Shown here: in pieces, positions 1 to 33,809 of the stretch
Position numbering within the stretch: the first letter of the stretch is position 1
How the letters are laid out: each line of letters begins with the position of its first letter
DNA from: Chloroflexota bacterium
GTDB taxonomy: Bacteria > Chloroflexota > Dehalococcoidia > UBA2979
DNA: 33,809 nucleotides
NCBI GenBank assembly: GCA_009840945.1
Contig: VXMU01000136.1
Span: 1-33,809, forward strand
Direction: 5' to 3'
The notes under the pieces: generated by a model
What the model was told of the DNA's origin: nothing
The model's input: only the letters and a program-made list of their open reading frames with translations
The model's database searches: none
Position numbers and translations under genes: made by a program

Positions 1-42
1 CCCCCTCGCCGTTCGGGCGGCGGCGGCTCGCCTCTCGTCCCA

Positions 43-59
43 CCCCCCCCCCCCCCCCC
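43..59. repeat. Homopolymer C17 tract
   Basis: Seventeen consecutive C residues inside a C/G-only stretch near the edge of the window. No coding frame is convincing across 1-145. The run may be genuine low-complexity intergenic DNA belonging to the adjacent repeat copy, or its length may be an assembly estimate, because homopolymers of this length are error-prone. Confidence 0.7.
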
Positions 60-85
60 GCCCCGGCCGGGCGCGCCCGCCCCCC

Positions 86-203
86 CGCGGGGGGTGAGGG
101 TCCGAGGGGCTTCCTCGATGGCCCGTCGAACCACCGCGCAGGCAGACCCCCTCACCCTAGCGCTCTCCCCCGCAGACGGGGGCGAGGGGACCAGAGGGCG
201 GTC
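86..203 (+). repeat. Dispersed GC-rich repeat, copy 1 (forward)
   Basis: This copy shows the family's modules in order: a GGGTGAGGGTCCG module, a TCCTCGATG module, a variable centre, CCCCCTCACCCT, and a hairpin core near 166-195 (CTCCCCCG, loop CAGA, CGGGGGCGAG). The same order recurs at 1981-2130 (inverted), three times in 9832-10249, and at 25896-25990 (inverted, truncated). It lies upstream of the glnA operator and contains no credible gene. The function is unknown; REP or MITE-like behaviour is an inference. Confidence 0.75.
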
Positions 204-261
204 GGACTAAGGGTTGCAGCGCCGGCGCCACCTCGGGGCTCGCGCGTTGGGGCCGGAGCGC

Positions 262-299
262 GAAACATAGCGGTAACAACCGGGTAATCCGGCGGTAAT
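262..299 (+). promoter_or_regulatory. GlnR-box-like operator of glnA (four 11-bp-phased half-sites)
   Basis: The half-sites GAAAC (262-266), GTAAC (273-277), GTAAT (284-288) and GTAAT (295-299) are each exactly 11 bp apart, one helical turn. In Actinobacteria the OmpR-type nitrogen regulator GlnR binds an alternating GTnAC / GAAAC array with 6-bp spacers in front of glnA. The layout here is the same. The array ends 10 bp before a TAnnnT element (310-315), and no -35 match is visible, which suits an activator-dependent promoter. Which regulator binds is inferred; a PhoB-like protein also uses 11-bp repeats, but its half-site sequence differs. Confidence 0.65.
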
Positions 300-309
300 G
301 GCGCACCCC

Positions 310-315
310 TAGCCT
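310..315 (+). promoter_or_regulatory. Candidate -10 element of glnA
   Basis: TAGCCT fits the TAnnnT pattern of a housekeeping -10 and sits directly downstream of the phased operator. No recognisable -35 hexamer lies 16-18 bp upstream. This would give a 5' untranslated region of roughly 100 nt before the TTG start of glnA. Confidence 0.35.
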
Positions 316-425
316 GCATGGCGTGGCGGCGGGTGATCACGCGCGCCGTCTGGTGCAACATCGGGAGCACAACGTACATGGTGCGACCGCCCGCGGGCGG
401 TCATCGGTGAGAGGGAGGCAGCGGC

Positions 426-1850
426 TTGAACCTGCAGGAGCTGACGGAACTGGTACAGCAGAACAACATCGCGCGCGTCGATCTGCGGGTAACGGACCTG
501 CTCGGCCGCTGGAACCACTTCACCGTCCCGCCCAAGGCGCTGGACGACGACCTCCTGGAGAACGGCAACGGCTTCGACGGTTCGAGCCTGCGCGGCTTCC
601 AGGAGATCCACGAGTCCGACATGCTCCTCGTGCCGGACCCCGAGAGCGCCGTCATCGACCCCATCCCGGCCCAGCCCACGCTCGCGCTGGTCTGCAACGT
701 CATCGACACCGTCACGCGTGACCGCTACTCGCGCGACCCGCGGAACGTCGCCGTCAAGGCCGAGGAGTACATGAAGTCCACGGGCATCGCCGACGAGGCG
801 TTCATCGGCCCGGAGCTCGAGTTCTTCCTCTTCGACGACGTCCGCTACCAGCAGACCCCCCAGGCCGCCTACTACGAGATCGACTCGGGCGAGGCGCACT
901 GGAACAGCGGCTCCGGCGACGGCCCGAACCTCGGCTACAAGATCCCCGGCAAGGAGGGCTACGCGCCGCTCCCGCCGTTCGACGACACCGCCGACCTGCG
1001 CGCCGAGATCGTCTCGACGATGAACGCCGGCGGCATCGACACCTTCGTCGACCACCCCGAGGTGGCGACGGCCGGCCAGGCCGAGATCGGCGTGGGCAAG
1101 AACACGCTGCTCCGGCAGGCCGACGTGGCCCAGTGGTACAAGTACCTGGTCCGCAACATCGCCCGCCAGCACGGCAAGGTCGCGACCTTCATGCCGAAGC
1201 CGATCTACGGCGATAACGGCTCGGGGATGCACACCCACCAGTCGCTCTGGAAGGACGGCCAGCCGCTGTTCTTCGACGCAGACGGCTACGCCGGGCTCTC
1301 CCAGCTCGCGCGCTGGTACACGGGCGGCCTGCTGCGGCACGCGCGCAGTGTCCTCGCCTTCGCCTCGCCGACGACCAACTCGTACAAGCGGCTGGTCCCG
1401 GGCTTCGAGGCTCCGGTGAACCTGGTCTACTCCATGCGCAACCGCTCCGCGGCGGTCCGCATCTCCACCTACCGCATCGGCATGCCGGACTGGGCGGAGA
1501 CCACGCGCATCGAGTTCCGCCCGCCGGACCCGAGCGCGAACTGCTACCTCGCGTTCTCGGCGATGCTGATGGCCGGTCTGGACGGCATCCAGAACCAGAT
1601 CGACCCCGGCGACCCGCTGGACCGCAACATCTACGACCTGCCGGCCGAGGAGGCGCTGGGCCTCCCGCAGGTCCCCGCGAACCTCGGCGAGGCCCTGGAC
1701 GCGCTCGAAGAGGACCACGACTACCTGATGCAGGGCGGCGTCTTCACCGACGACCTCATCGACACGTGGCTCGAGTTCAAGCGCTCCGAGGTCTCCGAGC
1801 AGGCCCAGCGGCCCACCCCGTTCGAGTACGAGATGTACTTCAACGACTAG
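426..1850 (+). CDS. glnA: Glutamine synthetase type I, adenylylation-type
   Basis: ATP-dependent ligation of ammonia to glutamate, the main ammonia-assimilation step, in a cytosolic dodecamer. The 474-residue protein has the beta-grasp motif FDGSS (50-54), the metal ligands of GPELEF (128-133), the MPKP...NGSGMHTH block (257-271), the SYKRLVPGFEAP loop (319-330) and RIEFRPPDP near the C-terminus. The DRNIYDLP motif puts Tyr403 where GSI-beta enzymes are adenylylated, and the length (about 470) matches that subtype. The start is TTG, chosen because AGGGAGG lies 9 bp upstream and the next in-frame Met would remove the N-terminal domain. It is monocistronic: an operator precedes it and a strong hairpin terminator follows. 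A second, shorter glutamine synthetase lies nearby on the other strand. Confidence 0.97.
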   Translation: MNLQELTELVQQNNIARVDLRVTDLLGRWNHFTVPPKALDDDLLENGNGFDGSSLRGFQEIHESDMLLVPDPESAVIDPIPAQPTLALVCNVIDTVTRDRYSRDPRNVAVKAEEYMKSTGIADEAFIGPELEFFLFDDVRYQQTPQAAYYEIDSGEAHWNSGSGDGPNLGYKIPGKEGYAPLPPFDDTADLRAEIVSTMNAGGIDTFVDHPEVATAGQAEIGVGKNTLLRQADVAQWYKYLVRNIARQHGKVATFMPKPIYGDNGSGMHTHQSLWKDGQPLFFDADGYAGLSQLARWYTGGLLRHARSVLAFASPTTNSYKRLVPGFEAPVNLVYSMRNRSAAVRISTYRIGMPDWAETTRIEFRPPDPSANCYLAFSAMLMAGLDGIQNQIDPGDPLDRNIYDLPAEEALGLPQVPANLGEALDALEEDHDYLMQGGVFTDDLIDTWLEFKRSEVSEQAQRPTPFEYEMYFND

Positions 1851-1876
1851 CGATTCGCTCGCAGGCCATACAAGCA

Positions 1877-1907
1877 GGGGCCCCCTCACGGGGGCCCCTC
1901 GCTTTGC
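1877..1907 (+). terminator. Rho-independent terminator of glnA
   Basis: A perfect 9-bp stem (GGGGCCCCC, loop TCAC, GGGGGCCCC) begins 26 bp after the glnA stop and is followed by TCGCTTTGCTCC. The T-tract is weak. The same TCGCTTTGC tail follows the hairpin in the valS leader, which suggests a terminator style used by this genome. Confidence 0.8.
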
Positions 1908-1980
1908 TCCGGCCCCTCCCCTCTCTGGGAGGCGACCGGCGGGACAGCCAGATCGGGCTTCTGATCCTCTCACCTCCGCC

Positions 1981-2130
1981 TCTGATCCCCTCGCCCCCGT
2001 CTGCGGGGGAGAGGGTGAGGGTGAGGGGGTCTGTCTACCGCCGTAGTGTGACGAGCAATCGAGAAGCCCGCAGACCCTCACCCCCGCCCTCTCCCGCGGT
2101 GCGGGAGAGGGAGCCAGAGGCGGAGGCGAG
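1981..2130 (-). repeat. Dispersed GC-rich repeat, copy 2 (inverted)
   Basis: Read on the minus strand, this is a full copy of the composite. It has a perfect 11-bp hairpin (arms 2087-2097 and 2101-2111, loop 2098-2100), then a GGTGAGGGTC module, a CTTCTCGATT module, a variable centre, and the CCCCCTCACCCTCACC plus CTCCCCCG/CAGA/CGGGGG core near 1988-2013. Its orientation is opposite to copy 1. It fills the gap between the glnA terminator and the stop of the SDR gene, where I see no gene. Confidence 0.75.
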
Positions 2131-2153
2131 GGCTTCGAGGGCTCCCCGTCGGG

Positions 2154-2924
2154 CTACTGCCGTCGCCGGCGGAACGGGCGGCCGGCGGTCATGCCGCCGT
2201 CGATCACGAACTCCGTACCCGTGCAGAACGAGCTCTCGTCCGAGGCCAGGAACAGCAGCAGCGAGGCCATGTCGTCGACGGTGCCGACGCGGCTGAGCGG
2301 GACCGACCGGCCCCAGTTGTCCATCGGGATGTTCGCGCCGCGCAGCATCGGCGTGTCGATCGGGCCCGGGTGGACCGAGTTGACCCGGATGCCGTCGACG
2401 GCCAGCTCCATCGCCGCCACCTTCGTCAGCCCTCGCACCGCCCACTTGCTCGACGCGTAGGCCGCCAGCGTCGGCGAGCCTTCGAGGCCCGCGGTCGAGG
2501 AGATGTTTACGATCGAGCCGCCGCCGGACTCGCGGATCGAGGGGATGGCGGCGCGCATCCCGAGAAACACGCCGACCTGGTTCACGTTAATCACGCGCAT
2601 GTAGTCCTCGAGGCTCGTGTCCTCGACGAACGTCGACGCCCCGCCGATCCCGGCGTTGTTGACCAGGACGTGCACGCCGCCGAACTCGCCGTTCGCACGC
2701 TCGACCAGCGCGGCCCAGTCGTCTTCGCTGGTCACGTCGAGGTGGTGGTAGAGCGCCTGCCCACCCGTGTCGACGATGCTCGCGGCCGCCCGCTCGCCCT
2801 CGTCGTCGCGTACGTCGCCCAGCACCACTGCGGCGCCCTCGCGGGCGAAGAGCCGCGCCTCGGCCTCACCCTGGCCGCGCGCCGCGCCGGAGATGATCGC
2901 CACCTTGCCGTCGAGCTTGCCCAT
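2154..2924 (-). CDS. SDR-family NAD(P)-dependent oxidoreductase (20-beta-hydroxysteroid dehydrogenase-like)
   Basis: Classical short-chain dehydrogenase of 256 residues, the usual length. A Rossmann glycine motif SGAARGQG lies at 12-19. An Asp in LGDV (37) at the end of beta-2 favours NAD(H). The NNAG motif is at 89-92, the catalytic Ser in NISST (142/143), and Tyr156-x3-Lys160 in YASSK. The tract from the dinucleotide fold to VHPG closely resembles 3-alpha/20-beta-hydroxysteroid dehydrogenase, but the true substrate cannot be read from sequence. The ATG is preceded by AGGGAG. It lies 79 bp downstream of the second glutamine synthetase on the same strand, so it may be the last gene of that unit. 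A repeat copy follows its stop. Confidence 0.93.
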   Translation of the reverse strand: MGKLDGKVAIISGAARGQGEAEARLFAREGAAVVLGDVRDDEGERAAASIVDTGGQALYHHLDVTSEDDWAALVERANGEFGGVHVLVNNAGIGGASTFVEDTSLEDYMRVINVNQVGVFLGMRAAIPSIRESGGGSIVNISSTAGLEGSPTLAAYASSKWAVRGLTKVAAMELAVDGIRVNSVHPGPIDTPMLRGANIPMDNWGRSVPLSRVGTVDDMASLLLFLASDESSFCTGTEFVIDGGMTAGRPFRRRRQ

Positions 2925-3003
2925 GGCGCTCCCTGCCCTTCCGCGTGCACCTCGCGGCCATCATAGGTCGGGGCGCCGGGCGACGAAGGGGGCGGGCGAG
3001 GGG

Positions 3004-4350
3004 CTAGAGGACGCCGAGGTAGCGTTCGAGCTCGAACTCGGAGACGTGCGTGCGGTATTCGCCCCACTCGTGGCGCTTGTTCGCCACCAGCGAGTCGCAG
3101 ACGTGGTCGCCGAGGGCGTCGCGCAGCAGCGCCGAGTCCGCGAAGGCGGCGATCGCCTCGCCGAGCGAGCTGGGGAGCGGCGCGATCGCCCGCTGCCCGA
3201 GCTCGTCCGAATCGATCTCCCGCACGTCGCGGTCGAGCGCGGCCGGGAGCGCCGCCTCACGGTCGACGCCGTCGAGGCCGGCCGAGAGCAGCGCGGCGAA
3301 GGCGAGGTAGGGGTTGCAGGCCGGGTCCGGCACGCGGTACTCGATGCGCGTCGCGCCCGGGTCGTCCGGCTTGTAGTTGGGCACGCGCAGCAGGTCGGCG
3401 TGGTTCGTGGTGGACCACGTGGCGTGCGTCGGCGCCTCGAAGCCCGGCACGAGCCGGCGGTACGAGTTCACCCACTGGTTGGTGACGAGCATCGTCTCCG
3501 AGGCGTGGTCGAGCAGGCCGGCCATGAAGTTGCGCGCCAGCGGACTCAGCCCCAGCGCGTCGTCGACGTCCGCGAAGGCGTTGTCCTCGCCCCGGAAGAG
3601 CGAGAGCTGGAGGTGCATGCCGGAGCCGTTCACGTCGCGTCGCGGCTTCGGCATGAACGTCGCGTACGCCCCGTGGCGCATCGCGACCTCCTTCACGACC
3701 AGGCGGTACGTCATGATCGAGTCGGCCATGGTCAGCGCGTCGGTGTAGCGCAGGTCGATCTCGTGCTGGCTCGGCGCGGCCTCGTGGTGGCTGAGCGCCA
3801 CGCCGATGCCCATGCTCTCGAGCGTCAGCACCGTCTCGCGGCGCAGGTCGGTGCCCGAGTCCAGCGGGGTGAGGTCGAAGTACCCGCCGCGGTCGAGGGG
3901 TTCCGTGCCCCCGGAGTCGCGGAAGTAGAAGAACTCGATCTCCGGCGAGACGTAGAAGGTCAGGCCCTGCTCCGCCGCGCGCGCCAGCGCCCGGCGCAGC
4001 ACCCAGCGCGGGTCGCCCTCGAACGGATCGCCGCCCGGCCGGCGGATGTCGCACAGCATGCGCGCCACCGCGCGCTCGCGCGGCCGCCACGGCAGCAGCT
4101 GGAACGTCGAGGGGTCGGGCACGGCCACCATGTCGGCCTCGTCGACGCGGGCGAAGCCCTCGATCGACGCGCCGTCGAACGTCACGCCGTCGTCGAGTGC
4201 GTGCTCCAGCTCCTCGATAGTGATGGCGACGGACTTGAGCATCCCGAGAATGTCCGTGAACCACAGGCGGATGAACTTCACGTCGTGGTCGTAGCACGCC
4301 TGGATCACGTGCTGGCGCTGATCGTAGTCGGCCCCGGAAGCTGTCGTCAT
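3004..4350 (-). CDS. glnA: Glutamine synthetase type I, alpha-type (no adenylylation site)
   Basis: Second glutamate-ammonia ligase homologue, 448 residues from the chosen ATG, close to the roughly 445 of GSI-alpha enzymes. Visible landmarks are FDGASIEGFARVDEADM (58-74), DPFEGDPR (108-115), SPEIEF (135-140), MPKP (233-236), NGSGMHL (241-247) and RLVPGFEAP. Arg68 sits where the feedback-inhibition arginine of Bacillus GlnA lies. The NLYDLP adenylylation loop is absent; the matching stretch is DRDVREID. An in-frame ATG at 4401 would add 17 residues. Neither start has a clear ribosome site, and 4350 was preferred because family homology begins shortly after it. The substrate may not be glutamate, since several GlnA-like paralogues act on other amines. 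It follows the CapA gene on the same strand. Confidence 0.92.
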   Translation of the reverse strand: MTTASGADYDQRQHVIQACYDHDVKFIRLWFTDILGMLKSVAITIEELEHALDDGVTFDGASIEGFARVDEADMVAVPDPSTFQLLPWRPRERAVARMLCDIRRPGGDPFEGDPRWVLRRALARAAEQGLTFYVSPEIEFFYFRDSGGTEPLDRGGYFDLTPLDSGTDLRRETVLTLESMGIGVALSHHEAAPSQHEIDLRYTDALTMADSIMTYRLVVKEVAMRHGAYATFMPKPRRDVNGSGMHLQLSLFRGEDNAFADVDDALGLSPLARNFMAGLLDHASETMLVTNQWVNSYRRLVPGFEAPTHATWSTTNHADLLRVPNYKPDDPGATRIEYRVPDPACNPYLAFAALLSAGLDGVDREAALPAALDRDVREIDSDELGQRAIAPLPSSLGEAIAAFADSALLRDALGDHVCDSLVANKRHEWGEYRTHVSEFELERYLGVL

Positions 4351-4434
4351 CGTGCGGGGATCGTAGGCCGTCGACGTTTCACCGATGTTTCTCGCGTGCA
4401 TCGTCTTGCGGATCGTGCGGCCAGTTGAGCGGGG

Positions 4435-5556
4435 TCACTCGCCGTCGATCTCGCTGAGCGCCGCGCGGACGCGCTCAGCCTCGGGGTCCGTAGCGGGGCG
4501 CGGCCGGTTCTCGTCGGGGTCGATGTACGCCGGGCGGAACGTGACGCGCGGCGCGGCCCCCGGGAGCAGCTCCACCATCGCCACGGCCGTCGCGAACGGC
4601 CCCTCACCCAGCGTCGCGAGGTCCTCGCGGTCGAGGTCGAACACGAAGTTGCCGAGGCCGTACAGGATCAGCGCATCACCGCGTCGCTCCCACGGCTGGA
4701 GCGTGTGCGCGTGGTGCCCGACCACCAGCGTGGCCCCGGCGTCGACGGCGGCGTGGGCGAGCGTGCGCTGCTCCGCGGTGGGCGTGGCGTCGTACTCGAC
4801 GCCGAAGTGGAACACCACGATGACCACGTCGGCGTCCGGCATGGCGGCCTCCACTGCCGCCCGCACCGCCTCGACGCGCGCCTCGGCGACGCCGGCCCGC
4901 GCCTCGTCCGCGAACACCGAGGAGCGCACCGCGCTGAAGCCCAGCAGCGCGAGACGCCACCCACGCGCCTCGATCACGAGTGGCCGCGCGGCTTCCGCAG
5001 CGTCCTCGCCCGCGCCGAAGCGCGCCACGTCGAGCCTGTCGAGGGCTTCGAGGGTGTCGGCGAGGCCGACCGGGCCGAAGTCCAGCGCGTGGTTGTTGGC
5101 GAGCGAGACGGCGTCGAAGCCGGCGTCGCGCAGCGTATACGCGAGGTCGGGCGGGGCGCGGAATGTGTAGTACTTGTCCGCACGCTCGCCGCGCTCGGTG
5201 AAGGTGCCCTCGAGGTTCCCGACGAGCACGTCGGCGCCCTCGAACAGCGGCGTCACGCGCTCGAACGGGTAGCCGGCGCCGTGCTCCTGCATCAGCGTCA
5301 CCACGTCGCGCGCGAACATGAGGTCGCCGACGAACCCGACCGTCACCGACCGCCGGCCCGGCGTCGGGGGCTGCGCGGGAGCAGGGGAGGCCGCCGTCGC
5401 GGCCGGCGTCGCCGAGACAGCGCGCAGCGTCGGGCTCGCCTCGGGCGTGGGCGTGAGCAGCCCGCGCCCCCGTACCGGCTCGCGGGCTTCGCACGCCGCG
5501 AGCACGGCGAGGAGCGCGAGGAGGGTGAGCACCGGTCCGGCGCGGCGAGCGGGCAC
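4435..5556 (-). CDS. CapA-family (PGA-cap type) metallophosphatase-like lipoprotein
   Basis: Member of the CapA/PgsA family, a calcineurin-like fold linked in Gram-positives to poly-gamma-glutamate capsule export. The 373 residues begin with a lipoprotein signal (Arg4, Arg5, a Leu/Ala core, Cys22 after VLAA), then a Pro/Thr/Ala-rich linker (35-68). The domain has GFVGDLMFAR (74-83), GNLEG (113-117), ANNHALDFG (153-161), HFG (250-252), GHHAH (280-284) and YGLGNFVFD (299-307), all family hallmarks. The frame is open further upstream, but the signal peptide and the stop of the preceding gene 15 bp away place the start at GTG 5556. No capB/capC-like genes are visible, so a capsule role is not supported; surface attachment is. 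Confidence 0.88.
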   Translation of the reverse strand: MPARRAGPVLTLLALLAVLAACEAREPVRGRGLLTPTPEASPTLRAVSATPAATAASPAPAQPPTPGRRSVTVGFVGDLMFARDVVTLMQEHGAGYPFERVTPLFEGADVLVGNLEGTFTERGERADKYYTFRAPPDLAYTLRDAGFDAVSLANNHALDFGPVGLADTLEALDRLDVARFGAGEDAAEAARPLVIEARGWRLALLGFSAVRSSVFADEARAGVAEARVEAVRAAVEAAMPDADVVIVVFHFGVEYDATPTAEQRTLAHAAVDAGATLVVGHHAHTLQPWERRGDALILYGLGNFVFDLDREDLATLGEGPFATAVAMVELLPGAAPRVTFRPAYIDPDENRPRPATDPEAERVRAALSEIDGE

Positions 5557-5570
5557 GGAAGGCCGCGCGG

Positions 5571-7121
5571 CTAGGCCGCGCAGCCGCGGATGATCAGCGG
5601 CTCCTGCCACAAGCGGTCGAACTGGAACGAGCCGACGAACCCCGCGTTCGCCTCGTCGTCGGCGGTGGGTGAGAGCGTGACGAACTGGCCGTCCCACTCG
5701 TGGCGCCCGTTGGCGATGGCGACCGCGCCGGGCACGCACTCGGTCTCGAGGGCGTGCAAGAGCCGCTCGATCCCGCCGGTGTAGATCGTGAGCGTCTCGG
5801 TGGTCCCGTGTACGCGCGGGTCCAGGTACGTGGGCGGGCCGCAAAAGTCGATGCGCAGCGGCGTCACGTGGAACGCGAGGGGGAACGACGCCTCGAACTC
5901 CGCGTTGCCAGGGCTCGCGAGCCCGCTCGGGTCGACGGCGTACGCCACCCACTGCGACCCCTCGCCCTCGAGCACGGAGCCCCAGACCACGACGCCTCCC
6001 GGGCACTGCGCGGCCAGCATCTCGCGGAACTCCTCGTGCGAGCCGGTCATGGTGATGAGTCCGGGCTGGATGCCGGCCCACGGCGACCAGGCGCCCTCGC
6101 CCCGGTCGTTCCACGCCCGCACGCGGTACGTGCGCGGCGAGCCGTGGAAGACGGTCTCGATGGTAGTGGTGGTCTTGCCGGCGACCCAGGCCACCTCGGA
6201 CCAGTGGTCGTAGCCGAGGAAGTGGTCGATGGCGTGCCTGCGGTAGACCTGCTGCGCGAAGATCTCGATCCCGCTGTCGTCGGGCTCCACCCAGCGCAGG
6301 CGGACCTCCCGGGGGGCGATGCCCACGATCCGCAGCGTCTCCGGCCGCGCGGGCACATCGATGCCCTCGCCGGCGACGACCGGCTCCGACCACCCGCTCC
6401 CGCCCGCGAGGTTCCACGAACGGATCCGGTACGCGCGTCCGGGACCCTCGAAGGCGTCGCGGACGGTGAAGGCGAACGTCGCGTGCTCGCGGGGCCACTC
6501 CGTGAACCCCCAGAACCCGACGACGATGCCGTGGTCCGCGCCAAAGAGCCGTTCGAGCTCATAGCGGATCACGCGGCTCCCGTTATCGACCGGCTCGCTC
6601 CACGTGACGGAGAGCGCACCGTCATCCAGAGCGGTCACGGCGAGGTCGGTGATCGTCGAGGGCGGCGCTGCCGGGGCGTTGTAGATGGTCTCCGACCACG
6701 GGCCGTGGCCCGCCGCGTTGACCGCGCGCACGCGGTACCAGTAGCGCTGCCCCAGCTCCAGATCGCGGTCGGGGAGGCCGGGAAATCCACTCTTGAAGGT
6801 GACATCGACCCACTGCTCGCGGTTCTTGCTGCGCTGCACGAGGTACCCGAGGACGGGCTCGCCGTCGCCCGAGGCGCGGTCCCAGAGCACCGTGAGCGAG
6901 TCCGGGCCGCCGATCTTGACCCGCAGCCCGGTCACACGCTCGGGCAGCACCCGCGCTGCGGGGTCGTCGTCCTCGGCCACCGGCGCGATCTGCTCCGGCG
7001 TGGTATCCGTCGTGCCGTCGTCCACCCCCTCGTCGTCGTCCGCAGCCACGGGCGATGCGACGAGCAGCCACGCGAGCGCGGCGAGGGCGAGACAGGCCAC
7101 GACGGCCCGTGCGCCGCTCAC
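5571..7121 (-). CDS. Secreted protein with three fibronectin type III domains and a novel Cys-containing C-terminal domain
   Basis: The 516-residue protein has an N-terminal signal peptide (hydrophobic 8-26, probable cleavage after VAA near 27), then an acidic Asp/Thr-rich linker (28-55). Three FN3 repeats follow at about 61-150, 154-252 and 257-352, each with a YRVRAxN / WSE type end (RYWYRVRAVN, YRIRSWN, TYRVRAWN). The last 160 residues match nothing I recognise. They hold the protein's late cysteines, C373, C427, C462 and C514, an even number that could form two disulfides. GTG start with a GAGGGTGG ribosome site. It precedes the CapA-like lipoprotein by 15 bp, so the two are probably co-expressed as envelope proteins. 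Function unknown. Confidence 0.85.
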   Translation of the reverse strand: MSGARAVVACLALAALAWLLVASPVAADDDEGVDDGTTDTTPEQIAPVAEDDDPAARVLPERVTGLRVKIGGPDSLTVLWDRASGDGEPVLGYLVQRSKNREQWVDVTFKSGFPGLPDRDLELGQRYWYRVRAVNAAGHGPWSETIYNAPAAPPSTITDLAVTALDDGALSVTWSEPVDNGSRVIRYELERLFGADHGIVVGFWGFTEWPREHATFAFTVRDAFEGPGRAYRIRSWNLAGGSGWSEPVVAGEGIDVPARPETLRIVGIAPREVRLRWVEPDDSGIEIFAQQVYRRHAIDHFLGYDHWSEVAWVAGKTTTTIETVFHGSPRTYRVRAWNDRGEGAWSPWAGIQPGLITMTGSHEEFREMLAAQCPGGVVVWGSVLEGEGSQWVAYAVDPSGLASPGNAEFEASFPLAFHVTPLRIDFCGPPTYLDPRVHGTTETLTIYTGGIERLLHALETECVPGAVAIANGRHEWDGQFVTLSPTADDEANAGFVGSFQFDRLWQEPLIIRGCAA

Positions 7122-7226
7122 GCGGCGCCCACCCTCGGTCGCTCGGCGCGCGAGGTGATCATGGGGGTCACGTTAACACTACGGCGGCCCACACGCGGCG
7201 GATGTACCCTCACCCGGGAGGCGCCG

Positions 7227-7970
7227 ATGACCGCTGAACGCTTGACGGCATCACGTGATGGCTCGCCCGTGCTCATCGCGCACCGCACGACGATGGGCAT
7301 GCGGCCGGAGAACACGATCGTCGGCATCGAGGCGGCCGTCGCCTCGGGCGTCGACGGCGTCGAGATCGACCTCCACGCAACGCGCGACGGGGTGCCGGTG
7401 CTGATGCACGACGACTCGCTCGCCCGCACGACAGGCGATGAGCGCGGGGTCGAGGCGGTCACGCTCGACGAGCTGCGCGCGCTGCGCGTCATCGACCCGC
7501 ACGGCACCGTCGGTCCCCAGCCCGTGCCGACGTTCGCGGAGGCGCTGGCCGCGACCGCGGCGACGCACCTCGTCATCGAGGTCAAGCAGGCCGGCATCGA
7601 GGACCTCGTCGCGCGCGCGGTGCGCGAGGCGGACGCGCTGGCCCGCTGCTCGCTGTGCGCGTTCGACGCCGGGGTGTGCGCGGCGTCGGCGGCCGCCATG
7701 CCCGGCATGCCCGTCTCGCTCCTCGCCGCGCCGAACCGCGAGACGGCCGAGGTGCTGGCGCAGGCCGCCGACCTCGGTCTCGCGGGCGTGAGCCTCCACC
7801 ACTCGATGGTGGACGCGCAACTCGTCCGCGACGCGCACGACGCCGGCCTGACCGTGGCGACATGGACCGTCAACGACGACGCCGACGTGCGACGCATGCA
7901 CGCGGCGGGCGTCGACCTGATCTGCGGGGACTACCCGGCGAGGCTCGTCGAGGTCGTGCGCGGCGCGTAG
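7227..7970 (+). CDS. Glycerophosphodiester phosphodiesterase family protein
   Basis: Predicted TIM-barrel phosphodiesterase releasing an alcohol and glycerol-3-phosphate from glycerophosphodiesters. In the 247 residues, the catalytic His19-Arg20 open the motif HRTTMGMRPENT (HRG...PENT in the family, here with Thr for Gly). EIDLHATRDGVPVLMHD (46-62) supplies the metal ligands Glu46 and Asp48 and catalytic His61. VIEVK follows mid-protein, and the end shows TWTVND and GVDLICGDYP. The length is normal for the small bacterial class. It has no signal peptide, so it should be cytosolic. The ATG follows GGGAGG at a 6-bp spacing. It is divergent from the FN3 gene and ends 33 bp from the convergent sulfurtransferase. 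Confidence 0.93.
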   Translation: MTAERLTASRDGSPVLIAHRTTMGMRPENTIVGIEAAVASGVDGVEIDLHATRDGVPVLMHDDSLARTTGDERGVEAVTLDELRALRVIDPHGTVGPQPVPTFAEALAATAATHLVIEVKQAGIEDLVARAVREADALARCSLCAFDAGVCAASAAAMPGMPVSLLAAPNRETAEVLAQAADLGLAGVSLHHSMVDAQLVRDAHDAGLTVATWTVNDDADVRRMHAAGVDLICGDYPARLVEVVRGA

Positions 7971-8003
7971 GCGCCGGGCGTCAGCGCTCGAAGTCGGCCG
8001 GGG

Positions 8004-8843
8004 CTACTCCAGCGTGAGCGGGGTGTCCTCGCGGTTCGCCCACTCGCCCATCGAGCCGTCGTAGTTGCGGGTGCGCTCATTGCCGAGCATGCGCAGGACG
8101 AAGGCCGCGAACGCGGCCCGGATGCCGCCCTGTCAGTAGGTGACGGTCGCGGCCTCCGGGTCGATCCCCGCGCCCTCGATCAGCGCCCGGATCTCGTCGA
8201 GGGGCCGGAAGCGGCGCGAGGGCGGACCCTGCATGAGCCGCAGCCATTCGAGGTGCTTCGCGCCGGGCACGTGGCCGGCACGGTCGTTGCCGCGGTCGTT
8301 GGAGCCGTCCCACTCGCCATCGGAGCGCGTGTCCCAGATCTGCGGCGCGTCGGGCGCGTCCGGCCCCGCCTCGACGATCGCGAGCAGCTCGTCCACGGTG
8401 CAGTGCGCGCCGCGGTCGACGCGCGCCTCGAACGTTGCGGCCTCGGGCCGTGCGGGCGCGGAGGTCAGCGGGCGGCCTTCGTCCAGCCAGGCGTTGAGCC
8501 CGCCGTCGACGACGCGCACGTCGCGGTGGCCGAAGTGCTCGAACACCCACCACACCCGCGCGGCGTGCAGCGAGGCGTTGTCGTCGTAGATCACGACGGG
8601 GGTGTCGTTGGAGATGCCCAGCCGGCCCGCCAGCGACTCGAACTCCGGCGCGGTCATGACCAGCCGCGTCTGCTCGCGGCCCTTGAGGTACGGGTGCGGC
8701 AGCCCCACCGCGCCCGGGATGTGGGCGCGCCGGTACGCGACCGCCTCACCGGCGTCGATGAGCGCGAACTCCGAACCGACGCCATCGAGGTGGTCGGCCA
8801 GCCAATCCGTGGTCGTGAGCAACTCGGACTGAGCGGTCGTCAT
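8004..8843 (-). CDS. Two-domain rhodanese sulfurtransferase, candidate selenoprotein (in-frame TGA at the catalytic Cys)
   Basis: The N-terminal rhodanese domain (about 10-130) is of the inactive type, with VVIYDDNASLHAAR where a catalytic loop would be. The C-terminal domain (about 145-279) runs through DTRSDGEWDG, GHVPGAKHLEW and ATVTY, then an in-frame TGA (8135-8133), then QGGIRAAFAAFVLRMLG, RNYDGSMGEW and a TAG at 8004. Homologous thiosulfate sulfurtransferases have the catalytic Cys right after VTY, so TGA occupies exactly the active-site codon (residue 237 of 279). The 42 residues after it keep family features, so this is not a random stop. Either TGA is decoded as selenocysteine, or a TGC has mutated to TGA. 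The ATG is preceded by GGGGAGG. TGA is a normal stop elsewhere in the window. No selenocysteine machinery is visible here. Confidence 0.75.
8094..8132 (-). promoter_or_regulatory. SECIS-like hairpin just after the in-frame TGA
   Basis: Immediately 3' of the TGA the mRNA can form a long hairpin. The lower stem CAGGGCG/CGTCCTG has 7 pairs including one G-U. An asymmetric internal loop follows (6 nt versus 1), then an upper stem GGGCCGC/GCGGCCT of 7 pairs including one G-U, and a four-base apical loop GTTC. The loop starts 20 nt after TGA and begins with G, within the published bacterial SECIS pattern (small apical loop with an early G, about 16-37 nt from UGA). GC-rich coding DNA folds easily, so this alone is only moderate evidence. 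Confidence 0.5.
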
Positions 8844-8882
8844 GGTCGCCTCCCCATCGCGCCGTGCTCCGCGTCGGGGGCG

Positions 8883-8903
8883 ATCATACGCGCACCGGTG
8901 CGC
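8883..8903 (-). promoter_or_regulatory. Candidate sulfurtransferase promoter with a palindromic operator
   Basis: On the minus strand, TATGAT (8883-8888) is a 5/6 match to a -10 hexamer, 39 bp upstream of the sulfurtransferase ATG. Just upstream of it, inside the spacer to a poor -35 (CCGACG), lies a perfect 14-bp palindrome, GCGCACCGGTGCGC (8890-8903). This position suits a dimeric repressor that blocks polymerase. The regulator is unknown. The divergent gene at 8984 could share the site. Confidence 0.5.
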
Positions 8904-8983
8904 AGCGTCGGGCCGCCTGCGCGGTGCGTCGAGTTGGAACGCCGCGCCGCGCGGTAGCATGGCGACGCTTGAGGAGGCGACCC

Positions 8984-9819
8984 GTGCGCATCGGCATCTC
9001 GCTCCCCGTGCGGGAGCTCCACAACGACATGGCGGCCGCGACTTCGCGCGGACCGCCGACGACCTCGGCTTCACGCACCTGCGCGTCCCGGAGCTGCTGA
9101 TCCGCCTCGGCAGCGGCGAGCTGCACGAGTCGCTCACGCTGCTGAGCTGGGTCGCCGCGCACACCACGAGCATCGAGCTCGTCCCCTCGGTCATCATCCT
9201 GCCCGCCCGCCAGACCGTGATGGTGGCGAAGCAGGCCGCGACCATCGATGTGCTCAGCGGCGGCCGGCTCCGCCTCGGCGTCGGCGTCGGCGGGAACGCC
9301 GAGGAGTACACGGCGCTCGGCCAGGACTTCCACACGCGCGGGCGCCGCTGCGAGGAGCAGCTCGAGCTGCTGCGGCTGCTGTGGACGCGGGAGTCCGTGG
9401 ACTTCGAGGGCCGCTGGGACCGCGTCGAGGGCGCGGGCATCAGTCCGCTGCCGGTGCAGCGCCCCATCCCTGTCTGGATCGGGCCGGGGGGCGGCGCGCC
9501 GCTCGCCGACCGCATGGCCCGGCGCATCGGCCGGCTCGCCGACGGCTGGTTCGCAATCGTCCCGCGCGAGCACGTCGCCCCGACGCAGGAAGTCATCGCG
9601 CGCCATGCCGAGGAGGCAGACCGCGACCCGTCATCGATCGGCGTCGAAGGCGCCGTGCCCGTGGCCGGCCGGGAGCCCTCGGAGTGGCTTGCAGATGTCG
9701 GCGCGTGGGAGTCGGCGGGCGCGACGCACCTCTGTCTGCGCACGCTGGGCGCGGACCTCGACGCGTCTGGGCACCTCGCCGCCATGCGCGCGGCGCGCGA
9801 GGTGCTGGACTCGCGGTAG
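8984..9819 (+). CDS. Luciferase-like (LLM-class, probably F420-dependent) oxidoreductase with an apparent 1-nt frameshift
   Basis: A TIM-barrel flavin/F420 oxidoreductase of the bacterial luciferase superfamily. The N-terminus MRIGISLPVREL starts at GTG 8984, 6 bp after a perfect GAGGAGG. After about 18 codons the frame must change near 9035-9038. Downstream, the other frame continues with RDFARTADDLGFTHLRVPE, the LSGGRLRLGVGVGG motif typical of the family, PVWIGPGGG and the C-terminal ATHLCLR. One missing base (GCCCGCGAC read as GCCGCGAC) would restore a protein of about 278 residues with the normal order. An automatic caller would instead start at ATG 8959 in the second frame and give a wrong N-terminus. 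It may be a sequencing error or a recent mutation. The substrate is unknown. Confidence 0.8.
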
Positions 9820-9831
9820 GTCTGGGTCTGG

Positions 9832-10249
9832 CCCCCTCTCCCGCGCCGCGGGAGAGGGTTGGGTGAGGGTCCGGGCAGGTTCCTCGACGCCTCCGCGCCT
9901 CGTGTTGGGTCAGGCGAGGCCGGACCCGCTCACCCTCGCCCTCTCCCCCGCAGACGGGGGCGAGGGGATCGGAAGTCCGGCTCCCTCTCCCTCTGGGAGC
10001 GGGCGGGCTCCTCGATGCCTCTGCGCCACATGTTGGGCCAGGCGAGGCCGGACCCCCTCACCCTAGCCCTCTCCCCCTCAGACGGGGGCGAGGCGATCGG
10101 AAGTCCGGCTCCCTCTCCCTCTCTGGGAGCGGGCGGGGTGAGGGTCCGGGCGGGCTCCTCGATGCCTCCGCGCCACATGCTGCGTCAGGCGAGGCCGGAC
10201 CCCCTCACCCTCACCCTCTCCCCCGCAGACGGGGGCGAGGGGATCAGAC
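9832..10249 (+). repeat. Dispersed GC-rich repeat, tandem cluster of three copies (forward)
   Basis: Three head-to-tail units fill the whole gap between two convergent genes. The marker CAGGCGAGGCCGGAC occurs at 9911, 10039 and 10186, giving periods of 128 and 147 bp; the longer one keeps a GGTGAGGGTCCGGGC module missing from the middle unit. Each unit ends in the hairpin core CTCCCCCG (or CTCCCCCT), loop CAGA or similar, CGGGGG, then GATCRGA. The first unit begins with a perfect 11-bp hairpin (arms 9834-9844 and 9848-9858) that could also act as a transcription barrier after the oxidoreductase. No gene is credible here. Confidence 0.85.
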
Positions 10250-11520
10250 TACGGGCCGCGGCCAGCGAAGATGGCCGGTGGGAACGCGGGCTCGACGTCG
10301 TCGGGGATGCCTTCGCGGATCGCACGCTCCACGGTCTCGGCGGCAACGTCGATCTCGGCCTGCGTGTTGAAGGCGTGCAGTGAGAGCCGGACGCTGTTGA
10401 ACTCCGCGACCGAGCGGCACACGACCTTCGCCTCCGCCTGCAGGAACGCGTTCACGTCGGCTGCCGGCAGGTCGTCTACGACGAAGCAGAAGAGCCCCGT
10501 CCGCGTCGAGTCGTGGCGAGGGCTCACCACGCTCACACCCTCGATGCGCCCGAAGCGCTGCTCCGCGTAGCGGTTGAGGTCGCGCGCCCGCGCGAGCACC
10601 GCCTCGGGGCCGGAGTCGAGGAACCACTCGGCGGCCTCGAGCGTGCCGGCGATGAGCGGCGTCGAGGTGGTCGTGAGCTCGTACTTCGTGATGCGGTCGC
10701 GCTCGGGCTCGAAGTTGCCCTCGAAGTCGTACGAGGCCGCCGAGCGGCCCGCCACCTTCATCGGCGCGACGAGCGGGATGAGGTCCTCGCGCACGTAGAG
10801 CGCGCCGAGGCCGTCCGGGCCGCACAGCCACTTGTGCGAAGGGATCGCGTAGAAGTCGACGTTCGTCTCGCGCACGTCGATGGGGATGTGGCCCGCTGTC
10901 TGCGCGCCGTCGACGACCACGTAGCCGCCTCGGCGGTGCGTCTCCTCGACGAGCGCCTTGAGCGGGAGCAGCTGGCCGGTCGAGTAGGAGATCTCGGAGA
11001 CGATGACGAGCTTGATGTTGCCGCTCGCCGCGTCCATCGAGGAGACGAACGACTCCATCGCCTGACCGGGCGAGTCCTGCGCGTCGATGGGGACGATGGC
11101 CACCTCGCAGCCGGTGCGCTCGCGCAGGTAGTAGGCGGGGACGATGCCGGAGCCGTGCTCGACATCGGTGGTGACGATGCTGTCCGCCGAGGTCACCTCG
11201 AGGCCGTTGGTGATGATGTTGATGCCCTCGGTGGTGTTGCCGGTGATGGCGATCTCGTCCGGCGAGGCGCCGCCGACGAGGCGGCCCATGGTCTCGCGGT
11301 ACTGCGCGGCCACCTCGAAGCGGTCGTCGAGCGCGTAGCGCGTGGTGGAGCCGTGCATGAGCTCGAGGTCGAGGCGCTCCTGGACGGCCGCGTGGGTGGC
11401 GCGGCGCTTGGGGCCGGAGAAGCCGGAGTTCATGTAGGCGTACTGGGTGAGCGCGGGCGTGTCGTCACGCCACGCCTGCCAGCGCTCGTTGCCCATGCCG
11501 TCGCCGCTGTCCTGCGTCAT
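10249..11520 (-). CDS. Class V (cysteine desulfurase/isopenicillin-N epimerase-like) PLP-dependent aminotransferase
   Basis: Fold-type I PLP enzyme of 423 residues. The N-terminus has YMNSGFSGP (29-37), the substrate-end signature of the family. GNTTEGIN (94-101) binds phosphate, EHGSGIVP (121-128) stacks on the cofactor, VVDGAQTAGHIPID (202-215) supplies Asp204 for the pyridine nitrogen, and SHKWLCGPDG (228-237) contains the Schiff-base Lys230. The closest named relatives are isopenicillin-N epimerase and group II cysteine desulfurases, but no SufU/SufE partner or desulfurase Cys loop is evident, so the substrate stays open. The ATG is preceded by a very strong GGAGGAGGGAAG. It is divergent from mgtE (104 bp), and its stop touches the repeat cluster. 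Confidence 0.9.
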   Translation of the reverse strand: MTQDSGDGMGNERWQAWRDDTPALTQYAYMNSGFSGPKRRATHAAVQERLDLELMHGSTTRYALDDRFEVAAQYRETMGRLVGGASPDEIAITGNTTEGINIITNGLEVTSADSIVTTDVEHGSGIVPAYYLRERTGCEVAIVPIDAQDSPGQAMESFVSSMDAASGNIKLVIVSEISYSTGQLLPLKALVEETHRRGGYVVVDGAQTAGHIPIDVRETNVDFYAIPSHKWLCGPDGLGALYVREDLIPLVAPMKVAGRSAASYDFEGNFEPERDRITKYELTTTSTPLIAGTLEAAEWFLDSGPEAVLARARDLNRYAEQRFGRIEGVSVVSPRHDSTRTGLFCFVVDDLPAADVNAFLQAEAKVVCRSVAEFNSVRLSLHAFNTQAEIDVAAETVERAIREGIPDDVEPAFPPAIFAGRGP

Positions 11521-11624
11521 GCGCTTCCCTCCTCCGGGCTGCCGTGCGAGTCTACCGCGCACCCTCGATTCAATCCCGCGTGCGCGGCGGCCACCGTCCC
11601 CGGCCCGCGGGCGGAGCACGACCC

Positions 11625-13040
11625 ATGAGCAACGGCACACCCGACACGCCGACGCTGGACCCGGAAGGCGGCGCGCCCGTCGCGATCTCGCTGGACGAGG
11701 TCTCGGAGATCGCCAGCGAGGTCCGCGACCTCATCGAGGCGGGCGAGGAGCACTCCGCGTGGGAGCGCATCCGCCTACTGCACCCGGCGGACATCGGGAT
11801 CATCGTCGCCGGCCTGCCGAGCACGAGCCGCGACGCGATGCTGCGCGTGATGACGCCGGAGACCGTGGCGTGGATGCTGCGCCAGATGAACCCCGTCGAG
11901 GCGGGGCGCGTCGGCGCCCGCCTCGGCTCCCGCGTGCTGACGCCGGTGCTCCAGCAACTCCGCCCGCAGCAGGCGCTCGACACGCTGCTGCGGCTGCCGA
12001 CCCGGACGGCGCGCGAACTCACCGCGATCCTCCCGAGACACGTCGAGGAGACGCCGCAACTCGAGCACGAGCCGGACACGGCCGGCTCGCTCATGGCAGG
12101 CCGGTTCCCGGCGGTGGCGCTCGACGACGGCGCCGAGGCGGCTCGGGCGAGCCTGCGCGCGCTCGACGAGGACCGGCGACGCTTCACGCACGTCTTCGTG
12201 GTGGACGGGGAGCGCCTCGCCGGCCAGATCGCGATGGTCGACCTCGCGCTCGCCGAGCCGGATGCGACGGTCGTGCAGCTCGCCACGCCCGTCATCGCGA
12301 CCGTGACCGTCGAGACGCCCGCCGAGGAGTGCTCACGGCTCCAGCGCCACTACAACCTCACGCAGCTCCCCGTGGTGGACGACGAACAGCGCCTCGTCGG
12401 CGTGGTCGCGGCCGAGTCGCTGCTGAGCGCGACGGTCGAGCAGGACACGCAGCAGATGCTGCGCGTGGCGAGCGTGAGCGGCGAGGCCGTCGGTGGCCCG
12501 CTCGCGGCGTCGATCCGGACGCGGCTGCCGTGGCTCACCGTGAACCTCGGCACGACGTTCCTCGCGGCGGCGACGATCGCACTGTTCGAGTCCACGCTCA
12601 CGCAGGTGGTCGTGCTCGCCGCCTTCCTGCCGGTCGTGGCCGGGCAGGGCGGCATCGGAGGGACACAGACGCTCACGCTGATCGTCAGGTCCATCGCGCT
12701 GGGCGAACTCGTCGGCGTGCGGGCGCGGCAGCTCCTGGTGCGCGAGGCGGTGCTGGGGCTCGTGCACGGCATCTGGCTCGGTGTGCTCGTCGCCGTGATC
12801 GCGGTCGCGTGGCAAGGGAACCCGGGGTTGGGGCTCGTGCTCGGGATTGCGATGCTGGGCAACATGGTCATCGCCGGGACGGTCGGCGCCGCCGTGCCAC
12901 TCGCGCTGCGGCGCATCGGCGTCGACCCCGCGGTAGCCTCGGCCGTGATCGTCACGACCGCCACGGACGTGTTGGGGTTCCGGCTCTACCTCGCCCGCGC
13001 CCGCGCGGTCTTCTACCTCCGCGGTTCGCGCGCGTGGTAA
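11625..13040 (+). CDS. mgtE: Magnesium transporter MgtE
   Basis: Magnesium-gated Mg2+ channel of 471 residues in the inner membrane. The domains are an N-terminal superhelical MgtE_N (about 45-150), a CBS pair (about 155-212 and 218-275) that senses cytosolic Mg2+, a connecting helix, and five membrane segments (about 305-465). The signature AGQGGIGGTQ with an Arg seven residues on (339-355) corresponds to the first pore helix of the family. TTATDVLGF (444-452) carries the conserved Asp448 of the selectivity site. The start ATG has only a weak GGAG 10 bp upstream, but the N-terminal domain begins as expected. No magnesium riboswitch is visible in the 104-bp upstream gap. Confidence 0.94.
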   Translation: MSNGTPDTPTLDPEGGAPVAISLDEVSEIASEVRDLIEAGEEHSAWERIRLLHPADIGIIVAGLPSTSRDAMLRVMTPETVAWMLRQMNPVEAGRVGARLGSRVLTPVLQQLRPQQALDTLLRLPTRTARELTAILPRHVEETPQLEHEPDTAGSLMAGRFPAVALDDGAEAARASLRALDEDRRRFTHVFVVDGERLAGQIAMVDLALAEPDATVVQLATPVIATVTVETPAEECSRLQRHYNLTQLPVVDDEQRLVGVVAAESLLSATVEQDTQQMLRVASVSGEAVGGPLAASIRTRLPWLTVNLGTTFLAAATIALFESTLTQVVVLAAFLPVVAGQGGIGGTQTLTLIVRSIALGELVGVRARQLLVREAVLGLVHGIWLGVLVAVIAVAWQGNPGLGLVLGIAMLGNMVIAGTVGAAVPLALRRIGVDPAVASAVIVTTATDVLGFRLYLARARAVFYLRGSRAW

Positions 13041-13049
13041 CCACGCCGG

Positions 13050-13074
13050 GCCGGGCGGGGGCGCCGCGCCCGGC
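13050..13074. terminator. Hairpin between convergent mgtE and arylsulfotransferase-like genes
   Basis: A perfect 8-bp inverted repeat, GCCGGGCG / CGCCCGGC, with a 9-nt loop sits in the 52-bp gap between two convergent stops. It could terminate from both sides. Neither flank has a T-tract, so its strength is uncertain. Confidence 0.45.
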
Positions 13075-13092
13075 AGCGCCCAGGGGTCCGGC

Positions 13093-14289
13093 TTACCGCT
13101 GCGAACCCACGTTCTCGGGGCGGTCGTACGGGGTGTACGAGCCCTCGTACGGGTCCTCGCCGCCGTCGAGCTTCGCCGTCTCCGCTGCCCACCTCGACGG
13201 GTCGAGGTCGCGCCCGGCCAGCTCCGGGCCGTCGGCGGCGTAGCGGTGGGCGCGGAACATCGAGGGCGTCTTGCCGAAGCGGCCGGCGGGCATGAAGCCC
13301 GTGACGTACTCCCAGACCGTCTCGCCCTCGGGCGTCACCTCGAAGATGCGGCCCGTGGCGCCCTCGGTGATGAGGGTGTTGCCGTTGGGCTGGCGGTCGG
13401 CGGCGCTGGTCATGAAGCTGATGAACGCCAGCAGCACCTCCGCCTGGTACTGCCAGACGATCTCCTCGGTCTCGGGGTCCACCTCGAGGATGCGCGAGTG
13501 CCCGGGGCCGCCGCGGCGGTGCGAGCCGTTGTCGAAGAGCAGCACGTTGCCGCTCTCCAGCATCGTGAAGTGGTGCTGGTGCGAGGTGACGCCGGGCCCC
13601 CAGCGCCACTCGATGTCCCCGCTGTCGGGGTTGACGATCATCACGGTGTCGGTCTGGCGCATGCTCACCAGCCAGCGGCCGTCTGGCGCGACGGAAACCG
13701 AGTTAGCGTGCGTCCACTCGCGACGCCGCTCGAGCGGGCAGAGCACGTCGAGCCGATAGTCGAAGTGCTCCCAGGACTTCCACTCGCGCACCGTCTCGCC
13801 GTCGGGCGAGATCTCGCGCACGAGGTCGCCGACCATCGCGTCGGGGTCGTTCGCGCCCTGGAAGCCGCCGCGCACCTGGCGGCGGATCTCGTCGGGCAGC
13901 AGCTCGAAGTGCAGGATCACGGTGTTGCCGTTGTCGAGGCGCACGAAGTCGTGGTGCTGCTGGTCGTTGCGGTACTCCCAGACGGTGTTGCCGTCCCAGT
14001 CCTGCTCGATCAGCGCGTGCGCGTGACCGCCGATGACCCCCACGGGGCTCACGTCGGCGGCCTCCATGAAGTGCACGGGGTTCACCGTGTGGAAGAGCAC
14101 GTTGCCGCCCGGCAGGAGCTTCGCATACTGCACGCCCTCGTCGTGCACCCAGCGGTGGACGACGCGGCCCTCGAGGTCGAGCAGCGTGGCGTGGTAGCCC
14201 TCGACGTTCGAGAACAGCGTGTAGCCGTCGTGCGACTGATCGGGGTCGCGGTAGACGAGTCCGGACGGTCGGTTACGCGTCCATGCCAT
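13093..14289 (-). CDS. Arylsulfotransferase (ASST)-like beta-propeller protein
   Basis: The 398-residue protein is built from repeated propeller blades with recurrent motifs such as LDLEGRVVHRW, DWDGNTVWEY, SPDGETVREW, DPETEEIVWQY and TPEGETVWEY. These alternate with PGGNVLFH, DNGNTVIL, ESGNVLLFD and PNGNTLIT. This alternation is characteristic of the ASST family, whose enzymes transfer sulfate between phenols using a catalytic His. Histidines in HAHAL, QQHHDF, THANSV and HQHHF are candidates. No signal peptide is seen, unlike periplasmic ASST, so the location is probably cytosolic and the activity unproven. The ATG has GGGAGGG upstream. It lies 69 bp after nuoN on the same strand and may be read from the same transcript. 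Confidence 0.82.
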   Translation of the reverse strand: MAWTRNRPSGLVYRDPDQSHDGYTLFSNVEGYHATLLDLEGRVVHRWVHDEGVQYAKLLPGGNVLFHTVNPVHFMEAADVSPVGVIGGHAHALIEQDWDGNTVWEYRNDQQHHDFVRLDNGNTVILHFELLPDEIRRQVRGGFQGANDPDAMVGDLVREISPDGETVREWKSWEHFDYRLDVLCPLERRREWTHANSVSVAPDGRWLVSMRQTDTVMIVNPDSGDIEWRWGPGVTSHQHHFTMLESGNVLLFDNGSHRRGGPGHSRILEVDPETEEIVWQYQAEVLLAFISFMTSAADRQPNGNTLITEGATGRIFEVTPEGETVWEYVTGFMPAGRFGKTPSMFRAHRYAADGPELAGRDLDPSRWAAETAKLDGGEDPYEGSYTPYDRPENVGSQR

Positions 14290-14358
14290 CGGTGTCCCTC
14301 CCGACTATGGGTGCGTGAGTGGTGTGCCGCTGGGCCGTGGTCACGGGCGGCAGGGCGC

Positions 14359-15810
14359 CTACCCGAAGAGCATCGCCGAGGCGCCGTCGGCGGCCTCGAA
14401 GATGGGCGTCGCCCACAGGCCGACGAGGAAGATGCCGAGGAACAACACCCCCGTCGTGAGGTAGGCGATGGGCGAGAGCCGCCAGCGCGAATCGCCGTCG
14501 GCGGGCTCGGCCACGTACATCTGGCGGATGACCTTCAGGTAGTAGTAGAGCGAGACGGTGCTCATGATGACCGCGACGGTGGCCAGCCAGAGGAAGCCCT
14601 CCTCGGCGGCCGCCTGGAACAGCACGAACTTCGTCACGAAGCCGGCCAGCAGCGGCATCCCGCTCAGCGAGAACAACGCCGTGGTGATCACGAGCGCGAG
14701 GTAGGGCTGCGTCTCCGCCAGGCCCCGGAAGTCCTCGATCTCCTCGGAGCCGGTGCGGTTGTAGAACGCGATCACCGCGATGAACACCGCGAGGTTCGTG
14801 ATCAGGTAGCCGGCGAGGTGCAGCAGCAGCGCCGAGCCCGAGGCGTCCGACACCGTCGTGATGGCCATCAGCATGAAGCCGACCTGGCCGATCGAGGAGT
14901 AGGCGAGCAGCCGCTTGATGTTCGACTGCTGGATGGCGATGAGGTTGCCGACGACCATCGTGGCGACGGCGAGCGAGGCGAGCATCCACTGCCAGTCCGC
15001 CTTCGCAGCGTCGAGCGCGATGCCGAAGAGCGCGAGCATCAGCGCGAAGGTCGCCGCCTTCGAGGTCGCCGAGATGTAGGCGGTGATGGGCAGCGGCGCG
15101 CCCTCGTAGGCATCGGGCGTCCACATGTGGAACGGGACCGCCGAGGCCTTGAAGCCGAGGCCGCCGACGAGGAACGCGAGGCCGAGCAGGAAGGCCGGCG
15201 TGCCGACCACGCCGTCCTCGAGCGCAGCGGCGATGCCGTCGTACGTGGTGGCGCCGGTGGTGCCGTAGATGATGCTCAGCCCGTAGAGCAGCATCGCCGA
15301 GGCGACGCCGCCGAGCAGGACGTACTTCAGCCCCGCCTCACCGGACCGCGTGTCGGTCTTGGCGAGCGAGACGCCGACGTAGAGCGAGAACGAGAGCAGC
15401 TCGATGGAGATGTACGCGGTGAGGAGCTCGCGCGCGGCGGCCATGTAGATGGCGCCGATCGTGGAAGCGAGCAGCAGGGCGTAGAACTCGCCCTGGTGCG
15501 TGATGTTGCGGTTCACGAACTCGTACGAGCCGAGCACGATCGCGATCAGCGTCGCGATGAACAGGATGCGGAAGAACGTCGTGTAGTCGTCGACGGCGAT
15601 GAGCTGCGCGAAGTCCGTCGGGTCGCGGTCGAGGAAGAGCAGGCTGGCCACACCGGCGATGAGCGCGCCGAGGACCGTGATGGCCGGCAGCAGGTTGCGC
15701 GAGATGCGCAGGTCTTCGCGGAACGCGTCGAGCATCAGGACGGCAGCAGCAGCCCCGACGAGGATGAACTCCGGGAGCAGCAGCCCGTACTCGAAGTTCA
15801 GCTCGCTCAC
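14359..15810 (-). CDS. nuoN: Complex I subunit N (antiporter-like)
   Basis: Membrane-arm subunit of the proton-pumping quinone oxidoreductase, 483 residues with about 14 hydrophobic helices. The antiporter-type charges are present: Glu137 in SIELLSFSLY, Lys221 in GFKASAVPFHMW, and Lys251 in TSKAATF. The TPDAYEGAP loop is typical of NuoN. GTG start, overlapping the nuoM stop by 4 bp (GTGA), so translational coupling is likely. It is the last nuo gene in the cluster. Confidence 0.97.
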   Translation of the reverse strand: MSELNFEYGLLLPEFILVGAAAAVLMLDAFREDLRISRNLLPAITVLGALIAGVASLLFLDRDPTDFAQLIAVDDYTTFFRILFIATLIAIVLGSYEFVNRNITHQGEFYALLLASTIGAIYMAAARELLTAYISIELLSFSLYVGVSLAKTDTRSGEAGLKYVLLGGVASAMLLYGLSIIYGTTGATTYDGIAAALEDGVVGTPAFLLGLAFLVGGLGFKASAVPFHMWTPDAYEGAPLPITAYISATSKAATFALMLALFGIALDAAKADWQWMLASLAVATMVVGNLIAIQQSNIKRLLAYSSIGQVGFMLMAITTVSDASGSALLLHLAGYLITNLAVFIAVIAFYNRTGSEEIEDFRGLAETQPYLALVITTALFSLSGMPLLAGFVTKFVLFQAAAEEGFLWLATVAVIMSTVSLYYYLKVIRQMYVAEPADGDSRWRLSPIAYLTTGVLFLGIFLVGLWATPIFEAADGASAMLFG

Positions 15811-17297
15811 GACAGCACCTCGGGAATACCCATCTCAAGACCCATCGCGATGCGGTCGATCCACGGCGCGGGCCAGAGGCCGAGCGCGAAGATCGAAATC
15901 GAGAGCACGGTCGCCCCGGCTCGCTCGGCCCAGGTGATCTCGCCGATGCCGCTCCAGCGCGGGTCGGCCTCGCCGAAGAAGGTGCGCGCGAACATGCGCA
16001 GCAGGTACGTCGCCGTGATCGCGGCGGTGAGGACCGCCAGGCCGCCGACGATGGGGTACGCCCGGAACGCGCCGATGAAGATGTGGACCTCGGCGATGAA
16101 CCCGGAGAGCCCCGGCAGGCCGAACGACGCGAGGCCGGCGATGACGAAGAACACCGCCCAGATCGGCATCTGTTTCGCCAGCCCCGAGTAGTGCGTGATC
16201 TCGCGGTCGTGTGACTGGTCGTAGAGCGCGCCGATGAGGAGGAAGAACAGCGCCGTCATCACGCCGTGCGCGAACATCTGCAGCACCGCGCCGCTCATCC
16301 CGATGAGGTTGAGCGTGCCGAGCCCCAGGAACACGTAGCCCATGTGCGAGACCGAGGAGAATCCGGTCATCAGCTTGAAGTCGGTCTGGCGCAGCGCGCC
16401 GATGGCGCCGTAGAGCGCGCCGACGATACCGAGCGTCAGCAGCGCGGGCGCCCAGAACTCGCCGCCCTCGGGCATCATCTGGAAGCCGAGGCGGATGATG
16501 CCGAACGCGCCCAGCTTCATCAGCACGCCCGCGTGCAGCATCGAGACGGCCGTCGGCGCGGCGGCGTGGCCGTCCGGCGACCACGGGTGGAGCGGGAAGA
16601 TGCCGCCCAGTGTGCCGCAGCCCAGCACGATCAGCGGGAACATGATCTTCTGGAACGTCGGGTCGTAAGTCGCGTCGAAGAGCGCCGGCAGGTCGAACGT
16701 GCCGAGCCCGGCCTCGGTGAAGATGCCGAAGATCGCCGTGAAGATCAGGATCGAGGCGGCGACGAGCATCATCATCAGCTTCATCGCGCCGTACTCGCGC
16801 CGCCCGGAGCCCCAGACCGCGATCAGCAGGTACATCGGCAGCACCGCGGTCTCGTAGAGCAGGAACCAGAAGAACAGGTCGAGCGCGACGAACGTGCCGT
16901 AGACCCCGGCCACGAGCACGAACAGCAGGATGAAGAAGTCCTTCGACCGGTGTTCCTGCTTCCAGGACACCCACGTCCCGGTCAGGATCACGATCCCGGT
17001 CAGCAGCACCATCGGCGCGGCGATACCGTCGACGCCGACCTTGAGCTGCACCCCGTTCTCGCCGAGGAACCCGACGTTCTCGAACCACGGCCACGCGAGC
17101 ACGCCCTGGAACTGCTCGCCCCGGTAGTCGAACGCGAAGAAGACGTAGACGGAGATGACGAACATCGCGACGGACGCCGCGCCCGTGACGATGCGGATCA
17201 GCGTCCGCTCGCCCGAGGGGACGAACATCAGCAGGACCGCTGCCCCAAGCGGGATCAGCGGGAGCGAGAGGAGCAGATATCCTTCGTTATCCGTCAT
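15807..17297 (-). CDS. nuoM: Complex I subunit M (antiporter-like), TM7 lysine missing
   Basis: Membrane-arm subunit of 496 residues, about 14 helices. Glu149 in YETAVLPMY, Lys261 in GVLMKLGAFG and the C-terminal GFIAEVHIF Glu agree with the proton path of the family. The usual TM7 lysine (K234 in the E. coli protein, seven residues before the PLH histidine) is absent. The segment here is LGCGTLGGIFPLHPWSPDGH, with Leu230 at that place. The loop and later helices are otherwise intact, so this is not a frameshift. It lies 30 bp after nuoL and overlaps nuoN by 4 bp. Confidence 0.96.
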   Translation of the reverse strand: MTDNEGYLLLSLPLIPLGAAVLLMFVPSGERTLIRIVTGAASVAMFVISVYVFFAFDYRGEQFQGVLAWPWFENVGFLGENGVQLKVGVDGIAAPMVLLTGIVILTGTWVSWKQEHRSKDFFILLFVLVAGVYGTFVALDLFFWFLLYETAVLPMYLLIAVWGSGRREYGAMKLMMMLVAASILIFTAIFGIFTEAGLGTFDLPALFDATYDPTFQKIMFPLIVLGCGTLGGIFPLHPWSPDGHAAAPTAVSMLHAGVLMKLGAFGIIRLGFQMMPEGGEFWAPALLTLGIVGALYGAIGALRQTDFKLMTGFSSVSHMGYVFLGLGTLNLIGMSGAVLQMFAHGVMTALFFLLIGALYDQSHDREITHYSGLAKQMPIWAVFFVIAGLASFGLPGLSGFIAEVHIFIGAFRAYPIVGGLAVLTAAITATYLLRMFARTFFGEADPRWSGIGEITWAERAGATVLSISIFALGLWPAPWIDRIAMGLEMGIPEVLS

Positions 17298-17327
17298 CGT
17301 TCCTCTAGACCCTCGACCCTCAGCGCC

Positions 17328-19253
17328 TTACGTCCGGCCGATTGCGACCAGCGCCAGCACGACGACCCCGATGGCCATCGCCAGCGCGTAGTTGGGAATG
17401 CGGCCGGTCTGGAAGAACTTGAGCCGGTAGCCCGCGAAGCTGATGCCTTGCGCGCTCCCGTCGACACCCGTCTCGTTGACAACCCAGCGGTCGAAGTACG
17501 CCACCACCGTCGCCAGCCCGAGCACGACCTTGTCGATCACGAACTGGTAGAGGTGGTCGATGTAGTAGCGGTTGACCAGCAGGTCGTGGAACTCCGGCGA
17601 CCATTGCCGCGCCCGTACGGCGCGCTCGGCCGCTCCCGACCAGTAGATGAACCCGATGACGATGCCGGCGAGGGCGGACAGCGTCGCCCCGATCGCGATC
17701 GTCGGGTCGAGCTTGAAGGCGTGGCCCTCGTGGCCCTGCGTGAACACGACCTCGCCGATGCCGCCCGTGAAGCCCAGCGCCTTGCCGACGGGGTCGAGGG
17801 CCACGAAGCCGGCGATGACCGCGAGCAGCGCGAGCAGCGCCATCGGCAGGATCATCACCGCGGGCGACTCGTGCGCGTGGTCGTAGGCGGCCTGGTCCTT
17901 GGGCTCGCCGAAGAAGGTGAGCAGCACCAGGCGCGTGGTGTAGATAGCGGTCAGCGCCGCCGTCGCGGCGAGGATGACGAACGGCCCGAACCCGGCGCCG
18001 TCCTGCAGCACGAGCAGGATCTCATCCTTCGACCAGAACCCGGCGAGCGGGACGATCCCGGCCAGCGCGAGCGAGCCGATGACGAACAGCGTCGTCGTCG
18101 CGGGCATCTTGCGGCGCAGCCCGCCGAGCGTCTCCACTACCTGCTCCTCGGTGGCGTGGATGACCGAGCCGGAGCCGAGGAACAGCAGGGACTTGAAGAA
18201 GGCGTGCGTGAACAGGTGGAACATCGCCGCCGTCACCGACCCGACCCCGAGCGCGACGAACATGAAGCCGAGCTGCGAGACGGTGGAATACGCGAGCACG
18301 CGCTTGATGTCGCTGGTCACCAAGCCGAGCGTCGCGCCGAGCGCGGCTGTCGTGAGGCCGATGTACAGCACCACGTCTCGAGCGACGAGCGCCACGTCGA
18401 AGACCGGCATCATGCGGGCCACGAGGTAGACCCCGGCGACAACCATGGTCGCGGCGTGGATGAGCGCGCTGACGGGCGTGGGGCCCTCCATCGCGTCGGG
18501 GAGCCAGACGTGGAACGGGAACTGCGCGGACTTGCCCGCGGCCCCGGCGAAGAGCATCAGCATCGCGACGGTCAGGTACGTCTCGCCGTACCCGCCGCCC
18601 TCGGCGAAGTGGATGATCTCCTGGATGTCGAACGAGCCGGCGCCGCGCCACAGCAGGATGATGCCGATGAGCAGCCCGACGTCGCCGATGCGCGTGGTGA
18701 TGAAGGCCTTCTTGGCCGCCTCGGCGGCCGTCTGGCGTTCCCAGTAGAAGCCGATCAGCAGGTACGAGGCGAGGCCCACCGCCTCCCACGAGAGGTAGAG
18801 CAGCAGCAGGTTCCCCGAGACGACGAGCATGAGCATCGCCGCGCCGAAGCCGGACAGCACCGCGAAGTACCAGCCGTAGCGGACCTCGCCGTGCATGTAG
18901 CCGACCGAGTAGACCATCACCATCAGCGTGACGATGCTGACCACCGCCAGCATGAGCACCGTGATGCCGTCCACGAAGGTGCTGAACTCGATCAGGAGCA
19001 GGTCATCGACGACGCCCGTGTCGATCTCGACCCACGAGAACGAGTAGAAGTTGCTGTCGCCCGGCGCGAAGTGCCCGTCCTTGAACGAGCCCTGGAAGTC
19101 CAGCAGCACGAGGAACGAGAGCACGACCACCGCGGCCATGCCGAGGATCACGATGAAGTCGCCCCGGCGCGGGACGAGGCGGTTGAAGAGCCCCATCAGC
19201 GCGAACAGCACGGCGGGGATCGCCGGCAGCAGCCAGACCTGCTCCATGCCCAT
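17328..19253 (-). CDS. nuoL: Complex I subunit L (antiporter-like)
   Basis: Largest membrane-arm subunit, 641 residues, with the antiporter core followed by the C-terminal lateral helix region. Glu157 in LSWEAVGLASY, Lys241 in GKSAQFPFHVWLPDAMEGPTP and the ALIHAATMVVAGVYL helix are diagnostic. The long amphipathic region after about residue 500 is present, so the traverse helix is probably kept. The ATG is preceded by GGGGAG. A 98-bp gap to nuoK contains no gene that I can see. Confidence 0.97.
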   Translation of the reverse strand: MGMEQVWLLPAIPAVLFALMGLFNRLVPRRGDFIVILGMAAVVVLSFLVLLDFQGSFKDGHFAPGDSNFYSFSWVEIDTGVVDDLLLIEFSTFVDGITVLMLAVVSIVTLMVMVYSVGYMHGEVRYGWYFAVLSGFGAAMLMLVVSGNLLLLYLSWEAVGLASYLLIGFYWERQTAAEAAKKAFITTRIGDVGLLIGIILLWRGAGSFDIQEIIHFAEGGGYGETYLTVAMLMLFAGAAGKSAQFPFHVWLPDAMEGPTPVSALIHAATMVVAGVYLVARMMPVFDVALVARDVVLYIGLTTAALGATLGLVTSDIKRVLAYSTVSQLGFMFVALGVGSVTAAMFHLFTHAFFKSLLFLGSGSVIHATEEQVVETLGGLRRKMPATTTLFVIGSLALAGIVPLAGFWSKDEILLVLQDGAGFGPFVILAATAALTAIYTTRLVLLTFFGEPKDQAAYDHAHESPAVMILPMALLALLAVIAGFVALDPVGKALGFTGGIGEVVFTQGHEGHAFKLDPTIAIGATLSALAGIVIGFIYWSGAAERAVRARQWSPEFHDLLVNRYYIDHLYQFVIDKVVLGLATVVAYFDRWVVNETGVDGSAQGISFAGYRLKFFQTGRIPNYALAMAIGVVVLALVAIGRT

Positions 19254-19351
19254 GCCGCGCTACTCCCCGGCCAGCCCTGCGGCGGCAGCCGCGATCTCGA
19301 ACAGCCGCCTGGTGGCGTCCGCTGCCTGCGATGACCGCATGGCGTCGGGGC

Positions 19352-19669
19352 CTACCACTTGAGATCGCTCGCTTCGTCGACCATCGCGGTCTGCCGGTCG
19401 CGGAAGAGCCGCAGCACGATGCCGAGCGCGCGGCCGACCTCGGCGGCGGCGACCGTGATGACGAAGATGGCGAAGATCAGGCCGGTGAAGCGCTCCGGGT
19501 CCAGGTAGGCCGCGAACGCGACCATGTTGATGGTGACCGCGGCGAGCATGAGCTCCACCGAGACGAGGATGAGGATCGCGCTGCGCCGCGCGAGCACGCC
19601 GTAGAAGCCGATCCCGAAGAGGATGGCCGAGAGGACCAGGAAGTTCTCCATCGGGATGTCGCCGGCCAT
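19352..19669 (-). CDS. nuoK: Complex I subunit K
   Basis: Small three-helix membrane subunit of 105 residues. The family motif is GFYGVLARRSAILILVSVEL, whose Glu lies in the second helix, followed by a third helix with VAAAEVGRALGI and its conserved Glu. These two glutamates are part of the proton-transfer axis. The ATG overlaps the TGA of nuoJ (TGATG), implying coupled translation. Confidence 0.96.
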   Translation of the reverse strand: MAGDIPMENFLVLSAILFGIGFYGVLARRSAILILVSVELMLAAVTINMVAFAAYLDPERFTGLIFAIFVITVAAAEVGRALGIVLRLFRDRQTAMVDEASDLKW

Positions 19670-20382
19670 CAGGCGCCGTCTCCCATCGCCGTGTCCTCGG
19701 TGTCCTCGGGGCGGTCACGCCGCGCGATGGCGATGGCGCCGATCAGCGCGATGACCAGCACCAGCGAGGCGATCTCGAACGGCAGGCCGAAGTCCCGGTA
19801 GAGCCGAGCGCCCAGCTCGCGGAACGCGACCGTCGACGCCGTGGGGGCGCCCCAGATCTGGTCGACCAGCGCCACGGAGAGGATCCCCGCCAGTGCGATG
19901 CCGACGAGGAACGCGAACGGCTTCTGCGCCCCGTCGGAGACGATGGGGTCATCGGTCGCGTTGGTGAGCATGAGACCGAACAGGAGCAGCACGGTGACGC
20001 CGCCGCCGTAGACGAGGACCTGCACCAGCGCGAGGAACTCGGAGCCGAGCAGCAGGAAGATCGCCGCCACCCCGAGCAGCGTCATCACCAGCGACAGCGC
20101 GGCGTGGACGATGTTCTTGAGCAGCACCGAGCCGAGCGCCCCGCCGATGATCACGGCGGAGGCAAGCCAGAAGACCAGCTCGGGCGCGGTGAGGACGTTG
20201 AGCACGAGCAGCACGATGAGCACGAGCAGGATCGGCGTGACCACCGCGCCGGCGACGAGGCCGCCGTAGATGATGACGCGGTCGAGCTGCGCGGGCAGGG
20301 GCAGGCGGAACGAGCCCTCCGGGAAGAAGGCGCGCCGCAGCAGGGCGGCAAGCGGGGCAGGAAGCGGTAGGCGTTCGATCAC
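19669..20382 (-). CDS. nuoJ: Complex I subunit J, with an extra N-terminal membrane segment
   Basis: The 237 residues are longer than the usual 160-200. The NuoJ core begins near residue 67 (APELVFWLASAVIIGGALGS), followed by KNIVHAALSLV and VQVLVYGGGVTVLLLFGLML, the last being the conserved pi-bulge helix near the quinone-to-proton path. In front of it sits an additional 65 residues with a hydrophobic helix at about 37-64. The start is GTG with only a weak ribosome site. A later internal start would remove the extra helix, but no good in-frame candidate stands out. It lies 36 bp after nuoI. Confidence 0.93.
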   Translation of the reverse strand: MIERLPLPAPLAALLRRAFFPEGSFRLPLPAQLDRVIIYGGLVAGAVVTPILLVLIVLLVLNVLTAPELVFWLASAVIIGGALGSVLLKNIVHAALSLVMTLLGVAAIFLLLGSEFLALVQVLVYGGGVTVLLLFGLMLTNATDDPIVSDGAQKPFAFLVGIALAGILSVALVDQIWGAPTASTVAFRELGARLYRDFGLPFEIASLVLVIALIGAIAIARRDRPEDTEDTAMGDGA

Positions 20383-20418
20383 GTCAGGCCCTGTACCACG
20401 CTCCGGATGGGAGCCGAC

Positions 20419-20892
20419 CTAGATGTCGGCGACCCACTCATCGAGTTCGCCCGCCCGATGCTGCGCCAGCAGCTGCGGCAGGTCCATGACCAGGTCTGCA
20501 CGGTCGTAGACCGAGACCTCGTGGCCCGTCCATGTGTTGTTCATGGCGATGGCCTCGAAGTTGCAGACCTCGACGCAGATGTTGCAGCGCATGCAGCGGG
20601 CGTAGTCGATCCAGAACTTGTCGATGATCTTGCGGCGCCGGGAGTCCCCGCCCACGCTCTCGTGGTTCGGGTTGTCCTTCATCAGCACCGTCATGCACTC
20701 CACCGGGCACGCGCGCTCGCACGCGTGACAGCCGGTGCAGTACGGCTCATCGATGTCATCGTCCCAGAGCAGGATGGGGAACGCGCGGTCGCGTTCGGGA
20801 AGGTCGCGATGCATCTCGGGGTACTGGCGCGTGACTGGTCGCCGCACGAATGCGTTCGCGGTCGCACCCAGGCTTTTCAGTACGCCCTTCAT
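20419..20892 (-). CDS. nuoI: Complex I subunit I (two [4Fe-4S] clusters)
   Basis: Peripheral-arm ferredoxin-like subunit of 157 residues carrying clusters N6a and N6b. Two CxxCxxCxxxC sets are visible: C52, C55, C58, C62 followed by P63, and C100, C103, C106, C110. The second set is followed by Asn instead of the usual Pro. The frame is open upstream, but ATG 20892 starts a normal MKGVLKSL N-terminus with AAAGG about 11 bp before it. It sits 27 bp after nuoH. Confidence 0.95.
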   Translation of the reverse strand: MKGVLKSLGATANAFVRRPVTRQYPEMHRDLPERDRAFPILLWDDDIDEPYCTGCHACERACPVECMTVLMKDNPNHESVGGDSRRRKIIDKFWIDYARCMRCNICVEVCNFEAIAMNNTWTGHEVSVYDRADLVMDLPQLLAQHRAGELDEWVADI

Positions 20893-20918
20893 GGCGCGGA
20901 GCCTTTCACGATCGTCCC

Positions 20919-22061
20919 TTACGCGGTAGTGGCCGCACCCGCCCGCGCGGGCGGCCGCACACGTCGCCGCGTGATGCCTCGGTCGATGATCAGGTAGAGC
21001 GCGATCAGGCCCACGACGTTCGATGCCAGCAGCACCACGTCGGGCCAGTCGTAGACCAGGATCAGGCCGTTCACGAGGATGAGCGCGAACGACATCGGCA
21101 GCAGCACCTTCCACGAGAAGCCCATGAGCTGGTCGATGCGCATACGCGGCATCGTGACCCGCACCCAGAAGACCGAGAAGATGAGGAGCAGCGCCTTGCC
21201 GGCCGTCAGCAGCAGCTGCCACACCGGCCCGACCTCCTCGCCGAGCGGCCACGCCCAGCCGCCGAGGAACACCGCGGCGCCCACCAGCGAGAGGATGAAC
21301 AGCCCGGCGTACTCGGCCAGGAAGAACATCGACCAGCGGATCCCGCTGTACTCGACGAACGGCCCGCCGACCACCTCGGACTCACCGACCGGGATGTCGA
21401 AGGGGGTGCGGTTCAGCTCGGCCAGCATCGCGACGTAGAAGATCGCGAACGCCAGCGGCTGCCAGACGATGTACGGGATGTGCCCCTGCTCGGCCACGAT
21501 CACGCCGAGGTCCAGCGAGCCGCGGCCGGCGTCGGTGCTCACCACCATCGAGACGGCGATGAGCGAGAGGATGAGGGGCAGCTCGTAGGAGATGCCCTGC
21601 GCGGCGGCGCGCAGCGCGCCCAGCATCGCGTAGCGGTTGTCGGACGCCCACCCGGCCATGACCCAGCCGACGATGTTGATCGAGCTGATGGCCACGACGT
21701 AGAAGAGCCCGAGCTCGAGCACCCGCACGTTCCAGTCGAACGCGAACGGCACGGCCACGAAGGCCATGAACACCGGGACGAAGACGAAGTAGACGGCCAG
21801 CTCGAAGACCCACGGGTCCGCGCCGCGCGGCCGCAGGTCCTCCTTGCCGACCAGCTTCAGCGCGTCGGCGAGCGACTGCAGGATGCCGAACGGGCCGGTG
21901 CGCATCGGGCCGAGGCGGCGCTGGAAGCGTCCGATGATCTTCCGCTCGCCGTAGATCAGCCCCATCACCACCACCGTCATGAGGATGACGATCAGCTGGA
22001 GCCGGATGACGGCGTCCACCCAGATGTTGACGTTCTCGATGCCGAAGAGGCCGACGTTCAT
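20919..22061 (-). CDS. nuoH: Complex I subunit H
   Basis: Eight-helix membrane subunit of 380 residues forming the quinone chamber and linking the peripheral and membrane arms. Diagnostic stretches are GERKIIGRFQRRLGPMRTGP, LADALKLVGKEDLRP, ELNRTPFDIPVGESEVVGGP and EYSGIRWSMFFLAEY. The ATG overlaps the nuoD stop by 4 bp (ATGA). Confidence 0.97.
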   Translation of the reverse strand: MNVGLFGIENVNIWVDAVIRLQLIVILMTVVVMGLIYGERKIIGRFQRRLGPMRTGPFGILQSLADALKLVGKEDLRPRGADPWVFELAVYFVFVPVFMAFVAVPFAFDWNVRVLELGLFYVVAISSINIVGWVMAGWASDNRYAMLGALRAAAQGISYELPLILSLIAVSMVVSTDAGRGSLDLGVIVAEQGHIPYIVWQPLAFAIFYVAMLAELNRTPFDIPVGESEVVGGPFVEYSGIRWSMFFLAEYAGLFILSLVGAAVFLGGWAWPLGEEVGPVWQLLLTAGKALLLIFSVFWVRVTMPRMRIDQLMGFSWKVLLPMSFALILVNGLILVYDWPDVVLLASNVVGLIALYLIIDRGITRRRVRPPARAGAATTA

Positions 22062-23191
22062 CGATCAACCTCGCAGAGCACGATGTCGAGCGAGCCGAGG
22101 ATCACGACCGCGTCGGCGACGTAGCCGCCGATCGTCATGTCGCGCAGCGCCTGCAGGTTGGAGAGGCACGCCGAGCGGATCTTGAGGCGGTGCGGGCGGT
22201 TGCCGCCCTTGCTCACCAGGTAGATCCCGTACTCGCCGCGCGGGGCCTCGGTGCGCGTGTACACCTCGCCGGCCGGGGTGCGCAGCATGCGCGGCAGCCG
22301 GTCCGGGACGATCGGCCCGGGCTCGAGCCGCTCGAGGCACTGCTCGATGATCTTGATGGACTCGCTGGCCTCGCGGATGCGGCCGTAGAAGCGGTCGAAG
22401 ACGTCGCCGTGGTCGCCGGTGATGACGTCGAAGTCGACCTGGTCGTAGAAGAGGTACGGCTCGTCGCGGCGGATGTCCATCGGCACACCGGAGGCGCGCA
22501 GCGTGGGGCCGCTCGTGCCCCAGTCGATGGCGTCCTCGGCGGTGATGACGCCGACGCCCTCGGTGCGGGCGCGGAAGATCTCGTTCTGGGTCATCAGCCC
22601 GTCGAGCTCCCGGAGACCCTCGCGCGAATCCTTGAGCACCTCGCGCACGCGGGTCTCGAAGTTGTCCGGGACCTCCCAGGCGAGGCCGCCGGCGCGGAAG
22701 TACGCGAACATCAGGCGGTCGCCCGTGATCTCCTCGAAGAGGTCCTGGATGACCTCGCGGTTCCGGAAGCCGTAGACGAAGGCCGTGCCGAAGACGCCCA
22801 CGTCGGTGCCGAACGCGCCCAGGAACATGAAGTGGCTGGAGAGCCGGTTGAGCTCGCACAGGATCATGCGGATCCACGTCGCGCGCTCCGGCACCTCAAG
22901 CTCGGCGAGGCGCTCGACGGCCATGACGTAGGAGAGCTCGGCGTTGAAGTTCGCCAGGTACTCCGTGCGGTCCATGTAGCCGATGCCCTGGCGGTAGTCC
23001 ATGGTCTCGCAGAGCTTCTCGGCCCCGCGGTGCATGTAGCCGACGTACGGTGTGACGTCGGTGATCAGCTCGCCGTCGATGGTGAGGACCATGCGGAAGA
23101 CGCCGTGCGTCGAGGGGTGCTGTGGCCCCATGTTGACGAAGATGTCTTCAGTCTCGAACTCGTTCTCGAGCACGGGGGGAGGCTGGGTCAT
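22058..23191 (-). CDS. nuoD: Complex I subunit D (49-kDa-type)
   Basis: Quinone-site subunit of 377 residues, related to the large subunit of [NiFe] hydrogenases but without its Ni-binding cysteines. The N-terminal MGPQHPSTHGVFR carries the quinone-interacting His loop. YVGYMHRGAEKL, CELNRLSSHFMFLG, TEAPRGEYGIYLVS and the C-terminal DIVLCEVDR are all family signatures. It is a separate gene, not a nuoCD fusion. It overlaps nuoC and nuoH by 4 bp on each side. Confidence 0.97.
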   Translation of the reverse strand: MTQPPPVLENEFETEDIFVNMGPQHPSTHGVFRMVLTIDGELITDVTPYVGYMHRGAEKLCETMDYRQGIGYMDRTEYLANFNAELSYVMAVERLAELEVPERATWIRMILCELNRLSSHFMFLGAFGTDVGVFGTAFVYGFRNREVIQDLFEEITGDRLMFAYFRAGGLAWEVPDNFETRVREVLKDSREGLRELDGLMTQNEIFRARTEGVGVITAEDAIDWGTSGPTLRASGVPMDIRRDEPYLFYDQVDFDVITGDHGDVFDRFYGRIREASESIKIIEQCLERLEPGPIVPDRLPRMLRTPAGEVYTRTEAPRGEYGIYLVSKGGNRPHRLKIRSACLSNLQALRDMTIGGYVADAVVILGSLDIVLCEVDR

Positions 23192-23727
23192 TCGAACGCC
23201 TCCTCAGCGTAGGCGATGCCTTCGCCCTGCAGCACCTCGATCTCCGCGAGGGGGTGATCCTTGCGCAGCGGGAACGTGTCGTCCATGTCCTCGGGGAGCA
23301 GCAGCGGCCGCGGGTCCGGGTGACCCTCGAAGCGCACGCCGAACATCTCCGCCGTCTCGCGCTCCAGCCAGCCGGCCGCGCGCCACACCGTGGTCGCGGT
23401 GTCGAGCGTGAGGTCGTCGTTGTCGAGGTGGCACTTCACGGTCAGGTTGTGGCGGTGCTCGGTGGAGTAGAGGTGATAGACGACGTCGATCCCCTCCTCC
23501 TCCCAGTCGATAGCGGTCAGGTTGCGCAGGTAGTCGAACGAGAGCCCCTCGCTGGACTTGAGCACGCGTAGCCCGCGCGTGAGCTCGCCCTTCGGGATGA
23601 AGACGATGAGGTCCTGCGCGCCGCGCTCGGGGTCGGCGGTGATGCCGGCGAGGGCGGCGTCGACGGCGCCCCAGATGGTGTCGTCGAGCGAGTCGGCAGC
23701 GGAGCCGTTGGGCTCGTCGGTCGTCAT
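23188..23727 (-). CDS. nuoC: Complex I subunit C (30-kDa-type)
   Basis: Peripheral-arm subunit of 179 residues. It has the [10 protein letters not shown] segment and the signature [19 protein letters not shown], followed by RPLLLPEDM and the PLRKDHPL end, as in the family. The ATG overlaps the nuoB stop by 4 bp (ATGA). An N-terminal acidic stretch of about 20 residues is variable. It is unfused to nuoD. Confidence 0.95.
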
Positions 23728-24362
23728 CGACCGGTCGCCCCGCGTTCCTCCATGATCTTCTCCTGGAGGGCGACGAAGCCATCGAGGAGCGCCTCCGGCC
23801 GCGGCGGGCAGCCGGGCACGTAGACGTCGACGGGAACGATCTTGTCGACGCCCTGGAGGACACGGTCGTAGCGGGTGTAGGGGCCACCGTTGGTGGCGCA
23901 GGCGCCCATCGAGATCACCCACTTGGGGTTCGGCATCTGCTCGTAGAGCAGCTTCACGGCGGGGGCCATCTTCTTGGTCACGGTGCCCGCGACGATCATC
24001 ACGTCGGACTGCCGCGGCGACGGCCACGGCACGATCCCGAAGCGGTCGAGGTCGTAGTGGGCCATGTACGTCGCGATCATCTCGATCGCGCAGCACGCCA
24101 GGCCGAAGGTCATCGGCCACAGCGAGGACTTGCGCGACGCGGCGAGCACGAGGTCGGCCGGCACCTGCATCACGCCCGGGAGCACGACGCGGTAGAGCGC
24201 CTTGCCCGGTACGGGCTCGATGGGGACGAGGCGGGGGGCCTCGGCCGGGTGCTCGGTCGGCGGTATCTCCGGTACGAGCGGAGTTGGTACCAGGGGCGGT
24301 GCGGTCTCGGGAGCATCGGGCGGAGCCGTGGTCCCGGTCACGTCAGGAGGTCTCAGCGCCAC
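23724..24362 (-). CDS. nuoB: Complex I subunit B (cluster N2) with a Pro-rich N-terminal extension
   Basis: Carries cluster N2, the last electron donor to quinone. In the 212 residues the ligands are the tandem Cys90-Cys91 (GLACCAIEM), Cys155 ([10 protein letters not shown]) and Cys185 (VPGCPPRPE). The core starts near residue 65. The first 60 residues are rich in Pro, Ala and Thr and have no counterpart in standard NuoB. The chosen GTG (24362) has AAGGGAG upstream and overlaps the end of nuoA by 10 bp. A later GTG at 24341 lacks a ribosome site. Confidence 0.93.
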
Positions 24363-24718
24363 TGCAACGCTCCCTTCTTCCACGCGTAGACGAGGCCGAC
24401 TGCGAGGATGGCGACGAACAGCACCATCTCCCAGTACGCCTGCGCGCCCACCTCCACGAAGGACAGGGCCCACGGGAAGATGAAGACGGCCTCGACGTCA
24501 AAGATGATGAACAGGATGGCGTAGAGGTAGAAGCGGACGCCCACGTTGGTGCTGGTGCGCCGCACGGGCAGCATGCCGCACTCGTACGTCGTGGCCTTCT
24601 CGCGCTCCTGTGAGAAGGGCGCGAGCAGCCGCGATCCGATGAGCGCGGTAATCACGAGGATGAAGCCCGTGACGGTCGCAATCAGAACGGGGAGATAGTT
24701 GCCGAAGAGCTGATCCAC
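24353..24718 (-). CDS. nuoA: Complex I subunit A
   Basis: First gene of the cluster, a 121-residue three-helix membrane subunit. The conserved loop YECGMLP (with its Cys) and [23 protein letters not shown], containing the DxE pair of the second helix, identify it. GTG start. A TTGACC-N17-TACGTT promoter lies about 70 bp upstream. Confidence 0.96.
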
Positions 24719-24751
24719 GGCTGTCCCGACCCCTCACCGCAGCACCGGTTC

Positions 24752-24771
24752 CGCCGTGCAACGGCACGGCG
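24752..24771 (-). other. Perfect inverted repeat in the nuo 5' leader
   Basis: CGCCGTGC, loop AACG, GCACGGCG forms an 8-bp stem. It would fall at about +8 to +27 of the nuo transcript if the promoter at 24785-24813 is right. It could be an mRNA-stabilising hairpin or a DNA operator. No T-tract follows, so it is not an obvious terminator. Confidence 0.4.
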
Positions 24772-24784
24772 CGCAGCCGAGGGG

Positions 24785-24813
24785 AACGTAGCAGCGGCCC
24801 CGTGCATGGTCAA
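24785..24813 (-). promoter_or_regulatory. Promoter of the nuo operon
   Basis: On the minus strand, -35 TTGACC (24808-24813, 5/6 match), an ideal 17-bp spacer, and -10 TACGTT (24785-24790). The predicted start near 24778 gives a leader of about 60 nt to the nuoA GTG. The same -35 hexamer and spacing occur at the valS leader promoter. Confidence 0.65.
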
Positions 24814-24880
24814 CGTCGCCCGGCGCTCTCATCGGCGCCCGCCCGCTCCGCCAACCACACGCGTTGATAGGATCCCGGCG

Positions 24881-25306
24881 ATGCCGCCACAACGCCTCAT
24901 CGCGACCGCCCTGATCGCCCTCGCCGCGCTCGCGCTCCTCGCGTGCGGCGGCGACGGCGGGGAGCCCTGCCCCGAGGGCAGCGAACGCTACGCCCAGTAC
25001 CAGCTCTTCCTCGGCCGCAGCACCGCCGACGGCGACGAGGTCACCGACGAGCAGTGGGCGGCGTTCCTCGCCGATACGGTCACGCCGCGCTTCCCCGCGG
25101 GCCTCACGGTCCTCGACGGCGCGGGCCAGTGGCGAGACGACTCGGGCACGATTCAGCGCGAGCGATCGAAGGTGCTGTGGATCCTCGCCGCGCCCGGCGA
25201 CGAGACGCTGCAACTCATCGACGAGATCTCCGAGGAGTACGAGCGACGCTTCCACCAGGACTCGGTCCTCCGCATCCACGCCACCGCCTGCGCCTCGTTC
25301 TCGTAG
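24881..25306 (+). CDS. DUF3574-family lipoprotein
   Basis: A 141-residue protein with a lipoprotein signal (hydrophobic 6-20, LALLAC with Cys near 21). The remaining domain, YAQYQLFLGRSTADGDEVTD, WAAFLADTVTPRFPAGLTVLDGAGQW and RERSKVLWILA, matches the DUF3574 pattern, a small extracytoplasmic domain of unknown function. The frame is open upstream, but the lipobox argues for ATG 24881. A TAGGAT hexamer at 24868-24873 could be a -10 for a nearly leaderless transcript, without a clear -35. It is divergent from nuoA and convergent with the toxin gene. Confidence 0.8.
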   Translation: MPPQRLIATALIALAALALLACGGDGGEPCPEGSERYAQYQLFLGRSTADGDEVTDEQWAAFLADTVTPRFPAGLTVLDGAGQWRDDSGTIQRERSKVLWILAAPGDETLQLIDEISEEYERRFHQDSVLRIHATACASFS

Positions 25307-25322
25307 CCGGGCGCCGAGTCGG

Positions 25323-25595
25323 TCACAGACCCCTGTACGTGCGCTCGTCGCGCCTCGCGATTCGGAGCACCATGACCGTGCGCTCACGTTCATGCACCTC
25401 GTAGATGACTCGAAGCCGGCCAGTCCTGACACGCCAGACGGCGGCGAATCCGGAAAGCTTCGAACTTCCTACGGGCCGTGGATCGGTGGTGAGTTCACGG
25501 AGCGCATCCCGCACGCGCCGGGCGTCGTCCGGCGCGAGCCGTCGTGCCTGGCGCTGCGCGGCCGCGGCCAGCTCAATCCGATACGTCGAAGGCAA
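25323..25595 (-). CDS. RelE/ParE-superfamily toxin
   Basis: A 90-residue small basic protein with the RelE fold pattern: an N-terminal strand (YRIELAAAAQRQ), two helices (RRLAPDDARRVRDALREL), then KLSGFAAVWRVRTGRLRVIYEV and a C-terminal strand with VMVLRIARRDERTYR. Toxins of this family cleave mRNA in the ribosome A-site. The basic residues in the last strands (R54, R56, R60, R62, R78) are candidates for that activity. The frame opens at TTG immediately after the antitoxin TGA, so translation is probably coupled. It is convergent with the DUF3574 gene. Confidence 0.8.
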   Translation of the reverse strand: MPSTYRIELAAAAQRQARRLAPDDARRVRDALRELTTDPRPVGSSKLSGFAAVWRVRTGRLRVIYEVHERERTVMVLRIARRDERTYRGL

Positions 25596-25829
25596 TCAGT
25601 CGTCGTCCGCGAGCAGCCCCTCGAAGAAGGCTTCGAACTCAACCCCGCCCTGCTCGGCGGCCTCAGCGCGGGAGCGCTCAATCACAGCGCGGTCCGCATC
25701 GTCCAGCGCGGCATCTGCCAGCCACGACTCGATGGCCTCGGTCAACAGATCCTGAACCGGCCTCCCATCTCGAGTGGCGGCCTTCTCAAGCGCACCGTAG
25801 AGCCGGTCTTCCACCGTCATCGTCTTCAT
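25596..25829 (-). CDS. Antitoxin partner of the RelE-like toxin
   Basis: The 77 residues start at MKTMTVEDRLYGALEKAA and end in an acidic helix (FEAFFEGLLADDD), the usual neutralising region. The N-terminal strand followed by helices suggests a ribbon-helix-helix DNA-binding fold, though the match is loose. The ATG is preceded by GGGAGC. A perfect 14-bp palindrome lies 31 bp upstream. The gene abuts the toxin start. Confidence 0.72.
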   Translation of the reverse strand: MKTMTVEDRLYGALEKAATRDGRPVQDLLTEAIESWLADAALDDADRAVIERSRAEAAEQGGVEFEAFFEGLLADDD

Positions 25830-25859
25830 GCCGGATGCTCCCGCTCTAGAGGCTTCGTT

Positions 25860-25873
25860 GGCCCGCGCGGGCC
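25860..25873. promoter_or_regulatory. Palindrome upstream of the toxin-antitoxin pair
   Basis: GGCCCGCGCGGGCC is a perfect 14-bp palindrome starting 31 bp before the antitoxin ATG. Type II antitoxins usually bind palindromes at this place to repress their own operon. A TACGCT hexamer on the minus strand just upstream is a weak -10 candidate. In DNA this GC-rich, short palindromes also arise by chance. Confidence 0.4.
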
Positions 25874-25895
25874 CGGGAACGAGCGTAGCACACCC

Positions 25896-25990
25896 AAGCT
25901 CTGATCCCCTCTCCCTCCTGCCGGGGGGAGAGGGCGAGGGTGAGGGGGGGTCTGCGGGTCGACGCCCGCGAGGAGTCTGCGCCACCCCTG
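25896..25990 (-). repeat. Dispersed GC-rich repeat, copy in the valS-antitoxin gap (inverted, truncated)
   Basis: Read on the minus strand, the CTCCTCGCGG module, a variable centre and CCCCCTCACCCTCGCC plus the CTCCCCCC core and GATCAGAG end are recognisable. The left hairpin arm of the full composite is missing. It occupies the gap between the valS stop and the antitoxin promoter. Confidence 0.7.
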
Positions 25991-26009
25991 TCGGCAGCGG
26001 ACGCTCCGG

Positions 26010-28721
26010 TTAGCTGATCTCCGCCAGTGACTCCTCGAGGCCGCGCAGGCGGCCGCCTGCGGTGGCGAGGCGCTCCTCTTCCTTGGCCACCACCTCGGCG
26101 GGGGCGCGGGTGCGGAACTGCTCGTTCGCGAGCTTGCGCTCCAGGCGCTGCACCTCGTTCGCCGCGTCGTCGATCTGCTTCTGCAGCCGCGTGCGCTCGG
26201 CGTCGAGGTCGAACAGCCCGGCCATCGGCAGCACGACGCGGCCGACCGGCAGCACCGACGTGACCACCCCGTCCGAGGGCGCCTCCTCGGGGGTGTCGAC
26301 GACGTGCAGCGGCCGTACGCGGGCGAGCTGGCCCAGCGCCTCGGCGGTGCCGCGCGCGGCCTCGGCAGCCTCGGCGCCGACGATGTAGGCCTCAACCCAG
26401 CGCCCGGCGTCGACCCGACGCTCGGCGCGCACGTTGCGGATCGCGCGCACAAAGTCCTGCACCGCGGCCAGCTCGCGCTCCGCCTCGTCGTCGAAGCGGC
26501 TATCGTCGGCGATCGGGTAGCGGGCGACGATGAGCTGCGAGGGGTCATCGGCGGCGTTCGCGCGGAGCGGCGTCATGCGCTGCCACAGCTCCTCGGTGAC
26601 GAACGGCATGAACGGGTGCAGCAGCCGCATGACCGAGTCGAGCGCGTGCAGCATCACCGGCAGCGGCGTCGTGTCGCCCGCGCGCACGCGCACCTTCGCG
26701 AGCTCGAGGTACCAGTCGGCGAGCTCGTCCCAGAAGAAGTCGCGCGTCTGGCGCAGCGCCTCGGCCAGCTCGAACTTGCGCAGCAGCTCGTCGGCGAGCG
26801 CGACGGTGCGCTCGAGGCGCGAGAGGATCCAGCGGTCCTCGCGCAGCAGCTGGGGATCGCCGACCGCCGGCAGCGCGAGGTCGTCGCGGCCGAGCTGCTC
26901 CTGCTCGATCAGCGTGAGGACGAGGCGGCTGGCGTTCCACAGCTTGTTGGCGAAGTTGCGGCCCGCCTCCAGGCGGTCGTCCGTGATGCGCTGGTCGTTG
27001 CCGGGCGAGGTGCCGGAGATGAGCGCGTAGCGCAGGGCGTCGGTGCCGTACTGCCCGATCATGTCGAGCGGGTCGACGACGTTGCCGAGCGTCTTCGACA
27101 TCTTGCGGCCGTCCGGGGCGCGCACCAGGCCGTGCAGGTAGACAGTCTCGAACGGGATCGCGTCGTCACCGAGCTCGCGCATGTTGTAGAGCGAGAGCAT
27201 CACCATGCGCGCGACCCAGAAGAAGATGATGTCGTAGCCGGTCTCCATGACCTGCGTCGGGTAGAAGCGCCCGAGGTCGTCGGCGTCGTCGTCGGGCCAG
27301 CCGAGCGTCGAGTGCGGCCACAGCCCCGACGAGAACCACGTGTCGAGCGTGTCCTCGTCCTGCCGGACCGGGCCGTCGCACTTCGAGCAGCCGTCGGGGT
27401 CCTCGACGGCCACGATGGTCTCGGGGCAGGCGTCGCAGTACCACACGGGGATGCGGTGGCCCCACCAGATCTGGCGGCTGATCGTCCAGTCGCGGATGTT
27501 CTCCATCCAGTGGAAGTAGGTCCGCTCGAACCGCCTCGGCACGAACTCGATGCGCCCGTCGCGCACCGCGTCGATGGCGGGCCTGGCGAGCGGCTCGGCC
27601 CGCACGAACCACTGCTCGGAGATGATCGGCTCGACGATCGTGCCGGAGCGCTGGCAGTGGCCGACCGAGTGGGTGTACTCCTCGGTGCGCTCCAGCAGCC
27701 CCGCCGCGTCGAGGTCCTCGACCACGCGGTCGCGCGCCTCGAAGCGCTCCATGCCGGCGTACTTGCCGGCGTCCTCGGTCAGCCGCCCGTCGGCGCCGAC
27801 GATGTTGAGCACGGGCAGGCCGTGGCGCTGCCCGATTTCGAAGTCGACGGGGTCGTGGCCGGGCGTGACCTTCAGCGCGCCGGACCCCGCCTCGATACTC
27901 ACCGCCTCGTCGGGGATGACCGGCACCGGCCGGTCCGAGGTCGGCACGAGCACGTTGCGGCCGAGGAGGTGCTGGTAACGCTCGTCCTCGGGGTTCACGG
28001 CGACGCCGGTGTCGGCCGGGATCGTCTCCGGCCGCGTGGTGGCGATGACCAGGTACTCGCCGGTCTGCTCGTTGTCGTCGTCCAGCACCGGGTAGCGGAA
28101 GTGCCAGAACGCGCCGGGTTCGTCGTCGTGCTCGACCTCGAGGTCGGAGAGCGCGGTGCCGCAGTCGACGCACCAGTTGATGATGCGCTCGCCGCGGTAG
28201 ATGAGGCCGTCCTCGTAGAGGTTCACGAACGTCTGGCGCACGGCGCGCTGCCGCGCCTCGTCCATCGTGAACGCCTCGCGCTCCCAGTTGGCCGAGGCCC
28301 CCAGGCGGCGGTGCTGCTCGGCGATGCGCGAGCGCGAGCGCCCGACGAAGTCCCACACGCGGTCGAGGAACGCCTCGCGGCCGATGTCGTGCCGCGAGAT
28401 GCCCTCGGCGGCCAGCTCGCGCTCGACGAGCGCGTTGACGGCGATGGCGGCGTGGTCGACGCCGGGCAACCACAGCGTGTCGTCGCCGAGCATGCGGTGC
28501 CAGCGCACCAGCGCGTCCTCGACGGCGACGGTGAGCGCGTGGCCGATGTGCAGCTCACCGGTGAGGTTGGGCGGCGGCATGATCACGGTGAACGGCCGCT
28601 CGCCGCCCTGCGGGCGGAAGGCGCCGGCCTGCTCCCACGCGTCGTAGACGCGCTCCTCCACCTGCGAGGGGTCGTAGGCGGTCGCCATCTCCTGCGCGGG
28701 CGGCGCGGGTTCGGTCGTCAC
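26010..28721 (-). CDS. valS: Valyl-tRNA synthetase
   Basis: Class I synthetase charging tRNA-Val, 903 residues. PPPNLTGELHIGHAL contains the HIGH motif (58-61). The CP1 editing domain follows. DTWFSSGLWP and the KMSKT motif (K540 to T544, KMSKS type) close the active site. The anticodon-binding helical domain (about 640-800) and a C-terminal coiled coil (about 840-903, tRNA-binding arm) are present. GTG start with GAGGAG 8 bp upstream; a later ATG near 28688 is less likely. Expression is probably set by the attenuator leader at 28774-28921. Confidence 0.97.
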   Translation of the reverse strand: MTTEPAPPAQEMATAYDPSQVEERVYDAWEQAGAFRPQGGERPFTVIMPPPNLTGELHIGHALTVAVEDALVRWHRMLGDDTLWLPGVDHAAIAVNALVERELAAEGISRHDIGREAFLDRVWDFVGRSRSRIAEQHRRLGASANWEREAFTMDEARQRAVRQTFVNLYEDGLIYRGERIINWCVDCGTALSDLEVEHDDEPGAFWHFRYPVLDDDNEQTGEYLVIATTRPETIPADTGVAVNPEDERYQHLLGRNVLVPTSDRPVPVIPDEAVSIEAGSGALKVTPGHDPVDFEIGQRHGLPVLNIVGADGRLTEDAGKYAGMERFEARDRVVEDLDAAGLLERTEEYTHSVGHCQRSGTIVEPIISEQWFVRAEPLARPAIDAVRDGRIEFVPRRFERTYFHWMENIRDWTISRQIWWGHRIPVWYCDACPETIVAVEDPDGCSKCDGPVRQDEDTLDTWFSSGLWPHSTLGWPDDDADDLGRFYPTQVMETGYDIIFFWVARMVMLSLYNMRELGDDAIPFETVYLHGLVRAPDGRKMSKTLGNVVDPLDMIGQYGTDALRYALISGTSPGNDQRITDDRLEAGRNFANKLWNASRLVLTLIEQEQLGRDDLALPAVGDPQLLREDRWILSRLERTVALADELLRKFELAEALRQTRDFFWDELADWYLELAKVRVRAGDTTPLPVMLHALDSVMRLLHPFMPFVTEELWQRMTPLRANAADDPSQLIVARYPIADDSRFDDEAERELAAVQDFVRAIRNVRAERRVDAGRWVEAYIVGAEAAEAARGTAEALGQLARVRPLHVVDTPEEAPSDGVVTSVLPVGRVVLPMAGLFDLDAERTRLQKQIDDAANEVQRLERKLANEQFRTRAPAEVVAKEEERLATAGGRLRGLEESLAEIS

Positions 28722-28773
28722 GGGCGGGCTCCTCGGTGGCTGGGGTTCCTCGGGGGTTGGCGCGGGCAGCGGG

Positions 28774-28801
28774 CAAAGCGACGCCCCGCGGGAGCGGGGC
28801 G
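28774..28801 (-). terminator. Attenuator terminator in the valS leader
   Basis: CGCCCCGC, loop TCCC, GCGGGGCG forms a perfect 8-bp stem on the minus strand, followed by TCGCTTTG. The tail is almost identical to that of the glnA terminator. It lies between the leader-peptide stop and the valS start, with its 3' end about 50 bp from the GTG. The upstream segment GAGGGC can pair with the left arm (GCCC...CTC), offering an antiterminator. Confidence 0.65.
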
Positions 28802-28838
28802 CAGGCGACCGGCGCGGCCCTCGATGCGTGGGGCCGGG

Positions 28839-28886
28839 CTAGCCGCCGCCGGCTACTACTACGTCGCGGTGTGCACGCTGGTGCAT
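28839..28886 (-). CDS. valS leader peptide (15 residues, Val-Val-Val)
   Basis: ATG at 28886, then MHQRAHRDVVVAGGG and TAG at 28839. The three Val codons are all GTA (28854-28862), which should be rare in a genome this GC-rich. There is no ribosome site, but the promoter predicts transcription starting at the A of the ATG, so the peptide would be leaderless. It sits upstream of valS with a terminator between. Ribosome stalling at the GTA run for lack of Val-tRNA would cover the GCCGGCGGC segment that otherwise pairs with GCCGCGCCGG, releasing the antiterminator. Confidence 0.7.
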   Translation of the reverse strand: MHQRAHRDVVVAGGG

Positions 28887-28892
28887 GGATGG

Positions 28893-28921
28893 ATGGTAGG
28901 CAGGGGGTGTGGAGGGGTCAA
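28893..28921 (-). promoter_or_regulatory. Promoter of the valS leader
   Basis: On the minus strand, -35 TTGACC (28916-28921, 5/6 match), a 17-bp spacer, and -10 TACCAT (28893-28898, 4/6 match). The first base of the leader ATG is the 7th base after the -10, the standard start distance. Confidence 0.7.
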
Positions 28922-28942
28922 CGCGGCCCGACCTGAGACGGC

Positions 28943-29422
28943 TCAGCCTCCCGCCCGCCGCCGCACCTCATCCACCACCCGCTCCACATACCTCGCGCGC
29001 GTCGACGCGGTACGGGCGCGCTCGACGAAGGCGAGCATGCCGGTGCGCTGCGCCTCGGTGAGGGCGGCGAACGCCTCGACGCCGCCGTCGAGGCCTGACA
29101 GCGCCTCGCGCAGGTCGTCGGGAAGCGGCGGTTCGGGCGGGCCCGCGGCGCGGACGACCTCGATCGCCACCTCGTCGCCGACGCCGATGCCAGCCGCCGC
29201 GCGCACGGAGCCGTCGAGGAAGACGCGGTAGGCGCCGCCGCCACGTGGGGTGAGGCGTGTCGTGAACGGGTGGCCGTTCGCGGCGCCCTCGACGCGGACG
29301 TACCGCTCCGGCGGGTCGCCGGCGAGCGCGCGGCTCGCGGCGGCGGGCACGTCGACGCAGTAGTTCATGGCGAGCGTGCGGAGCGTGGCGGTGAAGCGCA
29401 CAGGTGTCGGCGAGGGCGTCAT
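28943..29422 (-). CDS. DUF1905 / YdeI-type (bacteriocin-protection-like) protein
   Basis: The 159 residues have an N-terminal DUF1905-like beta domain (about 5-95): RFTATLRTLAMNYCVDVPAA, HPFTTRLTPRGGGAYRVFLDG and GVGDEVAIEV. A C-terminal helical YdeI/OmdA domain follows (about 105-155), with LREALSGL and FAALTEAQRTGMLAFVERARTA. Proteins of this type are small and cytosolic; the molecular role is unknown despite the family name. ATG 29422 was chosen because homology starts just after it. It is divergent from the VOC gene. Confidence 0.8.
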   Translation of the reverse strand: MTPSPTPVRFTATLRTLAMNYCVDVPAAASRALAGDPPERYVRVEGAANGHPFTTRLTPRGGGAYRVFLDGSVRAAAGIGVGDEVAIEVVRAAGPPEPPLPDDLREALSGLDGGVEAFAALTEAQRTGMLAFVERARTASTRARYVERVVDEVRRRAGG

Positions 29423-29550
29423 GCGCCGATGGTAGCGCCCGGCCGGGCATCCCCTATCCGGTGCGTCGAGGCTGCGCGGCTCGCCATAACCGCCTACAGT
29501 CATGCGAGGCGTGCGGAGCGCGTCGACCACGCGATCGAAAGGCGGACGGC

Positions 29551-30072
29551 ATGGAGCTGCGCGGCCTTGGCTACCCGGCCATCATCTGCAAGGACATGCA
29601 GGCCAGCATCGACTTCTACGAGAAGCTCGGCATGCGCCGCCTCTTCATGGAGCCCAACCGCGACGACCCCGACTCCGTCCAGGTGCTCCTCCACGCAGGC
29701 GGCGAGGACTACCTGCTCCTCGTCGGCCCCAACCGCGAGGGCATCAACATCGCCGAGTCCAGCCCGGGCGTCGGCTCGATGCAGTACCTCACGCTCCACG
29801 TCACCAGCGAGTTCATCGACCAGGCGTACTTCCGGCTCTCGTCGGCCGGCCTGCAGGCGAGCGAGGAGATCCGGCGCGGCTACGAGCGCCTCGTCTTCCT
29901 CGAGGACCCGAACCAGGTGCTGATCGCGCTCATCGCGTGGACGACGGAGCCGCCACCCGGTATGTCACGGGCCGAGGTGCTTGCGAAGGCGGGCGAGCTC
30001 AAGGAGTCGCAGGGCGCGCCGTTCCTGGAGGATGACCACCTCCGCCGCGCCATCGCACTCCTGAGCAGCTAA
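29551..30072 (+). CDS. VOC-superfamily (glyoxalase-like) protein
   Basis: The 173 residues follow the vicinal-oxygen-chelate pattern: LGYPAIICKDMQASIDFYEKLGMRRLF (first beta-alpha-beta unit), VQVLLHAGGEDYLLLVG, then YLTLHVTSEFIDQAYFRLSSAG and the end strand LVFLEDPNQVLIALIAW. Metal ligands are not the standard set, so the reaction (dioxygenase, isomerase or a binding role) cannot be named. A C-terminal tail of about 40 residues is extra. The ATG is preceded by AAAGGCGG. It ends 16 bp from the convergent VapC gene. Confidence 0.85.
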   Translation: MELRGLGYPAIICKDMQASIDFYEKLGMRRLFMEPNRDDPDSVQVLLHAGGEDYLLLVGPNREGINIAESSPGVGSMQYLTLHVTSEFIDQAYFRLSSAGLQASEEIRRGYERLVFLEDPNQVLIALIAWTTEPPPGMSRAEVLAKAGELKESQGAPFLEDDHLRRAIALLSS

Positions 30073-30088
30073 CAAGGCCGCCCCGGCG

Positions 30089-30511
30089 TTATCCCTCGGT
30101 CCACGGGTTCACGATTTCGATCCCGAGGCCGTCGAACCCACCGACATCGCGCGTTGCTACCGCCGCTCCATGCACTCGCGCGATCGCCGCGATCAGACCG
30201 TCGAACGCGCCGATAGGACGTCTGACCGCGTTCCGTTCGGACACCACTGCGGCGTACTCCCGCGCGGCGGCGCTGTCGAGCGTGAGCACCCGCCCGGCGA
30301 AGAACCCATCAAGGACAGACTCCGCTGCCGCGTCCAGATCGGCTCGCCTACGCCCAACGGGAAGACGTGCGATCCCCACATGTATCTCTGCCTCGGTCAC
30401 GGCGGTGACAAACAAGTCGCTCGCTGGCTGAGCGTCGACCCACGCGAGAACAGCGGGGTCTACGGCGTCGCGCATGAGCTCCGACACAACATTCGTATCG
30501 AGGACGAGCAT
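30089..30511 (-). CDS. vapC: PIN-domain toxin (FitB/VapC type)
   Basis: A 140-residue ribonuclease of a type II toxin-antitoxin pair. It starts with MLVLDTNVVSELMR and keeps the acidic PIN residues Asp5, Glu42 (TEAEIHVGIARL), Asp104 (IGAFDGLIAAIA) and Asp122 (TRDVGGF), the metal-binding set of FitB-like toxins. The ATG lies 12 bp after the antitoxin stop, on the same strand. Confidence 0.92.
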   Translation of the reverse strand: MLVLDTNVVSELMRDAVDPAVLAWVDAQPASDLFVTAVTEAEIHVGIARLPVGRRRADLDAAAESVLDGFFAGRVLTLDSAAAREYAAVVSERNAVRRPIGAFDGLIAAIARVHGAAVATRDVGGFDGLGIEIVNPWTEG

Positions 30512-30523
30512 CAGGTCCCGGGA

Positions 30524-30784
30524 TCAGTCGAACGTCGGCGGTTCGCGCGCGGGCTCCCGCGGTGGGATCGGGAGTTCCTTGATTCCAAACGGCTTGAAGA
30601 GCTCGTGGATCGCAGTGCCGAGCTTCTCCGGCAGGGGTTCGCCCTCGTCTCCACCCTCCACACCGAGCGCGTCGGTGAGGACGGCGCAGGCCTCCTGCTC
30701 CACGGAGCGGCCGTGCTCGGCCGCCCGGGCGCGCAGCTCGGCGGCGACGCGGTCGTCGAGGTCGTGCAGGGTGATGCTCGTCAT
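30524..30784 (-). CDS. vapB: FitA/VapB-type ribbon-helix-helix antitoxin
   Basis: The 86 residues begin with MTSITLHDLDDRVAAELRARAAEHGRSVEQEA, a FitA-like ribbon-helix-helix that binds DNA as a dimer. The tail, with KPFGIKELPIPPREPAREP, would wrap the toxin. ATG 30784 was preferred over GTG 30787 because the GGAGG box then has a 6-bp spacing. It follows the acyl-CoA dehydrogenase stop by 22 bp and may be partly read from it. Confidence 0.88.
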   Translation of the reverse strand: MTSITLHDLDDRVAAELRARAAEHGRSVEQEACAVLTDALGVEGGDEGEPLPEKLGTAIHELFKPFGIKELPIPPREPAREPPTFD

Positions 30785-30806
30785 CACTCGCCTCCGCCCC
30801 GAATAG

Positions 30807-31979
30807 CTACCGCGGCAGGCCGAGCCCGCGCTGGGCGATGATGTTGCGCTGGATTTCGGACGTGCCGGCCGCGATCGTGCTGCCGGCCGAGGTCAGGTAG
30901 TGGCGGGCGAACGCGCCGCCCGCGGGGGCGCCGTCCGTGCCGCGCTGGAGCAGTCCCGCCATGCCGAGGAGCCGCACGCCGGTCCCGGCGATGCGCTGCG
31001 TCATCTCCGACCCGTAGACCTTCGAGACCGACGCCTCGTGGTTCGGCGAGATGCCCTGCGTCTGCAGCCACGGGATGCGCTGCGCGACGTTGAAGCCGAC
31101 CTGCAGCTCGATCCAGCGGTCGGCCAGCTCGTAACGCACCGCCTGGCGCTGCTCGGACAGCGTCGAGTTCTCCTTGACGAGGTCCACGAGCTGCTCGATG
31201 TGGCGCTTGCCACGCGCGTACGAGGCGACGCCGGAGCGCTCGAAGTCGAGCGTCGAGGCGACGTGGTACCAGCCGCGGTTCTCGGGGCCGACGCGGTTCT
31301 CGATGGGCACGCGCACGTCGTGGAGGAGCACCTCGGAGAGCTGGCGCTCGCCGGCGAGGTTCTCGATCGGGCGGATCTCGACGCCCGGATCGTCCATCGG
31401 GACGGCGAAGGTGGAGAGGCCGCGGTGCTTCGGCCCGTTCGGGTCGGTGCGGGCGGCGAGCCAGCCCATGGTGGCGCGGTCCGCGCCGGCAACCCAGGTC
31501 TTGAGGCCGTTGATGACGTACTCGTCGCCGTCGCGGACGGCGCGCGTCTGGATCGAGGCGAGGTCGGAGCCGGCGCCGGGCTCGGAGTAGAGCGCGGCCC
31601 AGCGGTCGTCGGCGTTGGCGATGCGCGGCAGGTAGATGCGCTGCTGCTCCTCGTTGCCGTACATCATGATGGCGGGGCCGACGGAGGTGACGCCGACGCC
31701 GCCGCCACCGGGCGCGTCCAGGTAGGCCATCTCCTCGTTGAAGAGGTACTGCATGAGATAGGAGGCATCGAGGCCGCCGAACTTCTCGGGCCAGGCCATC
31801 GTCAGCCACTTGCGGTCGGCGAGCTGCTTCGAGATCAGGTCGGCGAGGGCATGTCGCTCCTCGGAGTCGATCGGTTCCGCGAGGCCGCGCTTCGCCCAGT
31901 CACCGGGGAGGTGTGTGAGCAGAAGCTGGTGCAGCTCTTCGCGGAATCGTTCCTCGTCCGGGGTGAACTCAAAGTCCAT
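30807..31979 (-). CDS. Acyl-CoA dehydrogenase family protein
   Basis: FAD flavoprotein of 390 residues introducing a 2,3-double bond into an acyl-CoA-like substrate. YSEPGAGSDLAS (131-142) and the GLKTWVAGADRA stretch bind FAD and substrate. GTSEIQRNIIAQRGLGLPR is the C-terminal family motif. The usual catalytic Glu just before GTSEIQ is Ala here (IAAGTSEIQ). Glu247 in TLDFERSG aligns with the catalytic Glu of isovaleryl-CoA dehydrogenase-type enzymes (LDLER), so it is probably active. The start ATG has a modest GAGG box. The substrate is unknown. No electron-transfer flavoprotein genes are in the window. Confidence 0.92.
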   Translation of the reverse strand: MDFEFTPDEERFREELHQLLLTHLPGDWAKRGLAEPIDSEERHALADLISKQLADRKWLTMAWPEKFGGLDASYLMQYLFNEEMAYLDAPGGGGVGVTSVGPAIMMYGNEEQQRIYLPRIANADDRWAALYSEPGAGSDLASIQTRAVRDGDEYVINGLKTWVAGADRATMGWLAARTDPNGPKHRGLSTFAVPMDDPGVEIRPIENLAGERQLSEVLLHDVRVPIENRVGPENRGWYHVASTLDFERSGVASYARGKRHIEQLVDLVKENSTLSEQRQAVRYELADRWIELQVGFNVAQRIPWLQTQGISPNHEASVSKVYGSEMTQRIAGTGVRLLGMAGLLQRGTDGAPAGGAFARHYLTSAGSTIAAGTSEIQRNIIAQRGLGLPR

Positions 31980-32048
31980 GGGGAGCGCCTCGTCCGTCGG
32001 TTCTTCGCCTGCTCCGGCACGGGCTCACCGCGAGCCTGCCGGGCCCTC

Positions 32049-32058
32049 ATGGTACCAT
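32049..32058. promoter_or_regulatory. Palindromic TACCAT/ATGGTA between divergent genes
   Basis: ATGGTACCAT is a perfect palindrome that puts a TACCAT hexamer on both strands, the same -10 sequence seen in the valS leader promoter. It lies between the divergent acyl-CoA dehydrogenase and prs genes. Neither strand has a convincing -35 at 16-18 bp, so promoter activity is only possible. Confidence 0.3.
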
Positions 32059-32188
32059 CGGAGCACCCCCGCCGAAGCGGGCCTGCGCACGGCGCCCGAG
32101 GCGTCGCTCCGCGGCGCGGTCGGCGTTCCGGCGGCGCACGACATGCACACGATGCCACGCAGGCTGCGCGAAACTGGGTGATGGACGC

Positions 32189-33157
32189 ATGAACGAGCCG
32201 TTGAACTTCGCCGGATTCCGCGAGATGGCGGTCTTCAGCGGCAACGCCCACCGCGCATTCGCCGAGGCGGTCTGCAAGCACCTCGAGATGCCCCTGGGGC
32301 GCAACGAGGTCTTCGAGTTCTCCAACGGCAACATCTTCGTGCGCTTCCTGGACAACATCCGCGAACGCGACGTCTTCCTGATCCAGCCCATCGCGCCGCC
32401 GGTGAACACGCGACTGATGGAGCTGTTCATCATGATCGACGCGGCGAAGCGCGCCTCGGCGGGTCGCGTCACGGCGGTGATCCCGTACTTCGCGTACGGG
32501 CGCTCCGACAAGAAGGACCAGCCGCGCGTCCCCATCACGGCGCGCCTGGTCGCGAACTTCATCGAGGTGGCCGGCGCGGACCGCGTGCTGACGATGGACC
32601 TGCACGCGGGCCAGATCCAGGGCTTCTTCAACATCCCGCTCGACGAGCTGCACGCGCAGCCGCACATCGCCGAGTACTTCCGCTCGCTCAACCTGCCGCG
32701 TCCCGTCATCGTCGCCACCGACGTGGGTGGCGCGAAGGGGGCGCGCGACGTGGCCGAGCGCCTGGGCGCGGAGCTCGCCATCGTCGACAAGCGCCGAACC
32801 TCGAACGACGAGCAGGCCGAGGCGATGACCATCATCGGCGAGGTCGAGGACCGCGACGCGATCATCGTCGACGACGAGATCCTGACGGGGGGCACCGTCG
32901 CCAGCGCGCTGGAGCTGCTGCGCATGAACCGCGCACGCTCGGTCTACGTCGGCACGATCCACCCGCTGTTCGCGGGCGCGGCCTTCGACCGCCTCGACAC
33001 GACCGACATCTCCGAGCTGGTCTTCACCGACACCGTGCCCGTGGCCGCCGACGCCTTCCAGCACGTGCAGACGCACGTGCTCTCGGTCGCGCCGTACTTC
33101 GGCGACGCGATGCACCGCATCCACACCGGGGGGTCCGTCGGCGAGCTGTTCCGCTAG
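32189..33157 (+). CDS. prs: Ribose-phosphate pyrophosphokinase (class I)
   Basis: Makes PRPP from ribose 5-phosphate and ATP for nucleotide, His and Trp synthesis; cytosolic. The 322 residues show [10 protein letters not shown] (44-53, Asn where Asp is common), [10 protein letters not shown] (100-109), [12 protein letters not shown] with His139, the flexible loop VDKRRT (199-204, Lys201 and Arg203) and the PRPP motif [10 protein letters not shown] (227-236). The ATG overlaps the TGA of a four-codon upstream frame (ATG GAC GCA TGA at 32181), which could couple initiation but is probably chance. secA follows after 22 bp on the same strand. Confidence 0.95.
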
Positions 33158-33179
33158 CCGCGCCGCCCGTGGGGTAACC

Positions 33180-33809
<630 letters not shown>

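Follow-up and report, generated by a model that had tools for sequence, protein, structure and literature searches.

A two-domain rhodanese with a putative catalytic selenocysteine in a Dehalococcoidia genome

The window analysed here, a contig of 33,809 nucleotides from a Chloroflexota bacterium (Dehalococcoidia, UBA2979), carries a rhodanese gene whose catalytic codon, number 237, is an in-frame UGA that is very likely decoded as selenocysteine (Sec), a reading to which we assign a probability of roughly 95%. An earlier note on this DNA, made from the letters alone, had already proposed a selenoprotein. The proposal is supported by the alternation of codon 237 with Cys codons among relatives, by the Sec machinery of the genome and by a covarying SECIS hairpin, the last of which was not part of that note. 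The coordinates of the gene, its elements and the related genes are collected in Table 1.

Table 1. Positions of the putative selenocysteine rhodanese gene, its elements, its neighbours and its paralogues (window coordinates unless a contig is named).
Feature	Position	Strand	Remarks
Putative selenocysteine rhodanese gene	8004..8843	minus	two-domain sulfurtransferase, 279 codons + TAG
N-terminal rhodanese domain	~residues 11-121 of the Sec rhodanese
Catalytic C-terminal rhodanese domain	~residues 150-277 of the Sec rhodanese
In-frame TGA, codon 237, read as probable selenocysteine	8133..8135	minus	catalytic position
Predicted SECIS hairpin	8102..8119	minus	7-bp stem GGGCCGC/GCGGCCT, apical loop GTTC (8109-8112), 20 nt after TGA
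Luciferase-like (F420-type) monooxygenase gene	8842..9819	plus	divergent neighbour of the Sec rhodanese
Arylsulfotransferase-like (ASST) gene	13093..14289	minus	~4 kb from the Sec rhodanese
Cys rhodanese paralogues (L092, L093)	G000:C114:46341-47153 and G000:C38:6892-7695

On the minus strand, the frame from 8843 to 8004 begins with ATG and holds a single in-frame TGA (8135-8133), after which 42 more codons lead to a TAG, as the earlier note had described. The translation around codon 237 reads ...EAATVTY-TGA-QGGIRAAFAAF...RNYDGSMGEWANREDTPLTLE and is closed by this stop. A standard gene caller would return a protein ending after 236 residues, which is the truncation that had been foreseen. 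Two rhodanese domains are recognised in the full-length product (Pfam, E 8e-33), and when solved rhodaneses are aligned with it, their catalytic Cys (VVYC in 1uar) stands opposite codon 237, in agreement with the original observation that the TGA falls exactly on this residue in a frame open on both sides. Between two copies from the same genus, the codons 3' of the TGA are conserved, with 5 nucleotide and 0 amino-acid differences over 40 codons. In an AlphaFold model made from 37 relatives (mean pLDDT 96.1, pTM 0.93), residue 237 lies in the rhodanese active-site loop, between strand 233-236, which it directly follows, and helix 241-252, and the closest solved fold is that of the Thermus rhodanese 1uar (TM 0.89/0.90). 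Asp87 is invariant and occupies the site of the N-terminal domain that corresponds to catalytic position 237. The same genome encodes two further two-domain rhodanese paralogues, both with Cys and 36-37% identical to the Sec form.

The protein displays the features that define TST/MST sulfurtransferases, namely a tandem rhodanese fold, an N-terminal domain with Asp and the nucleophile position in the C-terminal domain. It likewise shows those of the Sec rhodaneses of COG2897/cd01449: two rhodanese domains, the Sec site in the second of them, and U-Q-G-G as a case of the UxxG motif. The TsoB model NF045694 has a cut-off of 805, and the protein scored 17.7 bits. Among relatives from named genomes, a luciferase-like monooxygenase gene lies close upstream of the rhodanese in 17 TGA loci (divergent in about 10), and an ASST-like gene lies beside the rhodanese in 15 TGA loci, mostly directly downstream on the same strand; both kinds of neighbour suggest a link to organosulfur metabolism without defining the substrate. 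In the window, the stretch 8960-9060 of the monooxygenase gene (plus strand) shows a 4-base gap near 9035 relative to the closest relative, L102, so that its first codons lie in another frame; the gap is either an assembly error or a real lesion. Also near the rhodanese, at 10249-11640 on the minus strand, is a gene for a SufS-like cysteine desulfurase or aminotransferase with weak matches to selenocysteine lyase and EgtE models.

From the fold and the position of residue 237, sulfur transfer is probably the main reaction of the enzyme. It is less likely, though worth weighing, that Sec is inserted into a protein that works mainly in thiol/peroxide redox chemistry or in selenium handling (e.g. 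reducing or carrying Se) rather than as a sulfurtransferase. The active loop, UQGGIR, departs from the textbook loop consensus of both TST and MST, the score against the 3-mercaptopyruvate sulfurtransferase equivalog NF008557 is 117.1 bits at a cut-off of 250, and the neighbouring monooxygenase and ASST-like genes do not point to one particular substrate. Moreover, homology to thiol oxidoreductases is the rule among predicted Sec proteins (PMC9312934). Against such a role stand the agreement with TST/MST in fold, in two-domain arrangement and in catalytic position, and the loop of the Cys forms, which is nearly identical (CQGGIR, CQAGIR) and thereby suggests one chemistry for Sec and Cys forms alike.

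The homologue set comprised 162 loci, partly redundant, from a search of 149 related genomes supplemented by a single scan of named genomes; removal of duplicates left 143 sequences, 88 with Sec and 55 with Cys. The codon homologous to 237 is TGA in 97 of the 162 loci, TGC in 59 and TGT in 6, with no other codon present, in counts that treat the loci as independent and that, like the p-values given here, are inflated by kinship among relatives that are mostly metagenome-assembled genomes (MAGs). Since the same homologous codon is TGA in so many loci and a Cys codon in the remaining 65, its occurrence at codon 237 is not due to chance; such a pairing of Cys and TGA at one conserved redox-active position is a hallmark by which bacterial selenoproteins are recognised. 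The earlier note had named this alternation as a check and scattered stops in relatives as evidence against its reading: the former was found and the latter were not seen, an additional in-frame stop being present in only one homologous locus, L178. No in-frame TGA was seen at non-Cys positions of the aligned rhodaneses. The nearest relative, Chloroflexi MAG SB0666_bin_12, is a separate MAG that is 95% identical and has the same TGA, and the named relatives are mostly Dehalococcoidia or SAR202 MAGs, which points to Dehalococcoidia as the most likely host lineage. Four MAGs labelled Binatia or Deltaproteobacteria (L122, L124, L126 and L149) also carry the TGA rhodanese; their sequences nest among those of Dehalococcoidia in the tree, by either gene transfer or misbinning. 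A plasmid search returned only distant rhodaneses of less than 60% identity.

The 45 nt following the TGA fold at -24.6 kcal/mol, and the hairpin of the window satisfies all constraints of the bSECIS model quoted in PMC13188914. These constraints are satisfied by 77 of 79 distinct TGA sequences vs 6 of 43 Cys sequences (p 1.5e-22). Three main positions of the hairpin loop after the TGA can be distinguished: GGC at 17 nt (n=61), GTTC-like at 20 nt (n=6) and GTN at 25 nt (n=9), of which the 20-nt class represents the clade of the window. Within this clade, all seven pairs are kept in the 6 TGA relatives, all 42 pair cells being standard (100% paired), and two pairs show compensatory changes at synonymous third positions (C-G/G-C and C-G/G-C/A-U); the neighbouring Cys forms have 66% of their stem cells paired. 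In the main class, both partners have changed in three pairs, and pairing is kept in 97% of cells. The covariation count of the Cys control is above zero, partly owing to the kinship of those sequences, so the contrast rests mainly on the paired percentages (66 vs 100) and the bSECIS count. Codon choice shows a further difference: the peptide R-A-A-H is spelled CGT-GCG-GCG-CAC in 59 of 59 TGA forms (one ends in CAT), and none of the 21 Cys forms that encode R-A-A-H starts with CGT-GCG-GCG. The energy z-score is a modest signal when taken alone (mean -0.89 in TGA forms vs -0.09 in Cys forms), and the case for a SECIS rests more on where the hairpin lies, on its loop and on covariation. An Rfam gathering search of the window gave no hits, a result that is uninformative for this SECIS.

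These observations bear on two further explanations of the TGA. According to the first, it is a true stop, marking either a decayed gene or a functional protein of 236 residues, which is what standard gene calling would deliver; this is very improbable, as the frame 3' of the TGA shows conservation of both sequence and structure, the TGA is confined to one codon in 97 loci, the hairpin is linked to TGA forms, and a truncated protein would lack not only its catalytic residue but also the helix behind it and the final strand. According to the second, a TGC or TGT was misread as TGA during sequencing or assembly, a suspicion that a draft genome in 136 contigs and the frame-shifting 4-base gap in the neighbouring gene may raise. 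It becomes highly implausible in view of the same TGA in independent MAGs, single-cell genomes and chromosome-level assemblies, where it is nearly always accompanied by the SECIS hairpin.

A search for selA, selB, selC (tRNA-Sec) and selD, as suggested by the earlier note, recovered all four from the genome of the window: selA with 523 bits, selB with 296 bits, selD with 364.5 bits and tRNA-Sec with 73.7 bits and anticodon TCA. The genome thus holds the gene set for Sec synthesis and insertion that is expected of a bacterium with selenoproteins. A further hit above the tRNA-Sec cut-off (C58) is a tRNA-Ser according to ARAGORN. The selD gene, located at G000:C79:11233-12165 (L047), is itself a selenoprotein gene: a TGA stands at the position of its catalytic residue (SCGGU), and the hairpin GGCGCAG-GTT-CTGCGCC lies 33 nt downstream of this TGA. 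Across genomes, selA is present in 33 of 36 with the TGA form vs 61 of 113 without it (Fisher p 2e-5, genomes treated as independent), and the three TGA-form genomes in which selA was not detected (G051, G065 and G071) are 71-81% complete. Reassignment of TGA to Trp, Gly or Cys, or readthrough independent of Sec machinery, has precedent in other bacteria as far as reassignment is concerned and is extremely improbable here, because nuoM and nuoD of the window end in TGA as an ordinary stop, codon 237 alternates with Cys codons only, and complete Sec machinery and a SECIS are at hand.

If UGA 237 encodes Sec, its decoding would follow established bacterial Sec biology: SelD would supply selenophosphate, Ser-tRNA-Sec would be converted by SelA into Sec-tRNA-Sec, and SelB, docked on the hairpin, would bring the latter to UGA 237, where it would compete with release factor 2; the product would be a protein of 279 residues. 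More tentatively, Sec237 in the UQGGIR loop may use its selenolate to accept sulfane sulfur from a donor, and the resulting Se-S adduct may then pass this sulfur on to an acceptor thiol; the N-terminal domain, where Asp87 occupies the equivalent site, would be non-catalytic.

At least 10 changes between the Sec and Cys states are required on the tree of the 143 sequences, calculated with the codon-237 site masked. The window and its closest relative are placed among Cys forms, adjoining Sec forms whose hairpin lies at the same distance from the TGA; in this unrooted tree of moderate local support, retention of Sec in the window's clade appears to be the simpler reading. The sister sequences L035 and L051, from two genomes of one genus, differ in that one has TGA and the other TGC, which indicates a recent Sec/Cys switch.

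Two papers on deep-sea SAR202 bacteria treat rhodanese as a thiosulfate enzyme (PMC5864207, PMC9416657), and a word search of their text found no mention of selenium; a literature search combining SAR202 and selenoprotein found no paper in the library covered. As gene callers end the protein before its catalytic residue, studies of the sulfur cycle in these bacteria may miss or misread the Sec rhodanese. A broader proposal, offered tentatively, is that the Sec-dependent rhodanese might be a sulfur enzyme of major importance in Dehalococcoidia/SAR202-type bacteria that has so far been overlooked, with its luciferase-like monooxygenase and arylsulfotransferase-like neighbours linking it to organosulfur oxidation; on this view, the SECIS was rebuilt at 17, 20 and 25 nt after the same UGA during repeated exchange between Sec and Cys forms. 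The family offers many naturally matched Sec and Cys enzymes on which the contribution of selenium can be tested, and its SECIS elements, which occur at three distances from the same UGA, are material for testing how a SECIS moves.

With the known TST/MST enzymes (Thermus 1uar, Mycobacterium SseA 3hzu and bovine rhodanese), the window protein shares the full-length fold (TM ~0.9 to 1uar) and a catalytic site in the C-terminal domain; these enzymes differ in using Cys instead of Sec, and the usual TST/MST loops are not UQGGIR. The rhodanese/DsbD-fusion selenoprotein TsoB (NF045694) and the other Sec rhodaneses of PMC13188914 have a rhodanese domain and selenocysteine in common with it, in another architecture and with another Sec motif. 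The closest counterpart is the Sec rhodanese-related sulfurtransferase COG2897 (SseA)/cd01449, which was predicted in 2005 from Sargasso Sea DNA (3 sequences; PMC1088965) and in 2008 from GOS data (8 sequences; PMC2398784) and is listed as 'form 4', with the UxxG motif, in PMC13188914. Because of these predictions, the window gene belongs to a known predicted family, which is itself still a prediction. Shared features are the rhodanese type with Sec, the U-Q-G-G within UxxG, a bacterial SECIS directly 3' of the UGA and widespread Cys homologues; for the published members AACY01016424, MQG53192.1 and MCY3690685.1, the likeness is at the level of their published description. Whereas the earlier predictions came from anonymous metagenome reads, the window adds a host lineage (Dehalococcoidia/SAR202-type bacteria) together with complete Sec machinery in one genome, a covarying SECIS with three hairpin positions at one site, a history of repeated Sec/Cys switching, and recurrent neighbour genes.

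Follow-up and report, generated by a model that had tools for sequence, protein, structure and literature searches.

In the window (i.e., the whole 33,809-nt stretch of Chloroflexota DNA analyzed here), valS, coding for valine--tRNA ligase and the regulated gene of the locus, occupies positions 26010..28721 of the minus strand and was identified by the profiles NF004349 (1101.6 bits) and TIGR00422 (1009.3 bits). The closest named matches to its product are from the Chloroflexi MAG SB0666_bin_12 (97% identical) and then from a Dehalococcoidia MAG (73%). Genes for the 49 kDa and 30 kDa subunits of NADH dehydrogenase (complex I) lie downstream of valS on the same strand (22058-24120, minus strand). 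The leader region of valS sits between valS and a DUF1905/OmdA gene (28943-29530).

All leader elements are on the minus strand, where the original prediction had placed the promoter, the ATG, the peptide, the GTA run and the hairpin correctly. The -35 element, TTGACC (28916..28921), is separated by a 17-nt spacer from the -10 element, TACCAT (28893..28898), which ends 6 nt upstream of the ATG at 28886. From there runs the leaderless leader ORF MHQRAHRDVVVAGGG (28839..28886, stop included), which has 15 codons, among them the regulatory codons GTA GTA GTA (28854..28862), and ends with the stop codon TAG at 28841-28839. Its last codons and stop are held in the 5' arm of a rod hairpin, in which stem P1 encloses stem P2 (28801..28849). 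The terminator hairpin P3 (GCCCCGC-TCCC-GCGGGGC, 28783..28800) and the U-tract GUCGCUUUG (28774..28782) follow. Most relatives have TTGACC or a near variant with a spacing of 17-18, and their start codons are found 6-10 nt past the -10 element. The spacing from promoter to start is conserved at the valS leaders of relatives, as judged from sequence only, and we infer that valS transcription begins at, or about one base from, the A of the leader ATG. The valS leader of the window matches neither the T-box family RF00230 nor any other Rfam family.

Val-codon leaders in one Dehalococcoidia family

Relatives were sampled from one Dehalococcoidia family (44 genomes, 17 genera). The valS leader architecture was found in 13 of the 17 genera, and a covariance model of the leader matched 30 of the 44 genomes, again in 13 genera. 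Because G004, G018 and G060 were left out of model building, their matches are independent. A leaderless ORF with a Val run 6-10 nt past a TACCAT-like -10 element is present in 26 leaders from 11 genera, with further leaders in L124, L318 and L320. The layout recurs in GC-rich family members and is missing, by both upstream regions and covariance model, in the AT-rich genera g5, g7 and g9. The valS leader of g17 (L030) is reduced, having two Val codons only and diverged rod and terminator arms, and is perhaps a decaying or intermediate form. In the sample of other Dehalococcoidia families, the region before valS showed no Val leader. Outside the family the covariance model gave weak matches only; those inspected (L322, L323 and L324) were not leader-like, and neither was a weak second match in G010 (L327).

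The leader ORFs of relatives range from 7 to 21 residues and vary in both sequence and length, with the Val run staying close to the end. This run, whose conservation the original prediction had named as a check, is retained before valS in 13 genera out of 17, and the proposed leaderless Val-codon peptide before the cognate valS recurs with GTA codons across the family. In 26 predicted leader ORFs, every one of them upstream of valS, 103 of the 369 residues are Val, and 94 of these 103 Val codons are GTA. In the window's genome, GTA accounts for 219 of the 10,522 Val codons (2.1%) counted over 300 ORFs, and none of these ORFs carries an in-frame GTA-GTA-GTA run. The regulatory codons are therefore rare genome-wide, as the original prediction had thought likely, and dominant in the leaders. 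The stop codon precedes the rod arm in some genera and lies inside the arm in others, thus suggesting that the RNA, not the peptide, is conserved. A scan of 1.66 Mb (about two thirds) of the window's genome for leaderless short ORFs with a terminator turned up a strong -35 element in no more than two hits, the valS leader and a His-rich ORF. The valS leader arrangement goes well beyond chance.

RF00230 was positive in L044, L074 and L088. T-boxes were located upstream of valS in the Chloroflexota relatives L044 (1588-1928) and L088 (813-1055), both above the gathering score, and also at L130:209-468 and L041:1396-1665, both below the Rfam gathering cut-off with E 3e-15 or better; one of the latter two belongs to a Dehalococcoidia genome of another family. 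Since T-boxes precede valS in other Chloroflexota, leader-peptide sensing occupies their place in this family and stands in for them. The view that a leader peptide instead of a T-box is unusual for valS is in line with this distribution, and also with the literature searched (closed journals being outside the search), in which we found no earlier report of a valS leader peptide.

Rod, terminator and sister leaders

The order of elements is the same in each valS leader, i.e., Val codons, then the rod, then P3. The rod is found in all relatives, and the first helix of the original prediction (its 1:2 pairing) is conserved among them. In per-leader folding over 12 genera, the rods are more stable than dinucleotide shuffles (mean z -3.2). 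P2 stem sequences vary from genus to genus with pairing maintained, and little change is seen in the P1 core (GCGGC/GCCGC) or in the P3 arms (CCCCGC/GCGGGG, near-invariant in 27 leaders). RNAalifold on a MAFFT alignment returned the invariant P1 core and P3 only, with zero covariation, because P2 is not alignable; the per-leader comparison with shuffles took the place of alignment folding for valS, and counts of base pairs in the rods did so for ilvB. Taken alone, the whole valS leader of the window folds no better than shuffled sequence (z -0.17).

Between the leader ORF and valS, nearly all leaders conserve a hairpin with a U-rich tail. The tail has 6-7 U of 9 in most relatives, and is poor in the window's own genome (GTCGCTTTG). 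Of the terminator predicted before valS, the hairpin thus holds up through its conservation in relatives, but the U-tract of the window's copy is weak. The invariant P3 arms were also considered as a generic terminator of the genome, and this was rejected, as no GCCCCGC..GCGGGGC-TTT was found in 543 kb.

The geometry of the leaders is constrained. In all 28 valS leaders, the rod begins 12-16 nt past the first base of the first Val codon, a distance that corresponds to the edge of a ribosome stalled there and supports an attenuator. When the first Val codon occupies the A site, the ribosome ends barely short of the rod and leaves it free; when the ribosome has reached the stop codon, it sits on the 5' arm. 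Rod and P3 are 0-3 nt apart in 23 of the 28 leaders and 4-7 nt apart in the other 5. P1 and P3 share no bases, so that rod and terminator are separate in sequence.

Two sister leaders occur in the same genome. On its contig C35, a leaderless His-rich leader peptide and a classical attenuator precede hisZ-hisG-hisD (L176:4691-4875, plus strand; relatives L263-L289), with hisG and hisD named from reading frames and hisZ by profile. The peptide, MRTSEVHGSHVHMHRVHRNPSRSCAHR, has six CAT codons, and its 'PSR' codons make the antiterminator arm CCGTCGCG. This leader is retained in most GC-rich family members, with up to nine His codons. The other sister is a leaderless Leu/Val leader peptide upstream of ilvB (L340 on contig C110; relatives L329-L358), whose layout is that of valS and which the valS covariance model also matched in genus g11. 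It was present in 30 of 30 ilvB loci found by protein search, including those of the window's own genome and of the AT-rich g7, where the valS leader is missing. The ilvB peptides end in runs of Leu and Val codons, and their stop codon TAG is joined to P1 (TAGGCGRCG in most). Compensatory changes occur in P1, which is paired in 188 of 189 cells, compared with 28-38% when slid. The second hairpin has a conserved CGUGU loop, and P3 is often without a U-tract. None of the his and ilvB leaders tested matches an Rfam family. Near ilvB of the relative G005 there is also a c-di-AMP riboswitch (RF00379, 66.5 bits, L334:4014-4137, minus strand).

A complete attenuator with a classical antiterminator had been proposed for valS. 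However, its 2:3 pairing (GAGGGC with GCCC..CTC), tested across the leaders, is missing in most relatives, and in most valS leaders no ribosome position lets an antiterminator beat the terminator. This was judged by the free-energy cost of forbidding P3 at each ribosome position, with the hisZGD leader of the same family as positive control. The his medians showed textbook behavior, -6.1 kcal/mol with the ribosome stalled mid-run and +6.4 kcal/mol at the stop. For valS, the medians were +10.5 kcal/mol with no ribosome, +12.9 at the first Val, +7.5 at the last Val and +5.6 at the stop, and for ilvB +5.3, +11.1, +9.4 and +3.3 kcal/mol, respectively. The terminator is therefore favored throughout in both, with a trend opposite to the classical one. 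An antiterminator that takes terminator bases and wins on stalling was found by this test in most his leaders but not in the valS leaders.

Proposed mechanism, alternatives and known systems

A ribosome-sensing attenuator is well supported by the conserved leader set, the rare GTA codons and the sister leaders of hisZGD and ilvB, and we consider it likely that the valS leader acts in cis as a ribosome-mediated attenuator of valS. The leaderless ORF, its rare cognate codons, the rod, the terminator, their spacing and their conservation are all apparent from comparing the leaders. Sensing of charged tRNA-Val through ribosome position is well supported by these features and by the analogy with known attenuators. 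Stalling on the GTA codons, and the direction of control, are what such an arrangement implies; on the logic of the system and the example of the his leader, stalling should raise valS. In the model, a ribosome would start on the leaderless valS mRNA and, when charged tRNA-Val(UAC) is plentiful, pass the GTA codons to the stop, where it would cover the 5' arm and keep the rod open, so that P3 could terminate transcription before valS. When charged tRNA-Val is short, the ribosome would stall on GTA with its leading edge ending at the start of the rod, the rod would fold, and RNA polymerase would read through into valS.

How the rod prevents termination is the least certain step of the model. 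From sign and geometry, we tentatively suggest a steric block, in which the folded rod would obstruct the terminator hairpin inside RNA polymerase. The base of a terminator stem would lie deep in the RNA exit channel, where both strands would have to meet and the RNA upstream would have to thread out single-stranded. A folded rod 0-3 nt from P3 could not thread out, and we propose that the terminator could therefore not close as long as the rod stays folded; by unfolding it, a ribosome at the stop codon would allow termination. Slightly more speculative still is the idea that the valS and ilvB leaders form a class of attenuators without strand exchange, with a folded rod abutting the terminator and blocking its closure within RNA polymerase. 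The wider gaps of 4-7 nt in five leaders count against a steric block, as does the proposal that adjacent or clustered hairpins promote termination (PMC8355165). Against the attenuator model in general, equilibrium folding is in favor of P3 in almost every state and above all at the first-Val stall, the window's terminator has a poor U-tract and its leader a z of only -0.17, and P3 of ilvB often lacks a U-tract.

Several other explanations were weighed. Classical strand exchange with a kinetic or weak antiterminator is a possible but doubtful one, in which the arms of P1 and P3 would pair crosswise through their invariant GCGG/CCGC cores, the two 5' arms with each other or the two 3' arms with each other. 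The near invariance of the P1 core and P3 arms, when P2 is free to vary, suggests that each has more than one partner; moreover, in many leaders nothing upstream pairs better with the P3 5' arm than the P1 5' arm does (down to -14.8 kcal/mol), and with the ribosome at the stop the pairing of P1 3' with P3 3' competes in a few. But in GCGGCAG leaders these pairs are weak, L030 has lost them, and in ilvB leaders they span, by inspection, only about 3-4 bp; moreover, P3 stays ahead by 6-13 kcal/mol (median) at every ribosome position. Crosswise pairing thus explains the invariance of the arms but not the energies. The energies would instead fit control of opposite sign, in which the P1 3' arm, released by a ribosome sitting on the P1 5' arm, would weaken P3, with the result that translation of the leader raises valS and stalling or no translation lowers it: in both valS and ilvB, P3 is least favored with the ribosome at the stop and most favored at the first-Val stall. 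We regard this as unlikely, since such control would be odd physiology, both for a synthetase and for a biosynthetic gene, and since the classical sign is seen in the family's his leaders. To our knowledge, attenuators of cognate genes all derepress on starvation.

Equally improbable in our assessment is that P3 is not the switch point and that the valS leader works via Rho, or via RNA stability or translation. The ilvB leaders, with the same rod and often without a U-tract, and the mycobacterial Cys leader peptides without an evident terminator (PMC1262725) would be compatible with it, but nearly all valS leaders retain the hairpin and U-rich tail. That the ORF arose by chance in GC-rich intergenic sequence and regulates nothing would agree with the lack of unusual folding in the window by itself. 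This reading is extremely improbable and, as far as the comparison reaches, refuted, because ORF, GTA codons, rod and spacing are conserved over 13 genera despite diverged peptides and stems.

Under the attenuator model, leaderless leader peptides (valS, ilvB and hisZGD) are probably the means by which these uncultured Chloroflexota, as a whole family, sense amino-acid supply. Parts of such a system are known elsewhere. In E. coli, the synthetase gene pheST is under attenuation, with a leader peptide in which its own amino acid is abundant. Leader peptides have also been predicted for leuS and trpS in Actinobacteria/Streptomyces (PMC1262725). As in the valS leader, these three combine a synthetase with a leader peptide for its own amino acid, but they are described with classical antiterminator and terminator hairpins, and none is for valS. 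A T-box (RF00230) before valS controls the same gene by the same signal, the charging of tRNA-Val; whereas the T-box RNA reads the tRNA itself, in the valS leader of this family without a T-box the tRNA would be read by a ribosome on GTA codons. The leaderless Cys ORFs of mycobacteria (cited in PMC13236596; also PMC1262725) resemble the valS leader in being short with a cognate codon run near the stop, but concern another amino acid and phylum and have no recognised terminator hairpin.

The ilvBNC leader of C. glutamicum, MTIIRLVVVTARRLP, has its transcription start one base from the ATG, and a Val-to-Ala change in it abolishes valine control (PMC11857589). Like the predicted valS leader, it is leaderless and has 15 residues, a Val-Val-Val run and a terminator hairpin downstream; unlike it, it controls biosynthesis, has an antiterminator overlapping the terminator and belongs to another phylum (PMC11857589). 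The two peptides have no likeness beyond the Val run. Since the valS and ilvB leaders are without the overlapping antiterminator of the textbooks, they make it possible to ask cleanly whether an RNA switch can prevent termination with no strand exchange.
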